NCBI RefSeq assembly: GCF_001458775.1
Contig: NZ_CZPZ01000002.1
Span: 62,001 to 126,000 of the forward strand
Direction of reading: 5' to 3'
Source: Candidatus Nitrospira nitrificans
GTDB taxonomy: Bacteria > Nitrospirota > Nitrospiria > Nitrospirales > Nitrospiraceae
DNA length: 64,000 nucleotides
The number at the start of each line of letters is the position of its first letter. The first letter of the stretch is position 1. The notes under the pieces were generated by a model that was not told where the DNA came from, searched no databases, and worked only from the letters and a program-made list of their open reading frames with translations. The position numbers and the translations under genes were made by a program. This document shows, piece after piece, positions 1 through 64,000 of this stretch.

Positions 1-724
1 TCTGGAACCCGCCTTGCCAACGTTCCCTCGGCAGCTCCTCCGGATGGCGAAAGAGCTCGATGATATCGTCCGGCAACTTCCACATCTGGGCCAGGGCTTG
101 AGCCAAGGTCAGCCGTGGCACACCGATGAGGCGCGTCTCTTGGAGCACGCATTCCGACGGGCGCTTGGTTGTCTTGGCAATGGCCTGGAGCGCCAGAAAG
201 AGATCCGGGTCCTGATAGGCAATGGCCAAGTCTCCGATCGAGTACAGCAGGGCTCCGGTGAACAATTGTCCGGGTTGTGGGTATCCAACGGCTGTTCCCA
301 ATTCGCTGGCATAGGTTGCGGACAGGAGGGATTTGGCGATCAAGGAACGGAATTCCTGTTGCCGAACCGGCCAATGTTGCAGCTGTTCGACGAGATGGGC
401 CGCGGCCACAAGGGACCGGACGGTGTCGAGCCCGAGCCAGCTGACGGCATGAGGGACCGCCACGATCGTCTGCTGTGGGCTGTAGGCGATGCTGTTCGCC
501 ACCTGCAGCACTTTGCATGTCAGCCCATGGTCTCGGCTGATCACCCGGGCCAAAGCCTCGGCGTTGGATTGGGGGCCCATATGACTCAGGATTTGCTGAC
601 AGGTTGATTGCAAGATCGGAAGGCAGCGGCTGGATTCCTCGAAGAGAAGTCCGAGCTTCTGATGGAGGCGAGAGCGGATTGAGTCGATAAGGGACGATTC
701 CGTGCCCTCGCGTGATGAGGTCAT
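1..724 (-). CDS. HDOD domain protein (3' end cut by window edge)
   Basis: Reading the minus strand from an ATG at 722-724 gives an open frame of about 241 codons that runs off the left edge, so the stop and C-terminus are not seen. Residues about 50-170 match the HDOD pattern: a regulatory helix with ISRDHGLTCKVLQVANS, then AVSWLGLDTVRSLV. HDOD proteins are HD-hydrolase-like domains, usually without the metal-binding HD pair, found in signalling and stress regulators. No output domain can be seen in the available part. The start is preceded by only a weak AGGAA. Family assignment is good; function is inferred. Confidence 0.8.
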   Translation of the reverse strand, partial: MTSSREGTESSLIDSIRSRLHQKLGLLFEESSRCLPILQSTCQQILSHMGPQSNAEALARVISRDHGLTCKVLQVANSIAYSPQQTIVAVPHAVSWLGLDTVRSLVAAAHLVEQLQHWPVRQQEFRSLIAKSLLSATYASELGTAVGYPQPGQLFTGALLYSIGDLAIAYQDPDLFLALQAIAKTTKRPSECVLQETRLIGVPRLTLAQALAQMWKLPDDIIELFRHPEELPRERWQGGFQ

Positions 725-1373
725 AAGAGATTCCTGGTTGAGGGGCAGAAGCTCTATCGGTCAGAACCTAAGCGAGCTTAAGCGTGGGAATATTTGATGG
801 CGAACACAAAATCCCTGGGCCATGCGCTGCACCGTTAGACCAGCTCGTTGACAGAGACGAGACGAGGCTGGAGCCGCCGCTCCTCACGATCAATGCAAAA
901 TAGAGCCATTACGCCCTACATAGGCCATCTACGTTCATATACATAGAGACGCACAGCCTCTCATCTTTGCCGATAGCTGGAATAGCAAGCCACGATACGA
1001 CCATTGGTCACCGGCCACTCATGGGGATGAATCAAATTCGATACAGATCTCGTATCGAATTTGATACACCTATCCGCGATTCGCCGAGTTGCTCCTATCT
1101 GTATGGTTCGGTAGGAAGACTCCAGTATGGAGGAAATACCTATGTAGTGACCTCTGCCGTCTGCGCTCGATGGTTCCGGCATCGTGCTTGCTTTAGGACC
1201 AGGCAGACGCGCACACGAGGGAATCTGGCGGGGAGACGATTCGTACGGGATTCTGGTGCAGTCCACCCATGAATCAAACCCCGGCTTTGTACGGAGGAAA
1301 GGAGAGAACAAGTCGGTGTGAGCAGGGAGAGCGGAAGAAAAAACGAGTTCAGACCATCATAAGGAGGTGCCCA
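725..1373. other. Intergenic region with protease upstream signals
   Basis: About 650 nt lie between the divergent HDOD gene and the secreted protease. Small frames on both strands here show no family resemblance. The clearest structure is the 14-bp dyad at 1031-1065. The last 13 nt hold the AAGGAGGTG ribosome binding site of the protease. Confidence 0.6.
1031..1065. promoter_or_regulatory. 14-bp perfect dyad, candidate operator
   Basis: The arms ATCAAATTCGATAC (1031-1044) and GTATCGAATTTGAT (1052-1065) are perfect reverse complements separated by 7 nt. The arms are AT-richer than their surroundings. Size and symmetry fit a dimeric regulator site upstream of the secreted protease at 1374, about 310 nt away. 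No U-tract follows it, so a terminator is unlikely. The regulator is unknown. Confidence 0.5.
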
Positions 1374-2609
1374 GTGGGTACATGTGTATCGCATTCCATA
1401 CGACTCGCAACAGCGGTTGGGTTTACTCTGGCTGTCTTGGCGACGTCCGCGCAGGCGCAAGAAATCATGAATCGTGGGGCAGTGACGGGGGTCAAGGTTG
1501 CTCCGGGTAACGGCAATCGAATTGACTTTGCCAACGCCAGAGCGCTCGCGCTGCCTCAAGCTCCGGAGAGCGTCGCCGTGCAGGCGGAACAGGATTTGAT
1601 CAGCAACTTGGTCAATCGATTCCAAGCCTCCGCTGCCACAGACAGCGGCCAAGTGGCCGGTTCCGAAGGTGATGGGTCTGCTCTCAATGCCGTTGATCTT
1701 GAAGCATCCGCGGAGGCGGTCGATCCGCAGGCGGGGGGAGAATTTGAATCACAGGAGCATGGCACGTCGAATCATCCCTTTAGCACGGCGAGGGCCGATC
1801 TCAGAAATCTCAACGGTACCGTTCATCCGACGAATTTCACGTATCCCTATAGCCCCACCGGCAAACTGTTTTTCAATATCGGCTCCAGTACGTTTGTGTG
1901 CTCCGCCTCATTGATCAAGCGGGGCGTTGTTGTCACGGCCGCGCACTGTGTGGCTCAGTTCGGATCAAGAACAAGATTTTATACCAACTTCCGCTTTGTG
2001 CCGGGGTATCGGAACGGCGTTGGGAATACCGCTCCCTCGCCTGGAAACTGGGCGGTCTCGCAAGCATGGGTCATGACTAGTTATATCAATGGAGTGGCAG
2101 GGCAATGTGCCGCCACCGCTCCAGGCGTGGTCTGTAAGGATGATGTCGCGGTACTCGAACTGACACGAAAGACCACCACTCCCAACTATCCAGGCACCGT
2201 GACCGGTTGGTATGGCTATGGATGGAACCGGTTTGGATTTACGTCGGCAGGCCTGACTCATATTACCCAAACAGGCTATCCGGTCGGGCTTGATAATGGA
2301 CAACTCATGCAGCGCAATGACTCACAGGGCTTTATCGCGTCCTCCACGCTCGTGAACAACACCGTCATTGGCTCCCTGATGACAGGAGGGTCCAGCGGAG
2401 GGCCGTGGATTCTCAATTTTGGAATCCGGCCGGTGCTTAACGGGACCACCAATGGTACGGCTCCAAATTCAAACATTGTCGTGGGAGTGACCAGCTGGGG
2501 CTACGTGAGTTCTGCCATCAAGGAACAGGGGGCCAGTCCCTTCACCAGCACGAACATTGTGCCGTTGGTGAATGCCGCCTGCGCCGGCTCTGATCCACGC
2601 TGTTTGTGA
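1374..2609 (+). CDS. Secreted trypsin-like serine protease
   Basis: This is a 411-residue protein. The GTG at 1374 was chosen because AAGGAGGTG sits 5-7 nt upstream and the resulting N-terminus is a clean signal peptide ending in a SAQAQ-type site. The longer frame from 1269 adds a charged stretch in front of it. After a roughly 110-residue low-complexity pro-region comes a chymotrypsin-fold domain. Its triad is His191 in TAAHC, Asp257 in DDVAVLEL and Ser341 in GGSSGGPW. It probably cleaves proteins in the periplasm or outside the cell. A truncated paralogue follows at 3005. Family is near certain; substrate is unknown. Confidence 0.88.
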   Translation: MGTCVSHSIRLATAVGFTLAVLATSAQAQEIMNRGAVTGVKVAPGNGNRIDFANARALALPQAPESVAVQAEQDLISNLVNRFQASAATDSGQVAGSEGDGSALNAVDLEASAEAVDPQAGGEFESQEHGTSNHPFSTARADLRNLNGTVHPTNFTYPYSPTGKLFFNIGSSTFVCSASLIKRGVVVTAAHCVAQFGSRTRFYTNFRFVPGYRNGVGNTAPSPGNWAVSQAWVMTSYINGVAGQCAATAPGVVCKDDVAVLELTRKTTTPNYPGTVTGWYGYGWNRFGFTSAGLTHITQTGYPVGLDNGQLMQRNDSQGFIASSTLVNNTVIGSLMTGGSSGGPWILNFGIRPVLNGTTNGTAPNSNIVVGVTSWGYVSSAIKEQGASPFTSTNIVPLVNAACAGSDPRCL

Positions 2610-3004
2610 GACAGCGTCCGCCGCACGATGAGTGCGGAGGGATCTTGTAAGCGATTCAGGACTACAGGATCGAGTGAAGACTGAAGAAGGGGGGCTTACC
2701 GACTGTGGTGGGGCCCCCCTTCCGATTTATGTCAGGGTTTTGTTCCCCCGTGTTCTTCTACCCCGAAGCGGGAACCCGCACTTCGGACTCATCAGCATGG
2801 GTTCATCGGAAGTTGGTCTAGTTGACTGATTCTGTTGTGAGGGTGACAATAACACGAGAACCGCGAGGGTCGTCATAAATTGAACTGTACCCATCGAATT
2901 ACTCAGGCGAGCGATGTGTGCCAGTTGCTCGAAGGAGCTCAGAATGGCTGATGTGAAGGGAAAGAGGAACAGGGTGCCATATGTACGGGCAAGGGAGGTG
3001 GGCC
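2610..3004. other. Intergenic spacer between protease and its truncated copy
   Basis: This 395-nt stretch holds a terminator-like hairpin (2687-2721) and, at its end, the GGGAGGTG ribosome binding site of the next gene. I see no convincing gene or promoter elsewhere in it. Confidence 0.5.
2687..2721 (+). terminator. Hairpin after the secreted protease
   Basis: AAGGGGGGC (2687-2695) pairs perfectly with GCCCCCCTT (2713-2721) around a 17-nt loop, 78 nt after the protease stop. The T-tract is poor, so termination strength is uncertain. Confidence 0.5.
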
Positions 3005-3379
3005 ATGCGCATACTAATCGGTCATTCCATACGACTCGCAACGCTGCTGGGGATTATACTATCAACATGGACTATGTCGGTCCAGGCTCAAGAAATCATG
3101 CATAAGGGACCGGTCACGGGGAGCAAAGCCCCCTCAGAAGAGAATAACAACGCGATCGATTATAAGAATGCCGAAGCCTTCCCCCTCCCGGCTGCGCCGG
3201 ATAGCCTTGCGGAACAGGCTGAGAAAGACTTGATCGACAACCTCGTCAATCGGAACCGGCCTGTGGTCTCCGGGCCCGCAGGTGTGGAGGCAGGTTCTGA
3301 AGGCAATGGAACGACAGGTTCTGGTGAGCGGGGAACACCCTCAGCTGCGCCCTATCAGAAGAAATTGAAGCGGCCGTGA
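3005..3379 (+). CDS. Short secreted paralogue of the protease pro-region
   Basis: This 124-residue protein starts at an ATG with GGGAGGTG just upstream. Its signal peptide and the following 70 residues align with the N-terminus of the protease at 1374: shared HSIRLAT, QEIM, PVTG-like and LIxNLVNR blocks. Part of the DNA (attccatacgactcgcaac) is identical. It stops before any catalytic domain, so it has no triad. About 30 nt after the stop another frame reads NSTNIVVG, resembling NSNIVVG near the end of the full protease, which hints at an internal deletion. It is either a decayed duplicate or a free pro-peptide-like protein. Confidence 0.6.
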   Translation: MRILIGHSIRLATLLGIILSTWTMSVQAQEIMHKGPVTGSKAPSEENNNAIDYKNAEAFPLPAAPDSLAEQAEKDLIDNLVNRNRPVVSGPAGVEAGSEGNGTTGSGERGTPSAAPYQKKLKRP

Positions 3380-3683
3380 CGGATTGGAGTCGGCAGTGCT
3401 ACTCAAAATCCAATTCAACGAACATAGTGGTAGGCAAAGCCTTACATTGCTCATTCCGAACTATGTCGCCGGTGAACCGGTGAAATCAGGTCCGGCTGGT
3501 TGGTCAAGAATGTAGGGGCTGGATCCTCGTCTATCAGCATGCCGTCCAGTGCGCCTGCGGGATTCAGGTTAAGGCCGAGCGGATAAAGACCGCCAATTGC
3601 TAATGAAACCTGGGTTAGTATTGCGCGGCCAAAATATGGAAGGGATTCCGATCACCCACGGGAGAGGGGGAAGACCGATCGGG
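3380..3683. other. Intergenic region with a start-less minus-strand frame
   Basis: About 300 nt follow the truncated protease copy and precede the stop of the GlnE-like gene. The minus strand is open from 3651 to the stop at 3451 with a protein-like composition (AIGGLYPLGLNLNPAGALDG), but has no usable start codon. It could be a remnant or chance. No terminator is evident. Confidence 0.35.
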
Positions 3684-5990
3684 CTACAGCCGGCCGAACG
3701 TCCGCTCGAAGAATTCTTTGGTGAGTTTCATATGCTGCGCGATATCCGTTTGCAGATGGCGCGCGCCGGCTTGCCAATCATCCGTGGTGTAGCCGACCCG
3801 GCGGGCGAGGAAGATGAATTCGTCGGAGTCGGTCGGTGGAAGGACTCGGTCTTTGGCGTTGCCACGGACCATGCGCAGGCCGTCGATGAGCATGCGGATA
3901 AAGAAGTAGGCCTTGCGGAGAATGTCGCCGTCTTGCCTCGTGACAAGGCCGCAATCGACGAGGGTGGCCAGCGCCTGCATGGTGTTGGGAGTGCGCAGGA
4001 CAGGGAGTCGATGGCCATGCATGATTTGGAGGTATTGCATGGCATATTCGATATCGACGATACCGCCGGGGCTATGCTTCAAGTTGACGGTGTCTCGCTC
4101 CACCAGCTGCTTGAGTTGCTGGCGACGCAAGGCGAGGGCATCGGGGATATTCCAGGGTTTTCCGCTATAGACGTAGCTATCGCGATGGGCCTCGACGCGC
4201 TTGCCAAGGGCCGCGTCGCCCGCCACATGTCGCAACTTGATCAATGACTGTCGCTCGAACGGCGCGGCGAGGCCGCCGGCACTGTAGTACTTGGTGATCT
4301 CGTCAAAAGGGTTGGTCAAAGAGCCTTTTCCGCCGTGCGGGCGGAGACGCACGTCGAGGTGAAAGATGCCTTCCTGTTTGGCCTCGATCCACTGCAGCAG
4401 TTCGGCTCCCAACCGCTCGAAGTATTCGCTGTTCTCGATCGGCTGCTTGCCGGCTGTGCGACCCGCGTCTCCATACACGAACATCACTTCAATATCTGAG
4501 GCGTAGCCCAATTCCCTTCCGCCGAACTTGCCCAAGCCCAGGATGGTGAAGGGACAGGGTTTTTTATCGGCCAAGCGTGGCGGGCCATGCACCGTATTCA
4601 GCTTGGCTTGGCAGTCCTTCAAGCTTCGATCGAGGATAACTTCGGCCAATTGCGTCAGGGCGGCGGAGAAATCAGGCAGCGCTGTGTCCGGCTCGACGAT
4701 GTGCTTCATATCGATGCGGAACAGCTCGCGGTCCTTGAAGCTATTCAGCGCGGCCTTTCGAGTCTCGTCGCTTGTGGCTTTATTCACAAGGCGATCGAGC
4801 TCCTTGCGAAGCATCGCTTTCGGGGTCATGAGGGGCGCATCGCGATAATCCTGGAGGAGCGGCAGCAGGTTGCTGTGTTGACGGCGCAGAAAGTCTTCCC
4901 AGAGAAAATCGCTGGCCCCGAGCAGACGGGCCAGCAGGGGGAACGTTTTCTTGTCGCTGAGAAACGCCAGGGCTTCTTGCTGGGCTTTTCCTTTCGTTTG
5001 CTGCACCGTCAGATCAAGAAACTGATCAAAGGCCTCCAGGGCTTTGGTCGGATCAGGGGCCCAGGTCAGAGCATGGGTGAATTGCTTGATGAGCACCGCC
5101 GTCAGGCGCAGCTGTTGTTGATCGGTCGTGTCGGTCAGCTTCTGGCCATGGCGGTTTCGGACATAGAAGCGATCGTGAATCTTCCCCTTCTCGACGTCGA
5201 ACTGCGCTTTGGAAATGTACACGTTGCGCATGGCCAGGGCGTTGGCGAAGGCGTACAAGAAGGCCGGAGTATCGTCCGACCGGATATCCATGACCGTGTC
5301 GGTGGGAGATTGGCTGTTGTCGAATGTGATCTGCACCGGATGGAGGAGACCGCTGAAAGAACCGCGTCGCTTGCCGAGCTGTTCGACCAACCGTCGATTC
5401 ACCGCAAGGCGGGCCTCTGTAAATTGTCCTTTATCGAGCAAGGTGATCACCGCATGGAGCGCATCCGCCAGGTGTTGCTGTTGGACCTCGCCCAAGTCCG
5501 CTCCTGGTATCGGCAGCACGCGGAACACATCGACGATCTTTTTTCTGGCCAGTCCCGGACTACCCGTTGCGCGGACGCGCGGTCCGTATCCTGTCCAACC
5601 GGCGCGGGCGGGCTGCGGCGCGGCCTTCTCGGCAAACGTATAGATATGCCCTTCCTCAATATTGAGGCCGAACGCCGAGAGCAGACCACAAATCGTGGCG
5701 AATTCTGAAAAATAATCGTACGCGACGATCGTGACTTCCACCCGCTTGTCGTGCTGTTCGGTAAAGGCAATCGTGCAGGGATGGCTCGGCGTCAGTTGAG
5801 CCGTCAATCGGACGTGCGTGGCAATGGTCGGGGGCTCGAACCGCCGGAAGTATTCCGGGTCCATGCGGGCGAAAAAATCTTGGAGCACCTCGGATGGAAT
5901 GTCGGGACAGAGCGGACGAACCGCATCAAGGAGCCGCGATTGGTCAGGAGAGCCTATCGGCATAGGGTCAGTATACCCGAATAGGTTCAT
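3684..5990 (-). CDS. GlnE-like adenylyltransferase with N-terminal ACT-like region
   Basis: This 768-residue protein belongs to the glutamine-synthetase adenylyltransferase/deadenylyltransferase group. Residues about 75-130 resemble an ACT regulatory fold (VEVTIVAYDYFSEFATICGL). The nucleotidyltransferase core is near residue 490-505 with GLGKFGGRELGYASDIEV, followed by the family's helical HD-like C-terminal part. In typical GlnE two such cores are fused in about 950 residues; here the second core is on a divergent gene at 6061. The usual DxD metal pair reads DIE, a conservative change at the second acid that could alter activity. It likely acts on glutamine synthetase in nitrogen control. 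The frame opposite it is a shadow. Confidence 0.78.
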   Translation of the reverse strand: MNLFGYTDPMPIGSPDQSRLLDAVRPLCPDIPSEVLQDFFARMDPEYFRRFEPPTIATHVRLTAQLTPSHPCTIAFTEQHDKRVEVTIVAYDYFSEFATICGLLSAFGLNIEEGHIYTFAEKAAPQPARAGWTGYGPRVRATGSPGLARKKIVDVFRVLPIPGADLGEVQQQHLADALHAVITLLDKGQFTEARLAVNRRLVEQLGKRRGSFSGLLHPVQITFDNSQSPTDTVMDIRSDDTPAFLYAFANALAMRNVYISKAQFDVEKGKIHDRFYVRNRHGQKLTDTTDQQQLRLTAVLIKQFTHALTWAPDPTKALEAFDQFLDLTVQQTKGKAQQEALAFLSDKKTFPLLARLLGASDFLWEDFLRRQHSNLLPLLQDYRDAPLMTPKAMLRKELDRLVNKATSDETRKAALNSFKDRELFRIDMKHIVEPDTALPDFSAALTQLAEVILDRSLKDCQAKLNTVHGPPRLADKKPCPFTILGLGKFGGRELGYASDIEVMFVYGDAGRTAGKQPIENSEYFERLGAELLQWIEAKQEGIFHLDVRLRPHGGKGSLTNPFDEITKYYSAGGLAAPFERQSLIKLRHVAGDAALGKRVEAHRDSYVYSGKPWNIPDALALRRQQLKQLVERDTVNLKHSPGGIVDIEYAMQYLQIMHGHRLPVLRTPNTMQALATLVDCGLVTRQDGDILRKAYFFIRMLIDGLRMVRGNAKDRVLPPTDSDEFIFLARRVGYTTDDWQAGARHLQTDIAQHMKLTKEFFERTFGRL

Positions 5991-6060
5991 TGTGCGTAGA
6001 GGAACCTGTCAGTATAATGCCGCGCCATACGCGGATACCGTGAAACGTGAGACATGAAGC

Positions 6061-7800
6061 GTGAAACGAAAGTCTGAGAAGGCAGATCTGACGAGGTCCT
6101 TGAAGGGAGAGCTAACACCGGTCTCGCTGACGGCGAGAAGAGCGCCGGACCCGACGCCGATTTTGCTGGCGGCCAAGCGGAATGCCGAGGAGGTGCGAGC
6201 CATTTTGTCGGCCTATGGCCTGCGTGATCCCGATCAAGCGGATCGTAATCTCAATGCCATGGCCGGTGACCCGATCCAACGACGGCGGCTGGCCGACATT
6301 CTGCCGATGATGATGGAATCCATCTCACGGACGGCCGATCCCGATCAGGCGCTGAACCACTGGGAGCGCATGTTGGAGAGTGTCTCCCGCACCTCATTCC
6401 TCGACTATCTGCGCACGTGGCCGCGCATGCTCGACCTCCTCTGCGTGGTCTTCGGCAACAGCGACGCCTTGACCTTTACGTTCATTCGAGACCCGACCGT
6501 GGTGTATTGGCTGGGGGAGGAGGATGTCCTCGCGCGACCCCCGGCGCGGAAGGGGATGGAGCGCGCGCTTCACGCGAGCATCGGGCATCTCACCTCCAAA
6601 GAATCGAAGCTGGACGCGCTGCGCCGGTTCCAGCGGCGAGAGATGTTGCGGATCGGTGTGCGGGATCTCCTTCATCTCTCGACGGTGTCGGAGACGACCG
6701 GCTTCTTGTCCGATTTGGCCTGCCTGTTGATTCATGCGGCCTATGAGATTGTCGATGCCGATCTCCGGCAGCAATACGGCACTCCCATGCACCTGAATCG
6801 GCAGCGACGGTGGGTGGAGACCAAGTTTACGGTCATCGGGATGGGCAAGCTTGGCGGACATGAACTGAATTACAGCTCCGACGTCGATCTGATCTACATC
6901 TATGAGTCGCATGACGGGGAAACCAGGGCGCCGAGCAGTAGACGCGCCCCCATCCCGGCCGGCGTCGGCATTTCCAATGAAGAATATTTTGAGATTCTCG
7001 CCCGTGAACTCACCAGGGTGTTGAGCGAACCCACCAGGGAGGGATACGTCTTTCGGGTCGATCTGCGATTGCGGGCCGAGGGCTCTGTCGGCCAGTTGGC
7101 TCGCTCGCTGGAGGAGTATCGCAAATATTACACGACGCGCGGGCAGGTCTGGGAGCGGTTGGCGTTGCTCAAAGCGTGGCCGGTCGCCGGCTCCCATGAT
7201 GTCGGGCAGGCGTTTCTTAAACTGGTGAAGCCGTTTGTGTTGGGGGCCGGGAGCGCGATGGATCGCGGGAACGCGTTGGCGATCGTGCAAGACGTCCGCG
7301 CCGTCAAGGACATGATCGATGCGAAAATGACGGACCGTGGCCACGCGCAGCGCAATGTGAAGCTGGGAACAGGCGGGATTCGCGAGATCGAGTTTTTCGT
7401 GCAGACCGTTCAAGTCCTGGCCGGGCGCAAGGTGCCGGCGCTTCTGGATCGGAGCACGCTCGGTTCGCTGAACCGGCTGGCTCGGAAAAAACTGCTCTCG
7501 GTCGAAGACCGCGATGCGCTGACCGCCGCGTATCTCTTCCTGCGCGATGTCGAACATAAATTGCAGATGGTCGATGATCTCCAGACCCATTCGTTACCCG
7601 AAAGTTCGGAAGAATTGGCGCGCTGCGCGGTCCGCATGGGGTACGGCACGGAAGATCGCAAGAAGGCGGCCGAATTGTTTCATGCCGCCCATCAGCGCCA
7701 TACGGAGATGGTTCACCGTGTCTTCCGGTCGTTTTTTGTCGAACCGGCGACCTCGCCGGTCTTCAAAACTATGCTCAGGGCCATAGAGTTCAAGCATTAG
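6061..7800 (+). CDS. glnE: GlnE-like adenylyltransferase, single core
   Basis: This 579-residue protein starts with GTG. A nearer ATG at 6054 is in another frame and stops after eight codons. It carries the GlnE helical segment with RRFQRREMLRIGVRDLL (about residue 193-210) and the nucleotidyltransferase motif GMGKLGGHELNYSSDVDLI, with an intact Asp274-x-Asp276. The C-terminal helical bundle ends with a typical RHTEMVHRVF stretch. At 579 residues it is about half of the classical two-domain enzyme. It is divergent from the other half-like gene across a 70-nt gap that must hold both promoters. Together they may split adenylylation and deadenylylation of glutamine synthetase; which does which is not known. 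Confidence 0.78.
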   Translation: MKRKSEKADLTRSLKGELTPVSLTARRAPDPTPILLAAKRNAEEVRAILSAYGLRDPDQADRNLNAMAGDPIQRRRLADILPMMMESISRTADPDQALNHWERMLESVSRTSFLDYLRTWPRMLDLLCVVFGNSDALTFTFIRDPTVVYWLGEEDVLARPPARKGMERALHASIGHLTSKESKLDALRRFQRREMLRIGVRDLLHLSTVSETTGFLSDLACLLIHAAYEIVDADLRQQYGTPMHLNRQRRWVETKFTVIGMGKLGGHELNYSSDVDLIYIYESHDGETRAPSSRRAPIPAGVGISNEEYFEILARELTRVLSEPTREGYVFRVDLRLRAEGSVGQLARSLEEYRKYYTTRGQVWERLALLKAWPVAGSHDVGQAFLKLVKPFVLGAGSAMDRGNALAIVQDVRAVKDMIDAKMTDRGHAQRNVKLGTGGIREIEFFVQTVQVLAGRKVPALLDRSTLGSLNRLARKKLLSVEDRDALTAAYLFLRDVEHKLQMVDDLQTHSLPESSEELARCAVRMGYGTEDRKKAAELFHAAHQRHTEMVHRVFRSFFVEPATSPVFKTMLRAIEFKH

Positions 7801-7824
7801 CAGCAAGATGAACCACAACACAAA

Positions 7825-7849
7825 GGGCCCGGTAGTTTCCACCAGGCCC
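7825..7849 (-). terminator. Hairpin between glnE and vapC
   Basis: GGGCCCGGT (7825-7833) pairs with ACCAGGCCC (7841-7849) with one internal mismatch. Read on the minus strand it is followed by TTTGTGTTGTGG, so it probably ends the vapBC transcript. It may work in both directions, because the two flanking genes converge. The flank aacacaaagggcccggt is shared with the groEL terminator at 9809. Confidence 0.6.
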
Positions 7850-7884
7850 CTCGCTTCTGACTCAAGCTATCGGCTAGTGCGCCA

Positions 7885-8328
7885 TCAGCTCTTGCTACCC
7901 GATGGCAACGTGAAATTCTTCAAGCGCACGATGTGCCCGGCTGAAGCTGCTTTTCGGTAATACCGATCGTCAGCGGTGATGAGGATCGTGTCTGGTTCGG
8001 TGAGGGCTACGGCATGATATAAGGTGTCGAACAGGTGTTGTTTGAGCGAGTCGGATAGATCGCAGGCCTTCAAATACAGGTCCATGCCGCTGGAAATTGG
8101 AAACTCCAGCGTGAATAAGAGCGACACCGCTGTACGCGCCCGCTTGGGCTCCAGCCTCGCGATCACGGCCGCCACTTCTGCGAGCCAATGGGGTGGCTGT
8201 ATCACTGGTAGGCGAGAGCTCTTGATCAAGTGCAGAATCTGCAACGCATGAAAGGCGTCGGACTCTTCAGGACGGTCAGGGACCAGCCACTTGACCACGA
8301 CGCTGGCATCGAGTACGAACCGGGTCAC
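7885..8328 (-). CDS. vapC: VapC-type PIN domain ribonuclease toxin
   Basis: This 147-residue PIN domain protein has the expected acidic residues: DASVVVKWL at the N-terminus, a mid-protein WLAEVAAVI, FDTLYHAVAL, and ITADDRYYRKA near the C-terminus. These build a Mg2+-dependent RNase site. Its start overlaps the antitoxin stop by 4 nt (ATGA), so the two are translationally coupled. A VapC toxin cleaves RNA when free and is blocked by its VapB partner. Length is normal and no damage is seen. Confidence 0.88.
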   Translation of the reverse strand: MTRFVLDASVVVKWLVPDRPEESDAFHALQILHLIKSSRLPVIQPPHWLAEVAAVIARLEPKRARTAVSLLFTLEFPISSGMDLYLKACDLSDSLKQHLFDTLYHAVALTEPDTILITADDRYYRKAASAGHIVRLKNFTLPSGSKS

Positions 8329-8558
8329 GGCCTTCCTTGCCGTCGTGCTGAGCTGATTGTGTGGTCATCGACCGGACGCATTTGTTTACGCAAGGTCAGG
8401 ATTTTGTCGATGGCTTTTGCGACTCGCTTTCGCCGCCGGCGCTCCTCCACCGCTTGCCGCATCAGGTCCGCCAGGACCGCGCTTTTATTCTGTCTCGCGA
8501 ACGTCTTGTCGAACGCTTCTTTGATGTCTTGAGGCACGCTGAAATTGACTGTGGCCAT
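8325..8558 (-). CDS. vapB: VapB-type antitoxin with ribbon-helix-helix N-terminus
   Basis: This is a protein of about 77 residues. The N-terminal ATVNFSVPQDIKEAFD fits a ribbon-helix-helix beta strand and helix, and the C-terminal part is basic and extended, as expected for toxin binding. The ATG at 8558 has GGGAGG 5 nt upstream; a GTG one codon earlier is possible. It should neutralise the downstream PIN toxin and repress its own promoter at the dyad just upstream. Confidence 0.82.
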   Translation of the reverse strand: MATVNFSVPQDIKEAFDKTFARQNKSAVLADLMRQAVEERRRRKRVAKAIDKILTLRKQMRPVDDHTISSARRQGRP

Positions 8559-8569
8559 CACGCCCTCCC

Positions 8570-8590
8570 ATTGTTGAAGTATTCAACAAT
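8570..8590. promoter_or_regulatory. Dyad operator in front of vapBC
   Basis: ATTGTTGAA (8570-8578) and TTCAACAAT (8582-8590) are perfect inverted repeats with a 3-nt spacer, 11 nt upstream of the vapB start. The dyad borders the -10 region, the usual place for autorepression by a ribbon-helix-helix antitoxin. Confidence 0.6.
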
Positions 8591-8619
8591 AAAATGGCAG
8601 TCTTGCAGTATGTTGTCAA
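8590..8619 (-). promoter_or_regulatory. Putative vapBC promoter
   Basis: On the minus strand TTGACA (8614-8619) is followed after 18 nt by TTTTAT (8590-8595). The -10 abuts the dyad operator, so a bound antitoxin would block it. Confidence 0.5.
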
Positions 8620-8638
8620 GGCGTCGCAAAAACACGAA

Positions 8639-8664
8639 GGCCCCGGTGGGATCGCCGCCGGACC
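8639..8664 (-). terminator. Hairpin downstream of the antitoxin pseudogene
   Basis: On the minus strand a GC-rich imperfect hairpin is followed by TTCGTGTTTTTGCG. It lies downstream of the minus-strand antitoxin remnant at 8842-9092. The stem has G-U pairs and a bulge. Confidence 0.4.
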
Positions 8665-8841
8665 GTCAGTCAGTGTGCACGGCATGGGCACTGACTAGGA
8701 GTGCAAGTCCTTTGGGAACGAGGTTGTACGGGTGTTGATCAATCTCCATGGCCTTCAGGTGCCTCGCAGTACTCCATCTCTGTCCTCCGTGGGCATGAGG
8801 TTCAGGGAACTCGTGTTTCTCGAAGAACGGCGCGACGTGGG

Positions 8842-9092
8842 TCATTGAGCGGCGCTGCTGCTGTCCTCATGTACGAAGTCCGATAGCCTGGAGCTAGGAC
8901 AAGCTTCCGGCAATTCCAGATCCTTTTTGAGCAATTGATTCACCAGATCTGTCACCGGCGTTCCCTTTCTCTTGGCCAGACGCTCCAGACGCTTATACAT
9001 GGGGCCGTCCACATAGATGGGAACATTCAGCTCCGCTCCCTTGTGGAAGACATGCTGGGAACCGCGTGTGAAAAATCATGTTCTGGTTTCAC
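8842..9092 (-). pseudogene. Frameshifted BrnA/CopG-like antitoxin remnant
   Basis: From a GTG at 9092 the minus strand reads MKPEHDFSHAV, the opening of a widespread small antitoxin-like family, then stops after 21 codons. One frame over, the sequence continues AELNVPIYVDGPMYKRLERL and LAKRKGTPVTDLVNQLLKK to a stop at 8842-8844. That second part has no ATG, GTG or TTG start of its own. The parts fit one protein of about 80 residues broken by a frameshift near 9050. It sits between the RelE pair and VapBC and no partner toxin is adjacent. A sequencing error remains possible. Confidence 0.6.
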
Positions 9093-9150
9093 GCCCTGCC
9101 GATCGGTTGCTTGTTATGGATTTGGCGAAGCCTGCGAACGGTGACAGGCG

Positions 9151-9438
9151 CTAGTTGTCCTGATCGATTCTGCGTAGCATGTCGTCATAGACCGTTTTTC
9201 TGTGCCGGATTGCAAGAATCAACACGTCATCCTTCTCTAACTTGTATATCACTCGGTAATCTCCAACGCGAAGTTTCCAATAGCCTTTGAGGGTCTTCCG
9301 AAGAGGTGCTCCGTATTGGTGGGGTTGAAGAGTGAGGCGAGATTCAATAGCGTCAGCAATCCGACGGCGTAGGTTACGCGGGATGTCCGGGATATCTTCC
9401 TCGCCGACAGAGGGGTGGTAGTGGAGGGAGAACGGCAC
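9151..9438 (-). CDS. RelE/ParE-family toxin
   Basis: This 95-residue protein has the RelE/ParE core: LRRRIADAIESRL helix, PLRKTLKGYWKLRVGDYRVIY, then VLILAIRHRKTVYDD. The conserved arginines and the C-terminal aromatic fit a ribosome-dependent RNase or gyrase-poison toxin; the sequence alone does not decide which. The GTG start at 9438 directly abuts the antitoxin stop. An ATG at 9442 is out of frame. Confidence 0.85.
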   Translation of the reverse strand: MPFSLHYHPSVGEEDIPDIPRNLRRRIADAIESRLTLQPHQYGAPLRKTLKGYWKLRVGDYRVIYKLEKDDVLILAIRHRKTVYDDMLRRIDQDN

Positions 9439-9687
9439 TCATCGCCTCGGACGTTTCGAAGTGCCCCACACCTCCGCATGGGTCTTTACGGTCTTTCGAT
9501 CAAACGTTGCCATCCGCTGCTCGGCAATATCAGTCAGCACCCGATCTTCTTCTAGGTCCAACGCATCCTTCACGAGGTCGCGGACTTTCAATGATAACGA
9601 GATGCCGTCGCGTTTTGCCCACCGGCGGAGGCCTTGATAGAGCGGTTCGTCGAGTACGACATTTACCCGGGGATTAGTTGTCGGCAT
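9439..9687 (-). CDS. Antitoxin of the RelE/ParE pair
   Basis: This 82-residue protein begins PRVNVVLDEPLYQGLRRWA, a ribbon-helix-helix type DNA-binding start, and ends in a basic tail. AGGAGG precedes the ATG at 9687. It is encoded immediately upstream of the toxin with no gap, the standard antitoxin-first order. It probably binds the toxin and represses the operon. Confidence 0.75.
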   Translation of the reverse strand: MPTTNPRVNVVLDEPLYQGLRRWAKRDGISLSLKVRDLVKDALDLEEDRVLTDIAEQRMATFDRKTVKTHAEVWGTSKRPRR

Positions 9688-9808
9688 GGATCCTCCTGCG
9701 TTTCAACTGAAAGCAGTGTAACACTTGTGATGCACCTCGACAAGCCTGTATGGGAATCGGCAGAACGTGGGGCAGTTTTTAGGAGGGGGAGAGAGGGCAA
9801 GAAACACA

Positions 9809-9838
9809 AAGGGCCCGGTGGTTGCCCACCGAGCCCTT
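9809..9838 (-). terminator. groEL terminator
   Basis: AAGGGC (9809-9814) pairs with GCCCTT (9833-9838), and GGTGG (9817-9821) with CCACC (9826-9830), around a TTGC loop. Read on the minus strand it is followed by TTTGTGTTTCTTG, a good U-rich tail. It lies 61 nt past the groEL stop. Confidence 0.75.
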
Positions 9839-9869
9839 CGCTTGAACCTTCTGCTACGAGTTTGCCCTC

Positions 9870-9898
9870 GAAGGGCACGCCCTGAGCTTGTCGAAGGG
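9870..9898. repeat. PELVEG-type dispersed repeat
   Basis: The 29 nt directly after the groEL stop contain ctgagcttgtcgaaggg, the core of a short repeat found scattered in many bacterial genomes. In one frame it encodes RPELVEG. Only one copy is seen in this window. Confidence 0.55.
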
Positions 9899-11566
<1,668 letters not shown>

Positions 11567-11639
11567 CTAAAAGTTGTTCAAGCCTGAAAGCCATCAAGCC
11601 TCCTGTTGAGACTTGATGACGTTAGGACCGTATTTGTCT

Positions 11640-11939
11640 TTATGCCGTAAAGATGCCCAGGATGTCTTCTTCCTTGAGGATCAAGCACTCTTCGTCCTCA
11701 ATCCGAAGCTTGCTGCCCGAATACTTGTCGAACAGGACTTGGTCTCCGACCTTGACGTTCTCCACTTTTTTGCCGACCGCCTGAACCACTCCCCTTTGTG
11801 GCTTTTCCTTCGCTGAATCCGGCACATAAATCCCGCCGGCAGTCCGATCCAACTCCTCGGTGTAGGTGACGAACACTCGCTCACCCAAGGGTTGGAATCC
11901 CTTGGCAACGTTCTTCTTTTCCTTCTCAGCTGTACCCAT
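11640..11939 (-). CDS. groES: 10 kDa co-chaperonin GroES
   Basis: This 99-residue protein has the GroES mobile loop (TYTEELDRTAGGIYVPDSA) and the roof and base strands VGDQVLFDKYSG. A short charged N-terminal extension, MGTAEKEKKN, precedes the usual start of the fold. AGGAGG lies upstream of the ATG at 11939. It caps GroEL as a heptamer. Confidence 0.96.
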   Translation of the reverse strand: MGTAEKEKKNVAKGFQPLGERVFVTYTEELDRTAGGIYVPDSAKEKPQRGVVQAVGKKVENVKVGDQVLFDKYSGSKLRIEDEECLILKEEDILGIFTA

Positions 11940-12038
11940 GGCAGAACCTCCTCCTGATGAAAGTGAACTCGTTAGGTGTTGACGGTTGAAAGAGTTGGGC
12001 TGAACTCGCGCGATCCAGGCAGCCTGCGACTCACAGTT

Positions 12039-12066
12039 GAGATAGGCCTTGGTTCACCTAAGTCAA
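12039..12066 (-). promoter_or_regulatory. Putative groESL promoter
   Basis: On the minus strand TTGACT (12061-12066) is followed after 16 nt by TATCTC (12039-12044), about 100 nt upstream of groES. No CIRCE dyad (TTAGCACTC-N9-GAGTGCTAA) is present in 11940-12197, so HrcA control is unlikely. The nearby rpoH gene suggests a heat-shock sigma factor, but a clear sigma-32 motif was not found. Confidence 0.35.
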
Positions 12067-12197
12067 GAGGGGCTGCCAGGGATTTTTATCATTTCTGGCC
12101 ACACCGGGCAGCTGCGGAAATAAAATCGTCGTAACATATTGTAAAGTCAATGGTCTTTGAGTAATTGCGCCGGCGTGGTCCGAATCACCTGGGAATG

Positions 12198-13202
12198 TCA
12201 GGTCCGCAAACGGTCAAAATCCTTGATGTCTTTTTTGAGGTAGTCACGGAGACGTTTGATGATGCGGGCCTCCAGTTGACGGGTCCGCTCCTTCGTGATG
12301 CCGTATTTGTCGCCCAGATCATCCAAAGTCAGGGGTTGGTCGGACAGAATGCGATTTCTGAGAATATCTTCGTCTCGCTCTTCCAGCGTCTTGATGAACT
12401 CGGCAAGCTTGGCCCTGAAGAGGGTCTTCAACTGATGGTCGGCGAGTTGTTCGTCCGCCGGTTCTTGGTGAGACGGCAACACGTCCAGCAGGGTATGTTC
12501 CTGATCTTCACCGATCGGCTGGTCGAGCGAGAGCTCCCAGTTGCCGAGCCGCTGATCCATTTCGACCACATCGCGCTCACGCACATTCAGACGATCCGCG
12601 AGTAATTTCGTGTCCGGCGCGAAGCCCTCTCGTTCGAGCTTGGCCTTTTCCTTTTTGAGGTTATAGAACAGCTTTCGCTGATCCTGCGTCGTCCCGACCT
12701 TGACGAGTCGAAAGGTGTGCAGGAGGTACCGGAGAATATAGGCCCGCGACCACCAGGCGGCGTAGGCATAGAAGCGCACGTTTTTCGAGGGGTCGAATTT
12801 CTTGATGGCTTGCATCAGGCCGACGTTCCCTTCCTGAATCAGATCCATGTGGTCGGCTCCGGTATGGAGGTACTCGGCGGCAATCGAAACCGACACGCGC
12901 AGATTCGCCATGATGAGTTTGACCGCCGCGTCACGGCTGCCGTGCGTGCGGTACTCTTGAAAGAGCTGAAGTTCCTCTTCCTTCGATAGGTAGGGGTATC
13001 GGCGGACTTCGGCAAGATACTGCTGCAAGGCCGTGATGGGCGCCACGGCCATTGTGTCGGAGGGCTGTTGTCCGCCGGAGGCCGGGATATCCAGGACCAC
13101 CGGGGCTGCTTCCGCCTCGACGATCTCATCATCAGAGGGTTCGAGGATTTCCGGTTCTAGGGCCTCGCCCGCGTCCTCCTCTGAATGGTCACGACCGTTC
13201 AT
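12198..13202 (-). CDS. rpoH: RpoH-like alternative sigma factor
   Basis: This is a sigma-70 family protein of about 334 residues. It has region 2 (LIQEGNVGLMQAIKKFDPSK, then RFYAYAAWWSRAYI), a match to the RpoH box (QRKLFYNLKKEK) and a region 4 helix-turn-helix (DLGDKYGITKERTRQLEARI). An acidic N-terminal tail of about 65 residues precedes the fold. The ATG at 13202 is preferred; the longer frame to 13415 would overlap narK and looks non-coding. It probably directs heat-shock transcription, with groESL next downstream. Confidence 0.85.
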   Translation of the reverse strand: MNGRDHSEEDAGEALEPEILEPSDDEIVEAEAAPVVLDIPASGGQQPSDTMAVAPITALQQYLAEVRRYPYLSKEEELQLFQEYRTHGSRDAAVKLIMANLRVSVSIAAEYLHTGADHMDLIQEGNVGLMQAIKKFDPSKNVRFYAYAAWWSRAYILRYLLHTFRLVKVGTTQDQRKLFYNLKKEKAKLEREGFAPDTKLLADRLNVRERDVVEMDQRLGNWELSLDQPIGEDQEHTLLDVLPSHQEPADEQLADHQLKTLFRAKLAEFIKTLEERDEDILRNRILSDQPLTLDDLGDKYGITKERTRQLEARIIKRLRDYLKKDIKDFDRLRT

Positions 13203-13395
13203 GATACGTGCGTGACTATAACAGAATGAATGGGCGGCACAAAGGCTGTCTTGCGGGACGGTGAGGGCGCGATGGATAACGCCCGTTCTGTCCCTGTGGA
13301 GGAAAAGAGGCGTCGGTTTCTCCCCTCGGTGGCGTTCGCTTGCGCCGCTGAAAGCGGCTCCCCTATAGTGACCGCTATCCATCCGGAGATCTGGC

Positions 13396-14598
13396 ATGTC
13401 TGGGATCTGGGACATTCTGAAAAGCGGTCATTGGCCGTCGCTGGCTGGGGCGTGGTTGCACCTGACGGTCAGTTTCATGGTCTGGCTGCTCATCGGGGCG
13501 ATGAGCATTCCGCTCATGGTGGCCCTGCAGCTGAGCGAGACCGAGATCGCCTGGCTCGTCTCCTTGCCGTTACTCGGCGGGGCGGTGTTACGGATGGTAG
13601 CCGGATGGAGCACGGATTGGCTCGGCGCGCGGCCCACGGCCGTGGGCATCCTCGTGATGGAATGTCTAGTGTTGTGCTGGGGGTGGCTCGGTGTCACCGG
13701 GTACGGAGAAGCGCTGGCCTTTTCGACCTGTCTGGGCGTGGCCGGAGCGAGTTTCGCGGTCGCGCTTCCGATTGCGAGCCGCGCGTATCCTCTGCCGGCG
13801 CAAGGATTTGTGCTCGGCATCGCGGCATCGGGAAATATCGGCACGGTGTTGATCTTGTTTTTGGCGCCGCGCTGGGTTGCCGCGCTGGATTGGCATCAGG
13901 TCTGCGGCATCATGGCAGGGGTGGTGGCGGTCACGCTGTCGGGATTTGTGCTGATGGTGCCGCGAACAGCACCGGTTTCTGAGGCCGGCGCGGTGGCCTG
14001 GTGGCACCATGCGGTGCAGTTGATTCACCGCCGGTTGGCCTATTGGCTCTCGTTCCTCTATGCGGTCACGTTCGGCGGTTTCGTGGGCCTGTGCAGTGTG
14101 CTCCCGCTGGTGCTGCACGATGTCTATCGGATCGACGCGATTGAGGCCGGCGCGGTGGCGGCGTTGTGCGGACTCATGGGGAGCGTGATCCGTCCGGTCG
14201 GCGGCTATGTCGCGGATCGTCAAGGAGGGCTGCGGACCCTGTATTATGTTCTGCCGGTGATCGCTGGGGCGGTGGTGGCGGTGATCAGCCCTTCGCAAAC
14301 CATGGCGGTCGTGATGATGGTCGTGGCCACGGCGGCGATGGGATTCGGCAACGGCGTGGTGTTCCAGCTGGTCGCCGAATGGTTTCCCAAGGACATCGGG
14401 TTGGCGTCCGGTGTGGTCGGGGCTTCCGGCGCCATCGGCGGATTTCTGCTGCCGATACTCATCGGGACGATGAAGGGGCTCTCGGGCAGCTACGAATCCG
14501 GGCTCTGGCTGTTAGCCGGGTTCACGATGTGTGCCTGGGGTACGGTGATCGCCGCGTTGCGGGCCGGCAGGTCCTCGCCGGCCGAACTGTCCTCCTGA
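13396..14598 (+). CDS. narK: NarK-type nitrate/nitrite transporter (MFS)
   Basis: This 400-residue protein has about 12 membrane segments. Both nitrate-signature-like regions are visible: GVAGASFAVALP ending in QGFVLGIAASGNIGT, and the second, GFGNGVVFQLVAEWFP followed by GVVGASGAIGGF. These place it in the nitrate/nitrite porter branch of the MFS, in the inner membrane. GGAG precedes the ATG. It is divergent from rpoH. In a nitrite oxidiser it may import nitrite for assimilation or export nitrate; direction cannot be read from sequence. Confidence 0.82.
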   Translation: MSGIWDILKSGHWPSLAGAWLHLTVSFMVWLLIGAMSIPLMVALQLSETEIAWLVSLPLLGGAVLRMVAGWSTDWLGARPTAVGILVMECLVLCWGWLGVTGYGEALAFSTCLGVAGASFAVALPIASRAYPLPAQGFVLGIAASGNIGTVLILFLAPRWVAALDWHQVCGIMAGVVAVTLSGFVLMVPRTAPVSEAGAVAWWHHAVQLIHRRLAYWLSFLYAVTFGGFVGLCSVLPLVLHDVYRIDAIEAGAVAALCGLMGSVIRPVGGYVADRQGGLRTLYYVLPVIAGAVVAVISPSQTMAVVMMVVATAAMGFGNGVVFQLVAEWFPKDIGLASGVVGASGAIGGFLLPILIGTMKGLSGSYESGLWLLAGFTMCAWGTVIAALRAGRSSPAELSS

Positions 14599-14672
14599 GA
14601 TCTTCGACTCTCGATCAATCCCTAAAAAAACCATATTCAAGGTTCAGTCTGAAATGCTAGATTGGTGGCCCT

Positions 14673-15884
14673 ATGCCCACGCCGTTCAACCACATCGAAG
14701 ACGCCATCCGAGACATTAAGAAGGGGAAGCTCATTATCCTGGTCGACGACGAAGACCGGGAAAATGAAGGGGACCTTGTCATCGCCGCGGAAAAGGTCAC
14801 TCCACAGGCCATCAACTTCATGGCCAAACACGCGCGCGGCCTGATTTGCCTGGCCCTGACATCGGAACGCGTCGAAGAGCTGCAGCTGCCACCGCAGGCT
14901 TCGGAAAACACGGCCACATTCGGGACCGCCTTCACCGTGTCCATCGATGCGCGAAAAGACATTACGACGGGAATCTCAGCCGCCGATCGATCGACGACGA
15001 TTCATGTGGCGATCGACCCGAAATCCAAACCCGGTGATCTCGCCAGGCCCGGACACGTGTTTCCGCTCAAAGCGCAAACCGGCGGCGTACTCAAACGCGC
15101 CGGGCAAACGGAGGGATCGGTCGATCTCGCGCGGTTAGCGGGGCTACGCCCTGCGGGTGTCATCTGTGAAATCATGAACTCGGACGGGACCATGGCCCGC
15201 GTGCCGGAACTCGCCAAGTTCGCGAAACACCATAAACTGAAGATGGTCACGATCAAATCTCTGATCGAATACCGCATGCAGCGCGAAACTTTCGTGAAGA
15301 GGGCGGGGAGCGCCCGCTTGCCGACGATGTTCGGCGAGTTCGAAGCGGTCGCATTCGAGAACCTGATCGACAACCTTACGCATATCGCGTTGGTGAAAGG
15401 GCGGGTGGACGATGGAGAACCGACGCTGGTGCGCGTGCATTCAGGCTGTTTAACGGCGGAAGTGCTGGGATCCCTACGGTGTGATTGCCGAGATCAGCTC
15501 CATAAAGCGATGGAGATGATTCAAAAAGAAGGACGTGGAGTGCTGCTCTATTTGAGCAATCAAGAGGGCCGGGGGATCGGGTTGCTGAACAAAATCAAGG
15601 CCTATGGGCTGCAGGATCAAGGCAGCGATACGGTTGAGGCGAATCTCCAGTTGGGGTTTAAGCCTGACCTGCGAACGTATGGCGTCGGCGCGCAGATCCT
15701 GGCGGATCTCGGTTTGCGCGCGATTAGGGTCATGACGAACAATCCAAAGAAGATCATCGGCATCGAGGGATACGGTCTCAAGGTGGTCGAGCGGGTGCCG
15801 ATCGAAATTCAGCCGCGCGAAGCGAATGTTCGGTATCTTCGGACCAAGAAAGCGAAGCTGGGGCATCTCCTCAAAAAGGTATAG
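14673..15884 (+). CDS. ribBA: Bifunctional DHBP synthase / GTP cyclohydrolase II
   Basis: This 403-residue fusion of two riboflavin enzymes is of normal length. Residues 1-200 are 3,4-dihydroxy-2-butanone-4-phosphate synthase, with the acidic [12 protein letters not shown] motif. Residues 205-403 are GTP cyclohydrolase II, with the zinc ligands in [17 protein letters not shown] and the catalytic GRGIGL-containing loop. It supplies both precursors for lumazine. It heads a riboflavin pair with ribH, followed by nusB. No FMN riboswitch fits in the 74-nt upstream gap. Confidence 0.95.
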
Positions 15885-15955
15885 AACGTTGATACGTGTC
15901 AGGACCCACTCAGCTCACATACAGATCTTGACGCATGTACGCATGCCCATTCCCC

Positions 15956-16492
15956 ATGGAACTTAGAAAAGGCTCACGCCGCGCGGTTGGATTCAGGTTC
16001 GGCATCGTGGCTGCGAAGTTCAACGCGCAGGTCACGAACAAGTTGCTGCAGGCCTGTATCGAGGAACTGGCAACCCATGGTGTTTCTCAAGAGCATGTGA
16101 CGGCCGTGCGGGTGCCGGGCGCGTTTGAAATTCCGCTGGTCGCGCGCACGATGGCCAAGTCAGGACGGTTCGACGCGGTGATTTGCTTAGGGGCGGTGAT
16201 TCGTGGGGACACCCCACATTTCGAGTATATCTGTGCCGAAGTCAGCCGTGGTATCGGGCAAGCGGCCGTGGACACCGATGTGCCGATCATCTTCGGCGTG
16301 CTGACCACTGAGACGGTTGCGCAGGCCGTTGAGCGCGCGGATAAGAAGCAATTCAACCGCGGCGGCGGGGCGGCGAAGTCCGCGATCGAGATGGCGAGGG
16401 TCATGCGGATGTTGAAAGGAGAGGCTGACGGGGCGGCAAGTTCCCGGCTGACGAGCGGGAAGGTCGTGCGCGGAGACGGGAGAAGGCGATGA
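15956..16492 (+). CDS. ribH: 6,7-dimethyl-8-ribityllumazine synthase
   Basis: This protein of about 178 residues condenses the butanone phosphate with the ribitylamino-pyrimidine. The active-site block [11 protein letters not shown] holds the catalytic His, and [12 protein letters not shown] and [15 protein letters not shown] are typical. The ATG at 15956 gives a family-like N-terminus; an in-frame ATG at 15935 adds seven residues, and neither has a good ribosome binding site. The C-terminal tail (about 25 residues, basic) is longer than usual. It follows ribBA by about 70 nt. Confidence 0.93.
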
Positions 16493-16556
16493 ATCATTCT
16501 CGTCGATCCTCTCGCTTGGTCTCTTGTCAGCCTGCCGTCTTGTCGGCTCGATAACG

Positions 16557-17012
16557 ATGGGTACTCGTCACCAAGCTCGCGAGCGGGCCTTGCAGATCCT
16601 GTTTCAGCATGACATTCATGGGAAGTCCGGTGTGCATCTTGACGAGTTTTGGCGTGAATGCGCGGCGTCGGATGAGTCCAAAGCGTTCGCGGAACGGTTG
16701 GTGCAGGGTGTCTTGGAGCATAAAAAAGAGCTCGACGCCACCATCGGCAAGTATGCGACGAATTGGACCGTGAACCGCATGCCGATCGTCGACCGCAACA
16801 TCTTGCGGGCCGGGCTGTATGAATTGTTGTGGCTGGACGAGGTGCCTGCTAAGGTCACGATGGACGAAGCCATCGAACTCGCGAAGAGTTTCGGCGACGA
16901 AGATGCCTCAAAGTTCGTGAACGCGGTTCTTGACAAGGCGTTGGCCACGGAATCGCGGCTGGCCGCCAAACGCGCCGGCGCGGCGCGTGTGAAGCCCGCT
17001 TCGCCGACGTAG
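16557..17012 (+). CDS. nusB: Transcription antitermination factor NusB
   Basis: This protein of about 151 residues has the NusB fold: [16 protein letters not shown] at the start and [17 protein letters not shown] in the second half. The ATG at 16557 is chosen because the conserved domain begins immediately after it. NusB joins NusE and boxA RNA in antitermination of rRNA operons. Position after ribH is a common bacterial arrangement. The tail ends in a short basic Ala-rich stretch. Confidence 0.93.
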
Positions 17013-17150
17013 CGAGGCGAGCGTGAAGCGTATCGGCTAACGGTTTCAAGTTTCATGTTTCTGCACTACTTGCAGCTTTGAACATGAAACCTGGAACTCT
17101 GGATCGAAGGAACGAACGAGGCTTCACGGGATAGGAACGACGAGAACATC

Positions 17151-18491
17151 ATGATTGAGCGGTATACACGTCCCCGGATGAAGGCGATCTGGGATTTGAA
17201 ACGGAAGTATGAGATCTGGCTGGAGGTTGAACTACAGGCCTGCGCGGCCTTCGAGCGCGCCAAACAGGCGCCACGCGGGACGGCGGCGAAAATCCGGAAA
17301 AAGGCCAAGATCGACGTCGACCGAATCGCCGAAATTGAAAAGGTCACCAAGCATGATGTGATCGCCTTTCTCGAATCGCTCATGGACACAGTGGGACCGG
17401 AGCATCGGTTTCTCCACATGGGACTCACGTCCTCGGACATTGTCGATACCTCGCTGGCCGTTCAAATGACCGAGGCGCTGGACCTCATCCTGGAGGGGGT
17501 CGAACGGTTGCTGGGTATCTTGAAACGGCAGGCGTTCCGGTACAAAGATCAGGTCATGGTGGGTCGGTCGCACGGCATTCACGGGGAGCCGATCTCATTC
17601 GGTCTGAAACTCGCCCTGTGGTACGAGGAAGTCCGGCGCCATCTGGAGCGGTTGCGGCGGGTGCGGACCGAGATCGCGGTCGGCAAACTGTCCGGCGCCA
17701 TGGGGACCTTCGCCCATCAGGGACCGGATATTGAAGAGTATGTGTGCGCCAAGCTCGGCCTGAAGGCCGATCCCGTCTCGAACCAGGTGGTCCAACGAGA
17801 CCGCCACGCGTCGTATGCAACGGCTCTGGCGTTGCTTGCGGCAAGCATCGAGAAATTTGCCGTCGAGATCCGCCACCTTCAGCGCACGGAAGTGCTCGAA
17901 GCGGAAGAATATTTTTCCGAAGGTCAAAAGGGATCGTCGGCAATGCCCCACAAACGAAACCCGATCATCTCGGAGAATCTCTGTGGTTTGGCGCGGCTCG
18001 TGCGGGCCAACAGTGTGGCGGCGATGGAAAACGTCGCGCTCTGGCATGAACGCGACATCAGCCATTCGTCGGTCGAGCGGGTGATCATGCCGGACAGCAC
18101 GATCGTGATCGACTACATGCTCGCCAAAGTCGCGGATCTCATCGAACAGTTGGTCGTCTATCCTGATCGCATGAGGCGAAACCTCGAATTGACCGGAGGG
18201 CTCGTGTATTCGCAGCGGCTGCTCTTGGCCTTGGTCGAGAAGGGGGCGCAGCGAAAGGAGTCCTACGAAGCGGTTCAGCGCAATGCGATGGCCTCCTGGA
18301 GGGGCGGAGGCGCGCTGGAAGAATTAGTCGGTAAAGATCCTTTTATCTCCCGGCACCTGAAGAGCAGTGAGATTGCGGCCTGTTTTAACCCCAAGTACTA
18401 TCTGCGTCATCTCGATCGGATTTATCGGCGGGTATTCGGGAGGGATGGACAACGTTCGCCCGGCAGAAAGGGAAAAGGAGCACATAAATGA
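17151..18491 (+). CDS. purB: Adenylosuccinate lyase
   Basis: This 446-residue lyase acts twice in purine synthesis, on SAICAR and on adenylosuccinate, releasing fumarate. It has HMGLTSSDIVDT, the catalytic His region GRSHGIHGEP and the flexible signature loop GSSAMPHKRNP. Length is normal apart from a basic tail of about 15 residues. Its stop overlaps the start of the chlorite dismutase gene, so cld is probably co-translated. The upstream gap from nusB is 138 nt. Confidence 0.95.
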   Translation: MIERYTRPRMKAIWDLKRKYEIWLEVELQACAAFERAKQAPRGTAAKIRKKAKIDVDRIAEIEKVTKHDVIAFLESLMDTVGPEHRFLHMGLTSSDIVDTSLAVQMTEALDLILEGVERLLGILKRQAFRYKDQVMVGRSHGIHGEPISFGLKLALWYEEVRRHLERLRRVRTEIAVGKLSGAMGTFAHQGPDIEEYVCAKLGLKADPVSNQVVQRDRHASYATALALLAASIEKFAVEIRHLQRTEVLEAEEYFSEGQKGSSAMPHKRNPIISENLCGLARLVRANSVAAMENVALWHERDISHSSVERVIMPDSTIVIDYMLAKVADLIEQLVVYPDRMRRNLELTGGLVYSQRLLLALVEKGAQRKESYEAVQRNAMASWRGGGALEELVGKDPFISRHLKSSEIAACFNPKYYLRHLDRIYRRVFGRDGQRSPGRKGKGAHK

Positions 18492-19285
18492 TGACGCGAT
18501 CACTCGTCACGGGGATGATGCTGATTGGGTTGATGGTTGGCCCTTGGTTATCGAACGTTCAGGCGGCAGCGGATCGAGACAAACTTCTCACTGAACCAGG
18601 TGTCTACGGCACGTTTGCCCTCTTCGCGCTCAATGAGGAGTGGGCGAAACAAGACCCCGCGATGCGGATCGTTCGTTTGGCCTCGCTCAAAGGCGTGGTG
18701 GAACAGCATCGAGAGCATGTGGCCATCGATCTGTATCTGCTTCGAGGGCTTTCCGATCACGCCGACATCTTGTTCCGGATTCATGCGACGGAACTACGCG
18801 CGACGCAGGAGTTTCTTCTGGATCTGAAAAGCAGCCAATTCGGGAAACATCTCAAGACCGTCGGGGTCATGCACGGGCTCACCAAAAAGCCGAATTATGT
18901 CCGGGGATTTTCCGAGCAGATGAAGGCTGACTTGAAGGTGGTCAGTGAACCGGGCCGGCATCCGTATGTCATCGTGATCCCGGTCAGGAAGTCAGCCGAA
19001 TGGTGGGGATTGGATCAGGAGAAACGGGCCGCGATGATGCAGGAACATACCGCCGCCACGCTGCCTTACTTGAAGACGGTCAAGCGGAAGCTCTATCACT
19101 CCAGCGGACTGGACGATCTGGACTTCATCACCTATTTTGAAACAGCCGAGCTGGAGGACTTTCACAGCCTGGTGCTGTCGCTCGAGAACGTGCAAGAATT
19201 CCGCTATACGCGGCGATTCGGGAGTCCGACCATACTCGGCACGGTGAAATCGCTGGACGAGATCGTCGAGCTGTTGGCGCAGTAA
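18488..19285 (+). CDS. cld: Periplasmic chlorite dismutase
   Basis: This 265-residue haem enzyme converts chlorite to chloride and O2. A signal peptide of about 26 residues sends it to the periplasm. Haem-pocket residues line up with characterised enzymes: Lys168, Trp172 and Trp173 in KSAEWW, proximal His187 in EHTAAT, and distal Arg200 in TVKRKLY. Size and sequence match the long, pentameric lineage found in Nitrospira. Its ATG overlaps the purB stop, with GGAG upstream inside purB. Why it sits in a purine operon is not clear; it may protect nitrite-oxidising enzymes from chlorite made from chlorate. Confidence 0.93.
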   Translation: MMTRSLVTGMMLIGLMVGPWLSNVQAAADRDKLLTEPGVYGTFALFALNEEWAKQDPAMRIVRLASLKGVVEQHREHVAIDLYLLRGLSDHADILFRIHATELRATQEFLLDLKSSQFGKHLKTVGVMHGLTKKPNYVRGFSEQMKADLKVVSEPGRHPYVIVIPVRKSAEWWGLDQEKRAAMMQEHTAATLPYLKTVKRKLYHSSGLDDLDFITYFETAELEDFHSLVLSLENVQEFRYTRRFGSPTILGTVKSLDEIVELLAQ

Positions 19286-19307
19286 GTTGAACCCCAGAGG
19301 TCCGATC

Positions 19308-20012
19308 ATGGCGATGGGTGAGCTGCTTTACGAAGGCAAGGCGAAGAAGATCTTTTCGACGGGAAATCCGGATCAGGTCGTGCAGTATTTTAAAGACGAT
19401 GCGACGGCCTTCAACGCGCAGAAGCGCGGCACGATCCTCGAAAAAGGCGTCATCAACAATAAGATCTCCGAGCGACTGTTTCAGCTCTTGGAGCAAAACG
19501 GGATCCGGACCCACTTTGTGGAGCGATTGAATGATCGGGAAATGCTCACCAAGAAAGTCAGGATCGTCCCGATCGAAGTCGTGGTTCGGAACGTCGTCGC
19601 GGGGAGTTTGGCCAAGCGGCTCGGGCTGAAAGAAGGGAACCGGATCGATCCGGCGGTTGTTGAGTTCTATTATAAGAACGATGCGCTGGGAGACCCGCTG
19701 GTGAATGATGATCATTTGCGGCTGATGAATGTCGCGACCCCAGGCATTTTGCGGGAGTTGCGAGAGCTCGGGCAGGCGATCAATAAGGTCCTCAAGCCGT
19801 TCTTCACCGAACGGAAGATGCAGCTCGTCGATTTCAAGCTGGAGTTCGGGGTTTTTCACAACAAGCTCATCTTGGCGGACGAGATTTCCCCGGACACCTG
19901 TCGTTTCTGGGACATGACGACCGGTGAGTCGATGGATAAGGATCGGTTTCGGAGAGACATGGGGAAGATCGAGGAGGCGTATCAGGAGGTGTTGAAAAGG
20001 GTATGTGGGTAA
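19308..20012 (+). CDS. purC: SAICAR synthetase
   Basis: This protein of about 234 residues ligates aspartate to CAIR using ATP. Characteristic parts are LYEGKAKKIF at the start, PIEVVVRNVVAGSLAKR in the middle and ILADEISPDTCRFWD near the C-terminus. The ATG at 19308 (MAMGELLYEG) is preferred over the TTG at 19287. It follows cld by 22 nt. The last seven codons lie inside a terminal repeat of the palindrome at 19992-20230. Confidence 0.95.
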   Translation: MAMGELLYEGKAKKIFSTGNPDQVVQYFKDDATAFNAQKRGTILEKGVINNKISERLFQLLEQNGIRTHFVERLNDREMLTKKVRIVPIEVVVRNVVAGSLAKRLGLKEGNRIDPAVVEFYYKNDALGDPLVNDDHLRLMNVATPGILRELRELGQAINKVLKPFFTERKMQLVDFKLEFGVFHNKLILADEISPDTCRFWDMTTGESMDKDRFRRDMGKIEEAYQEVLKRVCG

Positions 20013-20230
20013 ACGAAGGGCGAGCTGGAATTTCCAGGCTTCGGCACTCCGGCTCGACCGCACGTACCACTCCCTCTGCTCGCCTGCGCAACTTGTTCCG
20101 CTTCGAATGAAATTCTAGCGGAACTTCGAGCAGTGCTCGCCGTCCGCTCTGCGGAGCGCATCGGTCGTGGAGTGCGGGAAGCTCGAGCCTCCGTGCAAGG
20201 CGCCTGGTAATCCCAGCTCACCCTTTTCAA
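19992..20230. repeat. Long imperfect palindrome at the end of purC
   Basis: TTGAAAAGGGT (19992-20002) recurs inverted at 20220-20230. Inside it, 24-nt arms at 20016-20039 and 20202-20225 match at 21 of 24 positions. A central GTTCCGCT (20095-20102) and AGCGGAAC (20117-20124) also pair. The whole 239-nt stretch can fold into a long hairpin with bulges. It overlaps the purC 3' end and separates it from the next gene. It may be a MITE-like insertion or a processed RNA structure. No coding frame is supported inside. Confidence 0.55.
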
Positions 20231-20264
20231 TTAGTAGAGTGGAAGAGAAGAGAGAAGCAAAAGG

Positions 20265-20483
20265 ATGCTGCGGGCATACTTGAATTATGGTCTGATCGCG
20301 TCGGTGGTGGTCTGGGCGGCTATTGTAGGCGTGATGGCCTACCGGCTGGACCAATCGCCCTGGCGGTGGGCATTCGTCGGCCTGGTGCTTGCCGGCGGAT
20401 TGACTGTCGCGGCCATACTCTGGATCAAGAAATATGTGGATCGGTTGAACGAGGCCGAAGAAAAGCAGGAGAGTAAGTTGTGA
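20265..20483 (+). CDS. Small two-helix membrane protein
   Basis: This 72-residue protein has two hydrophobic helices (residues about 8-25 and 35-53) and a charged C-terminus (DRLNEAEEKQESKL). I do not recognise a family. It overlaps the purS start by 4 nt (GTGA), so it is translated with the purine genes. A role in purine synthesis is not implied. Confidence 0.65.
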   Translation: MLRAYLNYGLIASVVVWAAIVGVMAYRLDQSPWRWAFVGLVLAGGLTVAAILWIKKYVDRLNEAEEKQESKL

Positions 20484-20719
20484 AAGCCAAAATTCACGTG
20501 ACGTTGAAGCCAGGTATCTTGGATCCACAGGGCAAGGCCATCGAGCATGCGCTGGACTCCTTGGGGTTTAAGCATGCAGCGAATGTGCGCGTCGGAAAGT
20601 ACATCGAGTTGGATCTTCAGGAGACGGATGTTGCGAAGGCCGAAGCGGCGGTCAAGGCGATGTGCGAGAAGCTTTTGGCGAATACCATTATCGAGGAATA
20701 TCGGCACGAGTTGGGATAG
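20480..20719 (+). CDS. purS: FGAM synthase subunit PurS
   Basis: This 79-residue protein has the PurS pattern: VTLKPGILDPQGKAIEHAL, then VRVGKYIELDL and a C-terminal NTIIEEYRHEL. PurS bridges PurL and PurQ in the three-part formylglycinamidine ribonucleotide synthase. The GTG start overlaps the upstream stop. The presence of separate purS, purQ and a short purL agrees with this enzyme type. Confidence 0.93.
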   Translation: MKAKIHVTLKPGILDPQGKAIEHALDSLGFKHAANVRVGKYIELDLQETDVAKAEAAVKAMCEKLLANTIIEEYRHELG

Positions 20720-20794
20720 GGTTGCGTGCCGAGGAAATCAGGGACGCTCGAACTCAATCGACGTGCCCTACGGCTGAGTAGGTAGGACTGACAT

Positions 20795-21505
20795 ATGAAC
20801 ATTGGGGTCGTCGTGTTTCCCGGCAGTAATTGCGATCACGACTGTCGATATGTCTTTCGGGATGTGCTGGGACAAGATGTGACGATGGTATGGCATAAGG
20901 AGCCGTCATTGGCCGGTTTGGATACGGTGATCCTGCCGGGCGGATTTTCGTACGGCGATTATCTCCGCACCGGGGCGATTGCGCGGTTTTCTCCGGTCAT
21001 GCAGGCGGTCAAGCAGTTTGCGGCTGAGGGAAAATTGGTGCTGGGGATCTGCAACGGATTTCAGATTCTGCTGGAAGCGGGCTTGTTGCCCGGCGCCATG
21101 TTGCGAAACAAGTCGTTACACTTTATCTGCCGCGAGACGCACGTCAAGGTGGAGAACGCGGCGACGCCGTTTACGAATGCGTGCAAGCCCGGTCAGGTGC
21201 TCAAAATCCCGATCGCCCATGCGGATGGGAACTATTACACCGATCCGGTGACCTTGGCCGGGCTTCAAGCCAACGCGCAGATCATCTTCCGCTATTGCAC
21301 GGCGGATGGGAAGGTGACTCCGGATGCCTGTCCGAACGGCTCGCTCGACAACATCGCGGGCATCCGCAACGCGGAAGGCAATGTCCTGGGCATGATGCCG
21401 CATCCGGAACGTTGCGCCGAGGCGATGTTGGGGAATGAAGACGGGCGGTGCATTTTTCAATCAATGATTGAGTCTTTGAAAAAGAAGAAGTTGGTAGGAG
21501 TATGA
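20795..21505 (+). CDS. purQ: FGAM synthase glutaminase subunit PurQ
   Basis: This 236-residue class I glutamine amidotransferase opens with [15 protein letters not shown]. The nucleophile Cys is in [19 protein letters not shown] and the His/Glu pair in [10 protein letters not shown]. It passes ammonia from glutamine to PurL. It follows purS by 75 nt. After it the block is interrupted by about 1.8 kb of other genes before purL. Confidence 0.95.
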
Positions 21506-21772
21506 CGGAGGTAGGCTGTAGCCAGCCGATCTGCTTGTCACTTAGTGCATCGTGCGATGCACGCACAAGGATTGACGAATGGTGATCAAAGTAGGCAGGC
21601 ACCCTAGAGGGGTGGAGCAGTAGTAGAGGGATGTCTGGAGCAACGCGCCCCCAATGTTTTATAGATTTGATGAATATTTCTGATGAATATTTCTATTGAG
21701 CACCGCTCTATTACATTCTCCTCGGAGATATATAGTTCGACCTTGTTGTCTTCATTATGACAGTAAGGGGCG
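21506..21772. other. AT-rich spacer after purQ
   Basis: This stretch is clearly AT-richer from about 21640 on than the core genes around it, a sign of acquired DNA. It has a GTGCATCG/CGATGCAC hairpin (21545-21562) and a 13-nt tandem repeat (21669-21694). A minus-strand frame at 21604-21789 (61 codons) overlaps it but matches nothing I know. Confidence 0.5.
21669..21694. repeat. Tandem 13-nt direct repeat
   Basis: GATGAATATTTCT occurs twice in a row (21669-21681 and 21682-21694) in the AT-rich spacer. This could be replication slippage or a regulatory iteron. Confidence 0.6.
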
Positions 21773-21952
21773 TTGATAGTCCCAATCAATGATGTATTGT
21801 CAAGAATCGATGAGGTCCTTAGAGATAATAAGCGTATCGAGTGGTTCTATATTTGGTGGCACATGTTGTTCGCTATGCAGGACAATCTGGCGGACGGCGA
21901 GTACAAGAAGATCATTTGGGATTATACGATTCAGTGTGAAATAGAGCCATGA
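21773..21952 (+). CDS. Small unknown protein coupled to mntA
   Basis: A 59-codon frame opens at a TTG (21773) and ends in a TGA that overlaps the mntA ATG by 4 nt. It has a protein-like composition, with RIEWFYIWWHMLFAMQDNL and a polar end, EYKKIIWDYTIQCEIEP. No ATG or GTG gives a sensible start and no ribosome binding site is clear. It could be a leader protein, a third member of the toxin-antitoxin operon, or the 3' end of a lost gene. Family unknown. Confidence 0.4.
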   Translation: MIVPINDVLSRIDEVLRDNKRIEWFYIWWHMLFAMQDNLADGEYKKIIWDYTIQCEIEP

Positions 21953-22236
21953 CGACACTGGCGTTAAAAGGAAAAACCCCCGATATCCTCCGGATTGCCA
22001 GATCGCATGGGGTATCACGGGTACGGGTGTTCGGATCGCATGCTGTGGGCCGTGCGCGTCGGACCAGCGACGTCGATTTGTTGGTCACGCTTGAGGCCGA
22101 TCGCGACCTTTTGGACCTCATCGGTTTTAAGCTAGATCTTCAGGACCTATTAGGCTGTGAGGTTGATGTGGTGACTGAAAAGGGGTTGAGCCCGTATTTT
22201 CGCTCCACCATCCTCCGTACAGCAAAACCGTTATGA
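21949..22236 (+). CDS. mntA: MntA-type nucleotidyltransferase antitoxin
   Basis: This 95-residue minimal nucleotidyltransferase has VRVFGSHAVGRARRTSDVDLLVTLE, the GSX10DXD motif, and a third Asp in CEVDVVTEKGL. MntA enzymes neutralise the partner HepT by adding AMP to a tyrosine. It overlaps the hepT start by 4 nt. The cluster is AT-richer than the flanking purine genes, in line with transfer. Confidence 0.85.
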   Translation: MTTLALKGKTPDILRIARSHGVSRVRVFGSHAVGRARRTSDVDLLVTLEADRDLLDLIGFKLDLQDLLGCEVDVVTEKGLSPYFRSTILRTAKPL

Positions 22237-22586
22237 AAGACGTGTCTGCCTATCTCAGGCATATCGCCGAGGCTATTAAGAAGGTAGAGAAGTACACGAA
22301 GGGTGGTCATGCGAAGTTCGTGGAAGATACCATGATCCAGGATTCGGTGATCCGTAACCTTGAAATAATCGGTGAGGCTGCCAGGAATCTTCCTGCAGAA
22401 CTGAGGAAAGCTTACCCAAAGGTGCCATGGCGGAGCATCATGGGAATGCGGAATGTGCTGATCCATGAGTATTTCGGTGTTGATCTCGACATCGTATGGA
22501 AAGTGGTTACGCAAAGGCTACCTATTCTTAAGGAACAGGTAGGGGCCATGCTTATAAAGAGCAATCGACCGAAGAAGAAAGGGTAA
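22233..22586 (+). CDS. hepT: HepT-type HEPN ribonuclease toxin
   Basis: This 117-residue HEPN protein has the catalytic R-x4-6-H motif as RNVLIHEYFGVD. The tyrosine in HEYF is the usual AMPylation site. Other family parts are EIIGEAARNLP and VPWRSIMGMRN. It is an RNA-cleaving toxin silenced by the upstream MntA. No truncation is seen. Confidence 0.86.
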   Translation: MKDVSAYLRHIAEAIKKVEKYTKGGHAKFVEDTMIQDSVIRNLEIIGEAARNLPAELRKAYPKVPWRSIMGMRNVLIHEYFGVDLDIVWKVVTQRLPILKEQVGAMLIKSNRPKKKG

Positions 22587-22778
22587 TGCCTGATCGCCTA
22601 TCGAGAAGGTTAAGGAACTTGTTTTTTACCTGAACCGGTCGATACCAGAATCATCAGCGGGTTGAGCATGATCGGTAGCCTGTGGAGGATTGAAGATGGA
22701 AAGTGGTCGCGGTAAAGTATTGCGTCAGTTAGTGCGCATCAATCTTACATTTTTCCATAATACATGAGGAGGGTCCCG

Positions 22779-23117
22779 ATGAGACGTGTAGGTGCAGTGT
22801 TGGCGGCAGTTGGTCTGTTGACCTTGAGTGTCGGTGTCAATGTCTGGGCGGCGGGAGATGACGGCAGCCAGGTTAAGATAACCAGCCCGGCAGCGGGAGC
22901 CGTCTTGAAGGGCGGTGATGTCGAAGTGAAATACGAACTGACGAAGGGTAGCCAGGCGACGCACGTCCATTGTTTCGTGGATGGAGAATATCAGAAAGGA
23001 TGGAAGGGGATGGTCAAGGGGATGTCACCTGGCGCCCATGAGATCAAGGTTGTGGCGGCGGATAAGGACCATCAAACGTTAGCCGCTGAATCAGCCGTGA
23101 AAGTGGAAGTGCAGTAG
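22779..23117 (+). CDS. Secreted Ig-like domain protein
   Basis: This protein of about 112 residues has a signal peptide (cleavage near WAAGDDGS) followed by one beta-sandwich repeat: ITSPAAGAVLKGGDVEVKY, HVHCFVDGEYQKGWKGMVKG and HEIKVVAADKDHQ. The ATG at 22779 has AGGAGG 7 nt upstream; the earlier ATG at 22764 lacks one. The His-rich segments could bind metal, but that is inference. A close paralogue is at 62756-63094. The gene stands alone between hepT and purL with its own hairpin after it. Confidence 0.72.
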   Translation: MRRVGAVLAAVGLLTLSVGVNVWAAGDDGSQVKITSPAAGAVLKGGDVEVKYELTKGSQATHVHCFVDGEYQKGWKGMVKGMSPGAHEIKVVAADKDHQTLAAESAVKVEVQ

Positions 23118-23151
23118 AACGAGCTCGAGATCTTAGTATTCGGGCCGAGGG

Positions 23152-23183
23152 ACCGGCGAGGCACCAGAATGCCTCGCCGGTCG
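23152..23183 (+). terminator. Strong hairpin after the Ig-like gene
   Basis: GACCGGCGAGGCA (23152-23164) pairs perfectly with TGCCTCGCCGGTC (23171-23183) around a 6-nt loop, 34 nt after the stop. There is no T-tract, so it may protect the 3' end rather than terminate. Confidence 0.55.
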
Positions 23184-23281
23184 GATCGGAGCAGTGCCTA
23201 CAACGGTGTCATGTATATCCTTCAGAAGACCCCATGGGAAGCTTTGTCCCCGTGACCGCTAAAGGCATGATGTAGGCACGC

Positions 23282-25519
<2,238 letters not shown>

Positions 25520-25540
25520 TCTCGTGAACCGTTGAGGACC

Positions 25541-26971
25541 ATGCGCAAAGAACTGCCGATCGTCTCGCCCGATAAGTTTCACGACGAATGCGCCGTCTTC
25601 GGCGTCTTCGGTCATGAAGAGGCCGCCAACCTGACGTACTTGGGTCTGTATGCGCTGCAGCATCGCGGGCAAGAGGCATCCGGAATTGTCGCGGGAGACG
25701 GAGAGCATGTCTTCGTGCAGAAAGGCATGGGTCTTGTCGCCGACATTTTTCACAAATCGGTGCTGGAGAAATTGCCCGGCCATATGGCCGTCGGACACAA
25801 TCGCTACTCCACGACCGGCGGCAACGACTTTAAGAATGTGCAGCCGCTGACCGTGAATTTCGCGCTGGGCAATTTGGCCCTGGCTCACAACGGCAATCTC
25901 ATCAATGCCCAGATGCTCCGACACGAGCTGGAAGCCTACGGAGCGATCTTCCAGTCCACATCGGACAGCGAAGTCATTATCCACCTCATCGCCCATTCAC
26001 GCGCGGACTCCTTTCTCGCGCGTGTCGTCGATGCGCTGAGTCAGGTGCGTGGCGCGTTTTCGGTTGTCTTGATGACCGACAACGGTCTCATCGCCGCGCG
26101 TGATCCGTATGGGCTCAGGCCGCTGTGTATCGGACGTCTTCGGAGCAGCTGGATCGTGGCGTCGGAGACCTGTGCGTTGGACTTGCTCGATGCCGAGTAT
26201 ATTCGAGAGGTGGAACCGGGCGAGCTGATCGTGATCACCGACCAAGGACTCGACAGTCACCATCCGTTTCCTAAAAAGAATCCGGCCATGTGTGTGTTTG
26301 AGTATGTTTATTTTGCCAGGCCTGATAGTAGAATCTTCGGGGGGAACACCGTCTATACCACGCGTAAGGCGCTGGGGCGGCAGCTGGCTCAGGAGGCCTG
26401 GGTGCCGGCGGATATCGTCATTCCTGTTCCGGACTCCGGCGTGCCGGCGGCGCTCGGTTATGCCGAAGGGGCCGGGATTCGCTTTGAAACCGGTTTGATC
26501 CGCAACCATTACGTCGGGCGAACGTTCATCGAGCCCGAACAGTCGATTCGTCACTTCGGGGTCAAGGTCAAGCTGAATGCCGTGCCCGAAGTGTTGGATG
26601 GGAAGCGGGTCGTCGTCATCGACGATTCATTGGTTCGCGGCACGACGAGTCGCAAGATCGTCAAGATGATCCGGCAAGCCGGGGCGAAGGAAGTCCACAT
26701 GCGAATCAGCTCGCCGCCGATCATCTCGCCCTGTTTCTATGGAATCGATACGCCGACGAAAAAAGAGCTGATCGCTTCCGATCACTCAACGGAAGAAATC
26801 CGCAAGTACATCACCGCCGACAGCTTGGCCTATCTCAGTCTCGATGGCATGCTCAAATCCGCGCCGAAGACGCCGGATCAATACTGCACGGCTTGTTTCA
26901 CGGAACGCTATCCCCTCCCGTTTACCCGCGCGGAAGAGCTTCAGCTTGGTCTGTTCGAGTCAGCGCGCTGA
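25541..26971 (+). CDS. purF: Amidophosphoribosyltransferase
   Basis: This protein of about 476 residues makes phosphoribosylamine, the first purine step. An 18-residue leader precedes the nucleophile Cys in [12 protein letters not shown]; it is probably cleaved to expose the Cys. The glutaminase part has [13 protein letters not shown] and [11 protein letters not shown]. The PRPP loop is [17 protein letters not shown] CxxC near the C-terminus (YCTACF) may belong to the Fe-S type. The ATG at 25541 is preferred over the TTG nine bases earlier. Confidence 0.96.
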
Positions 26972-26984
26972 GCGCTCCTCCGAT

Positions 26985-27341
26985 ATGATGCCTCCGGAAC
27001 AAGACGACGAAAAAGAGCTGCAATCAAGAGGTCGACCACGAGTGCCGGTCGACTATCCCGTCCGATTCACGGGAGAAGACGGAGGATCGGGCCGTGGGGT
27101 GGTGAGGAACCTGACACTCGCCGGAGGTGAAGTCGAGAGCCGTATCCAGCTTCCCATCCAGGCGCGTGTGCGTCTTCAAGTGCAGCCTCCAGGCGCTCGC
27201 CCTCCGATCATCATTGCCCTTGCCATCGTCCGATGGAAGCAAGGTGATCGATTCGGAATCGAGTTTGTTCGATTTGAGGGAAGGGCCAAGGACCACCTCA
27301 AGGATATGCTGAATCAGCGTGAAGGCTCTCACGAAGACTAG
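26985..27341 (+). CDS. PilZ domain protein
   Basis: This is a single PilZ domain of about 118 residues. It has an N-terminal RGRPRVPVDYPVRF arginine motif and NLTLAGGEVESRI in the place of the D/NxSxxG motif, so both c-di-GMP-binding elements are at least partly present. It probably senses c-di-GMP, but the target is unknown. It starts 13 nt after purF and may be co-transcribed. The longer frame into purF is not used. Confidence 0.75.
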   Translation: MMPPEQDDEKELQSRGRPRVPVDYPVRFTGEDGGSGRGVVRNLTLAGGEVESRIQLPIQARVRLQVQPPGARPPIIIALAIVRWKQGDRFGIEFVRFEGRAKDHLKDMLNQREGSHED

Positions 27342-27487
27342 TTTCCCTCCCGCGCCACGGTTGCCGCTCTAAAAATTTCCGTGATAGGATGCGGCATCGC
27401 TGCTTGTTTACGCAGCGACCACGGTTGCACCAGGACCCCGATGGTCATGGTCGGGCGCGTGTGATGTCTGTTGAAAGGGAGGTCGTG

Positions 27488-28018
27488 ATGAGACGGCTTG
27501 CACGGGCGTTTGGGCTGCTGGTCTTCCCGGTACTCTGCGCGACACTGGTTTCGGCAGCGGGATTGTTCCAAGTAGGAGAAAAAGCTCCATCCTTCACTCT
27601 TACCGCCCTCACCGGTGAAACCCTGTCGCTCGAATCCTATAAAGGGAAAGTGGTGGTGCTGGGACTCTTTCATATCTGTGATCCATGCATGATCCAGGGG
27701 AGCGCCTTGCAAAAAGTCCATGAGTCGACACAAGGCAAGAACGTGGCCGTGCTGGGTGTCAATTCGTCAGGGAACTCTAAGCGAGAGGTCGGCGAATTCT
27801 TGTCCGGCTTCCCGGTCAAGGTCACCTATCCCTATCTGTTAGATCCAGCCAAGGTGACAGATAAGCTGTACGGTGGGGGAAAGTTTATTCCCAATGTGTA
27901 TGTGATCGACCAGCAGGGCGTCATCCGCTGGCAGCGAGTCGGCAATATGGACTTGGCGGGAGTCGACGTCATTCTGGCAGAAGTTGAGAAGCTATTGGCG
28001 AGCGGAAGTAAAATGTAA
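27488..28018 (+). CDS. Secreted thioredoxin-fold (TlpA/ResA-like) protein
   Basis: This protein of about 176 residues has a signal peptide ending near VSAAG. The AhpC/TlpA thioredoxin fold follows: GEKAPSFTLTALTGETLSL, then the redox pair in FHICDPCMIQG and a cis-Pro segment, KFIPNVYVID. The CDPC motif suggests periplasmic disulfide reduction or cytochrome maturation. GGGAGG lies ahead of the ATG. The stop codon's last base begins the palindromic element at 28018. Confidence 0.83.
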   Translation: MRRLARAFGLLVFPVLCATLVSAAGLFQVGEKAPSFTLTALTGETLSLESYKGKVVVLGLFHICDPCMIQGSALQKVHESTQGKNVAVLGVNSSGNSKREVGEFLSGFPVKVTYPYLLDPAKVTDKLYGGGKFIPNVYVIDQQGVIRWQRVGNMDLAGVDVILAEVEKLLASGSKM

Positions 28019-28137
28019 CGGGCGAGGACGGACGTTTCTCTGTGCGCGCTGACCGCCCGCCAAGACTCTATCGAATGTAGAAAGATGGCGGCGGTCCCTC
28101 AATGCGCGCAGTGAGAGGCACGTCCGTCCTCGCCCGT
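28018..28137. repeat. 119-bp family palindromic element, copy A
   Basis: ACGGGCGAGGACGGACGT (28018-28035) and its perfect reverse complement (28120-28137) close a 120-bp element. Inside, on the minus strand, CACTGCGCGCATTGAGGGAC and an inner stem match copies at 39709 and 53005. It starts on the last base of the preceding TAA and could act as a terminator. The outer stem differs in sequence from the other copies but is fully paired. Confidence 0.7.
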
Positions 28138-28175
28138 ACATGATAAAAGGGGCGTGGAAAGGAAAAGAGGCAGTT

Positions 28176-28415
28176 ATGGATGAGATGGAAGAGGGGAAAC
28201 AAAAGTTTTTAGAAGTGGTGCGGGACATTGACGGGTCGGTGCAAGTCGTGATTCCCGTCACGCCTTCCAACAGCATGTTCTTGATCTCGCTGACGAAGGG
28301 GCCCCATCGTAAATTCATCACCGTGCCGGAAGACGACATTATCGACTTGCCTCATGAAGCGAGCATCCGGACGAAAGTGACCAAGACGATCAAGGACGCC
28401 GTCGCGGCCCTGTGA
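28176..28415 (+). CDS. Small conserved-looking unknown protein
   Basis: This 79-residue soluble protein starts at an ATG with AAGAGG upstream. It has an even alpha/beta character (QVVIPVTPSNSMFLISLTKG) and ends in a basic helix, RTKVTKTIKDAVAAL. I do not recognise a family. It lies 48 nt before the four-gene overlapping cluster and may be its first gene. Confidence 0.6.
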   Translation: MDEMEEGKQKFLEVVRDIDGSVQVVIPVTPSNSMFLISLTKGPHRKFITVPEDDIIDLPHEASIRTKVTKTIKDAVAAL

Positions 28416-28463
28416 TGGCCGTGATTGTCATGAATTTCCGATGATAGGCCGCCGGTTCTTGCT

Positions 28464-29066
28464 ATGAAACAAGTCCTGCCCGACATTTGGCAATGGTCGT
28501 GGTTTTCCGACGAGAAGCAGCTCGATTTCAATGGGCTGTTTCTGATGATCGGTGAACATAAGATCCTGGTGGATCCACCCCCGATGACGGGCGAAGCGAG
28601 AGCGGTTGTCCGCCGACATGAGCCGATCGACTACATCATCATCACGAACCGAGATCACATGCGAGAGGCGGCGGTCTATCAAGCAGAGTTCAGGTGTCAG
28701 CTGCGAGTGCCGGAAGCCGATGCCGCCCAGATGGATGTGACGCCCACGAAGACCTACAAGGACGGTGAGCTCTTACCCGGTGGGATGTGGGCGATCCATC
28801 TGAAGGATCAGAAGTCGCCGGGGGAATCAGCGTTGTTTATCGAGCGGGGCCGAGGGGTGCTGATCGTAGGGGATGCGCTGATCGGCAAGCCGCCCGGTTC
28901 CGTACGCCTGCTTCCTGTCGAAAAGTACGCGGACGTCCAAAAGGCCAAGGATGGGCTTTGCCGCCTCTTGAAGTACAACTTCGATAGCCTTCTTGTCGGA
29001 GACGGCGTCTCCATCCTTGCCGGTGGGAAACAGCAGGTGGAACAGCTCTTGTCGGTGGCGTCATGA
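28464..29066 (+). CDS. Metallo-beta-lactamase-fold protein with altered metal site
   Basis: This 200-residue protein has the MBL fold order: early strands with LDFNGLFLMIGEHKILVDPP, a central IIITNRDHMREAA, and late GVLIVGDALIGKPPGS. In active MBL enzymes the central motif is HxHxDH; here it reads TNRDH, so the first two histidines are missing while Asp-His stays. The Asp in VGDALIG is the usual bridging residue. Catalysis may be changed or lost. Its stop overlaps the TPR gene start by 4 nt. Confidence 0.72.
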   Translation: MKQVLPDIWQWSWFSDEKQLDFNGLFLMIGEHKILVDPPPMTGEARAVVRRHEPIDYIIITNRDHMREAAVYQAEFRCQLRVPEADAAQMDVTPTKTYKDGELLPGGMWAIHLKDQKSPGESALFIERGRGVLIVGDALIGKPPGSVRLLPVEKYADVQKAKDGLCRLLKYNFDSLLVGDGVSILAGGKQQVEQLLSVAS

Positions 29067-29890
29067 CAGTGCGGCACAGCCTATCCGAAGAATTGAATCG
29101 ACAAGGCAACGAGCATTTCTCACGAGGGTACTACACGGAGGCCTATACCTGTTACGCCAAGGCGTTGGAGTATGATCGTCTCACCGGTGATCAACGTGCC
29201 TTGGTCGCCACGCTCGGCAACTTGGGAAACATCTGTGCAGTCAGCGGACGGCGTGAGGCCGCCCAGGCGAATTATCAGGAGGTTTTGGAATTGCAAAAAG
29301 TCCTCGGTGATGAAAAGGGCATCGGGACGACGCTGGCAAACCTGGGGAACCTTCGGGCCGATGCGGGCGAATGGGAGCGGGCACGGGCGTATTATCTGGA
29401 GGCCCTCGATCTCATGACCAAAACGCATGATGAGCCGGCCCAAGCAGTCTTGTTTTCGGACCTTGGGTTGGTGGCTCGTGAAACCGGTCACTTCGAGGAA
29501 GCCATTCAGTTGTACGAACGGTCGTTGGAGTTGATGCGTCGGTTGGGTAATCTGGGCGGTGTTGCGGACGCCTGGCGCATGATAGGCCGCACATTCCTGA
29601 TGCAACAACGCTACGATGAGGCGACCGCCTGTTGCCAAACCAGTCAGTCGGTCGCCGAACGGTTGGGCGACGAGCTTCGTGTCGGGGGCGCCCGATACGT
29701 GATGGTTCAATGTTATGAGGACATGGGGCGTTTGCAGGACGCCGCGGATCTGCTCGAACAGGTGGTGCGCATGGATCGCAAGTATCGCCTGCCGAAACTG
29801 GAAGAAAACACGCAACGTCTACGCGCACTCCGCGCCCGTCTTGCCGATCCCTATCAGTCGCAATCTCATCATCGAGGGATGCAGGCATGA
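29063..29890 (+). CDS. Tetratricopeptide repeat protein
   Basis: This 275-residue protein is built of about six TPR units, for example NRQGNEHFSRGYYTEAYTCY, LGNLGNICAVSGRREAAQAN and LANLGNLRADAGEWERARAY. There is no signal peptide or catalytic domain, so it is probably a cytoplasmic scaffold. Overlaps of 4 nt with both neighbours tie it to the MBL-fold, unknown and methyltransferase genes. Confidence 0.82.
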   Translation: MTVRHSLSEELNRQGNEHFSRGYYTEAYTCYAKALEYDRLTGDQRALVATLGNLGNICAVSGRREAAQANYQEVLELQKVLGDEKGIGTTLANLGNLRADAGEWERARAYYLEALDLMTKTHDEPAQAVLFSDLGLVARETGHFEEAIQLYERSLELMRRLGNLGGVADAWRMIGRTFLMQQRYDEATACCQTSQSVAERLGDELRVGGARYVMVQCYEDMGRLQDAADLLEQVVRMDRKYRLPKLEENTQRLRALRARLADPYQSQSHHRGMQA

Positions 29891-30324
29891 CTGAGCCGGT
29901 TTCCCCCACCTGGATCCAGCTACGTGCCGATCTCCAGCGGTCTTTCCCCCAATTTTACGAATTGGAGCCGGAGGGTCCGCTCGTCATGGACCTCGGTGGA
30001 GACGGCTGGCTCTTAGAAGTCAGGCCGGACGGGAGAGTTCTTTGCCAGTATGGGATGGCGTTGGATGAGGTCATGGCGCTCATGTCGGAAGGCACGCCGG
30101 AGGACTTAGGGACCGACGAAGTCGCGAAACAGGCCAAGTACTTTCTCCAGCCGGCTGTCGCCAAATACCGGGCGCTCCTTCTTCAATCCGGGTTTGTTGA
30201 GGAGACCGAGATGACGGACGAGTTTGTGGCGATCACATTTGCGCGAGATGCGGATCTGCAGAATCGCGCCAAGCTGGACGATCTCCTCCGATGGTGTTGC
30301 AGGCAAATTGGACGCGCATCGTGA
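29887..30324 (+). CDS. Unknown 145-residue protein of the TPR cluster
   Basis: This acidic soluble protein has no recognised family. Visible parts are EGPLVMDLGGDGWLLEVRPD, a run with EVMALMSEGTPEDLG, and a C-terminal CC pair (RWCCRQIG). Both ends overlap neighbours by 4 nt (ATGA at the start, GTGA at the end), so its product is probably needed in fixed ratio with them. Confidence 0.62.
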   Translation: MTEPVSPTWIQLRADLQRSFPQFYELEPEGPLVMDLGGDGWLLEVRPDGRVLCQYGMALDEVMALMSEGTPEDLGTDEVAKQAKYFLQPAVAKYRALLLQSGFVEETEMTDEFVAITFARDADLQNRAKLDDLLRWCCRQIGRAS

Positions 30325-31388
30325 CTCGACGCATCACGACCTTCGACGAATTTCGGGAGGCCGTCTCAGCCTATCGCTTGCCGCGAGTATTGCTGGTTGC
30401 GCTGGAACTGGATCTCTTTACGGCCGTCGGCGACCGAGCATGGACGATCCCCGATCTCGCCAAGGAGCTCAAGGTCAGTGAACGGGGTTTGAGCATCGTG
30501 TGTCGTAACCTCGCAGCGGTCGGGGTATTGCGGAAAAAAGGAGACGGTTACAGGAACAGCCGACTTGGAGCGACGGCGCTGAATGCCGACCATCACGCCT
30601 ATCGCGGCGGCTATTTGAATTTGATCAAAAGCCATTGGGGGGACTGGATCCGGTTGTTGGAATCCGTGCGGAGCGGCTTGCCGATCGACCATGATGTCCC
30701 GGACGGTCCGGACTACCGTCGGCAATTCACCTGGGCCATGCACCACAGGACCTTGGAAATTGCCCCGGCCATTGCGGCGCAGATTCCGTTGGCTGATTCT
30801 AAAACACTGCTGGACCTCGGCGGGGGGCCAGGCACCTACGCCATGGCATTTCTCGCGAAGCACTCCATGCTTCGCGCCACTGTCTGCGATCGAGAGGCCG
30901 CGATTGACGTAGCGAAAGAAATCGCCGCCACTCACAAGGCGCGGCGTCGACTTTCCTATCTCCCGCTTGATTTCTGCACCGAGACTATTCCCGGCACCTA
31001 TGATGTGATCTGGTATTCGAATGTGCTGCACATCTATTCGCCGGAAGAGAACCTGGCTATTTTCCGACGAGCTCAGGCGGCATTGAGGCCCGGGGGACGA
31101 TTCATCATCCAAGACGCGTTTCTGCGCGATCGCGAAGGTCTGTACCCAGTGGAAGCAAGTTTGTTTGCTGTGTCGATGCTGTTGTTCACGCGAGGGGGGA
31201 ATACCTATTCCGTACTGGAAACTGCGAGATGGCTGAAGGAAGCCGGATTCGTCCGTGTCAAACAGGTCCCACTTAAGAAAGGGACGGAGGACTGGGAGGG
31301 CGGGATTCTGGAGGCGTCGGTCCCTGGTCCCCACCCAAAAACGACCGTCCGCCGAACAGGATCAAGCAGAAATAGAAAAGCCCGCTGA
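30321..31388 (+). CDS. SAM-dependent O-methyltransferase-like protein
   Basis: This protein of about 355 residues has an N-terminal winged-helix dimerisation domain (LDLFTAVGDRAWTIPDLAKE) and a C-terminal class I methyltransferase domain with motif I LLDLGGGPGTYAMAF and later LRPGGRFIIQDAFL. That plan matches small-molecule O-methyltransferases. The GTG at 30321 is chosen because it continues the 4-nt overlap pattern; the ATG at 30291 would overlap more. The 3' end overlaps the convergent membrane gene by 116 bp. Confidence 0.8.
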   Translation: MTRRITTFDEFREAVSAYRLPRVLLVALELDLFTAVGDRAWTIPDLAKELKVSERGLSIVCRNLAAVGVLRKKGDGYRNSRLGATALNADHHAYRGGYLNLIKSHWGDWIRLLESVRSGLPIDHDVPDGPDYRRQFTWAMHHRTLEIAPAIAAQIPLADSKTLLDLGGGPGTYAMAFLAKHSMLRATVCDREAAIDVAKEIAATHKARRRLSYLPLDFCTETIPGTYDVIWYSNVLHIYSPEENLAIFRRAQAALRPGGRFIIQDAFLRDREGLYPVEASLFAVSMLLFTRGGNTYSVLETARWLKEAGFVRVKQVPLKKGTEDWEGGILEASVPGPHPKTTVRRTGSSRNRKAR

Positions 31389-31674
31389 CTCCGTTGGCCG
31401 TCATCGAAACAATACCTTCCGCATCCCTTGCCGGCGTCTGAACGATCGTGGCGACGTCCATTGCCAACCCAACCGTGGCGTAGAAGACGCACACCACTGA
31501 GACCCATTGAAGTCGGAGCCAAATCAAAAGAGCGAGTACAAGAGGTATGAGAATGAAAAAGCCGATCTTCCAATCGATAACCAGCGGGGTGGAAGCGCCG
31601 CTCTGTACGAAAAGAAACCCTGCCTCAACAATGAGGGTGCTGAGTACCAGAGCCAGCAAGGGGCGTTGTTGCAT
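31273..31674 (-). CDS. Four-helix membrane protein
   Basis: This is a protein of about 133 residues with four predicted membrane helices (ALVLSTLIVEAGFLFV, IGFFILIPLVLALLIW, VVCVFYATVGLAMDV and GLFYFCLILF) and a Pro-rich cytoplasmic tail. The ATG at 31674 starts directly before helix 1; a TTG 12 codons earlier is less likely. The 3' end overlaps the methyltransferase gene on the other strand. Family not recognised. Confidence 0.6.
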   Translation of the reverse strand: MQQRPLLALVLSTLIVEAGFLFVQSGASTPLVIDWKIGFFILIPLVLALLIWLRLQWVSVVCVFYATVGLAMDVATIVQTPARDAEGIVSMTANGVSGLFYFCLILFGGRSFLGGDQGPTPPESRPPSPPSLS

Positions 31675-31757
31675 CCGGTTACTATAGACCGTCGAAGAAA
31701 AGTTCGGCAATGGGTGCCTTGTTGTCGTGACTATCTCAATGTTAGCTTGTTTCTACT

Positions 31758-32177
31758 ATGGGTACCGATCAGTCAGCGGATGGTCAATCGCCAGGGCAGG
31801 CCTGTCTTCTGCTGTACGATGGAGAATGTCGACTCTGCATTTTCGTGAAAACGAAACTTGAGCAACTACGAGTTGGTCAAGCAGGAACAGATATCAGATT
31901 CCTCACTTATCAGAGCGATGAGGCTCAAATAGCCCTGGGGCGAAAGCATCGTCCTGGTTGTCCTGCCGTGGCTTTCTTGATTCGACCTTCCGGAGAAGTG
32001 CTCCAGGGGCTCGACGCGTTTCTCCCTCTCGTCTCTACCCTGCCGGGTGGAAAACTCCTGCTGTGGTGGTTAAGGTTCCCTTCCGCAAAGCGGTTGGCCG
32101 AATGGGGCTATCGCATGATCGCGCGCCATCGGTATCGATGGTTTGGCGAAGCTAATCCCTCCATTCGACAAGACTGA
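31758..32177 (+). CDS. DCC-type thiol-disulfide oxidoreductase family protein (DUF393)
   Basis: This 139-residue protein has the family signature LLYDGECRLCIFVKTKL, with a CxxC pair, and RFLTYQSDEAQ. DUF393 proteins have a thioredoxin-like fold and are thought to be thiol oxidoreductases; substrates are unknown. The C-terminal half is rich in Trp and Arg. Nothing is missing. Confidence 0.75.
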   Translation: MGTDQSADGQSPGQACLLLYDGECRLCIFVKTKLEQLRVGQAGTDIRFLTYQSDEAQIALGRKHRPGCPAVAFLIRPSGEVLQGLDAFLPLVSTLPGGKLLLWWLRFPSAKRLAEWGYRMIARHRYRWFGEANPSIRQD

Positions 32178-32295
32178 CGAAGCAGGTCCTTTCCTCTCCA
32201 GACCCCTCTTTCGAGGGGATTCTTCCTACGGCGAAGGAATTTACGGACGACCTACCCTCTTTCAGAATGCGCTCAGCTTCTTGGAGGGTAAATCT

Positions 32296-33168
32296 ATGTT
32301 GCACAGATGGGTCGTGTTGCCGAGTTGTTCTGGCCTGGGCCATGTGACCGATCGACCACAGGACAGGGCGCACCGTGATCCTTCGAAGGCCGTAAGCTGC
32401 CTAATTGCAGTCGTCTTGGGTCTCTTATTCTCTATTGCTCAGGCTTGGGGAGAAACCGGCGCGGAAGAAAAAAGGACAATTGTGGCGGCAGGATTCGGGT
32501 ATCAAATCGGCACCGTCTCGACGATCGCAGTAAAAGTCTATGACGCTGAGTCGGGCATCATCTTGTCCGATGACGTGTATGAACTATCCGTTAAAGAAAG
32601 TGATGGGGGGAGATCGAGCCGCGGGCCGCGGATTTTTGCCGGGGGCGTCGGGCTTGGTGCGACCGATCTCTCTAATTTTGTATTGCGTGTATACGCCGCC
32701 GATACCGGAGTGTTCCAATGGGAGGGGCGACTCAATTTGGTGCAACCTGAGGGGAAGGCGGCGGGGAAGCTCGTATCGACCGTGCTGCCACGACAAGCGA
32801 TCATCACGAAGGTGCAGAGTGTCGAAGCGACTATCGAGGAGCCGGTGTTTTTGCTGCGCGCCATGGACCCGGCGACCGGCATGCTGGTGTGGGAGGATGA
32901 GTTTACGACGGTCAGGACAAGAATTCCTCGAGCCCAGCTTATTGCGGGCCCATCGATCCAGCCGAACAGCATTTCGCTCGCAAGCTCCCATACCTTCAAC
33001 TTCAGAATTCGTATGTATGATCCAAACGGAGGAAAAATCCTATGGGAGGATCAGCTTTCTCAGAGAGAGTCCGATGAGGGACCAGAGCAATCGCACAGCG
33101 ATCAGGCCGATCTACTTCCCGCTTGGCCCAACCTCCCGCAGGAAGAGTCCATCGCAGGGTCGATCTAG
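32296..33168 (+). CDS. Secreted protein with four PQQ-like repeats
   Basis: This protein of about 290 residues starts at an ATG with GGAGGG upstream; earlier in-frame starts give a non-coding-like N-terminus. A hydrophobic segment (CLIAVVLGLLFSIAQAWG) about 36 residues in acts as signal or anchor. Four similar units follow: VYDAESGIILSDD, VYAADTGVFQWEG, AMDPATGMLVWED and MYDPNGGKILWED. They resemble the AxDxxTGxxxW unit of PQQ beta-propellers, but four units are too few for a full propeller. Function is unknown. Confidence 0.6.
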   Translation: MLHRWVVLPSCSGLGHVTDRPQDRAHRDPSKAVSCLIAVVLGLLFSIAQAWGETGAEEKRTIVAAGFGYQIGTVSTIAVKVYDAESGIILSDDVYELSVKESDGGRSSRGPRIFAGGVGLGATDLSNFVLRVYAADTGVFQWEGRLNLVQPEGKAAGKLVSTVLPRQAIITKVQSVEATIEEPVFLLRAMDPATGMLVWEDEFTTVRTRIPRAQLIAGPSIQPNSISLASSHTFNFRIRMYDPNGGKILWEDQLSQRESDEGPEQSHSDQADLLPAWPNLPQEESIAGSI

Positions 33169-33419
33169 GATCCGGACTCGAGTAAGCGGCATAAAATGCG
33201 TGGAATTGTGTTGCGCCGGCGACAGCCGCGTTTCTTGAACGGAGCGACCCTTCCGGTCCGCCGCGACCTGATTTTCTTCGCGCGCTCATCCTGTTCCGGC
33301 CAATTACGTCAGAACTACCGTCTTGTTATCGATCGTAAACGGTGCACCGTGCCTGTCCATGCTGAAACACAATGGGCTTTGCTGGGTTTGTGGCGGGATG
33401 ACAGAGGCCTCGACGGGGA

Positions 33420-34071
33420 TTAAAAGCGCAAGCCTGCGCCCACCAATCCATAGTGGGTGCGAAAATCGATGGCCAGACCCTCCCAGTGATAGTTGGACGA
33501 AAAATAGCGGTACTCGCCGAACAGAAAAATCTTGGAGCTGAGGAGAACTTGGGCGCCGCCGAGAAACTGATGCGCGAAGGCGCGAGCTGAATCAAAATCC
33601 TTATCGTCTCGCCCTGCAATGTTCGGGTTCAGGAGTGTGCCGTGCGACCACCCTATGCCCATGCCGACATAGGGACGAACCGTCTCACCCGGGTAACGCA
33701 GGATCAGGTTGAATGTCGTATTGATCATGAGCAGGTCGGAGCGGCCGGTCCCATGGTTCTGCCCATTGGCGACGTTGGGAAAGGAAATCGCTCCACCGTG
33801 CATGTTGGAATCGAGCTCGAGGCCCACCATTCGACGTAGCGCCGCCGGGAAGAGTCCCACTTTCAGTCCGGCACCGAAGCCGTCTCGAATCGTGGCGGGC
33901 ACCGTCGTCTCTTGGTTGAAAATCTCCACATCACGCGGCCAGCTTCCCAGCGCATAGGCGCTCAGTTCGACATCTCCGAATTCGGCAGGCATCGCCACCT
34001 CGGTTATGCAGAGATAGCCGAACAATACGCTGGGTAGGCAGATAAATAGTGCGAGGGAATCGAGTCTCACG
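33420..34071 (-). CDS. Outer-membrane beta-barrel protein
   Basis: From a GTG at 34071 this is a protein of about 216 residues with a signal-like N-terminus, then alternating strands typical of a small eight-stranded barrel: YVGMGIGWSHGTLL, IFLFGEYRYFSSNYHW and a final VGAGLRF ending in Phe, the barrel-assembly signal. An in-frame ATG at 34121 falls in the loop of the terminator at 34099-34137, so I prefer the later start. The true start remains uncertain. Confidence 0.65.
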
Positions 34072-34098
34072 ATTCCACGAAGGAATGAAGGCAGAAAG

Positions 34099-34137
34099 GA
34101 AAGGGGCCTTCGGGAAGTCATTCCGAAGGCCCCTTTC
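34099..34137 (-). terminator. Terminator of the TRL lipoprotein gene
   Basis: GAAAGGGGCCTTCGG (34099-34113) pairs perfectly over 15 bp with 34123-34137 around a 9-nt loop. On the minus strand it is followed by CTTTCTGCCTTC. It lies 20 nt after the TRL gene stop. Confidence 0.78.
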
Positions 34138-34156
34138 TTCAATTCGCTACGGCTGA

Positions 34157-34480
34157 CTAGTTACCACGAACGATCGTGCACCATTCACCGAGGATGCCCA
34201 AGATATTCTTGGCGGAGTGGTCCACGGAGGCGACTTTGGTGATGCCTCCGGCAGCCTTTGCAGCCTGGACGCTTGCATCGCCGGTTGCGACCCATCCGAG
34301 AATCGACTGGCCGCAGGCCTTACCCTCTTTGGAGGCTCCTGCCTCGTCGGTTGCGACATCGCCGTACTTTGTTTCATTGTAGATAACACCAGCCATCGGA
34401 GAGGCAACGATCTGACAGCCGCTCAAGCTGAGGCCGACAAGGGCAATAACTGCGAGAGAGAGTCGGGATACGTGCTTCAT
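34157..34480 (-). CDS. TRL-like family lipoprotein
   Basis: This 107-residue protein has a lipoprotein signal with lipobox LSLSGC. The mature part fits the TRL-like family: KACGQSILGWVATGDASVQA, GGITKVASVDHSAKNILGIL and the final TIVRG. AAGGAG precedes the ATG. These small lipoproteins are common in Gram-negative bacteria, with unknown function. A good promoter and a hairpin leader lie upstream. Confidence 0.82.
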   Translation of the reverse strand: MKHVSRLSLAVIALVGLSLSGCQIVASPMAGVIYNETKYGDVATDEAGASKEGKACGQSILGWVATGDASVQAAKAAGGITKVASVDHSAKNILGILGEWCTIVRGN

Positions 34481-34513
34481 GTGGTTCTCCTTAAATTGAA
34501 GTTATACTGACAG

Positions 34514-34538
34514 GATTGCTTAGGTGTCGTAAGCAATC
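34514..34538. promoter_or_regulatory. 9-bp dyad in the TRL gene leader
   Basis: GATTGCTTA (34514-34522) and TAAGCAATC (34530-34538) are perfect inverted repeats with a 7-nt spacer, between the -10 box and the ribosome binding site. It could be an operator or an RNA hairpin in the leader. Confidence 0.5.
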
Positions 34539-34547
34539 ACCCGCAGG

Positions 34548-34576
34548 AGTATAGCCATATACGTGGTGTCCGTCAA
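34548..34576 (-). promoter_or_regulatory. Sigma-70-type promoter of the TRL gene
   Basis: On the minus strand TTGACG (34571-34576) and TATACT (34548-34553) are separated by exactly 17 nt, about 68 nt upstream of the start codon. Confidence 0.7.
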
Positions 34577-34874
34577 TCTTGAATTTAGTCGTTTGGGGAT
34601 TGCATCCATTATGGGGTAGCGGTGCGGGTATTCTACAGCCGCTTATTAGTATGCTCTTGCGGGGAACACTGGGTGGGATCCTTAATAGAGATCTACATCA
34701 GTGGATCTTCAAGGTATTTCTCGATGGAACTATTCTCTGCCGGCGGGGAATGGAAAATCGTCGAGTCGATCCTCACTCAAGCAATGTGTCGTCAACACTC
34801 ATCGGACAGCGCCCCGCCAGTGGAATATCCATCCCTAGTCCAATAGTGAGCAGTTAGTGAGCAGTGGTCAGAAC

Positions 34875-34895
34875 GGCAATCAATGTTTGATTGCC
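34875..34895. repeat. 9-bp perfect inverted repeat
   Basis: GGCAATCAA (34875-34883) and TTGATTGCC (34887-34895) flank a 3-nt spacer. This compact dyad in a long non-coding stretch is a candidate protein-binding site. Confidence 0.5.
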
Positions 34896-35012
34896 ATGAC
34901 GTCGTCTCGACGGCTGGCTCTACGTAGTCACAGCGAGAGTCTTTGAATCAGGCATTGCGTTGTCAGGTTAAGCATATGAGTAGCGATTCAACCTTAGGCC
35001 AAGAAAAAGTTG

Positions 35013-35040
35013 TTGCGCTCACTTGTGATTTGTCTATAAT
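35013..35040 (+). promoter_or_regulatory. Putative promoter of the DUF3015 gene
   Basis: A perfect TATAAT (35035-35040) is preceded after 16 nt by TTGCGC (35013-35018). It would give a leader of roughly 135 nt before the start at 35184. Confidence 0.5.
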
Positions 35041-35183
35041 CATCTGGCTCGTGTGATTGATGTGAATTATTCTTCAACCCGAAATTTCCTATAAACATCG
35101 GAAACGAATTCGGTTATACTTTGGATCGATGTTTTGGCAACAAATAAGTGGGTGCTTAACTAATTTCTAACGGAGGAGGACTT

Positions 35184-35693
35184 ATGTCGAAGAAAGTGCT
35201 CTTTTTGTCGATCGCCGTACTGTTTGGTGCTCAAGCGGGTCTGGCGATGGCGGCAAATCCAGACACCGGTCCGGGCTGTGGATTAGGGAAGTTGGCTTGG
35301 GGTGAGTATAAGGGGCAGAAGGAAATCGCTCCTCAAGTGCTGCAGGCCACCACGAACGGCACCTTTGGCAGCCAGACGTTCGGCATCAGCTTTGGAACCT
35401 CCGGATGCACCAACGATGGCAAGGTCATGAGCGAGCATAAGACGACGATGTTTGCTTCGCTGAATTTCGATGCGCTCAGCGCTGAAATGGCTCAGGGGCA
35501 GGGCGAACATTTGGCATCGCTTGCGACGCTGATGGGCGTGCCGGCGGAGCGCCACGCTGCGTTTTTTGCCATGACCCAGGAACGGTATGCGTCCCTGGTC
35601 CAAGCGGGGGAAGCTTCTCCCGTCGCATTGGTGAAATCCCTCAATGATGCGATCGCGGGCCATCCGGCCCTCGCGCAAGCATCAGTACGTTAG
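35184..35693 (+). CDS. DUF3015 family periplasmic protein
   Basis: This 169-residue protein has a signal peptide ending near AMAANPDTG. The mature part has the DUF3015 features: GPGCGLGKLAWGEYKGQK, QATTNGTFGSQTFGISFGTS and GCTNDGKV, with two conserved cysteines that could form a disulfide. GGAGGAGG lies upstream of the ATG. Function is unknown. It is followed by a DUF4105 gene, a pairing I have seen in other Gram-negative genomes. Confidence 0.8.
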   Translation: MSKKVLFLSIAVLFGAQAGLAMAANPDTGPGCGLGKLAWGEYKGQKEIAPQVLQATTNGTFGSQTFGISFGTSGCTNDGKVMSEHKTTMFASLNFDALSAEMAQGQGEHLASLATLMGVPAERHAAFFAMTQERYASLVQAGEASPVALVKSLNDAIAGHPALAQASVR

Positions 35694-35703
35694 GACATTA
35701 TAG

Positions 35704-35729
35704 GGGCCTTGGCAGAAATGTCAGGGCCC
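35704..35729 (+). terminator. Terminator after the DUF3015 gene
   Basis: GGGCCTTGGCA (35704-35714) pairs with TGTCAGGGCCC (35719-35729), with two G-U pairs, around a GAAA loop. TTGTTGTCTCTTGTC follows. The next gene starts only 20 nt later, so read-through or attenuation is possible. Confidence 0.7.
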
Positions 35730-35749
35730 TTGTTGTCTCTTGTCACACC

Positions 35750-37657
35750 GTGCTGGTTTTTCTTCTTGCCTTTCTAACCGGTTTACTCGCTCCCGTTTCT
35801 TCACATGCACAGCAATCCCAACATGAGTTGTATCTCAAGCAGCTCATCGACAGGGCCGAACAGGCCAAGCTTGCAGGGCAGCGCGAGTGGCATCTCTTAT
35901 TGCACTACCGGAAGGGGCTCTTCGGCGGATATGAAAGCGAGCAGGACGATCCAGGATTTTTCTTGTCTCCCAATGGGAAGACGGATCCGTCGGCTGAGCT
36001 TGCGGCGACCCTTGCGCAATTCTTCTCCGCAGAACTGGTCGGTCGCTCTCGACAACCGGCTCAGTGCGCGTTCATCGCTCGGTATCATTGGCTGAACGAG
36101 CAACTGCAGTTTGATCCGACCCGACTTCCGCCGCTCTCCTGTGAACGGTTTGATCGCTGGTACGAGGATTTCGAAGTCCAATCTATTTCTCTGATCTTCC
36201 CCTCCGCCTTTCTGAACAACCCGGCCTCCATGTTCGGTCATACCCTGTTTCGTGTCGATCAAAAGGGCCAGACCGAGCAGACCCGCATTCTCGCCTATAC
36301 CATCAACTATGCGGCGGATGTGCCTCCCGACGCCGGTCTTGCTTATCCTATACGGGGCATCTTTGGAAGCTATAAGGGGTACTTTTCCACGATTCCCTAT
36401 TACCTCAAGGTGCAGCAATATCGAGACATTGAAAACCGGGATATTTGGGAATATCGCCTGAATCTTACCGAGAACCAATTGCGGCGATTTCTGATGCATG
36501 CGTGGGAATTAGGGAATGCCTACTTCGATTATTTCTTTTTTAAGGAGAATTGCTCGTACCATATCCTTGCGCTGTTGGATTATGCCGATCCGGATTTGCA
36601 TTTGACGGATGAGTTTATCGGGTGGACGGTCCCTGCCGATACCATTCGATTGGTCGTCTCAAAACCCGGCTTGGTGTCAGATATCACCTACAGGCCTTCT
36701 CGCAGCACAGTGATCAAACGGAAGCGAGAATCCTTGTCTGCGGCGGAACGCGATCTGGCTCATCGGATGACACAAGATGTCGGTGAATTGACGTCGCCGG
36801 CATTCACCCGGTTGATGCCTGCCAAACAGGCCTTTCTGCTGGATCTCGCATCAGACTATCTACGGTATCGAATCGAGACGACTGACTCTTCAAAGCCGGA
36901 GTGGAAGGAACGCAATAGGACGGTTCTGACAACCCGCAGTCAGCTTCGCATTCCATCCGAGGAGTTTACCGTGCGCCCATTCGCGAAACAGCCGGAACTG
37001 GGCCATAAGACCTCACGCGCAGTCATCGGGGCAGGCTGGCGCAATAACGATACGTTTGAAGAAGCGACCGTTCGCGGCGGCTACCACGATTTGCTCGATC
37101 CGGAGGTCGGGTATACTCCCGATGCGCAGATTGAAATGGCCTCCATCACGGTGCGGCACTACAATCGAGCGGATCAGACCAGGGTAGAACGAGCGACGTT
37201 GCTGAATCTTTTGTCCCTCTCGCCGATCGACTCGGTCTTTCTGGCTCCCTCCTGGAAGCTGAACATTGGGATGAACACCATCCGACATCACGATTGTCAG
37301 CTCTGCAGCAACGGCCTCTTCAACGCCGGGGTCGGAGGGGCGAAGGAATTGCGGTTGCTCAATCGGGAAGTCCTGTTCGCCTTTGCGGAAACCGAGGCAA
37401 ACATCAGCAAGGCATATCATGAGCTGCATCGGGTGGGCGGTGGTGGCACAATCGGACTGTTGGCCGATCTCACCGAGCGTTGGAAATTTATGGCGACGGG
37501 GACGTATATGAAGTTTCCGTTGGGCGACAAGTCCGATGATTTCCGATGGTACGTCGGGTCGCGCTTCACCTTGGCCAGAAATTGGACGGTCAGATTGGAA
37601 TACAATCATCGCGACCGCGACAATGATGTCCTCTTCAGCCTGCAAGCGTTTTTCTAG
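35750..37657 (+). CDS. DUF4105 (Lnb-like) protein with C-terminal beta-barrel
   Basis: This 635-residue exported protein has a signal peptide ending near SSHAQQ. Residues about 150-310 carry the DUF4105 core: SMFGHTLFRVDQKG with its His, and FFFKENCSYHILALLD with its Cys, the pair expected in this papain-like fold. The same fold occurs in Lnb, the lipoprotein intramolecular transacylase. The last 200 residues look like membrane strands (GSRFTLARNWTVRLEYNHRD) and end in Phe, suggesting an outer-membrane barrel. The start is a GTG. The substrate is unknown. Confidence 0.75.
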   Translation: MLVFLLAFLTGLLAPVSSHAQQSQHELYLKQLIDRAEQAKLAGQREWHLLLHYRKGLFGGYESEQDDPGFFLSPNGKTDPSAELAATLAQFFSAELVGRSRQPAQCAFIARYHWLNEQLQFDPTRLPPLSCERFDRWYEDFEVQSISLIFPSAFLNNPASMFGHTLFRVDQKGQTEQTRILAYTINYAADVPPDAGLAYPIRGIFGSYKGYFSTIPYYLKVQQYRDIENRDIWEYRLNLTENQLRRFLMHAWELGNAYFDYFFFKENCSYHILALLDYADPDLHLTDEFIGWTVPADTIRLVVSKPGLVSDITYRPSRSTVIKRKRESLSAAERDLAHRMTQDVGELTSPAFTRLMPAKQAFLLDLASDYLRYRIETTDSSKPEWKERNRTVLTTRSQLRIPSEEFTVRPFAKQPELGHKTSRAVIGAGWRNNDTFEEATVRGGYHDLLDPEVGYTPDAQIEMASITVRHYNRADQTRVERATLLNLLSLSPIDSVFLAPSWKLNIGMNTIRHHDCQLCSNGLFNAGVGGAKELRLLNREVLFAFAETEANISKAYHELHRVGGGGTIGLLADLTERWKFMATGTYMKFPLGDKSDDFRWYVGSRFTLARNWTVRLEYNHRDRDNDVLFSLQAFF

Positions 37658-37682
37658 GCGATACCTGTCTCCATTTGACATC

Positions 37683-37716
37683 GAACTTCGACCTTTTTTA
37701 CACTTAGTCGAAGTTC
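37683..37716 (+). terminator. Hairpin after the DUF4105 gene
   Basis: GAACTTCGAC (37683-37692) pairs perfectly with GTCGAAGTTC (37707-37716). The loop contains a run of T. It separates the DUF4105 gene from hicBA. Confidence 0.55.
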
Positions 37717-37782
37717 ACCCCCCACGCAAAAAGCCACGGCTGTGAAGCCATGGAGCTTCACGTGAATCCAACGGAGGAAACC

Positions 37783-38037
37783 ATGGACGCTTGTGAATAT
37801 CGTTACACGGTTTTTTTTGAACCGGCTGAGGAGGGAGGATACATTGTCACCTGCCCAGCCTTGCCGGGGATGGTGACGGAGGGTGAGACTTTGGAGGAAG
37901 CTCGAGTCATGGCAAAAGACGCCATCCGCGCATATCTGGAAAGTTTGCGGAAAGACGGGCTTCAGATCCCTCCCGACAAAGACATCCGACTCCATCCTGT
38001 GAAAGAGGAATTGACCGTTGGGCTTGATGCCGCATGA
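37783..38037 (+). CDS. hicB: HicB-type antitoxin
   Basis: This protein of about 84 residues has the HicB partial RNase H-like fold: YRYTVFFEPAEEGGYIVTCP, LPGMVTEGETLEEARVMAKD and AIRAYLESLRKDG. The ATG at 37783 has GGAGG upstream; an earlier in-frame ATG at 37750 lacks one. There is no C-terminal DNA-binding domain, so another site or partner may control transcription. A GTGAAGC/GCTTCAC dyad lies at 37742-37761. Confidence 0.86.
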   Translation: MDACEYRYTVFFEPAEEGGYIVTCPALPGMVTEGETLEEARVMAKDAIRAYLESLRKDGLQIPPDKDIRLHPVKEELTVGLDAA

Positions 38038-38264
38038 GTCGGCGGCTGCCTCCGCTCACACCGAAAAAAGTCCTTCGCGCTTTGCAAGGAGCCGGGTTTT
38101 TCGTTCATCACACATCTGGCAGCCACTACATTCTCAAACATTCCGATCAGCCAACTCTTCGCGTGACCGTTGCCTTTCATAACAGAGACCTCAAGCGTAG
38201 GACCTTGGAATCGATCGTTGAGCAGTCCGGTCTTTCCATCGAAGAATTTCTTAAGTTTCTTTAG
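38034..38264 (+). CDS. hicA: HicA-type mRNA interferase toxin
   Basis: This 76-residue toxin has the double-stranded RNA-binding-like fold: KKVLRALQGAGFFVHHTSGS, with the catalytic His in GSHYILKH, and a C-terminal LESIVEQSGLSIEEFLKFL. It cleaves mRNA when free of HicB. It overlaps hicB by 4 nt in antitoxin-first order. It looks intact. Confidence 0.88.
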   Translation: MSRRLPPLTPKKVLRALQGAGFFVHHTSGSHYILKHSDQPTLRVTVAFHNRDLKRRTLESIVEQSGLSIEEFLKFL

Positions 38265-38353
38265 CCGATATGCCATGGTGGTGATGCCCTGAATTCTTTG
38301 GTGCTCTATTACCGCTCATGACGTGACACTGAAAACGGGAAAACGGAATCATC

Positions 38354-39112
38354 GTGCTCGATCAATTCTTCGTCTATCATCCTGAACCTTGGCAAGACCG
38401 AGAGTGGGCACGGTTAAGCGGGCTGCCGCTGGAGGATGTGTGGTTTCAAGCTGCCGATGGAGCGAGATTGTTCGGTTGGTATGTCGAGGCGGCTGCCGAT
38501 CGTCCGGTCATGCTCTGGTGCCATGGCAATGCGGGCAATATCATCAACCGCCTCGACAATCTCAAGCTCCTGTACCAGATGGGACTGTCGATTTTCTTGT
38601 TCGACTATCGTGGATATGGAAAGAGTCAAAGCGTCCGACCCAGTGAAAAAGGTATGTATGATGATGCGTCCGGAGCCTACGACTATCTCACCCGAGTGAG
38701 AAAAATCAGTTCTGAACGGATCGTCTTGTTCGGACGGTCGCTTGGAGCTTCCGTGGCAGGTGAGCTTGCGGTGCAACGCGCGGCCTCGGCTCTCATCCTG
38801 GAATCGTCGTTTCCTTCCATCGAAGCCGTGGCGAAATTCTATTATGGTGGGTTACCCGTGCATTGGCTCCTTGGAGCCGCGCATCGATTGATCGACCGGC
38901 TTCCGCAGCTCTCCCTTCCGAAGCTGATCATTCATGGGGACAAGGATGACATTATTCCCATCGAGTTTGGTCGTCAGATCTTCGACGCGGCCAAGCCGCC
39001 CAAGGAATGGTATGTGATCGAAGGCGCCGACCATAACAACACGTATCTGGTGGGTGGACGAGCCTACTTTCGCCGGCTCGGAGAGTTCATCAAACAAGCG
39101 CTGGCCGTATGA
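38354..39112 (+). CDS. Alpha/beta hydrolase
   Basis: This 252-residue hydrolase has the oxyanion region WCHGNAGNI, nucleophile Ser in LFGRSLGASVAGE, acid Asp in GDKDDIIP and His in EGADHNNTY. It resembles the group of bacterial relatives of ABHD13/ABHD17, some of which are membrane-anchored thioesterase-like. Here the usual N-terminal membrane helix is missing; the GTG start begins directly at LDQFFVYHPEP. A start further upstream was not found. Confidence 0.82.
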   Translation: MLDQFFVYHPEPWQDREWARLSGLPLEDVWFQAADGARLFGWYVEAAADRPVMLWCHGNAGNIINRLDNLKLLYQMGLSIFLFDYRGYGKSQSVRPSEKGMYDDASGAYDYLTRVRKISSERIVLFGRSLGASVAGELAVQRAASALILESSFPSIEAVAKFYYGGLPVHWLLGAAHRLIDRLPQLSLPKLIIHGDKDDIIPIEFGRQIFDAAKPPKEWYVIEGADHNNTYLVGGRAYFRRLGEFIKQALAV

Positions 39113-39222
39113 CTGCGGATCAGTTCTCGCTGTGCACGATTATTCATTCGTGTGCTTATCCGACCAGGGGAGTTCGAGATCGGGCATTGCTCAAGCCAAA
39201 GAGCTCGTAAGCTCTCATCTCC

Positions 39223-39627
39223 TCAGCTCTTCGCTTCCCGTGGCGGCCAGTTCATTTCTGTGTGCCGGCCGCAGTAGTAGCATTGGAGGCGGTAGCGGGC
39301 TTTGCGACGTGGGTTAGGCAAGGAAATGAAGGTAATGGGCGTGTCGTCGTACGGGCATGTCGGCTGTTCGTGGAGGAGATGCATTTCCGCCATCAAGGTG
39401 ATGGAGGCCACGTCCCATGAAGGCTGGTGTTCTTCCTTGCCGGTGATCTTCTCGACCGCGTGGCAACGCTCGCAGATGGCTTCGTAAGACTTGATGCGGG
39501 CGCTATGAGGCGTATGATCGGCCACTTCCATCGCTCCACCGCAGCCCGGTTTCGCACAAGTCACATGTTCATGCTGAAGGGCTTGAACAAACCGTCGATG
39601 AACTTCGCGTTCCTGTTCCGATTTCAT
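39223..39627 (-). CDS. Zinc-ribbon-like protein of unknown function
   Basis: This protein of about 134 residues starts at the ATG at 39627 with AGGGAGGGG upstream. It has several Cys pairs: CAKPGC, CERC, CPYDD and CYYC, arranged like two zinc ribbons. No catalytic motif is visible. Nucleic-acid or protein binding is likely but not shown. The long extra N-terminus up to 39774 runs through the palindromic element and is not real. Confidence 0.6.
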   Translation of the reverse strand: MKSEQEREVHRRFVQALQHEHVTCAKPGCGGAMEVADHTPHSARIKSYEAICERCHAVEKITGKEEHQPSWDVASITLMAEMHLLHEQPTCPYDDTPITFISLPNPRRKARYRLQCYYCGRHTEMNWPPREAKS

Positions 39628-39708
39628 CGTACCCCTCCCTTTCTTAAACTCTCTTTTCTCCAAAGAACGGCATTCAGGTTGGTTCCCCTGCGCCTTGCTT
39701 CCTCTCCC

Positions 39709-39827
39709 GCGAGGTGAGGGCGGTGGCCTCACCTGCGCGCATGCACCGAGCACCGCCCTTTGGTCTCCATACAATCAAGGTTGTGTGCGCGGTGCGCGAG
39801 CAACTGAGGGCAGCGCGCTTGCCTCGC
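39709..39827. repeat. 119-bp family palindromic element, copy C
   Basis: The 23-nt arms 39709-39731 and 39805-39827 pair with three mismatches plus two G-U pairs. Inside, on the plus strand, CCTGCGCGCATGCACCGAGC and GTGCGCGAGCA match copy B closely. It fills the gap between two divergently oriented minus-strand units, just upstream of the zinc-ribbon gene. Confidence 0.65.
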
Positions 39828-39831
39828 ATCC

Positions 39832-40566
39832 TCATATTCCCCACGCGCCGCTGATTTGGATATTCGCGCCGTTTACGTATCGCGCTTCTTCGCTGAGTAA
39901 ATACCGGACCGCTGCAACGGTATCGTCGACCGTTCCAATGTAGCCGGCGGGGATACGCTTCGTCATTGCCGCAAGTTCTTGCGGCGGCGCACTGCCGGAA
40001 TCGATGAAGCCGGGCGAGACGGCGTTGACGGTAATACCATAAGGCGCCAGCAACTTGGCCAACGTGCGCGTCAAAATGAGCACGCCGGCCTTGGCGATGT
40101 AATGAGCGGTGACGTCGGGCTGCGCTTCCATCTGATCGGCGTTAGCCATGCTGAAGTTGATGATATGGCCGATCTTGCGGGCCTTCATGCCCGGCGCGAC
40201 GGCCTGGGCGAGGTAGAAGATGGGATGCAGGTTGCCGGCAAACATCTCGTTCCAACCCTCGACGGTTTCGTCGAACAGGTTGATTCGATGATAGGGACCT
40301 GCGCCATTGATCAGGACATCGACTCGCCCCCATTCCGTTTCAACCTGCGCCACCATGTTCTTGGCCGCCACTGGGTCAGAAACATCGCACCGGATGGCCA
40401 GCGCTTGTCCTTCTCGCTGCATGATCTCCTGCGCCGTTGTCTTGGCCTCGCCTTCGCTGGTTCTATAGCAGAAGGCAATCTTCCAGTGCCGTGACGCGAG
40501 ATCGAGGGCGATCCCCCGCCCGATGCCTTTTGCCCCTCCGGTAATGAGCGCGACGTGCTGGTCCAT
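39832..40566 (-). CDS. Short-chain dehydrogenase with shifted catalytic Tyr
   Basis: This 244-residue SDR has the NAD(P) loop ITGGAKGIGRGIA, the LINGAGP motif and a catalytic Ser in INFSMAN. At the YxxxK position it reads HYIAK: a His occupies the Tyr place and a Tyr follows one residue later. Relatives I recall read YYIAK. Activity may therefore be changed. The ATG at 40566 has AAGAGG upstream. It lies downstream of the two glycosyltransferases. The substrate is unknown. Confidence 0.78.
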   Translation of the reverse strand: MDQHVALITGGAKGIGRGIALDLASRHWKIAFCYRTSEGEAKTTAQEIMQREGQALAIRCDVSDPVAAKNMVAQVETEWGRVDVLINGAGPYHRINLFDETVEGWNEMFAGNLHPIFYLAQAVAPGMKARKIGHIINFSMANADQMEAQPDVTAHYIAKAGVLILTRTLAKLLAPYGITVNAVSPGFIDSGSAPPQELAAMTKRIPAGYIGTVDDTVAAVRYLLSEEARYVNGANIQISGAWGI

Positions 40567-40600
40567 GTGGGGCCTCTTTAGTTGAACGGTTAAGGGAGCA

Positions 40601-41356
40601 TTATCCTCTCGAAGAAAGTCGTTTGGCGAGCGCCTGAAGCACGCCGGCCGTGCGGCCTGAAAATACCCGATCATTCTTCTGCTTCTTGGTGTCGGCGGCG
40701 CAATCTTTCATGAGGGCTTCCAGATCGGCCAGAGTATCGACGTCGCGCCACGGTTGAATCACGGAAGCCTTGAATCCGATCGCCGCCGCTTTCTCCTGTG
40801 TGAGCCTGAGTACTTGATCGGTCGACCATGGAATGTCGGCGAAGAGTTCCGGCGCCGGCCGCTTGAGGCCGATCAGATAGTACCCTCCATCCAGCGCCGG
40901 CCCAAGCACGAGATCATGGTTCTCCAGCAAAGCGAGCGCCTGCTTGAAATGATCGGGTGGAATCGTCGGCACGTCCGTTCCGACGAGTGCGACCTGTCGA
41001 TACCCTTGCGCGAACAGTGTTTGAAAGGCTTGGTTCATGCGACTGCCGAGGTCTTTGCCGACTTGATCGATCAGTTTCACGCCCTGCCGCTCCTCCAAAA
41101 TCTTGAAGAAGACGTGCGTCGCGGACGGGGCACAGGCCAGATAGCGATCGATCGGCAACTTCAACTTCGTGACGGCGGTTTGTGTTCGCTCCAGTGTATC
41201 GAGGACAAAGCTCCCATGGAGCGTGGCCGCTTCGTCGGGGGTGAGCGGTGGGCAGAGGCGTGTCTTGACCTGCCCAGGAACCGGCGCTTTGGCGAAAATC
41301 GCCAGAGCGGCCTGGTGAAGGGTGAGGGGTGAAGAGCGAGGGGTTGTCGGTTTCAT
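40601..41356 (-). CDS. TIGR04282-type glycosyltransferase-like protein (DUF2064)
   Basis: This 251-residue protein has the nucleotidyltransferase-like fold of this group: ALAIFAKAPVPGQVKTRLCP near the N-terminus, VALVGTDVPTIPPDH with the metal Asp, and LGPALDGGYYLIGLK. Members usually sit beside a TIGR04283 glycosyltransferase, as here. The start overlaps that gene's stop by 4 nt. The sugar donor and product are unknown. Confidence 0.85.
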   Translation of the reverse strand: MKPTTPRSSPLTLHQAALAIFAKAPVPGQVKTRLCPPLTPDEAATLHGSFVLDTLERTQTAVTKLKLPIDRYLACAPSATHVFFKILEERQGVKLIDQVGKDLGSRMNQAFQTLFAQGYRQVALVGTDVPTIPPDHFKQALALLENHDLVLGPALDGGYYLIGLKRPAPELFADIPWSTDQVLRLTQEKAAAIGFKASVIQPWRDVDTLADLEALMKDCAADTKKQKNDRVFSGRTAGVLQALAKRLSSRG

Positions 41357-42045
41357 CGGACGGCGCTGTAAAAGTCTTTGAGTCGGTGAGGGCTGACGCC
41401 TGCCCAGTACAAGAAGCGAAGGGTCCACATCAAGAGAATGGTCCTCAGCGGGCCTTGTGTGTCCCACCGCCGAAAGGAGGTAGTGACAGTGTCCCGGAGC
41501 GCCACAGTTCGACCCGCTTGCTGAAGCCGCCTGCTGAATTCGATATCTTCCATCAGCGGGATCTCCGAGAAACCACCAAGGAGTTCGAATATGTGGCGGC
41601 GGACAAAGAGAGCTTGGTCGCCGGTCGCGATGCCCGTCAAGCGCGACCGGCGATTCATGAAGGAACTGATGACTCGGCCGCAAATCGAGGGATTGTCGAA
41701 TCGGACGTTGAACCGTCCGCCTACAGCGGTGTGCTTGGCCAAGGCCGATTCGATGATCCGTCCGGCTTGCGCCGGCAACTGTGTGTCGGCATGCAAGAAC
41801 AAGAGAATTTCACCCTGGCTGGCTGTCGCGCCTTCGTTCATTTGGCGTGCACGCCCTCGTGGCGACGTGATCATGCAGGCATTGGCCGTGCAGGCGCAAA
41901 ATTCTTGAGCGAGGCTGACGGTGCCGTCGGTGCTCCCTCCGTCGACGATGATGATTTCGGTGAGGGCGGACGCTGACAGACATGCAAGCGTGCGAGGGAG
42001 GCTCCTTTCTTCGTTCAGGGTCGGAATGATGACGGAGATGGTCAT
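41353..42045 (-). CDS. TIGR04283-type family 2 glycosyltransferase
   Basis: This 230-residue GT-A enzyme has SVIIPTLNEERSLPRTL, the IIIVDGGSTDGT donor block, and LLFLHADTQLP as the metal DxD-like site. LMEDIEFSRRL is the usual catalytic ED region. It is coupled to the DUF2064 gene by a 4-nt overlap. It may act on a lipid or secondary metabolite sugar; no pathway can be read from here. Confidence 0.86.
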   Translation of the reverse strand: MTISVIIPTLNEERSLPRTLACLSASALTEIIIVDGGSTDGTVSLAQEFCACTANACMITSPRGRARQMNEGATASQGEILLFLHADTQLPAQAGRIIESALAKHTAVGGRFNVRFDNPSICGRVISSFMNRRSRLTGIATGDQALFVRRHIFELLGGFSEIPLMEDIEFSRRLQQAGRTVALRDTVTTSFRRWDTQGPLRTILLMWTLRFLYWAGVSPHRLKDFYSAVR

Positions 42046-42051
42046 CAGAGA

Positions 42052-42462
42052 TCACGTCGCAGGCTTCTTAGGCTCGACGAACATGAAATACATGACGATG
42101 ATGATGGTGACCCAGAAGAGGACCTGCTTGTGCCAAAACAGGACTTCTCCATATTGAAAGAGGGCTAAGGCCAAGGCGATTGCAAGGGCCATGACCCCAT
42201 AACGGAGGATCGGAGTTTCAATGGAGGCGTTGGCCCATATCGCGAGGCCGCCGAAATAGATAAGAAAGGGCATCATGTTGATTTCAAAGCCGCCGCTGAT
42301 GGACAGAAACACATTGAGAAAGCCGATAAACATCAGCGCGGTTCCGACCATCAACCCGATGACGTGGATTTGATGTTCGTTGCCCGTCCCCTGCTCCTCC
42401 GGTTCGGTCGGCCGTGCCGGGTGGAGTGATTCGTCGTGAGGTGGGAGATCGGATGGAGCCAT
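42052..42462 (-). CDS. Small multi-helix membrane protein
   Basis: This 136-residue protein has a hydrophilic, Pro-rich N-terminal 30 residues followed by about four membrane helices (GLMVGTALMFIGFLNVFLS, MMPFLIYFGGLAIWA, YGVMALAIALALALF and VLFWVTIIIVMYFMF). I do not recognise a family. It lies 2 nt after the dcd-like gene and 6 nt before the glycosyltransferase gene, so all are one transcript. Confidence 0.62.
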   Translation of the reverse strand: MAPSDLPPHDESLHPARPTEPEEQGTGNEHQIHVIGLMVGTALMFIGFLNVFLSISGGFEINMMPFLIYFGGLAIWANASIETPILRYGVMALAIALALALFQYGEVLFWHKQVLFWVTIIIVMYFMFVEPKKPAT

Positions 42463-42464
42463 AG

Positions 42465-43622
42465 TTAGACTTTAAAATGCTTGCTGAGCGATAAGGTTTG
42501 TCGTTGATAGGAAGATCCCAACGAGGATCCATAGAGTTGCGTCGGCATTCCCATCATCCTATCGTAGACGACTTTGAAGAAGGTCTGTCCGTCATGGATC
42601 AAGAATGGCACGTCGTGTGGGCGAACTTCCAGCACAACTTGTGTGCCGGTGATCTCTCCCTTCGATCCATACCCGAATCCGGGGTCGAAAAAACCCGCAT
42701 AGTGAGTGCGGAGTTCCCCGCAGGCCGCTTCGTAGGCCACCATTTCTGCGGCGTAGCCGGCCGGCACGCGAATGCGCTCCTTCGAGGCCAGGATATAAAA
42801 CTCTTCGGGCTCCAATAACAAGCTGTCATGGCGATGGCGATGGAGCGGCTCCCAAAAATCGGCCGCCGCGTAATGGCCGACTTTCTCGAGATCGATGACG
42901 TGGCTGTTCTTCTTCGCGCGGTACCCGATGATACGGGAGTCTCTCTGATCCGCGCCGGCGAGGTCAATGCGGAGGAACAATCCACGCTCGACACGGAAGT
43001 CTCGGCTGCCGACGGCCTTCGGGGAAGCCACATTGTGATACAGCAACGGCGTGTTCCGATGAAGGGTCTGAAGCGTTCGGTCCGGCACCGTGGCCTCGCC
43101 GCACACGAACCGGATTTGATTCAACGACTGCCCCGTGCGAACTTTGATGGCAAATGAGCGGGGGACGACCTCCAGGAAGAGCTGGCCTCGATAGCCGGCG
43201 CGGATTTCATCGAACCCCGAGGTGAGGTCCGTCACCACGCGGGTAAAGACATCCAGGCGACCGGTTGTGCTCTTTGGATTTGCCCGTGCGCGGATGGTCT
43301 TCGGGAGAGCCAGCTGTTCCAGCAATGGAACGAGGTAGACGTGCCCCTTCTCAAGAATCGCTCCGTCGGTCAGATCCATCTCATACATCACGAGGTCCGA
43401 TTGGTAAAAATCCAGCACGTCCAGACGCGAGGAGATGGCCGATAGTTCGGGCAAGAAGCTGCTGATCAGCCGATAGGCTTTGCGGCCTAGGCGGAGATCG
43501 AGGCTGGCCGGCTGGATCTGCCGGCCCTCGACGGTCGGCGAAGCGCTGATGGCTCGGCTTGCGATCAAGCGCTTGATGTCTTGATAGGGAAGGATGCCGG
43601 TTCGGGATGAATGAGTGGTCAC
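42465..43622 (-). CDS. dcd: Two-domain 2'-deoxycytidine triphosphate deaminase
   Basis: This 385-residue protein contains two dUTPase/DCD-fold repeats, unlike the classical enzyme of about 190 residues. The first has QPASLDLRLGRKAYRL and ARANPKSTTGRLDVFTRVVT; the second has LEPEEFYILASKERIRVPAG and AGFFDPGFGYGSKGEITGTQ. This long form is known from alphaproteobacteria and others. It converts dCTP to dUTP for thymidylate supply. Its start overlaps the kamA stop by 4 nt. Confidence 0.82.
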   Translation of the reverse strand: MTTHSSRTGILPYQDIKRLIASRAISASPTVEGRQIQPASLDLRLGRKAYRLISSFLPELSAISSRLDVLDFYQSDLVMYEMDLTDGAILEKGHVYLVPLLEQLALPKTIRARANPKSTTGRLDVFTRVVTDLTSGFDEIRAGYRGQLFLEVVPRSFAIKVRTGQSLNQIRFVCGEATVPDRTLQTLHRNTPLLYHNVASPKAVGSRDFRVERGLFLRIDLAGADQRDSRIIGYRAKKNSHVIDLEKVGHYAAADFWEPLHRHRHDSLLLEPEEFYILASKERIRVPAGYAAEMVAYEAACGELRTHYAGFFDPGFGYGSKGEITGTQVVLEVRPHDVPFLIHDGQTFFKVVYDRMMGMPTQLYGSSLGSSYQRQTLSLSKHFKV

Positions 43623-44812
43623 AGGTCGTTCGCATCTCCGCCGCAGCTGTTGCCCCAGGCGGCATAGCCGTCGCGATCGGGGTAGCTGTCACCACACGTC
43701 ACATAGGCTTCTTCGGAATCCTCGAGCGAGGAGTCTACGCCGACCATCGGCAGTTCCCGCCGGTTGTCGGCCTTCGGCTGAGGATAGCGGAACGTCTTCT
43801 TCTCGTAATTCCTGAGGATGGCTCCGTCCTCGTCCAGGTGAACCAGATAGTCATCCGGCAGCAACGGGATCTTGCCGCCGCCCCCCGGCGCATCGATGAC
43901 GAAATGGGGCACGGCCATTCCACTCGTATGCCCTTGGAGCGCCTTGATGATGTTCAGCCCCGTTGCAACGGTTGTCCGGAAATGATTCGTCCCCTTGGTC
44001 AAGTCGGCCTGGTACAGATAATAGGGTTTCACCCGAGCAAGGAGCAGCTGATGGACGAGGCGTTTCATGATTTCCGGATCGTCGTTCACGCCTTTGAGGA
44101 GCACGGTTTGGGCGCCCAAGGGAATGCCGGCGTCCGCGAGCATGCCGCATGCAGCTTTCACCTCAGGTGTCAATTCGTCCGGGTGATTGAAATGCAGGTT
44201 CATATAGATAGGGTGATACTGCTTCACGATCTCACAGAGTTTAGCCGTGATGCGTTGCGGCAACGATCCTGGGACCCGCGTGCCGATCCGTATGAGCTCC
44301 AAGTGAGGGATCGTTCGAAGCGCCTTCAACACGCGTTCGAGGAGGTAGTCGGGAAGCAGCAGCGGATCCCCTCCCGAAAGGATGACATCGCGCACTTCCG
44401 TGTGCTCGCGAAGATACTGGATCGCCCGGTCCAGTTCCCCTTTTTTGAGGAAGCCCGGTTTCCCGACCAGTCGTTTCCTGGTGCAAAACCGACAATAGAT
44501 CGGGCATTGATTCGTCACCATGAGCAACACCCGGTCCGGGTAGCGGTGAACGAGGTGCGGCACCGGGCTCATGAGATCTTCTTCAAGGGGATCGTCGTCG
44601 GCCGCAATATCATCCAACTCCGCCAGATCCGGGACCACTTGCTTCCAGATGGCGTCATCCTTGGATTTGATGGTCTCGAGCACCGTCGGGGTGATCCGCA
44701 TGGGGTAGGGGCCGACGATTGCTTCGATCTCTTTTTCATCGAGGCCGAATCGTTCGGCCAAGTCCTTGGGTTTCACGATGCTCTTTGCCAGGACTTGCTT
44801 CCAGTCTTCCAT
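43619..44812 (-). CDS. kamA: Lysine 2,3-aminomutase family radical SAM enzyme
   Basis: This protein of about 397 residues has the radical SAM cluster as CPIYCRFCTRKRLVG and the GGDPLLLPD motif. Also visible are PLP-binding parts (AVPHFVIDAPGGGGKIPL) and a Cys pair near the C-terminus. It interconverts lysine and beta-lysine, used as an osmolyte or in EF-P modification; no genM or genX neighbour decides this. The ATG at 44812 is preferred, with AAGGAA upstream. It heads an operon with dcd. Confidence 0.88.
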   Translation of the reverse strand: MEDWKQVLAKSIVKPKDLAERFGLDEKEIEAIVGPYPMRITPTVLETIKSKDDAIWKQVVPDLAELDDIAADDDPLEEDLMSPVPHLVHRYPDRVLLMVTNQCPIYCRFCTRKRLVGKPGFLKKGELDRAIQYLREHTEVRDVILSGGDPLLLPDYLLERVLKALRTIPHLELIRIGTRVPGSLPQRITAKLCEIVKQYHPIYMNLHFNHPDELTPEVKAACGMLADAGIPLGAQTVLLKGVNDDPEIMKRLVHQLLLARVKPYYLYQADLTKGTNHFRTTVATGLNIIKALQGHTSGMAVPHFVIDAPGGGGKIPLLPDDYLVHLDEDGAILRNYEKKTFRYPQPKADNRRELPMVGVDSSLEDSEEAYVTCGDSYPDRDGYAAWGNSCGGDANDL

Positions 44813-44832
44813 AGATGTCGTTCCTTCGTTGA

Positions 44833-45165
44833 TCAGTGAATCCGACAAGAAGGGTGTTCGTCGTCTTCGTTCGGAACATCGGGCGTTGCGCGGGCTTGCG
44901 ACTGAAACTCGGTCGCTGCCGCGGCTCCGGCTCGGTCGGCACGATACCGCTTGTCCAGGTAGGCCAAAATGTCGGCGGTTTCCGTCAGGACGAGCTCGCC
45001 GTCCTTGAGGACCGGTACATAATATTGGCCGGATACCGCGTGAACCTGCGTGCGCATGCGTCTGCTGTCCGGCACGACGACAGCGTCATAGGTCAGCCCC
45101 AAGTCGGCCAGTTTGCGGCGGACTACGAGACAGTCAGGGCACCAGTCGACATGGAAAAGAGTCAT
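44833..45165 (-). CDS. Glutaredoxin/GST-N-like protein
   Basis: This 110-residue protein starts MTLFHVDWCPDCLVVRRKLA, a thioredoxin fold with a CPDC redox pair. YYVPVLKDGELVLTETADIL is the cis-Pro and glutathione-binding part seen in glutaredoxins and GST N-domains. The C-terminal 35 residues are low-complexity. It lies 20 nt before kamA and is probably in the same operon. Confidence 0.78.
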   Translation of the reverse strand: MTLFHVDWCPDCLVVRRKLADLGLTYDAVVVPDSRRMRTQVHAVSGQYYVPVLKDGELVLTETADILAYLDKRYRADRAGAAAATEFQSQARATPDVPNEDDEHPSCRIH

Positions 45166-45223
45166 GGCCACGATGGGTATAAGGCTACCAGGAAAAGAAA
45201 GAAAGTGAAACGCCCATTTTGGC

Positions 45224-45413
45224 AGGATGTTGAAAAAGTCCTCCAGCCTCGTTCCCCGCCTTGCCGAAGCGGCTTCGCGAGCCAGGTGGCTTCGCCTCAG
45301 AGGCTCAACGTACAGAACAGCGTGCACGTCGTCTGAGGCCTTGCCCGTGGAGAGGCGCGTCTCGGCGCGCCGGGGTTGGGGCGGATGCGATAAGCGGCCT
45401 TTTTGAACATCCT
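45224..45413. repeat. 190-bp MITE-like inverted-repeat element
   Basis: AGGATGTTGAAAAAGTCC (45224-45241) and GGCCTTTTTGAACATCCT (45396-45413) are terminal inverted repeats matching at 16 of 18 positions. The inside is GC-rich with smaller hairpins and no supported gene. It fills the gap between the glutaredoxin gene and the ATP-grasp-like gene, and lies close to the 3' end of the latter. Confidence 0.6.
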
Positions 45414-45440
45414 GACGGTCATTCCTTGTTTTTGAGGAAC

Positions 45441-46916
45441 TTAGTCCGGTCGCAGGGCGCAAGGGACCATGATCGCGTCCTTCATGCCATGGAGAATCTT
45501 CTTGTCCGCCGGGCAGATGGTAGCCAGGATGCCGGCAAGTTCAGCTCTTCCTTCCGAAACAAAATAGTAAGGGGAGAGTCGCGCGCGGCCTGACATACGT
45601 ACCATGGTCTGCCGATCCTCGTCCATGAAGTCCATCTCGAACAGCCGCCCCTTATGAAATTCTTGCAAAATATAGGGAGTGGTCGGGAAGGAAACCAGCG
45701 CCTTCCTCAGCGCGGCAATCCAATCGCTCTGAGAGAGGTCATGGCCGATTGAAACACCTCGACTGCCCCACGCCAGTTCCGAAAAGCCGGAAGGCTTGAT
45801 GACAAACCGGCGTTCCTTCTGTGTCGCCCTTTCAAGTTCGGCCCAGTTCGCCACCGGCCGGTTCCCGACATGCAGATCTGGAATCGTCGCGATCGCAGGA
45901 AGCGGCGTCGGGTCGAGCAGCCAGGTTTTCGGCATGATCCTGTTCAAATGCAGCAGGCAGTCTGCGTCGAGTTCTTTTTCCCAAAACGGGCGGAGGATCG
46001 GATGGTGGAGCAGCGCGAAGGTCGATTTTTCCTCCAACGCCGGCTTATAGGGAGGTGTAATGGAGACCAGACCTTTCTTCGCGGCATATTGGACCAGTTC
46101 AGCTTTGGGAATATTCAACAAGTCGAACAGCTCATAAAAGCGGTAGAGAACGCCGATAGTCTGTTCGCTTTCGTCGGCATGGAGGCGAAGCCCGTCCTCC
46201 GTAAACCGAATCTCGCGTGGTTCGACACACCAAACGGGTATTCCCTCCGCGCGGAGCTGAGCGGCCAACCAGGACATTTCCGGCCGATAGTCCTTCGATT
46301 CGTCAGAGACCAGAATCGCGATGCATCCTCCCTGCCGGTCGTGGAGAGATCGCAGCATGCGGGCAAATCCGTGGATCACGCCGTTTGGCCCACCGATGAT
46401 TCGCGCGGGATCGCCGTCGAGATCGTGATAGATGCGAGACAGACAGGCGGTGAGTCCGATCCCCCCCGGAACCGAATCCAATTCGGTGATCACCATGCCG
46501 TCCTGCGTAGGAATAATATCGGGCCTGATGACGTCGGGCAGGGCGTCTCGAAACCGTTTCATGCGACTGTATTGGACTAATGCAGCCGGCTTCCCTTGAT
46601 CGAGGTAGCCTGCGATCCAGGTCGGTTGGATTCCCTTGACGCTTTCGGTGTACAGCCGATTCAATCCTCGATAGAACGACAGCAGGTGTGGCCCTAAATC
46701 GGTGAAGAACCGCAGCTGCTCGGATGACAGGTACAACGGGCAAGGACAGACTCGCCAGGACGTGACCGTCCGCAGGTCTGAAGCGGAGCCCTGTAGCGGC
46801 AAGGTGGATGGAGATCCGAACAAGTTCGCGCGACACAACCGCTCGCGAATGGCCGCGCAGCGGTCGCGTGCCGCCTCAGGCGAGAGTGTCGGGCAGGAAG
46901 CTTCGGTCTGTGCCAA
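45441..46916 (-). CDS. ATP-grasp-like protein of unknown function
   Basis: This 491-residue protein starts with a TTG behind AAGGA. It has no family I can name, but the order of motifs looks like an ATP-grasp enzyme: VITELDSVPGGIGLTACL, a mid-domain IAILVSDESKDYRPEM, then RRFVIKPSGFSELAWGSRG and PYILQEFHKGRLFEMDF in the nucleotide-binding half. Glutathionylspermidine-synthase-like and circularly permuted ATP-grasp families are the closest ideas. A ligase role is an inference. Confidence 0.6.
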   Translation of the reverse strand: MAQTEASCPTLSPEAARDRCAAIRERLCRANLFGSPSTLPLQGSASDLRTVTSWRVCPCPLYLSSEQLRFFTDLGPHLLSFYRGLNRLYTESVKGIQPTWIAGYLDQGKPAALVQYSRMKRFRDALPDVIRPDIIPTQDGMVITELDSVPGGIGLTACLSRIYHDLDGDPARIIGGPNGVIHGFARMLRSLHDRQGGCIAILVSDESKDYRPEMSWLAAQLRAEGIPVWCVEPREIRFTEDGLRLHADESEQTIGVLYRFYELFDLLNIPKAELVQYAAKKGLVSITPPYKPALEEKSTFALLHHPILRPFWEKELDADCLLHLNRIMPKTWLLDPTPLPAIATIPDLHVGNRPVANWAELERATQKERRFVIKPSGFSELAWGSRGVSIGHDLSQSDWIAALRKALVSFPTTPYILQEFHKGRLFEMDFMDEDRQTMVRMSGRARLSPYYFVSEGRAELAGILATICPADKKILHGMKDAIMVPCALRPD

Positions 46917-46979
46917 TGAAAGAATCCTTTGCTCTTGTGTCGGATGATGGAATCGCAGTGCCGAACGAGAACACGAATG

Positions 46980-47126
46980 CTAACACGCAACCCATGGCTC
47001 GCCAAGAGGCTCTCCAATGACAAGGGAGTGACACAGCGCAAGATCTTGTTCGAGCAAGCGATGAAGGTCCGGCAGGTCCGCCGGAAGGTGCTGAATCCAC
47101 ACGGAGCTATCCATCAGCGTGGACAT
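46980..47126 (-). pseudogene. vapC: Truncated VapC-type PIN toxin
   Basis: From an ATG at 47126 the minus strand reads MSTLMDSSVWIQHLPADL, then LHRLLEQDLALCHSLVIGE, the start of a PIN domain with its first Asp and the conserved Glu. It then stops after 48 codons, where intact relatives run to about 130. The rest of the domain is not found downstream; the ATP-grasp-like gene begins there. The toxin is therefore most likely dead. Its antitoxin lies 44 nt upstream. Confidence 0.7.
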
Positions 47127-47170
47127 CGCTACGCGGATCGGCTGTGGATGGCGTTCACGCGCGGATCGTT

Positions 47171-47317
47171 TCACCCGAGCTTCGCAAGTCGCATGGCAGC
47201 TTCACGCGAGATCGTGGCTTCCAGCCCCAAACGGACGAGGTGTGTTTCTTCCTGTATCCCCGTGAGCCGGGCCGCGCGCTTCATGAGCTGATCGTCTCTG
47301 TTCAGCGCCGTCCTCAT
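47171..47317 (-). CDS. vapB: VapB-type antitoxin with broken toxin partner
   Basis: A 48-residue protein from the ATG at 47317 (or 47323): MRTALNRDDQLMKRAARLTG, EETHLVRLGLEA and SREAAMRLAKLG. This is the short VapB form with a beta-strand DNA-binding start. It was found by reading the sequence directly because it is very short. The reading frame looks intact even though its VapC is truncated. Confidence 0.72.
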   Translation of the reverse strand: MRTALNRDDQLMKRAARLTGIQEETHLVRLGLEATISREAAMRLAKLG

Positions 47318-47485
47318 GTGCATCAGTATGCGTTAGTGCGTCATCATGGTCAAGGATGAATGGCAGTAGGGGGCGGTGGCTTACGCTTGTGCCGAGGGAG
47401 ACCACGTCCTATTCGGTAAACGATTGCGATGCCATATCACGCCCCTTCCTTGCCACCATCCGGCATGCATCGTATGATTGGCGCG

Positions 47486-48976
47486 ATGGACCTCAAGACA
47501 GTGGATTCCAAACAGACGATGAGGGTTCTGCCTCAGCTGGTTCCGGACTCGGCGTGTTTTCGGTGTGATGTGTGTTGCCGCTTCCCGGAAGTCGATAGTT
47601 TTCTCCGCCCATACTTTACGCGAGAAGAAATCAACGATGCCGTGGCGCACGGAGTGTCCGAGTCGTGTTTCCCCGACCGGTCGGGCTCGCAGGTCGATCT
47701 GGTCAAGAATCCGACGGACGACGGGTATCTCTGTCCCGCGTTTGACTCGCAGTCTGGCCGGTGTGGAATCTACGACGTTCGCCCATTGGACTGTCGGCTG
47801 TACCCGCTGGCGTTGATGTGGGATGCATCGGGCCGGGAAGTCTTGCTGGGGTGGGATTCCAAATGCCCATTCATGCGCGACGCGCCCTCACGCGCCATTC
47901 GAGAGTATGCGGACCGTGTGGCGATGTCCCTGGCGGATGAGACGATCGTCGAGGGGCTCGTGGCTCACCCTCGTCTCATCGGCCGCTTTCAGGACGATGT
48001 GATCGTGCTCCAGGCGCTTCCGCACCTCACGGCGCGCCTTGTTCCGGCTCGAGTCGACGCCCGGCTCCGTCCACTGACGTGGTCGGACGCACCGCGTGTT
48101 GCGAAGGCGCTTGAGCGCGCGCAGGTGACGGGCCGTGAGACGCCGGCCGCGTTTGCATTCTCCTACCATTATATCTGGACCTCGCTGCTGCCCTATTGGT
48201 GGATGGAGCTCGATGACACGCTGTTTCTTTTTGCCCAGTCTCCGGACGGATGGTTCATGCCGCTTCCACCGCTTGGAGCCGGGCCTCTGGATCAGGCCGT
48301 GGAGCAGGCGTTCGCGCTGATGCGGTCGTGGAACGGGCCGTCGCCGGTGAGCCGAATCGACAACGTGATGGAGTCACAGCGGCATCGATTGGCCTGCGAC
48401 GGCATTCAATTCCGCCGGAAAGAGGGAGACTATCTGTATTCCGTCGGGGCTCTGGCGGCCTTGGCCGGAGACCATTACAAATCCCATCGGGCGCTCTGCA
48501 ATCGCGTGGCGCGAGAACAGGTTCTTACGAAAGGATCCTATCGAGCCGAGGACCACGCCGCATGCGCGCGTCTCTATCGGCGATGGGCGGAGCAGAAACG
48601 CCTGGGAACTCTCGATCAAATGGGAAAGCTGCTTTTGGAGGACGCGGAAATGGCTCATCTGCTTGCCTTGCAAGAGTATGAACGGATTGGCTTGTCGGGC
48701 ATGGTCGTGAGAATCAACGATGACATCGCCGCCTATACCTTCGGTTACTGGTTGACCCCTCGAACCTGGTGCATCTTGTTGGAGGTCGCGGACCGTGCCG
48801 TTCCCGGTCTGGCCCAATGGATCTTCCGCGAAACCTGTCGAACCGCCATGGCGCAAGGGGCGGTTTCCGTCAATGCCATGGATGACGCGGGTCTTCCGGG
48901 ACTGCGCGCAACCAAGTTGGCCTACCGTCCGTCCGCGATTCTGAGCACCTGGACGATCACAAGGATGACCACATGA
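47486..48976 (+). CDS. Cys-cluster (YkgJ-like) and GNAT-like fusion protein
   Basis: This is a protein of about 496 residues. The N-terminal part has CFRCDVCCRFP and YLCPAFDSQSGRCGIYDVRP, then DCRLYPL, the pattern of the YkgJ zinc/iron-cluster family. From about residue 200 the sequence resembles DUF2156/GNAT-type acyltransferase domains, with YLYSVGALAALAGDHYKSHR and a late AYTFGYWLTPRT. The start is uncertain: the ATG at 47486 is favoured, while 47429 adds 19 unlikely residues. It overlaps the sensor kinase start by 4 nt, so they probably work together. Confidence 0.65.
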   Translation: MDLKTVDSKQTMRVLPQLVPDSACFRCDVCCRFPEVDSFLRPYFTREEINDAVAHGVSESCFPDRSGSQVDLVKNPTDDGYLCPAFDSQSGRCGIYDVRPLDCRLYPLALMWDASGREVLLGWDSKCPFMRDAPSRAIREYADRVAMSLADETIVEGLVAHPRLIGRFQDDVIVLQALPHLTARLVPARVDARLRPLTWSDAPRVAKALERAQVTGRETPAAFAFSYHYIWTSLLPYWWMELDDTLFLFAQSPDGWFMPLPPLGAGPLDQAVEQAFALMRSWNGPSPVSRIDNVMESQRHRLACDGIQFRRKEGDYLYSVGALAALAGDHYKSHRALCNRVAREQVLTKGSYRAEDHAACARLYRRWAEQKRLGTLDQMGKLLLEDAEMAHLLALQEYERIGLSGMVVRINDDIAAYTFGYWLTPRTWCILLEVADRAVPGLAQWIFRETCRTAMAQGAVSVNAMDDAGLPGLRATKLAYRPSAILSTWTITRMTT

Positions 48977-51285
48977 CCCAATCGGAAGAGCGAACCGCTT
49001 CAACGACGCGCCGGTATGAGTGGCTGACGTTCGTGATGGTGTTGATCACGCTGTTTACCTTGGGCGTGGGAACCTTTCTGCTGGGCCACGTTGAACGCAG
49101 TATCGTGGCGGCGGTCTGGATCCCGCTGTTGGTGGTGTTGTTGTGGTCGACGATTCGCTTACGGGCGGAGTATCGCCAAGCCCAACAAGAAAGCGCCTGG
49201 GCGCGGGCCGCCGAGGCGGCGTTGCTGCAAAGTCAGGAACGCAATCGAGCGATCGTCGATACGGCGCTCGACGGAGTCATCACCATCGATGCAGCCGGAA
49301 TCGTGACCGAATGGAATGCCCAGGCTGCCGCGATTTTCGGATGGACCCGCGAAGAGGCGATGGGGAAGTTGCTTTCAGACACCATCATTCCCGATCGCGA
49401 TCGAGAGGTGCACGCGCAAGGGATTCGAGAGTATCTCAAGACCGGAGTCGGCCCGGTGTTGAATCGTCGCATTGAGATCGCCGCGCGACATAAGGAAGGC
49501 CACGAGTTTCCGGTCGAACTCGCCGTCTCGCCGGCTCGCATCGGTGAAGCGTATATCTTCAGCGCGTTTGTGCGCGACATTACCGATCGCCGTCGGGCCG
49601 AACGACGGCTGGCCTCGCAATATGCGGTGACGCGTGTGCTGTCGGAGGCCGTGCGACTCGAAGAAGCGGTGCCGAAAATCATTCAAGCGGTCGGCGAGAG
49701 TCTCGAATGGGATCTCGGGGTATTCTGGAGACTGGATAAACAATCGGGCACGTTGCGGTGCCTCGATTACTGGCGAGTTGCATCGCGTGTCGCCGATGAG
49801 TTCATCGCGCAGATGCAGATCCAGACATTCAAGCCGGGCGTGGGATTGCCGGGTCGAATTTGGGAAAGCGGGCAACCGGTGTGGATTACAGACGTGACGC
49901 TCGATCCCGCCTTTGTCCGCGCGGAGTTGGCGGCCAAAGCCGGGCTGCATGGCGCGTTCGGGTTTCCGATTCGTGTCGGCGGCGAGGTGGAGGGCGTTGT
50001 TGAATTTTTCAGCCATCAGGCCCATGAGCCGGATAGCGAGCTGCTCAGTATGATCGCCGATGTCGGCCTGAAAATCGGACAATTCGGTGAACGCACGAGT
50101 GCGCAAGAGGCGTTGCGCCTGACGGAAGCGCAACTGCGTCAATCGCAGAAGATGGAGGCTGTGGGGCGGCTGGCCGGCGGCGTCGCCCATGATTTCAACA
50201 ATCTCCTGACGGTGATTCGTGGATACAGTGAGTTGATCCTGAGTCGTTTGGCTCCGGCGGATCCCGCGCGGCGTGAAATGGAAGAAGTCAAAAAGGCCGC
50301 CGATCGCGCCGCCGGCCTGACCGGTCAACTCCTGGCATTCAGCCGCCGGCAATTTGTGGCGACGAAGATCGTGGATTTGAACGCCCTTGTCATGAACATG
50401 GACGGGATGCTGCGGCGGCTGTTGGGCGAGGACATCGTTGAACTGTGCGCGGACCTCGATCCACAACTGGGATCGATCAAGGTTGATCCGGGGCAGATCG
50501 AGCAAGTGATCATGAATTTGGCCGTGAATGCTCGAGATGCCATGCCGATGGGCGGTCAGCTGACCATCCAGACTCGCAATGTCACGATCGGGAAAGGCCC
50601 TCGGCGTGAAACCATGATGCTCGACGAAGGAGCCTACGTGCTCTTGTCGATCAGGGATACCGGCCAGGGAATGAGCGAGGAAACCCAATCGCACTTATTC
50701 GAGCCGTTTTTTACCACCAAGGAAAAAGGAAAGGGCACGGGTCTCGGGTTGTCGACCGTGTACGGTATCGTGAAGCAAAGCGGCGGCACGATCGGGATCG
50801 AGAGCAAGCCGGGACAGGGAACCACATGCAAGATCTTTTTTCCAAAGGTGAAGGAGACCGCACAGGGTGCGCCGATCGTCAGTGAAACGGTCGGCAGAGC
50901 GATCGGGCGAGAAACGATCCTCGTGGTCGAGGACGATCCGTCGGTGCGCGGGCTTGTGCAGGAAGCGCTTCGCCTGAGCGGCTACGAGGTGTTGGTCGCG
51001 CGTCACGGCATCGAAGCGCTCCTGGCCGGCGCGAAACATCCGGGTCCGATCCATTTGTTGCTGACGGACGTCGCCATGCCGCAAATGAGCGGGCCGGAGG
51101 TCGCGGAAAAACTGACGGTGGTGCGACCCGCGATCAAGGTCCTGTACATGTCCGGCTACCCCGATCATCCGGTATTCGAACAGAGTGGGGTCAAACGGGA
51201 CACGGCCTTTCTCCAGAAACCGTTCACCCCTCATGTATTGACCCAAAAAGTTCGTGAAGTGCTTGATGGGAAGAAGGTGGCGTAG
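48973..51285 (+). CDS. PAS-GAF hybrid sensor histidine kinase
   Basis: This 770-residue protein has two membrane helices near residues 15-58, then a PAS domain (about 90-210), a GAF domain (about 225-375), HisKA with the phosphoacceptor in GGVAHDFNNLLTVIRG, HATPase with FEPFFTTKEKGKGTGLGLST, and a C-terminal receiver with VVEDDPSVRG and Asp in LLLTDVAMPQMSG. It senses an unknown signal and phosphorylates its own receiver. No response regulator with DNA-binding output is adjacent. It is translationally coupled to the upstream Cys-cluster protein. Confidence 0.9.
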   Translation: MTQSEERTASTTRRYEWLTFVMVLITLFTLGVGTFLLGHVERSIVAAVWIPLLVVLLWSTIRLRAEYRQAQQESAWARAAEAALLQSQERNRAIVDTALDGVITIDAAGIVTEWNAQAAAIFGWTREEAMGKLLSDTIIPDRDREVHAQGIREYLKTGVGPVLNRRIEIAARHKEGHEFPVELAVSPARIGEAYIFSAFVRDITDRRRAERRLASQYAVTRVLSEAVRLEEAVPKIIQAVGESLEWDLGVFWRLDKQSGTLRCLDYWRVASRVADEFIAQMQIQTFKPGVGLPGRIWESGQPVWITDVTLDPAFVRAELAAKAGLHGAFGFPIRVGGEVEGVVEFFSHQAHEPDSELLSMIADVGLKIGQFGERTSAQEALRLTEAQLRQSQKMEAVGRLAGGVAHDFNNLLTVIRGYSELILSRLAPADPARREMEEVKKAADRAAGLTGQLLAFSRRQFVATKIVDLNALVMNMDGMLRRLLGEDIVELCADLDPQLGSIKVDPGQIEQVIMNLAVNARDAMPMGGQLTIQTRNVTIGKGPRRETMMLDEGAYVLLSIRDTGQGMSEETQSHLFEPFFTTKEKGKGTGLGLSTVYGIVKQSGGTIGIESKPGQGTTCKIFFPKVKETAQGAPIVSETVGRAIGRETILVVEDDPSVRGLVQEALRLSGYEVLVARHGIEALLAGAKHPGPIHLLLTDVAMPQMSGPEVAEKLTVVRPAIKVLYMSGYPDHPVFEQSGVKRDTAFLQKPFTPHVLTQKVREVLDGKKVA

Positions 51286-51408
51286 AGAAGCTGCGCCGGG
51301 ACCCCATTACTTGATCTTCGCCGTTTATTCCGTTTATTGTGGCCTTGCCTTGCGATCGGCTGAAAACGGTCGGATCGATCGTATCTCTCGGGAAGGAACG
51401 ACGTCTTG

Positions 51409-52224
51409 ATGCAGCAGGCGCGCGAAGTCGATATGACACAATATCGAATCCGACAGGAGCCGTTTTACGCGGAGGTCTGTGGGGAGACCGGCCTATTCAC
51501 CATTGCGGCCGAGAAACAATTGCCGGTGATGCTGAAGGGGCCGACCGGCTGCGGGAAAACCCGTTTCGTTCAATACATGGCCTACAAGCTCGGCCGACCG
51601 TTGATCACGGTCGCCTGTCACGAAGATCTCACGGCGTCCGACTTGGTGGGCCGTTACCTCCTGAAGGGACAAGATACCGTATGGATGGATGGGCCCTTGA
51701 CCGTGGGGGTCAAACATGGAGCCATCGTGTATCTCGACGAGGTGGTGGAAGCCCGGAAGGATACCACGGTTATCATCCATCCCCTCAGCGATGACCGGCG
51801 AGTGCTTCCGATCGAGAAGAAAGGCCAGATTCTGGAAGCCGCCGACGAGTTCATGCTGGTGATCTCTTACAACCCTGGCTATCAAAGTGTCCTCAAGGAC
51901 CTCAAACAAAGCACGAAGCAGCGATTCATCGCGATCGAGTTTGATTATCCCGCCCCCGATATCGAGACACTCGTCGTCCAACGCGAGGCGGGGGTCGATT
52001 CAGACATCGCGGGGAAACTCGTCAAGCTCGGCCAAAAAGTCCGCAACCTCAGAAGCCACGGGCTTGAGGAAGGAGTCAGCACCAGGCTCTTGATCTATGC
52101 CGGTACCCTCATAAAGCAAGGTGTGCCATCCGAGCGGGCCTGTGATGTCGCCGTCGCCCGTCCGATCACTGATGATTCGGACATGCAACGTGCCATTCTC
52201 GATTTCGTCAAAGCGATCTTCTGA
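51409..52224 (+). CDS. CbbQ/NirQ/NorQ-type AAA+ ATPase
   Basis: This is a MoxR-branch ATPase of about 271 residues. Walker A is [14 protein letters not shown], Walker B is [14 protein letters not shown], and the sensor and arginine regions include [10 protein letters not shown] and [11 protein letters not shown]. Proteins of this group activate RuBisCO or NO/nitrite reductases together with a VWA partner (CbbO/NorD). No VWA gene lies next to it here. The ATG at 51409 has AAGGAA upstream; 51433 is an alternative. Confidence 0.85.
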
Positions 52225-52238
52225 GTTCCTCAATTTCT

Positions 52239-52565
52239 GTGGCCTCTCTTCCTGTCATCGCGCGGGACAATGAGCGCGGGGCGCTCTTGACCGTCCACGT
52301 CCAACCAGGGTCTTCACGTACTGAGTGTGTCGGAATTCATGGCGATGCCATAAAGATCCGTCTGGCGGCGCGTCCGATTGACGGTGCCGCCAACGACGAA
52401 TTGATTCGCTTCATCGCTGAGCGATGTGCTGTTCCACGCGCGGATGTGCAGCTTTGCACCGGAGCGACGGGGCGGCGTAAGCGTCTATTTGTGAAGGGTG
52501 TCACGGCAGAGTCACTGTTGGCCGGACTGATGCGAAAAGAATCGAAAGGAAGAGGGAAGATATGA
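52239..52565 (+). CDS. DUF167 (YggU) family protein
   Basis: This 108-residue protein has the family pattern LTVHVQPGSSRTECVGIHGD, IKIRLAARPIDGAANDELI and CTGATGRRKRLFV. YggU proteins are small and widely conserved, with unknown function. It starts with a GTG. It overlaps the next lipoprotein gene by 4 nt. Length is normal. Confidence 0.86.
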   Translation: MASLPVIARDNERGALLTVHVQPGSSRTECVGIHGDAIKIRLAARPIDGAANDELIRFIAERCAVPRADVQLCTGATGRRKRLFVKGVTAESLLAGLMRKESKGRGKI

Positions 52566-52996
52566 GGAGAACGGCGATAGTCGGTGTCTTCGTGGTGATG
52601 CTGCTGGCGGGCTGTTCCGGCGCCCGCCCGGTGCTTTACCCGAATGCGCATATGCAATCAGTGGGAAAAGAAGTCGCCGAGCAAGACATCGAGGACTGCA
52701 AACAATCGGCGGAAGCCGCCGGGGCGAACGAAAGGAGTGGCAGCGCGGCGGGTCGCGTCGCCACAGGTACCGCCGTTGGCGCCGGGGTCGGTGCCGCGAG
52801 TGGCGCGGTTGGAGGAGCGATTTCGGGGGCGGTGGGTCGCGGATCAATGATCGGTGCGGCGAGCGGAGCCGTCTGGGGCCTTCTGACAGGATTATTTTCT
52901 GCTGCCGTCGGTCCTTCTCAGCCCAACCACGCGTACACCAATTACGTCAATCGATGTTTGCAGGAAAGAGGGTATGAGGTGACAGGGTGGCAGTGA
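52562..52996 (+). CDS. Glycine-zipper lipoprotein, copy 1
   Basis: This 144-residue protein has a lipobox (LLAGCSGARP) and a central glycine-zipper membrane-like region (GTAVGAGVGAASGAVGGAI), followed by a C-terminal YVNRCLQERGYEVTGWQ. The last motif also ends the paralogue at 53370. It is an envelope lipoprotein of unknown function. The ATG overlaps the DUF167 stop by 4 nt. Confidence 0.78.
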   Translation: MRRTAIVGVFVVMLLAGCSGARPVLYPNAHMQSVGKEVAEQDIEDCKQSAEAAGANERSGSAAGRVATGTAVGAGVGAASGAVGGAISGAVGRGSMIGAASGAVWGLLTGLFSAAVGPSQPNHAYTNYVNRCLQERGYEVTGWQ

Positions 52997-53004
52997 GGGG
53001 AGAT

Positions 53005-53122
53005 GGTTGCGTGTGGGAGAGGTTCCTGTGCTCGCGCATCGCGCACACGGGATGCTATTTGAATTGAAACTAGGGGCGGCGCTCGATGCATGCGCGCAGT
53101 GGGAACCCTCCCTCACGCAACC
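53005..53122. repeat. 119-bp family palindromic element, copy B
   Basis: The outer arms 53005-53026 and 53102-53122 pair over about 21 bp with one indel and few mismatches. On the minus strand the inside reads CACTGCGCGCATGCATCGAG, then GCGCGATGCGCGAGCA, close to copy C. It lies 8 nt after the first lipoprotein gene. Its stem has no likeness to copy A's stem although both pair. Confidence 0.68.
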
Positions 53123-53369
53123 TAAAAGCGAAGGATAAAGAATAGATTGATGTGTGGGTGGTGGTCGGTCAATGCGCGCAATAGAAACGACCTCGATGCC
53201 CAATCTGAGTGGCGAGTACATGAAGGGATGTGCTCGGACAGTGCGCGCAATGGAGCGTCCACCCGTCCGGTCTGGGGACAGAGAACTGTGCGCAATTGGA
53301 AAAATCTCGACATTTACTCCAAAGGGTGAGAAGTGAAGAAAAACAAAGAAATCACTTTTGGAGACGTCT
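53123..53369. repeat. Degenerate copies of the palindromic element
   Basis: Between the two lipoprotein genes, minus-strand reading shows TATTGCGCGCATTGACCGAC near 53165-53185, CATTGCGCGCACTGTCCGAG near 53232-53252 and a shorter TTGCGCACAG near 53284-53295. They look like partial or decayed copies. No gene is supported; the GGAG of the next gene is at the end. Confidence 0.5.
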
Positions 53370-53804
53370 GTGGTCCATCGATCATGGCAGCGGCTGGTTG
53401 GAATCATGCTTCTTGTCACTGTCACGGCCTGCGCCGGGCCACAGCCCATCTTACGATCCAATAAACAACTCCACTTGTATGGTAAGCAGATGGCTCAACA
53501 GGAGGTTGAATCCTGTCGAAAGAAAGCCGAGGATGCCGGCCTTCGTCATGGAGCCAACCAAAGCGTGAACGCTGCCACCGGAGCGGCGCTTGGTCTCACA
53601 CTCGGCGGCGCCGTTGGCGCATCAGCCGGAGTGGTCGGAGGACTGCCCGGAATAGCAATCGGGGCTGCTGCAGGCGGTGGACTCGGCTTGGTCGTGGGAT
53701 TACTCGGAGGCACGTTCAAGCCGTTGGAGCCGGAACCACCCTATGCCGATGCCGTCACAAATTGTCTGAAGGAAAAGGGCTATGAAGTCAGAGGGTGGGA
53801 ATAG
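53370..53804 (+). CDS. Glycine-zipper lipoprotein, copy 2
   Basis: This protein of about 144 residues is a paralogue of the one at 52562. Its lipobox is TVTACAGPQP; the Gly-zipper reads GAALGLTLGGAVGASAGVVG and the end is NCLKEKGYEVRGWE. The GTG at 53370 has GGAG 6 nt upstream; an in-frame TTG at 53358 precedes it. The pair arose by tandem duplication, with repeat elements now between them. Function unknown. Confidence 0.75.
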   Translation: MVHRSWQRLVGIMLLVTVTACAGPQPILRSNKQLHLYGKQMAQQEVESCRKKAEDAGLRHGANQSVNAATGAALGLTLGGAVGASAGVVGGLPGIAIGAAAGGGLGLVVGLLGGTFKPLEPEPPYADAVTNCLKEKGYEVRGWE

Positions 53805-53856
53805 GGGGACAGCATGACTCCAATGGATAAAGCGATACCCCATTATTCCGCGCGCG

Positions 53857-55089
53857 ATGAGACACGATATCTATTTCCACAACTGTTGCCATACGGTTGA
53901 CAAAGACGTCTGGACGTCTTATTCTCTGGCGCGTGTACAGCCTACCTTGCAACCGAAACGGCGTCCTGGCGAAGTTCGGGACGCCATTTTTTCGGTTCTC
54001 GCAACCAGACCAGGCGGCGCTTCTCTGCAAGCAATTGAACAGCACGTTGTCGATCTCATCGGTGATGGAGCGCGGTCAAGCGTCCGATCGTATTTAAGAT
54101 TGAACACGCCGTCCCTCTTCGTGCGGACCGCGAGAGGGCAGTATGAATTGAAGACGGCCTCACAACCGCTTCCGGGCAAGACCGCTGAAAGTTGCCTTCA
54201 GTATTATCGAAGGTTTTCCTTCGGAAATGCCGAAGTTTTTGAAGCTGATTGCCTGAACTGGCTACGCCGACAGCAGGTTAATACCATTCACGGCGTGGTG
54301 ACTGATCCGCCATATGGATTGTTCGAATATACTGCGGAACAGCAGAGAAAATTGAGGAATGGCAGGGGCGGTGTCTGGCGTATTCCTCCGTCTTTTGACG
54401 GAGTTCAACGGTCGCCTCTTCCTAGATTCACGGTCTTTTCGCCACAAGACCTACGCGCACTAGAGCTTTTCTTCTTTGAGTGGGCACAGGTCCTCATCCC
54501 GGCTTTGGTTCCAGGCGCTAACGTTGTTGTCGCCACGAATCCCTTGCTCTCATATGTGGTCTCGGGTGCTTTGGCGAAGGCTGGTCTTGAAAGGCGTGGA
54601 GAAATTGTGCGTCTTGTGATGACGATGAGGGGAGGAGATAGACCCAAAGCGGCGCATGAAGAGTTTCCCGATGTCAGCGTCATGCCACGTTCCATGTGGG
54701 AACCATGGCTGATTTTCCGTAAACCACTAGAGGGAAGAGTTCAGGATAATTTGAGAAAGTGGGGGACCGGTGGCTTTCGAAGGCCATCCCCCCATAAGCC
54801 ATTCGGGGATGTTATTGCTTCTTCTCCCACGCACAAAACAGAAAGGCAACTTGCGTCTCACCCAAGCTTGAAACCTCAGCAATTCTTACGGACGCTGGTA
54901 AGGGGCGTTCTTCCTCTTGGGAGCGGAACCGTGCTTGATCCATTCTGCGGAACCGGGTCCACGCTTGCGGCCGCTGAAGCGGTGGGATATTCGAGTATAG
55001 GGATTGAAAAGGACCCCCATTATTTTGAGATTGCGAAAACAGCTCTGCCACGACTGGCTCACTACAAAAATGGCACCTTTATTCAGTGA
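53857..55089 (+). CDS. DNA methyltransferase (beta class, N6-A or N4-C)
   Basis: This 410-residue enzyme has an N-terminal winged-helix-like part (residues about 35-105), then the catalytic motif IV in VVTDPPYGLF near residue 150, and the SAM motif I in LDPFCGTGSTLAAAEAVGYS near residue 361. This order is typical of the beta class. DPPY fits N6-adenine or N4-cytosine methylation. It converges with, and overlaps by 11 bp, a disrupted endonuclease gene. The target sequence cannot be read. Confidence 0.85.
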   Translation: MRHDIYFHNCCHTVDKDVWTSYSLARVQPTLQPKRRPGEVRDAIFSVLATRPGGASLQAIEQHVVDLIGDGARSSVRSYLRLNTPSLFVRTARGQYELKTASQPLPGKTAESCLQYYRRFSFGNAEVFEADCLNWLRRQQVNTIHGVVTDPPYGLFEYTAEQQRKLRNGRGGVWRIPPSFDGVQRSPLPRFTVFSPQDLRALELFFFEWAQVLIPALVPGANVVVATNPLLSYVVSGALAKAGLERRGEIVRLVMTMRGGDRPKAAHEEFPDVSVMPRSMWEPWLIFRKPLEGRVQDNLRKWGTGGFRRPSPHKPFGDVIASSPTHKTERQLASHPSLKPQQFLRTLVRGVLPLGSGTVLDPFCGTGSTLAAAEAVGYSSIGIEKDPHYFEIAKTALPRLAHYKNGTFIQ

Positions 55090-55683
55090 CCATATAGATC
55101 CAATTCTTCCGGAGTTTTTCGATTCCTGACTTGCGAAGTGTCGCAGTACGAGTTCCCAGCTCTCCCCTCGAGTTTTTTCGAAAATCTTCCAGCGTGACCT
55201 TCCCTAGATAGACTTCACGGAAAGTCATTGGGACGCGATTCCTTGCTGGTTCAGTCCGGCAATCCACCTCGTACACAAACACGCACATCCATTGATTGCG
55301 AGCTCCGTGGGTATCCACCGCGCCGCCTGACTTTCTCGTGGTCTTAATTTCTACCCCTTGTTCTCCGGCTTTGACTCGATTGTCCGGATAAACTCCGTTC
55401 ACAATCAAATCCGGATGGCCATTGTGATAAAGGTTGATCGTAAGACTTCTCGAATGTTTCGACAAGCTTGCGGTCAGCATGTCTGAGAGAAGGCCGGACA
55501 TGATTGCGGGACGTAACAGGTCATCCAACCGAAGGAGCCCGCGCCGAATGAGCCCCTTATTGATGTCGTAGAGTCGTAAATATCCTGCATTGCCATCTCA
55601 AAATCTTTCAATCGCAGTGCATATGGCAGGGTTGCTGACGGGTTGAAACAATCTTGTCTGACGGTAATCCGAGTCACTGGCAT
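55079..55683 (-). pseudogene. Frameshifted type II restriction endonuclease
   Basis: Two overlapping minus-strand frames join into one protein. The first begins at an ATG (55683): MPVTRITVRQDCFNP to KDFEMAMQDIYD. The second continues DINKGLIRRGLLRLDDLLRP and runs to the stop at 55079. One lost base near 55571-55575 restores QDIYDFYDINKG. The downstream part carries a PD-ExK site: HPDLIVNGVYPDN followed by GVEIKTTRKSGG. It pairs with the convergent methyltransferase. The nuclease is probably inactive unless the shift is a sequencing error or is bypassed. Confidence 0.68.
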
Positions 55684-56074
55684 GTAAACCCTCGTACGCG
55701 CTTTCTGGACCGGCGAGAGTCTAGATAGTGGCTCGATGCAAGTCAATCGCGTTCATGATGCGTCAGACCTATCAAAGAGTCCCAGAGCCGACTATTCGGC
55801 ACGGTGCCGTTACTTCGCCACTTGACCCTCGCTTTCCCCGGTTCCCCCAAGCCTGGTTCCAACCATGAAACCCTATTAGTTACAGCGCGATGGGAAATCG
55901 AAGTTCAATAATTCCTGCTGGAACGCAAGTTGCCAAGCCTAAGATTCATGATTATGACTTTCAGTCAAGCAAGGGTTTTGACGCGTTTTACAGCGAAGAG
56001 GCCGTGACGCATTATCATCATGCAGAAATAATCAGCGGCTGCTCGACTATTCATCAGAAAGAGGAGGGTTCACC
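55684..56074. other. Intergenic region after the R-M locus
   Basis: About 390 nt, slightly AT-richer than its surroundings. A 77-codon plus frame at 55890 reads into the next gene and has no family likeness. The end has GAGGAGGG, the ribosome binding site of the NmrA-like gene. No terminator is clear. Confidence 0.5.
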
Positions 56075-56932
56075 ATGTTCGTTGTTCTCGGTGCTACAGG
56101 GAATACAGGATCGGCCGTCGTAGAGACTCTGCTAAACAACAAACAGCCTGTCAGGGTGATCGTTCGTTCAATCGAGAAGGGAGCCCGCTGGAAAACGAAA
56201 GGGGCGGAAGTGGCGGTGGCGTCCCTCGACGACGTATCGGCGTTAACCAAGGCATTTGAAGGGGCAAACGGAGTGTATCTGTTGGTGCCGCCGAATTACG
56301 GGGCCGAAGCTTGGTTGGCGGATCAACGACAGAGAATGGATCGCGCTGCGGAAACCGTTCAGAAGAGTGGAGTCGAACATGTTGTGTTCCTGTCGTCGGT
56401 CGGGGGGCATTTGCATGGTGGGACAGGCCCGATTCGGGCGGCGAGCTATGGCGAACAAACCCTTGGCTGTATTGCCAAGCGTCTCACCATCCTTCGCCCC
56501 TGCTATTTCATGGACAACTGGGCACCTGTGATCGGCGCGGCAAAGACCCAAGGAATCCTTCCGACGTTCATTGCGCCTCAAGCCAAGATTCCGATGATTT
56601 CCACCAAGGACATCGGTCGGATCGGCGCGGAGCGGCTGATGAGTGGTGGAAGGGGGAAGCAGATCGTGGAAATGGCGGGCCCGGAAGAGTATAGCCCGGA
56701 TCAAGCAGCATCGGCACTCAGTCAGATTCTTGGGAAAACGGTGACCGCCCAACATGCGCCACTCAGTGCCGTGGTTCCGACATTCAAATCATTTGGGTTT
56801 TCCGATGAAGCGGCGAACCTGTTCGAAGAAATGTACAGCGCCTTCTCGAAAGGGACGATCGGGTACGAGCATCCTGATAAGCTCGCGCGGGGCACGGTCA
56901 CCCTGTCGGAGGCATTACGGAGTATGGTGTGA
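56075..56932 (+). CDS. NmrA-like NAD(P)-binding protein
   Basis: This 285-residue protein has the Rossmann start FVVLGATGNTGSAVVETLL, VIVRSIEKGARWKTKGAEV and HVVFLSSVGGH. It belongs to the atypical SDR/NmrA group, which act as redox sensors or quinone-type oxidoreductases. The usual catalytic Tyr is not clear. GAGGAGGG precedes the ATG. It opens a long same-strand run of stress-type genes. Confidence 0.83.
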   Translation: MFVVLGATGNTGSAVVETLLNNKQPVRVIVRSIEKGARWKTKGAEVAVASLDDVSALTKAFEGANGVYLLVPPNYGAEAWLADQRQRMDRAAETVQKSGVEHVVFLSSVGGHLHGGTGPIRAASYGEQTLGCIAKRLTILRPCYFMDNWAPVIGAAKTQGILPTFIAPQAKIPMISTKDIGRIGAERLMSGGRGKQIVEMAGPEEYSPDQAASALSQILGKTVTAQHAPLSAVVPTFKSFGFSDEAANLFEEMYSAFSKGTIGYEHPDKLARGTVTLSEALRSMV

Positions 56933-57011
56933 GAGAGCGTCATGATGACAAGCACGATGGTTCCCGACGAAGTGGCCCGAGCCTATGAGGCCGGCAAATG
57001 GACCACCTGTC

Positions 57012-57677
57012 ATGAATGAACGTGTGCTGACGATTGACGTCTATTCCGATGTGATCTGCCCCTGGTGCTATGTGGGGAAGCGGCGGCTGGAACGGGCCTT
57101 GCGGCAAGTGGACGACCCTCTGAAGACTTATGTGGCGTGGAGACCGTTTCAGTTGAATCCGGCGATGCCAAAGGATGGGATGGATCGAACGGCCTACCTC
57201 GAGGCGAAGTTCGGGAGTCTGGAAACATTTAAAGAGATGGAGAAACGATTGATCGAAGCCGGTGCGATCGAACAGATTCCGTTTGCCTTCGAGAAGATCC
57301 TCAGGACGCCGAACACCTTTCTGGCCCATCGGTTGATTTGGTATGCCGGCCTCCAAGGCCGACAGGATGCGGTGGTTGACCGGTTGTTTAAAGGCTATTT
57401 CGAACAGGCGGCGGATATCGGATCGATCGCCGCGCTTGTCCAACTGGGGGAGCAAGCCGGCATGAACAGGGAAGCGGTGAAGCTCGTCCTCCAGAGCGAC
57501 GAAGGAACTGCCGAGGTTAGGGCTGAAGAATCGGCCGGTCATAAATTTTGGATTCGCGGCGTCCCCTATTTCATCGTGAACGGGACCTACGCGATCTCCG
57601 GCGCCCAGCCGGTGGAGACGTTCGTGTCGGCGGTTGACCAGATGTCGGCGCGAATTCGAACGGGAGTGTCATCCTGA
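57012..57677 (+). CDS. FrnE/DsbA-family oxidoreductase
   Basis: This 221-residue protein has a DsbA-like thioredoxin fold with redox pair CPWC in IDVYSDVICPWCYVGKRRL, a helical insert, and the cis-Pro motif IRGVPYFIVNGTYAISGAQP. No signal peptide, so it is cytoplasmic. FrnE-like proteins act in disulfide handling under oxidative stress; 2-hydroxychromene isomerases share the fold. The ATG at 57012 is preferred. Confidence 0.86.
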   Translation: MNERVLTIDVYSDVICPWCYVGKRRLERALRQVDDPLKTYVAWRPFQLNPAMPKDGMDRTAYLEAKFGSLETFKEMEKRLIEAGAIEQIPFAFEKILRTPNTFLAHRLIWYAGLQGRQDAVVDRLFKGYFEQAADIGSIAALVQLGEQAGMNREAVKLVLQSDEGTAEVRAEESAGHKFWIRGVPYFIVNGTYAISGAQPVETFVSAVDQMSARIRTGVSS

Positions 57678-57735
57678 GCATTCTCCAGGGTCAGTGGAAC
57701 ACATCCGGACAATAATCCAGGGCGGAGCCGGCGCG

Positions 57736-58413
57736 ATGAGGATGCGACAGGCAATCACGGCAATGCTGCTTATGATCACGTTGGTCTTGTCGGTCGCGCA
57801 AGGTCATAGTGAGAACATGAGCGATGATCAGCGGTTGATTTCCGCGGCTGACATGAATGACACGGCAACCGTGCAGCGGTTGCTGAAGGCAGGAGCCGAT
57901 CTCCAGGCTCGTGACGGACAGGGGCGCACGGCGCTGCTGGCTGCGACCAGCCATAACCATGTCGAAAGCGCTCGTCTCTTGATAGAGGCCGGGGCTGATG
58001 TCAACGCGCAGGACAAGAAGCGTGACAGTCCGTTGCTGTTGTCCGGGGCCAGTGGGTACCTGGAGATCCTCACGCTCGCCCTGAAGGCCAAGCCGAACTT
58101 CAAGATTTATAATCGCTTCGGCGGCACCGCGCTGATCCCTGCATGCGAGCGCGGACATGTCGAGGTCGTCAGGGCATTGCTCGATTCGGATATCGACGTG
58201 GATCACGTGAACCATCTCGGTTGGACGGCCCTCCTGGAAGCCATCATCTTGAGCGACGGAGGGCCACGACACCAAGAGATCGTGCGGATGCTCGTGAAGG
58301 CCGGTGCCTCGGTGAATATCGCCGATCAAGACGGTGTCACGCCGCTCCAGCATGCCCGTCGCAAAGGGTATCAAGAAATCGTGAGTGCTTTGGAGGGGGC
58401 AGGAGCTCGGTAA
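57736..58413 (+). CDS. Secreted ankyrin-repeat protein
   Basis: This protein of about 225 residues has a signal peptide (MLLMITLVLSVAQGHSE) and about six ankyrin repeats, such as GRTALLAATSHNHVESARLL, GGTALIPACERGHVEVVRAL and DGVTPLQHARRKGYQEIVSA. It is probably a periplasmic binding scaffold. In other bacteria such proteins protect catalase or bind partner toxins; here the partner is unknown. The region before the ATG has no clear promoter. Confidence 0.85.
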   Translation: MRMRQAITAMLLMITLVLSVAQGHSENMSDDQRLISAADMNDTATVQRLLKAGADLQARDGQGRTALLAATSHNHVESARLLIEAGADVNAQDKKRDSPLLLSGASGYLEILTLALKAKPNFKIYNRFGGTALIPACERGHVEVVRALLDSDIDVDHVNHLGWTALLEAIILSDGGPRHQEIVRMLVKAGASVNIADQDGVTPLQHARRKGYQEIVSALEGAGAR

Positions 58414-58459
58414 CGAGCTCCTATGGGTGCGATATGTGCGTCCAATCAAGGAGGAATCG

Positions 58460-59011
58460 ATGACATATATGAATCGATGGCAATCTCATATTCGGTTGTC
58501 CGCCCGTGGGTTGATCATCATCGCGGCCTGCGCCGGCGGATTACCCTCCGGTGCTGTGGCAGCGGAAGACTTGCCGCGCGAGGCGGTCTTGCCGGTGGCT
58601 TTGGCGGCGACAGCGGTGAGAGTCGCTGTGGACCAATGCGCGAAAGAGGGCCATCGAGTCAGTGCGGCGGTGGTGGATCGGGCCGGTATTCTGAGGGCAT
58701 TTCTGAGGGGGGACGGAGCCGGGCCTCATACCGTCGAAAGCAGCGAGAAAAAAGCCTACACCGCCTCGAGCATGCGTGGGCCGACGGGCAATGTGGCTGA
58801 GCTTATCGCCAAAACGCCAGGGCTTCAGGGATTGCAGCACATGAATGATCGGATTCTCTTTTTGGCCGGAGGATTGCCCATCGAGATCGCCTCTGAAATC
58901 GTCGGAGGGATCGGAGTAGGGGGTGCGCCGGGAGGCCATCTCGACGCGGCTTGTGCGCAAGCCGGTCTCGACAGCATCGGATCGGCGTCGAAACTTCCCG
59001 CGACAAAATAA
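58460..59011 (+). CDS. GlcG/HbpS-family secreted protein
   Basis: This protein of about 183 residues starts with an ATG behind AAGGAGG. A signal peptide ends near AVAAEDL. The mature part has the GlcG/HbpS fold: HRVSAAVVDRAGILRAFLRG, KKAYTASSMRGPTGN, LAGGLPIEI and GGIGVGGAPGGHLDAACAQA. HbpS proteins bind haem and signal oxidative stress; GlcG is of unknown role. Fits its redox-type neighbours. Confidence 0.86.
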   Translation: MTYMNRWQSHIRLSARGLIIIAACAGGLPSGAVAAEDLPREAVLPVALAATAVRVAVDQCAKEGHRVSAAVVDRAGILRAFLRGDGAGPHTVESSEKKAYTASSMRGPTGNVAELIAKTPGLQGLQHMNDRILFLAGGLPIEIASEIVGGIGVGGAPGGHLDAACAQAGLDSIGSASKLPATK

Positions 59012-59106
59012 CGACCGGCGGGATTGCAACCGCTCGCCGGGTCAAATGAGCGAACGCGGATTGAAGAGAATCGGTCCGTGACGGGAACGGCAAGGCAGGG
59101 AGAACG

Positions 59107-59541
59107 ATGTCGGTCCGGGTCTATGGCTGCAATCATATCGTGATCGAAGTGACCGATGCCAAGCAGGCGGTGAAATTTTATCAGGACGTGTTTGGCTTGA
59201 AGATGCTGCGTGGCGGCGAAGGGGCTGCTTGGTGCAAGCTCGGCGAGCATCAGTTCATGGCTATTTTTGAAGTCGAGAAGCTGCAACCGGACCGCATGAA
59301 GCATTTCGGGCTGATGGTTCGTGATGCCGGACAGATCAAGGAAGTCCGCAAGAAGCTGACGAAGAAATATAAATTGAAGCTCCATCCGGATTTTCGTTGC
59401 GATTTTCGAGATCCTTGGGGGAATCGTATCCAAGTCGGCGATCTCAGCGATGAATCATTGGTGTGGCTCCTTCCTTATCAGGAAGTGCGGAAAGTCGGGA
59501 TAACATTCGCCAGCAAACCTCGAAAGGAGAAGAAGTCATGA
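59107..59541 (+). CDS. VOC-family (glyoxalase-like) protein
   Basis: This 144-residue single VOC domain has the strand with metal-like His in CNHIVIEVTDAKQAVKFYQD, a middle KHFGLMVRDAGQIKEV, and CDFRDPWGNRIQVGDL near the end. It may open or isomerise a small substrate, or bind a drug; the active residues do not fix it. Its stop overlaps the NTF2-like gene by 4 nt. Confidence 0.83.
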   Translation: MSVRVYGCNHIVIEVTDAKQAVKFYQDVFGLKMLRGGEGAAWCKLGEHQFMAIFEVEKLQPDRMKHFGLMVRDAGQIKEVRKKLTKKYKLKLHPDFRCDFRDPWGNRIQVGDLSDESLVWLLPYQEVRKVGITFASKPRKEKKS

Positions 59542-59906
59542 GCACGACGAATCTGCAACAGCGGTTGAACAGTCTCTTCGAGTATATCCGACAGGGCAAA
59601 ATCATCGACGCCATGGCCGAGTTTTACGACCAGGACACGGTGATGCAGGACAATGCGAATCCGCCCACGAAGGGGTTAGCCGCCAACATCGAGCGAGAAA
59701 AGCAATTTATGAGCGGGGTAAAGGAATGGAAGGGGTTCGAGGTGAAAGCGAGCGGCACGGGCGACAACGTCACGTTTTACGAATGTACCCTTGATTTCAT
59801 TGCGACGACCGGGCAGCCGGTTCACATGGAGCAGGTTTCGGTGGCCAAGTGGAAGAACGGCAAGATCGTCCACGAGCGGTTTTATTATGATATGGGGAAG
59901 AAGTGA
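59538..59906 (+). CDS. SnoaL/NTF2-like small protein
   Basis: This 122-residue protein has an NTF2-like cone fold: MAEFYDQDTVMQDNANPP, EREKQFMSGVKEWKG and KWKNGKIVHERFYYDM. The fold is shared by isomerases, ligand binders and unknown proteins. Coupled by a 4-nt overlap to the VOC gene, with GGAG upstream. The two may act on the same small molecule. Confidence 0.78.
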   Translation: MSTTNLQQRLNSLFEYIRQGKIIDAMAEFYDQDTVMQDNANPPTKGLAANIEREKQFMSGVKEWKGFEVKASGTGDNVTFYECTLDFIATTGQPVHMEQVSVAKWKNGKIVHERFYYDMGKK

Positions 59907-60285
59907 ACGAAGGGATGCACCATGCTCAGCGCCGGTCGACAATTTGGAGATCGGACGGAACCATCGGAAAAACCACCCTCCGTCCGAAGATATGGATGGG
60001 AAAAGGAGTGAGATGCCTGGCCGCATCTCGTCCAGAGGGAATTTCTTCAAGAATTGGCGCTAGGGGAACTCCCAGTTTGCCTGGTTGCGGTCGTTCTCCC
60101 ACCATGTAGTCCGACTTGATGAACCAATCGAAGGGCGCCGCCGCGTCCGGTGCCGAGGACGCGACTCTGTTGGATTCGGTACGAAGCCTGCTGAGGCCGT
60201 CAGAATGAGATGAAGGTTTCGGCGGGTGGTATGAGGGTGCGTTGCAACGCGCGCTCAATTACGGGAAACAAATGCGGGAGGCAGC
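59907..60285. other. Intergenic region before the DUF5069 gene
   Basis: A 379-nt stretch with frames on both strands that have no family likeness and biased composition. The end has GGGAGG for the next gene. No clear terminator or promoter was found. Confidence 0.45.
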
Positions 60286-60750
60286 ATGATGAGCACGGAT
60301 CACGAAAAGGTGAAGAAACTGGCGAAGGATCTCCGCAAGAATTATCCGCGCAGTCCTCGAGAAAAGCTGGGTGGTTATGTGATTGCCGCGCGGTGCGTCG
60401 ACAAGTGCAGGGCATTTCTCGCGGATATGAACGGCGAGTACAACTATTGGCCCTGTTCCTTGGCGAGCCAATGGTTCGCGTTCACCGGCATCACGCCCGA
60501 ACGGTTCAAGGACGTGGTCGCGACGGGAGCAACCGATGAAGAACTCGCGTCGTGGATCGCGGGCCATTCGAAGGTCAAGGATCCGGACGAAGTGTTGAAG
60601 TGGAACAACGCGATGCGCGATACACGATTGAGCGACATGAGTCTCCAGGCTCAGCAGTACCTCGAAGAATACATTCCCAAGTTTGTTCCCACCCATCGTC
60701 CCGTCTATGTGTGGTTCGATGTCTACGATCTTGAGGAGAAGCGGCTGTGA
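60286..60750 (+). CDS. DUF5069 family protein
   Basis: This 154-residue protein has KLAKDLRKNYPRSPREKLGG, FLADMNGEYNYWPCSLASQW and DEELASWIAGHSKV, the pattern of DUF5069. The family is found in bacteria with unknown role. GGGAGG precedes the ATG pair at 60286/60289. It is followed after about 30 nt by the DJ-1-like gene. Confidence 0.78.
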   Translation: MMSTDHEKVKKLAKDLRKNYPRSPREKLGGYVIAARCVDKCRAFLADMNGEYNYWPCSLASQWFAFTGITPERFKDVVATGATDEELASWIAGHSKVKDPDEVLKWNNAMRDTRLSDMSLQAQQYLEEYIPKFVPTHRPVYVWFDVYDLEEKRL

Positions 60751-60781
60751 CGGTTTGACCGACGGACGCAGGAGTGAAGTC

Positions 60782-61504
60782 ATGAACAAGAAAATCCTCG
60801 TGGTGCTCACCAGCGTCGAGAAATATCCCAACTTGAATCGGGCGACCGGCTTGTGGCTGGGCGAAGCCGTGCACTTCGTCGAGAAGGTCGAATCGGCGGG
60901 CTACGAGGTCGATTACGTCAGTCCTCAAGGCGGCTATACGCCGATTGATCCACATAGCCTTGCGATGGCGGAACCGACCGATTGGGAGTGGTATCACAAG
61001 AAAGCATTCATGAATCGCCTTGGAACCACGCTCAAACCCAGCCAAGTCAATCCAAACGATTATGCGGCGATTTACTTTACCGGCGGCCATGGCGTGATCT
61101 GGGATTTTCCTGAGAACAAGGCCCTTCAGACGATCAGTCGAAGAATCTACGAGAGCGGCGGCTATGTGTCATCGGTCTGCCATTGCGCCGCAGGCCTATT
61201 GAATATCAAATTGTCCGATGGGTCGTTGCTCATCAAGGATAAGAAAGTCACCGGTTTTTCCAATGAAGAGGAGAAGCTGGCCGAGCTCGACAGGTTTGTG
61301 CCTTTCTTGACTGAAACAGAGCTGGCCGCGAGAGGAGCCGTCTACAAGAAAGCCGACAAGCCCTGGGCGCCGTTTGCCGTTGAAGACGACAGGCTGATCA
61401 GCGGACAGAATCCGGCGTCTGGCGGGGCGGTGGCCGATTTGCTGATCGCAGCGCTGCGACGGTCTGACAGGTCCGCGTCATCGACTCTCGGCCTCTCATC
61501 ATGA
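60782..61504 (+). CDS. DJ-1/PfpI superfamily protein (Hsp31-like)
   Basis: This protein of about 240 residues has the glutamine-amidotransferase-like fold: IYFTGGHGVIWDFPENKAL, and the nucleophile-elbow Cys in YVSSVCHCAAGLL followed by His. The Asp/Glu of the elbow is in VDYVSPQGG. Hsp31-like proteins act as glyoxalases, deglycases or chaperones. It may detoxify reactive carbonyls with the nearby VOC protein. No signal peptide. Confidence 0.86.
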   Translation: MNKKILVVLTSVEKYPNLNRATGLWLGEAVHFVEKVESAGYEVDYVSPQGGYTPIDPHSLAMAEPTDWEWYHKKAFMNRLGTTLKPSQVNPNDYAAIYFTGGHGVIWDFPENKALQTISRRIYESGGYVSSVCHCAAGLLNIKLSDGSLLIKDKKVTGFSNEEEKLAELDRFVPFLTETELAARGAVYKKADKPWAPFAVEDDRLISGQNPASGGAVADLLIAALRRSDRSASSTLGLSS

Positions 61505-61732
61505 GAAGCAGGACAATGGAAGGCGTGGACGGCGGCTAACGGATGACGTGTTTTCGAAAGCGGGTGCAGTCTCACGGGGCGTATCGAAGGCATGCTGGGC
61601 CGCCGAGGATGATGTCGGCTTGCGCGGGCTCAAGCGATACGGCGAGAAGAAACGGCGCCGATATGTCGCTTTTATTCACATCGGACCGGGAACGTGCGGC
61701 AGGAGTAACTGCCCTCTCGGGATGGGATCTGT

Positions 61733-62317
61733 ATGAACCCAAAAACTGAAAAGACAAAGATGCTGGCCGGCGAACTTTATCGCTCGGCGGATCCCGAACT
61801 TGTTGCGGATACCCGGCGGGCGCAGCGTGTGTTGACACGGTACAACGCGACTTCGGACGAGGAGACGGGCGAGAGAGCGACGATCTTACGCGAGCTCTTG
61901 GGCTCATTCGGCGACGGTGCGGTCATCAGGCCGCTCTTCGCCTGCGACTATGGCTATAACATCCGGCTCGGACGGAACGCCTTCATCAATTTCAACTGCG
62001 TCTTTCTCGACTGCGCGCCGATCGAGATCGGGGACAATCTTCAAATGGGACCGGCCGCGCAACTCTACACGGCGGCGCATCCGCTCGAGACGGATGTACG
62101 ACGATCCGGCCTGGAATATGCTCGCCCGATCCGCATCGGAAACGACGTGTGGATCGGAGGCGGCGCGATCATTCTTCCGGGCGTGACGATCGGCGACCGC
62201 AGCGTCATCGGCGCCGGGAGCGTGGTGGTGCGCGACGTCCCCGCGGCCAAGGTCGTCGCGGGTAACCCGGCTCGCATCCTTCGCGACCTTGAGGGGAGCA
62301 AAGATCCGGTGGTGTGA
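61733..62317 (+). CDS. Maltose O-acetyltransferase-like hexapeptide enzyme
   Basis: This 194-residue left-handed beta-helix acetyltransferase has LAGELYRSADPEL at its N-terminus, the catalytic His in YTAAHPLETDVR, and hexapeptide repeats IRIGNDVWIGGGAIILPGV. It transfers acetyl from acetyl-CoA to a sugar hydroxyl; the physiological acceptor is unknown. The 228-nt gap before it has no gene I can support. Confidence 0.88.
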   Translation: MNPKTEKTKMLAGELYRSADPELVADTRRAQRVLTRYNATSDEETGERATILRELLGSFGDGAVIRPLFACDYGYNIRLGRNAFINFNCVFLDCAPIEIGDNLQMGPAAQLYTAAHPLETDVRRSGLEYARPIRIGNDVWIGGGAIILPGVTIGDRSVIGAGSVVVRDVPAAKVVAGNPARILRDLEGSKDPVV

Positions 62318-62755
62318 AGAGATAGGGAAAGAGCGTTGACATCCAACTGAACGTAGGGAGGGAAGGTGAAGAATACATTGATGAGTTGCGGTGACGGTGA
62401 GCGTGTCTCGTGAAGCGGACAGAAGCTGCGTCTTGGCCGATGAAATGCGCGTCTTGGCCCTCGGCTTCGCCGTGCCTGCGTCGATGAGTCCGTGCAGGCA
62501 GGCGAACCGGGTGCGCTGGGGTGGGCGGGTGAGAATGACGGCCTTTCTGAACAGCCTGTGGGGCATGAGGATTTCGTCTGTGAGAGTAAACGAGGCTTCA
62601 TCTCTTGGTCGTCAGATAGTTTGTCAACAACCTGTTAGGCAATGATGAAAGACCGGTGATGCTGGTCTCGATAATGGGGAGGCGATGTCATGATCCGTCA
62701 ACAGGGAACTTGGTTGCTCAACATAGATGTCGATCATCAATCGGAAAGGCCCGCA
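62318..62755. other. Intergenic region with a possible repeat fragment
   Basis: About 440 nt. Near 62366-62400 the sequence gaaggtgaagaatacattga resembles the flank of the degenerate repeats near 53130-53160, so it may be a partial copy. No gene is supported. A GGGGAGG lies near 62675 before an in-frame ATG at 62690, an alternative start for the next gene. Confidence 0.4.
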
Positions 62756-63094
62756 ATGGTTCGGACCATTCTGATGTCGGTCCTCATCGGCCTGTTGTCA
62801 TTAGTGGCTGTCACGACCGGTTGGACAGCCGATGACGATGGCAGCCGACTCACGATCGTGAGTCCGGCGCAGGGAGCAGTGATAAAGGGGGACTCCGTCG
62901 AAGTGCGGTACAAGCTGTCGAAGGGGACGGAAGCCACGCACATCCATTGTTATGTGGATGGTGAATATCAAAAAGGGTTTAAAGGCATGGTCAAGGGGCT
63001 CACGCGCGGTTCGCACGAGATCAAGCTTGTGGCGGCGAGCCACGATCACGACGCGCTGGGTGTCGAAGCAGTCGTCACGGTCGAGGTGGAATGA
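62756..63094 (+). CDS. Secreted Ig-like domain protein, paralogue
   Basis: This is a protein of about 112 residues with a signal peptide (MSVLIGLLSLVAVTTGWTAD) and one Ig-like repeat: IVSPAQGAVIKGDSVEVRY, HIHCYVDGEYQKGFKGMVKG and HEIKLVAASHDHDA. It aligns over its full length with 22779-23117, with most of the central block identical. The ATG at 62756 gives the better signal peptide; 62690 has the better ribosome binding site. His-rich segments could bind metal. Confidence 0.75.
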   Translation: MVRTILMSVLIGLLSLVAVTTGWTADDDGSRLTIVSPAQGAVIKGDSVEVRYKLSKGTEATHIHCYVDGEYQKGFKGMVKGLTRGSHEIKLVAASHDHDALGVEAVVTVEVE

Positions 63095-63127
63095 TGTCTG
63101 CCTGATTATTATCCCAGGGAGGAGCTT

Positions 63128-63514
63128 ATGCCGCCGTTCATGCGTTCCTATTCCGCTCAAACCTATGCATTGATGCGCATCGTCACCGGTTTCCTGTTTC
63201 TCTGGCACGGCACCCAGAAGTTGTTCGGGTTTCCCGGAACCCCACACCCGGTTCCTCCCTTTGTTACCTACGTCGCAGGTCCGATCGAATTGATCGGCGG
63301 CACGCTCGTGATGATCGGTCTTTTCACCGGCTGGGCGGCGTTTCTCTGTAGTGGGTTGATGGCCGCCGCCTATTGGATGGCGCACGGCACACAGGCGCTG
63401 TTGCCGATTCAGAACATGGGGGAACTCGCGGTCCTCTATTGCTTCACGTTCTTGTATATCTCGTCCCAGGGGTCCGGCATCTGGAGCGTGGATGCGGCGC
63501 GCAACGCAGTCTAG
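63128..63514 (+). CDS. DoxX-family membrane protein
   Basis: This 128-residue protein has about four membrane helices. The family start is LMRIVTGFLFLWHGTQKLFG, and the third helix contains ELIGGTLVMIGLFTGWAAFL. DoxX-like proteins are linked with quinone or thiosulfate metabolism and redox stress. GGGAGG is upstream. It follows the Ig-like gene after 33 nt and may be co-transcribed. Confidence 0.85.
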   Translation: MPPFMRSYSAQTYALMRIVTGFLFLWHGTQKLFGFPGTPHPVPPFVTYVAGPIELIGGTLVMIGLFTGWAAFLCSGLMAAAYWMAHGTQALLPIQNMGELAVLYCFTFLYISSQGSGIWSVDAARNAV

Positions 63515-63601
63515 CGTTCATGCTTTGACGGTACCCAAGAAGGACACCTGAACGTGAAACGATCCGATGGTCCGTCCGTTCGCCATCAACGTGGAGGCCT
63601 T

Positions 63602-64000
63602 ATGCACGTGTGTGTATTGATCGCAATGATCAGCGTCCTCATGCTCGGCGCTCCCGTTCCCGCGCAAGCCGCAGGCAAGTGGACTAAGGGCGCGCCGTTT
63701 CCTGAGCCGTCCGAGGAACTGGTCGGTGGTTCGGTCGGTGGCAAGTTGTATGTGTTCGGCGGACTCGGGCCAGGGTGGATCCCGCAAGGCCTGGTGTACG
63801 AGTATGATCCGGCGACCGACAAGTGGATGAAGAAAAAACCAATGGCCTTGCCGGCGCATCATGTCGCCTTCACCGAGCTCAATGGAACGTTCTATGCGTT
63901 CGGCGGCTTCGTGCCACCTGAGTCCGGTCCACCTGCCTGGGTGCCGATCAATCACGCGTGGGAGTACGATCCGACAGCAGACCGTTGGAAAGCATTGGCT
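63602..64000 (+). CDS. Secreted kelch-repeat protein (3' end outside the window)
   Basis: The frame starts at an ATG with GGAGG upstream and is open to the right edge, giving 133 residues so far. A signal peptide ends near PAQAAGKW. Kelch units follow: LVGGSVGGKLYVFGGLGPG, VYEYDPATDKWMKKKPM, ELNGTFYAFGGFVPP and AWEYDPTADRWKAL. These build a beta-propeller used in binding. Enzyme activity is not shown. Confidence 0.82.
   Translation, partial: MHVCVLIAMISVLMLGAPVPAQAAGKWTKGAPFPEPSEELVGGSVGGKLYVFGGLGPGWIPQGLVYEYDPATDKWMKKKPMALPAHHVAFTELNGTFYAFGGFVPPESGPPAWVPINHAWEYDPTADRWKALA

Follow-up and report, generated by a model that had tools for sequence, protein, structure and literature searches.

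AmyR/YbjN proteins, which share their fold with class I T3S chaperones such as SycT, are said to act through protein-protein interaction, without enzymatic action, and the summary of that work gives no indication that AmyR takes part in secretion (PMC5398634); DR1245, a protein of the same fold, is reported to bind DdrB (PMC3575483). We have analysed a locus of Candidatus Nitrospira nitrificans encoding a protein (protein 3, P3; 145 aa) for which the same alpha-beta3-alpha-beta2-alpha fold is predicted and which, unlike the described proteins, lacks a Pfam match and is coupled to the gene for a TPR protein. The locus lies in a stretch of 64,000 nt (the window; contig NZ_CZPZ01000002.1 of assembly GCF_001458775.1, forward-strand positions 62,001 to 126,000). 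The window genome (G000, 4.1 Mb) is probably that of a complete ammonia oxidiser, since it is a Nitrospira with a PF02461 (AMO, AmoA-family) gene. Four genes follow one another on the + strand, for an MBL-fold protein (28464-29066), the TPR protein (29063-29890), P3 (29887-30324) and a SAM-dependent O-methyltransferase-like protein (MT, 30321-31388, a span that presumes a GTG start, there being an in-frame ATG at 30291), and their junctions are 4-nt overlaps reading, in order, ATGA, ATGA and GTGA. The original prediction had described this arrangement correctly, and its labels of MBL, TPR, unknown and methyltransferase agree with the Pfam scores, P3 having no Pfam family.

Absent from that prediction were three conserved neighbours, and on comparison of the loci the conserved unit reaches beyond the four genes. 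Upstream lie sml (28176-28415, +), encoding a 79-aa alpha/beta protein without a Pfam match that precedes MBL in Nitrospirales loci, and a gene for a TlpA/ResA-like thioredoxin (27389-28018, +; likely start ATG 27488) with a CxxC motif, an N-terminal hydrophobic stretch and a Pfam AhpC-TSA match of 69 bits. Downstream is a gene for a DCC1-like thiol-disulfide oxidoreductase (31758-32177, +; Pfam PF04134, 68 bits), which in other families is found close to P3 or sml. Convergent with MT is a small membrane-protein-like ORF (31273-31710, -) of conserved position. PADLOC defence profiles gave no match for sml, MBL or P3, the matches in the block being generic TPR ones and a single methyltransferase-type match (mads_2, 41 bits). 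Term searches of the open-library literature brought up no paper that we recognised as describing the cluster, or the hairpin family discussed below.

The module is widespread in the family of the window genome, where P3 was found in 110 of 117 genomes (89 of the 91 good ones), MBL in 113 (in G029 and G115 by distant match only) and an MT homologue, whether orthologue or paralogue, in 116. Of 295 sampled genomes from the phylum Nitrospirota, 101 have P3 by row count: 78/79 genomes of the same family, 17/18 of family f2, the only genome of f3 and 5/15 from other orders of the class, with none outside the class among the matches listed. The original prediction had proposed co-occurrence as a check, and the genes are indeed together elsewhere, sml-MBL-TPR-P3 being collinear in 51/54 named Nitrospira loci, 59/60 fetched loci of the family and 13/13 f2 loci, the last taken from among 17 matching f2 genomes. 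The three exceptions among the named loci are without an MBL match, L112 being cut by a contig end. In most of the loci fetched, sml is preceded by a TlpA-like gene. In the f3 genome (G336), TlpA-sml-MBL-TPR and P3-AKR-DCC (AKR, aldo/keto reductase, PF00248) occupy separate contigs, and the latter may be foreign to the bin because its P3 scores like those of the Nitrospira family.

Pfam and NCBIfam scans of P3 (E<=0.1) returned only DUF1885 (E=0.06), with no YbjN or T3S chaperone profile among the matches. The AF2 model of P3 (pLDDT 87.4; secondary structure H-E-E-E-H-H-E-E-H) contains the alpha-beta3-alpha-beta2-alpha arrangement and matches SycT with Z 7.6 (rmsd 3.8, 105 aligned), AmyR with Z 7.1 (rmsd 4.0, 116 aligned) and YbjN with Z 7.0 (rmsd 4.0, 116 aligned); among the first 35 VIA-align rows, 30 have titles that denote T3S chaperones or YbjN-like proteins. 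As every Z is below 8 and the best Foldseek E is 0.012, this arrangement may be a common one, and we infer from the model a YbjN/class I T3S chaperone-like fold for P3. P3 differs from those chaperones in having a loop and helix, around GTPEDLGTDE.AKQAK, that are strongly conserved (alignment A1). Alignments A1 (P3), A2 (MBL) and A3 comprise 38, 33 and 27 loci, respectively, from 38 chosen, plus the window. A TAL-effector match to P3 in a sequence search of the PDB (E 2.7e-6) was rejected as a repeat artefact, in which weak repeats were summed and no single stretch passed.

The product of the gene upstream of P3 matches Pfam TPR families, and its closest solved structures are designed TPRs and, among natural proteins, LGN/Pins (phmmer E 1e-20 to 1e-22 across about four repeats). 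LGN/Pins bind peptides; unlike them the present protein is bacterial, and the likeness may be no more than that common to TPRs in general. The window genome encodes a second, diverged homologue elsewhere (G000:C8:102073-102828), and similar ones occur in several relatives.

The overlaps had been taken to signal fixed stoichiometry, a claim that is not supported, on two counts. Firstly, with gene starts chosen by script, the 4-nt overlap is kept in 104/112 loci at the TPR-P3 junction, in 56/109 at MBL-TPR and in 66/99 at P3-MT, so that only the first of the three is conserved. Secondly, MT is repeatedly broken or deleted, as set out below. Moreover, overlaps alone do not show fixed stoichiometry because overlaps of 4 nt are not individually rare: a rough ORF caller detected them in 6 of the 37 co-directional neighbour pairs in the window (the P3-MT junction falls outside these six, the caller having taken the ATG start of MT). 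A fixed complex of all four products is therefore rejected, in view of the separable MT and by the presence of only one conserved overlap. TPR and P3 were also lost jointly once, in G300 (92% complete), which keeps TlpA-sml-MBL-MT, is missing P3 and has no TPR orthologue at E<=1e-40. Of the complex envisaged in the original prediction, what remains plausible is a pairing of TPR with P3; a four-part unit is not supported, MT being lost while the rest stays intact.

The best-supported core of the locus is TPR-P3 as a protein-binding pair. Our preferred reading, put forward tentatively and at somewhat under even odds, is that the cluster represents one form of an ancient module belonging to the class that includes Nitrospira, in which a client-holding TPR-P3 complex is tied to thiol redox and served by accessory enzymes, namely MT and, in some genera, the aldo/keto reductase. 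Our confidence in the module is high and that in its mechanism low; the complex, its client and its redox role are what we infer. TPR and P3 would form a cytoplasmic complex, the TPR groove would hold a client polypeptide, and the pair would hand it on for thiol-redox-linked maturation or quality control, the maturation role being suggested by the thiol-redox neighbours (TlpA/ResA-like and DCC1-like). MBL and sml might serve the same pathway by binding or processing one of its small ligands, and MT might modify a dispensable product or the client, roles in which we place these proteins by linkage only.

The gene sml and that for the PF14597 MBL-fold protein constitute a second linked pair. In a Pfam scan, MBL matched PF14597 (Lactamase_B_5) with 92.6 bits against a gathering cut-off of 28.4, and a single-sequence search of solved structures gave one match, 2P97, a PF14597 protein annotated as hypothetical, which aligns over residues 5-197 and has the site residues D, H, E, D and D in common with it. 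What distinguishes MBL from 2P97 is its place, beside sml and TPR, in an operon-like block that is conserved. Active hydrolases of the metallo-beta-lactamase superfamily carry the zinc motif HxHxDH, in place of which all 34 proteins in alignment A2 have TNRDH; the altered site reads TNRDH...GES...GDALIG...GDG in the window protein, and T61, N62, R63, D64, H65, E121, D137 and D180 are invariant (34/34). In a weak match to the paraoxonase structure 8zxg, the segments GDALIG and GHG of the latter lie opposite D137 and D180, and D180 would there occupy the place of a histidine. The original prediction had called this protein degenerate, and it was right that the metal site is altered; the putative site has nevertheless been kept, with no decay. 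For sml, which has no family in the Pfam scan, alignment A4 comprised 29 loci plus the window (L133 being left out for an in-frame stop). An AF2 model of sml (pLDDT 93.8) was compared with known folds, and the best Z of 5.6 (HPF, PI31 and similar arrangements) was judged uninformative as to fold identity.

The product of the fourth gene reaches the gathering scores of both Methyltransf_2 (60.7 bits, cut-off 22.3) and Dimerisation (40.3 bits, cut-off 25.6). It thus shares catalytic and dimerisation domains with O-methyltransferases such as SibL, RedM and MmcR (E down to 1e-23 for members of solved structure), and retains the motifs DLGGGPGT, which we take to be the SAM motif, and LHIYSPE. Unlike the Methyltransf_2 enzymes, including BchU, it falls far under every equivalog cut-off and is accessory in its block; its best NCBIfam match, to BchU (TIGR02716), a bacteriochlorophyllide C-20 methyltransferase, is of 56.4 bits against 276.1. 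The 28 loci of genus g18, in which sml, MBL, TPR and P3 are present, divide into 10 with an intact MT, 10 with a broken one, seven lacking it and one of unclear state, and in the remaining 44 tree loci it is intact in 42, absent from one and of unclear state in one; a call of 'intact' permits stops past residue 320. On the MBL+TPR tree, the state of MT changes at least six times while MBL, TPR and P3 stay open (L112, without MBL, lies outside the tree, and in L109 and L115 contig ends obscure MT). The losses include single-contig assemblies, with a fragment in G030 and absence from G072; that in G061 looks like one frameshift and may stem from faulty sequencing. MT is thus a dispensable accessory member. 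A tie of MT to complete ammonia oxidation was considered and rejected, as an AmoA-family gene was found in only one of 30 genomes searched, G000, and MT is not comammox-specific because 10 g18 loci with intact MT sit in genomes without that gene.

These findings also bear on a small-molecule product, raised in the original prediction and possible still, though not the best reading. A short pathway in which an MBL-like hydrolase is joined by tailoring enzymes, MT and, in some genera, AKR, with TPR and P3 as regulators, would fit an MT family of small-molecule O-methyltransferases with SibL, RedM and MmcR among the nearest, and G300, which retains MBL and MT without TPR and P3. It would fit, too, the AKR gene, which intervenes between P3 and MT in L100, L102, L108 and L112, is located after P3 in L109, L091 and L194, and is represented in L099 by a shortened remnant. 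However, AKR comes and goes beside P3 and is absent from most loci, 17 of the 28 g18 loci have a broken MT or none, with the rest intact, and no carrier, synthase or transporter is among the scanned neighbours in the window, so that we regard such a pathway as unlikely.

As purL and purF, whose functional connection to the block is not evident, also lie close to it in many loci, part of the synteny may be passive, and the close relatives all belong to one lineage. That the genes are merely vertically inherited neighbours of the purLF region, without a common function, nevertheless seems improbable: in g18 and other genera purF is several kb off or beyond the fetched stretch and the sml-P3 block is contiguous, TPR and P3 were lost together in G300, and other combinations of the same families adjoin one another in several other families of the class. 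Thus, f4 (G212) has sml-MBL on one contig and TPR-P3 on another; f8 (G242, G289) has DCC-sml-TPR-P3 with MBL elsewhere; G316 has DCC-sml-P3 and no TPR orthologue at E<=1e-40; and f9 (G256) has MBL-TPR with a 4-nt overlap and sml elsewhere, P3 not being found. In f7, the P3 and TPR matches are on different contigs. This re-meeting of the families in different pairs speaks for a functional link that goes further than the inheritance of gene order. The arrangements in f9, f7 and G316, and the separate contig of P3 in f3, tell on the other hand against the TPR-P3 reading. In f5, whose genomes here are without P3 and MBL, a homologue of sml adjoins an FmdE-family gene and a gene for an MFS-type transporter (L207:5357-7862, L208:3303-5794).

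A bolder form of the TPR-P3 reading, to which we attach only a small chance, is a dedicated, secretion-independent chaperone system of Nitrospirota, in which the T3S chaperone-like protein and the TPR scaffold would act as one unit on a thiol-redox or electron-transfer client, and MBL, its zinc site rebuilt with carboxylates, would be a ligand sensor. A role in tetrapyrrole (haem) handling, with MBL/sml and a BchU-like MT acting on a porphyrin that TPR-P3 would deliver, is very unlikely, as what recommends it, namely an MBL orthologue 32 nt upstream of hemE in G237 (f7), followed by ferrochelatase and flavin amine-oxidase-type genes (L204:5454-9549), BchU as best NCBIfam match of MT and the frequent service of TlpA-type thioredoxins in cytochrome maturation, is set against a single genome with that arrangement, a BchU match of 56 bits for a cut-off of 276 and an MBL that adjoins unrelated genes in other members of the class.

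The interval from TlpA to sml contains, directly 3' of the TlpA stop, a near-perfect hairpin of about 120 nt (28018-28137, +; MFE -83.2 kcal/mol, z -10.7), a member of a dispersed, covarying family. Hairpins of the same kind occupy this junction in many relatives, g18, with its gap of about 17 nt, not being among them, and the window has further copies at 53005-53123 (+) and 39707-39828 (-). A covariance model built from 18 TlpA-sml junction hairpins gave, with 150 candidates scored per genome and opposite-strand matches to one element possibly counted, 15 matches (E<=0.001) in G000, 26 in G005, 109 in G057, 82 in G009, 10 in G030 and eight in G002. In 47 copies, in an alignment fitted to the model and with G057 arms falling into visible subfamilies, standard pairs make up 93.4% of pair cells, both sides have changed in 370 cells (against a mean of 93 after shuffling) and covariation scores 0.675, compared with a maximum of 0.132 when the alignment is slid. 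In a rough ORF tally made by hand, 27 of 43 copies begin -15 to +25 nt from a co-oriented open-frame stop, and three have such a stop at the 3' end, from the other strand. Rfam has no family at gathering score at the window copy. REP elements are described as short palindromes with a common consensus, e.g. of 14-40 nt in Escherichia coli, and the same source tabulates N. moscoviensis among the genomes for which REPs are predicted (PMC12306157). Unlike these, members of the present family are about 95-150 nt long, with a conserved core and arms that are variable but complementary, and so fall outside the definition of REP elements; the REPs predicted in N. moscoviensis may overlap the family. 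The hairpins may have an RNA function or be a mobile palindrome.

Members of Nitrospira carry out nitrite oxidation and complete ammonia oxidation, and much of their conserved gene set is without an assigned role. The module centred on TPR-P3 is apparently old and uncharacterised, and P3 represents a protein family without a Pfam entry for which a chaperone-like fold is predicted. A near-universal module with a clear hierarchy, comprising a coupled TPR-P3 core, an sml-MBL pair and a disposable MT, is therefore a testable starting point.

Follow-up and report, generated by a model that had tools for sequence, protein, structure and literature searches.

What kind of element keeps its arms complementary while their sequence is free to vary, and on which strand does it act? 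The question is raised by a palindrome at positions 53005-53122 of the window, the 64,000-nucleotide stretch of the Candidatus Nitrospira nitrificans genome analysed here. The original prediction grouped it with two further copies, at 28018-28137 and 39709-39827, and all three are present as it described them, with lengths of 118, 120 and 119 nt, respectively.

Architecture and distribution of the hairpins

The three elements, all of the long type, were scored with R1, a covariance model built from nine sequences. Element A (53005-53122, plus strand; 90.8 bits, E 2.1e-20) has outer stem arms at 53005-53027 and 53101-53122 enclosing a core at 53029-53098, and its first base lies 8 nt past the stop codon of a glycine-zipper (OmpA-like) gene (52562-52996, plus strand). 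Element B (28018-28137, plus strand; 67.8 bits), with outer arms at 28018-28040 and 28113-28137 and a core at 28043-28110, shares its first base with the end of the stop codon in a gene for a ResA-like thiol-disulfide oxidoreductase (27389-28018, plus strand); it has orthologous copies across the genus, and this position is referred to as site B. Element C (39709-39827, minus strand; 78.7 bits) consists of outer arms at 39709-39733 and 39803-39827 around a core at 39734-39802 and begins ~4 nt past the stop codon of a short-chain dehydrogenase gene (39832-40674, minus strand); no orthologues of this site were present among the fetched loci.

Each element is one long hairpin, in which a mismatch-bearing conserved core sits within a self-pairing variable outer stem. 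Two of these copies are the longest gapped inverted repeats in the window, and against dinucleotide shuffles their folds reach z-scores of -5 to -7 (A), -10 (B) and -3.5 to -5.3 (C). From the outside inward, a variable outer stem of ~23 bp is followed by a 1-2/2-4 internal loop, a core in which TGC-n-CGC pairs with GCG-C-GCA, a 2-nt bulge, and a middle stem that carries a second 1x1 mismatch (C.T) and ends in a variable loop at the tip. The shared core that had been proposed exists as a motif common to all three, TGC-n-CGC ... RYGCGCGCAG (n is T in A and C, and G in B), but C runs in the opposite orientation and has to be reversed to display it. A scan of the whole window against Rfam gave no family at the gathering threshold. 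On the right, element A is flanked by a purine-rich, C-poor segment (53123-53160, plus strand), a feature found family-wide. Further 3' of A, between two glycine-zipper genes, lie three short degenerate repeats, TGCGCGCAATA, TGCGCGCAATG and TGTGCGCAATT (53165-53310, plus strand), which contain TGCGCGCA and are possibly half-elements.

A covariance-model search carried the family beyond the three copies from which it had been predicted: R1 identifies 13-16 good copies here, with matches at 16-18 places of the genome (E 2e-20 to about 1). Within Nitrospira, copies occur in 72 of 79 genomes at E <= 1e-6; no element passes this threshold in the small group of genomes G008, G009, G056 and G062-G065, which measure 2.3-2.9 Mb. 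The hairpin family is almost confined to the Nitrospiraceae, as a broader model, R2, matched 105 of the 396 genomes in a sample of the phylum, all but two of them within the Nitrospiraceae. The sister genera mostly have a short type, with a 74-nt match and ~96 nt in all, compared to 118 nt for the long type, and two of their genomes contain 81 and 106 matches (R2, E <= 1e-8). Because the elements are related to each other, the counts given here and below are not independent. No description of the family was found among open-licence papers.

Pairing of the stems

In Nitrospira, arms folded with their own partner gave a mean of -34.8 kcal/mol, compared to -17.2 kcal/mol for arms swapped between elements, which bears out the original prediction that the outer stems differ among copies yet pair with themselves; the corresponding values in other genera were -34.7 and -19.8 kcal/mol. 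At the site behind the ResA-like gene, aligned across 12 species, compensatory changes occurred on both sides in 22 of 39 pairs, and 90.6% of the alignment cells were paired. The covariation score was 0.515, compared to 0.215 for shuffled and at most 0.151 for slid alignments, and when the alignment was folded freely, 21 of 37 pairs had changed on both sides. In species near the source genome, the stem sequence changes stepwise. This stepwise change and the covariation argue that the outer stem is passed on with its pairing preserved and is not simply acquired anew. The double-sided changes also uphold the earlier proposals that the structure is under selection and that the stems covary.

The core had been described as fixed, which applies to its two 1x1 mismatches and not to its paired bases. 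The core pairs covary too, with CGC/GCG replaced by CCC/GGG or CGT/ACG and TGC/GCA by CGC/GCG, whereas the mismatches are nearly invariant, the top-strand T.C occurring in 117 of 117 and the C.T in 115 of 117 elements of other genera. On the bottom strand, these mismatches are G.A and A.G.

The arms of an old palindrome might also stay complementary with no selection at all, through template-switch (quasi-palindrome) correction, a mechanism known to homogenise inverted-repeat arms (PMC8604942). We consider this improbable, because mere homogenisation would erase fixed mismatches, and here the T.C and C.T mismatches stay intact while the flanking pairs change. A strong strand bias of A.C over G.T, described below, is likewise unexpected from such a process, and the symmetric base composition after other stop codons argues against a mutational cause.

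Gene ends and the folding strand

The elements lie at gene ends. According to a home-made and crude gene caller, the gene on the left is on the same strand in 111 of 122 Nitrospira elements, the distance from its stop codon to the stem has a median of 2 nt and is within 15 nt in 92 elements, and 100 of the 122 sit between two co-directional genes. The orientation rule is weaker in the sister genera, where the left gene is on the same strand in 48 of 69 cases. As read from the translations, the upstream genes are functionally unrelated and include radA-, glmS-, glutaredoxin- and ResA-like genes. At some gene ends the element persists vertically, with compensatory change. The flanks on the top strand have an A+G content of about 75-80% and a C content of about 7%, with ~80% A+G and 7% C over positions +1 to +30 of the right flank (133 elements). 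By comparison, the composition after other stop codons is 48% A+G, with G at 0.27 and C at 0.28.

Outer-stem mismatches were counted on the gene's strand with strand-symmetric scoring, giving 197 A.C against 54 G.T. By element, 88 lean towards A.C and 12 towards G.T (p 2e-15, a value that ignores relatedness and is therefore indicative), whereas the ratio of A.C to G.T in a swapped-arm control was 1.5:1. An independent set from other genera contained 132 A.C and 42 G.T, with 62 elements leaning one way and 16 the other. In addition, the folding energy was better for the bottom strand in 89 of 142 decided cases and for the top strand in 53. As A.C on the top is G.T below, wobble pairs are tolerated on the bottom strand and not on the top, so it is the bottom (template) strand whose folding has been preserved.

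A sense-strand structure in the 3'UTR of the upstream gene's mRNA, serving as a stabiliser or terminator, would fit the fixed orientation, the short distance to the stop codon and the very stable fold. It is nevertheless disfavoured because the mismatches on the gene strand are A.C and not G.U, with G.T strongly avoided there, and the antisense strand folds better; nor is there a T-rich tract after the stem, as in an intrinsic terminator, T making up 11-19% of the next 30 nt on the gene strand. We give this explanation little weight. The structured RNA offered in the original prediction has thus lost its sense-strand form, while a bottom-strand RNA keeps some probability and is weighed below.

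Mobility and its candidate agents

Several elements lie within the apical loop of another element whose outer half-arms still pair. Six such nested cases exceed the 5% null, and five of them (L169, L266, L254, L228 and L259) also exceed the 1% null. The junction is often directly after ...GAAGG of the host loop, and traces at the target site are vague, with 2-4 nt AAGG-like duplications in some nested cases and deletions in others. Moreover, a recent GATGATC subfamily occurs at unrelated sites in several species as the same hairpin with a ~35-nt right tail, TGAAGAGATAACGAGCGAGCTTGGAGGGAGCAT, and often stands where an older copy would have its apical portion. In at least one recently active subfamily, the unit comprises the hairpin and ~35 nt beyond its right (gene-downstream) end.

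Empty sites provide the uninterrupted counterparts. In L088 and L101, only 22 nt separate the purC-like stop codon from the next start, where others carry the element, and the position behind the resA-like gene is empty in L091, L096, L128 and others. No trace of the hairpin arms is seen at the empty sites, so the outer stem arrives with the element. An origin of the outer stem from a pre-existing terminator hairpin was rejected, because the subfamily copies carry the stem and the empty sites are armless. Nested copies and empty sites together indicate that the family has been mobile, in line with the dispersed mobile repeat first proposed; among near-identical strains, no transposition was seen.

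Two further observations concern neighbouring structures. Directly 3' of the purC-like stop codon of the window lies a second, different palindromic element (20013-20230, plus strand) of ~215 nt with a fold of -106.7 kcal/mol, at a position that in related species is either occupied by the hairpin family or empty; its homologues in L075, L080, L087 and L098 have diverged but paired outer arms. Elsewhere, small gene pairs flanked by 5' half-elements sit between or inside element copies (L181:4448-5443, L182:1169-1806 and L184:4318-4955). Their translations read as toxin-antitoxin-like, of the RelE/HigB plus HigA-like and DUF433/DUF5615-like kinds, and the hairpins there look as if they were docking sites for gene cassettes.

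The original prediction favoured the REP/RAYT type, in which a short palindrome is moved by a REP-associated Y1 tyrosine transposase (RAYT, TnpA-REP). REP/BIME sequences are likewise small extragenic palindromes dispersed in many copies, mostly behind coding regions, with a presumed single-strand mobility; GTAG-REPs are extragenic palindromes located 3' of genes (PMC3733652). Moreover, this genome does encode one RAYT-like protein of 223 aa, its only Y1 transposase (G000:C10:88009-88353, locus L024). However, a different repeat, GGGTCGGGAGTCTT(T/A), flanks that gene and is likely the true REP family of this genome, and Y1_Tnp (PF01797) is absent from the element-bearing genomes G031 and G077 (both near-complete), G005, G037, G051, G059 and G067. 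RAYT was therefore rejected as the mobiliser, element-rich genomes being without Y1 and the local RAYT lying beside another repeat. The hairpins also differ from REPs in length, being several times longer (96-120 nt compared to 20-40 nt), in their variable outer stem, in their fixed orientation to the gene, and in having no GTAG/CGTC tag at the hairpin foot, where the flanks are merely A/G-rich. Altogether, membership in the REP/RAYT system is very improbable.

A resemblance in behaviour also exists to integron attC sites and CALIN arrays, the cassette recombination sites that fold on the bottom strand. They share with the hairpins the position behind stop codons, the single orientation, the bottom-strand structure with conserved unpaired bases, and arrays adjoining toxin-antitoxin-like genes. 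Nevertheless, the conserved part of the family is inside the hairpin, with no R'/R'' boxes, L boxes or conserved bases at the outer stem ends, and insertions enter the loop, where copies nest, and not the base. Of 12 element-bearing genomes, only four, G000 (on contig C25), G207, G213 and G308, had an integron integrase scoring above the cut-off, and its absence from the other 8 led us to reject it as the mobiliser. The family works partly like attC but lacks the features that define membership, and we find an attC identity hardly credible. The integrase of G000 (460 bits) is on a small high-GC contig with a canonical-looking cassette array (G000:C25:1-9873, L305), whose composition suggests that it may be contaminating DNA; a search of this contig with R2 gave no match, and its integrase is unconnected with the hairpins.

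ERIC/IRU, Correia elements, RUP and other MITE-like repeats are also non-autonomous, intergenic, imperfect palindromes of 100-150 bp found in operons, and the hairpins share with MITEs the insertion at defined sites that have uninterrupted counterparts. Those repeats are known to keep one sequence throughout, whereas in the hairpin family the stem sequence is free, only the structure and the two mismatches are conserved, and there is a bias towards one strand. Group IIC introns and hairpin-targeting insertion sequences resemble the family in inserting into hairpin loops or beside terminator-like structures; the hairpin unit, however, contains no coding region of an intron or a transposase. A reverse transcriptase was rejected as the mobiliser, since 7 of the 12 element-bearing genomes have none. 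The family shows no dependence on a Y1 transposase, integron integrase or reverse transcriptase gene.

We propose, with a probability of about one in two, that the elements are small, non-coding, non-autonomous, REP-like mobile hairpins whose active form is a single-stranded nucleic acid of the bottom strand, most likely ssDNA. The hairpin and its G.A mismatches would be recognised by some host or trans-acting protein, and insertion would occur where it does least harm, behind stop codons and in the loops of hairpins already present. Resident copies might then stay folded because they continue to be recognised or because the bottom-strand hairpin has a secondary role. A purely selfish element would not be expected to be maintained for long at fixed gene ends, so the host may draw some function from it.

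Sequence alone cannot separate ssDNA from bottom-strand RNA. The latter is the main rival: a functional antisense RNA, or a hairpin formed by the bottom strand when antisense transcription reads through, would be retained at gene ends and copied by duplication and insertion. Compensatory changes that include G.U on the bottom strand, bottom-strand flanks that are C/U-rich, G-poor and rut-like, and persistence at orthologous gene ends are all consistent with it. It nevertheless seems unlikely to us, though less so than the sense-strand structure, as the upstream genes share no function, site B is empty in many species, and at site B the next start codon is only ~40 nt away, with no conserved bottom-strand promoter visible.

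Compared to the mobile-hairpin reading itself, a more specific version is put forward tentatively, namely that the family represents a new mobile system, in which bottom-strand hairpins are put after stop codons and into apical loops by an enzyme that is neither Y1, IntI nor RT and that recognises them by the two G.A mismatches. Retention of the hairpins may serve the cell in its handling of gene ends. The family also offers a case in which the wobble asymmetry between A.C and G.T reveals the functional strand of a palindrome, and other orphan palindromic repeats could be examined by the same test. The Nitrospiraceae include the main nitrite oxidisers and, to our knowledge, all known comammox bacteria; a strand-specific, loop-targeting repeat at the gene ends of their operons would point to an undescribed enzyme that acts on single-stranded hairpins.
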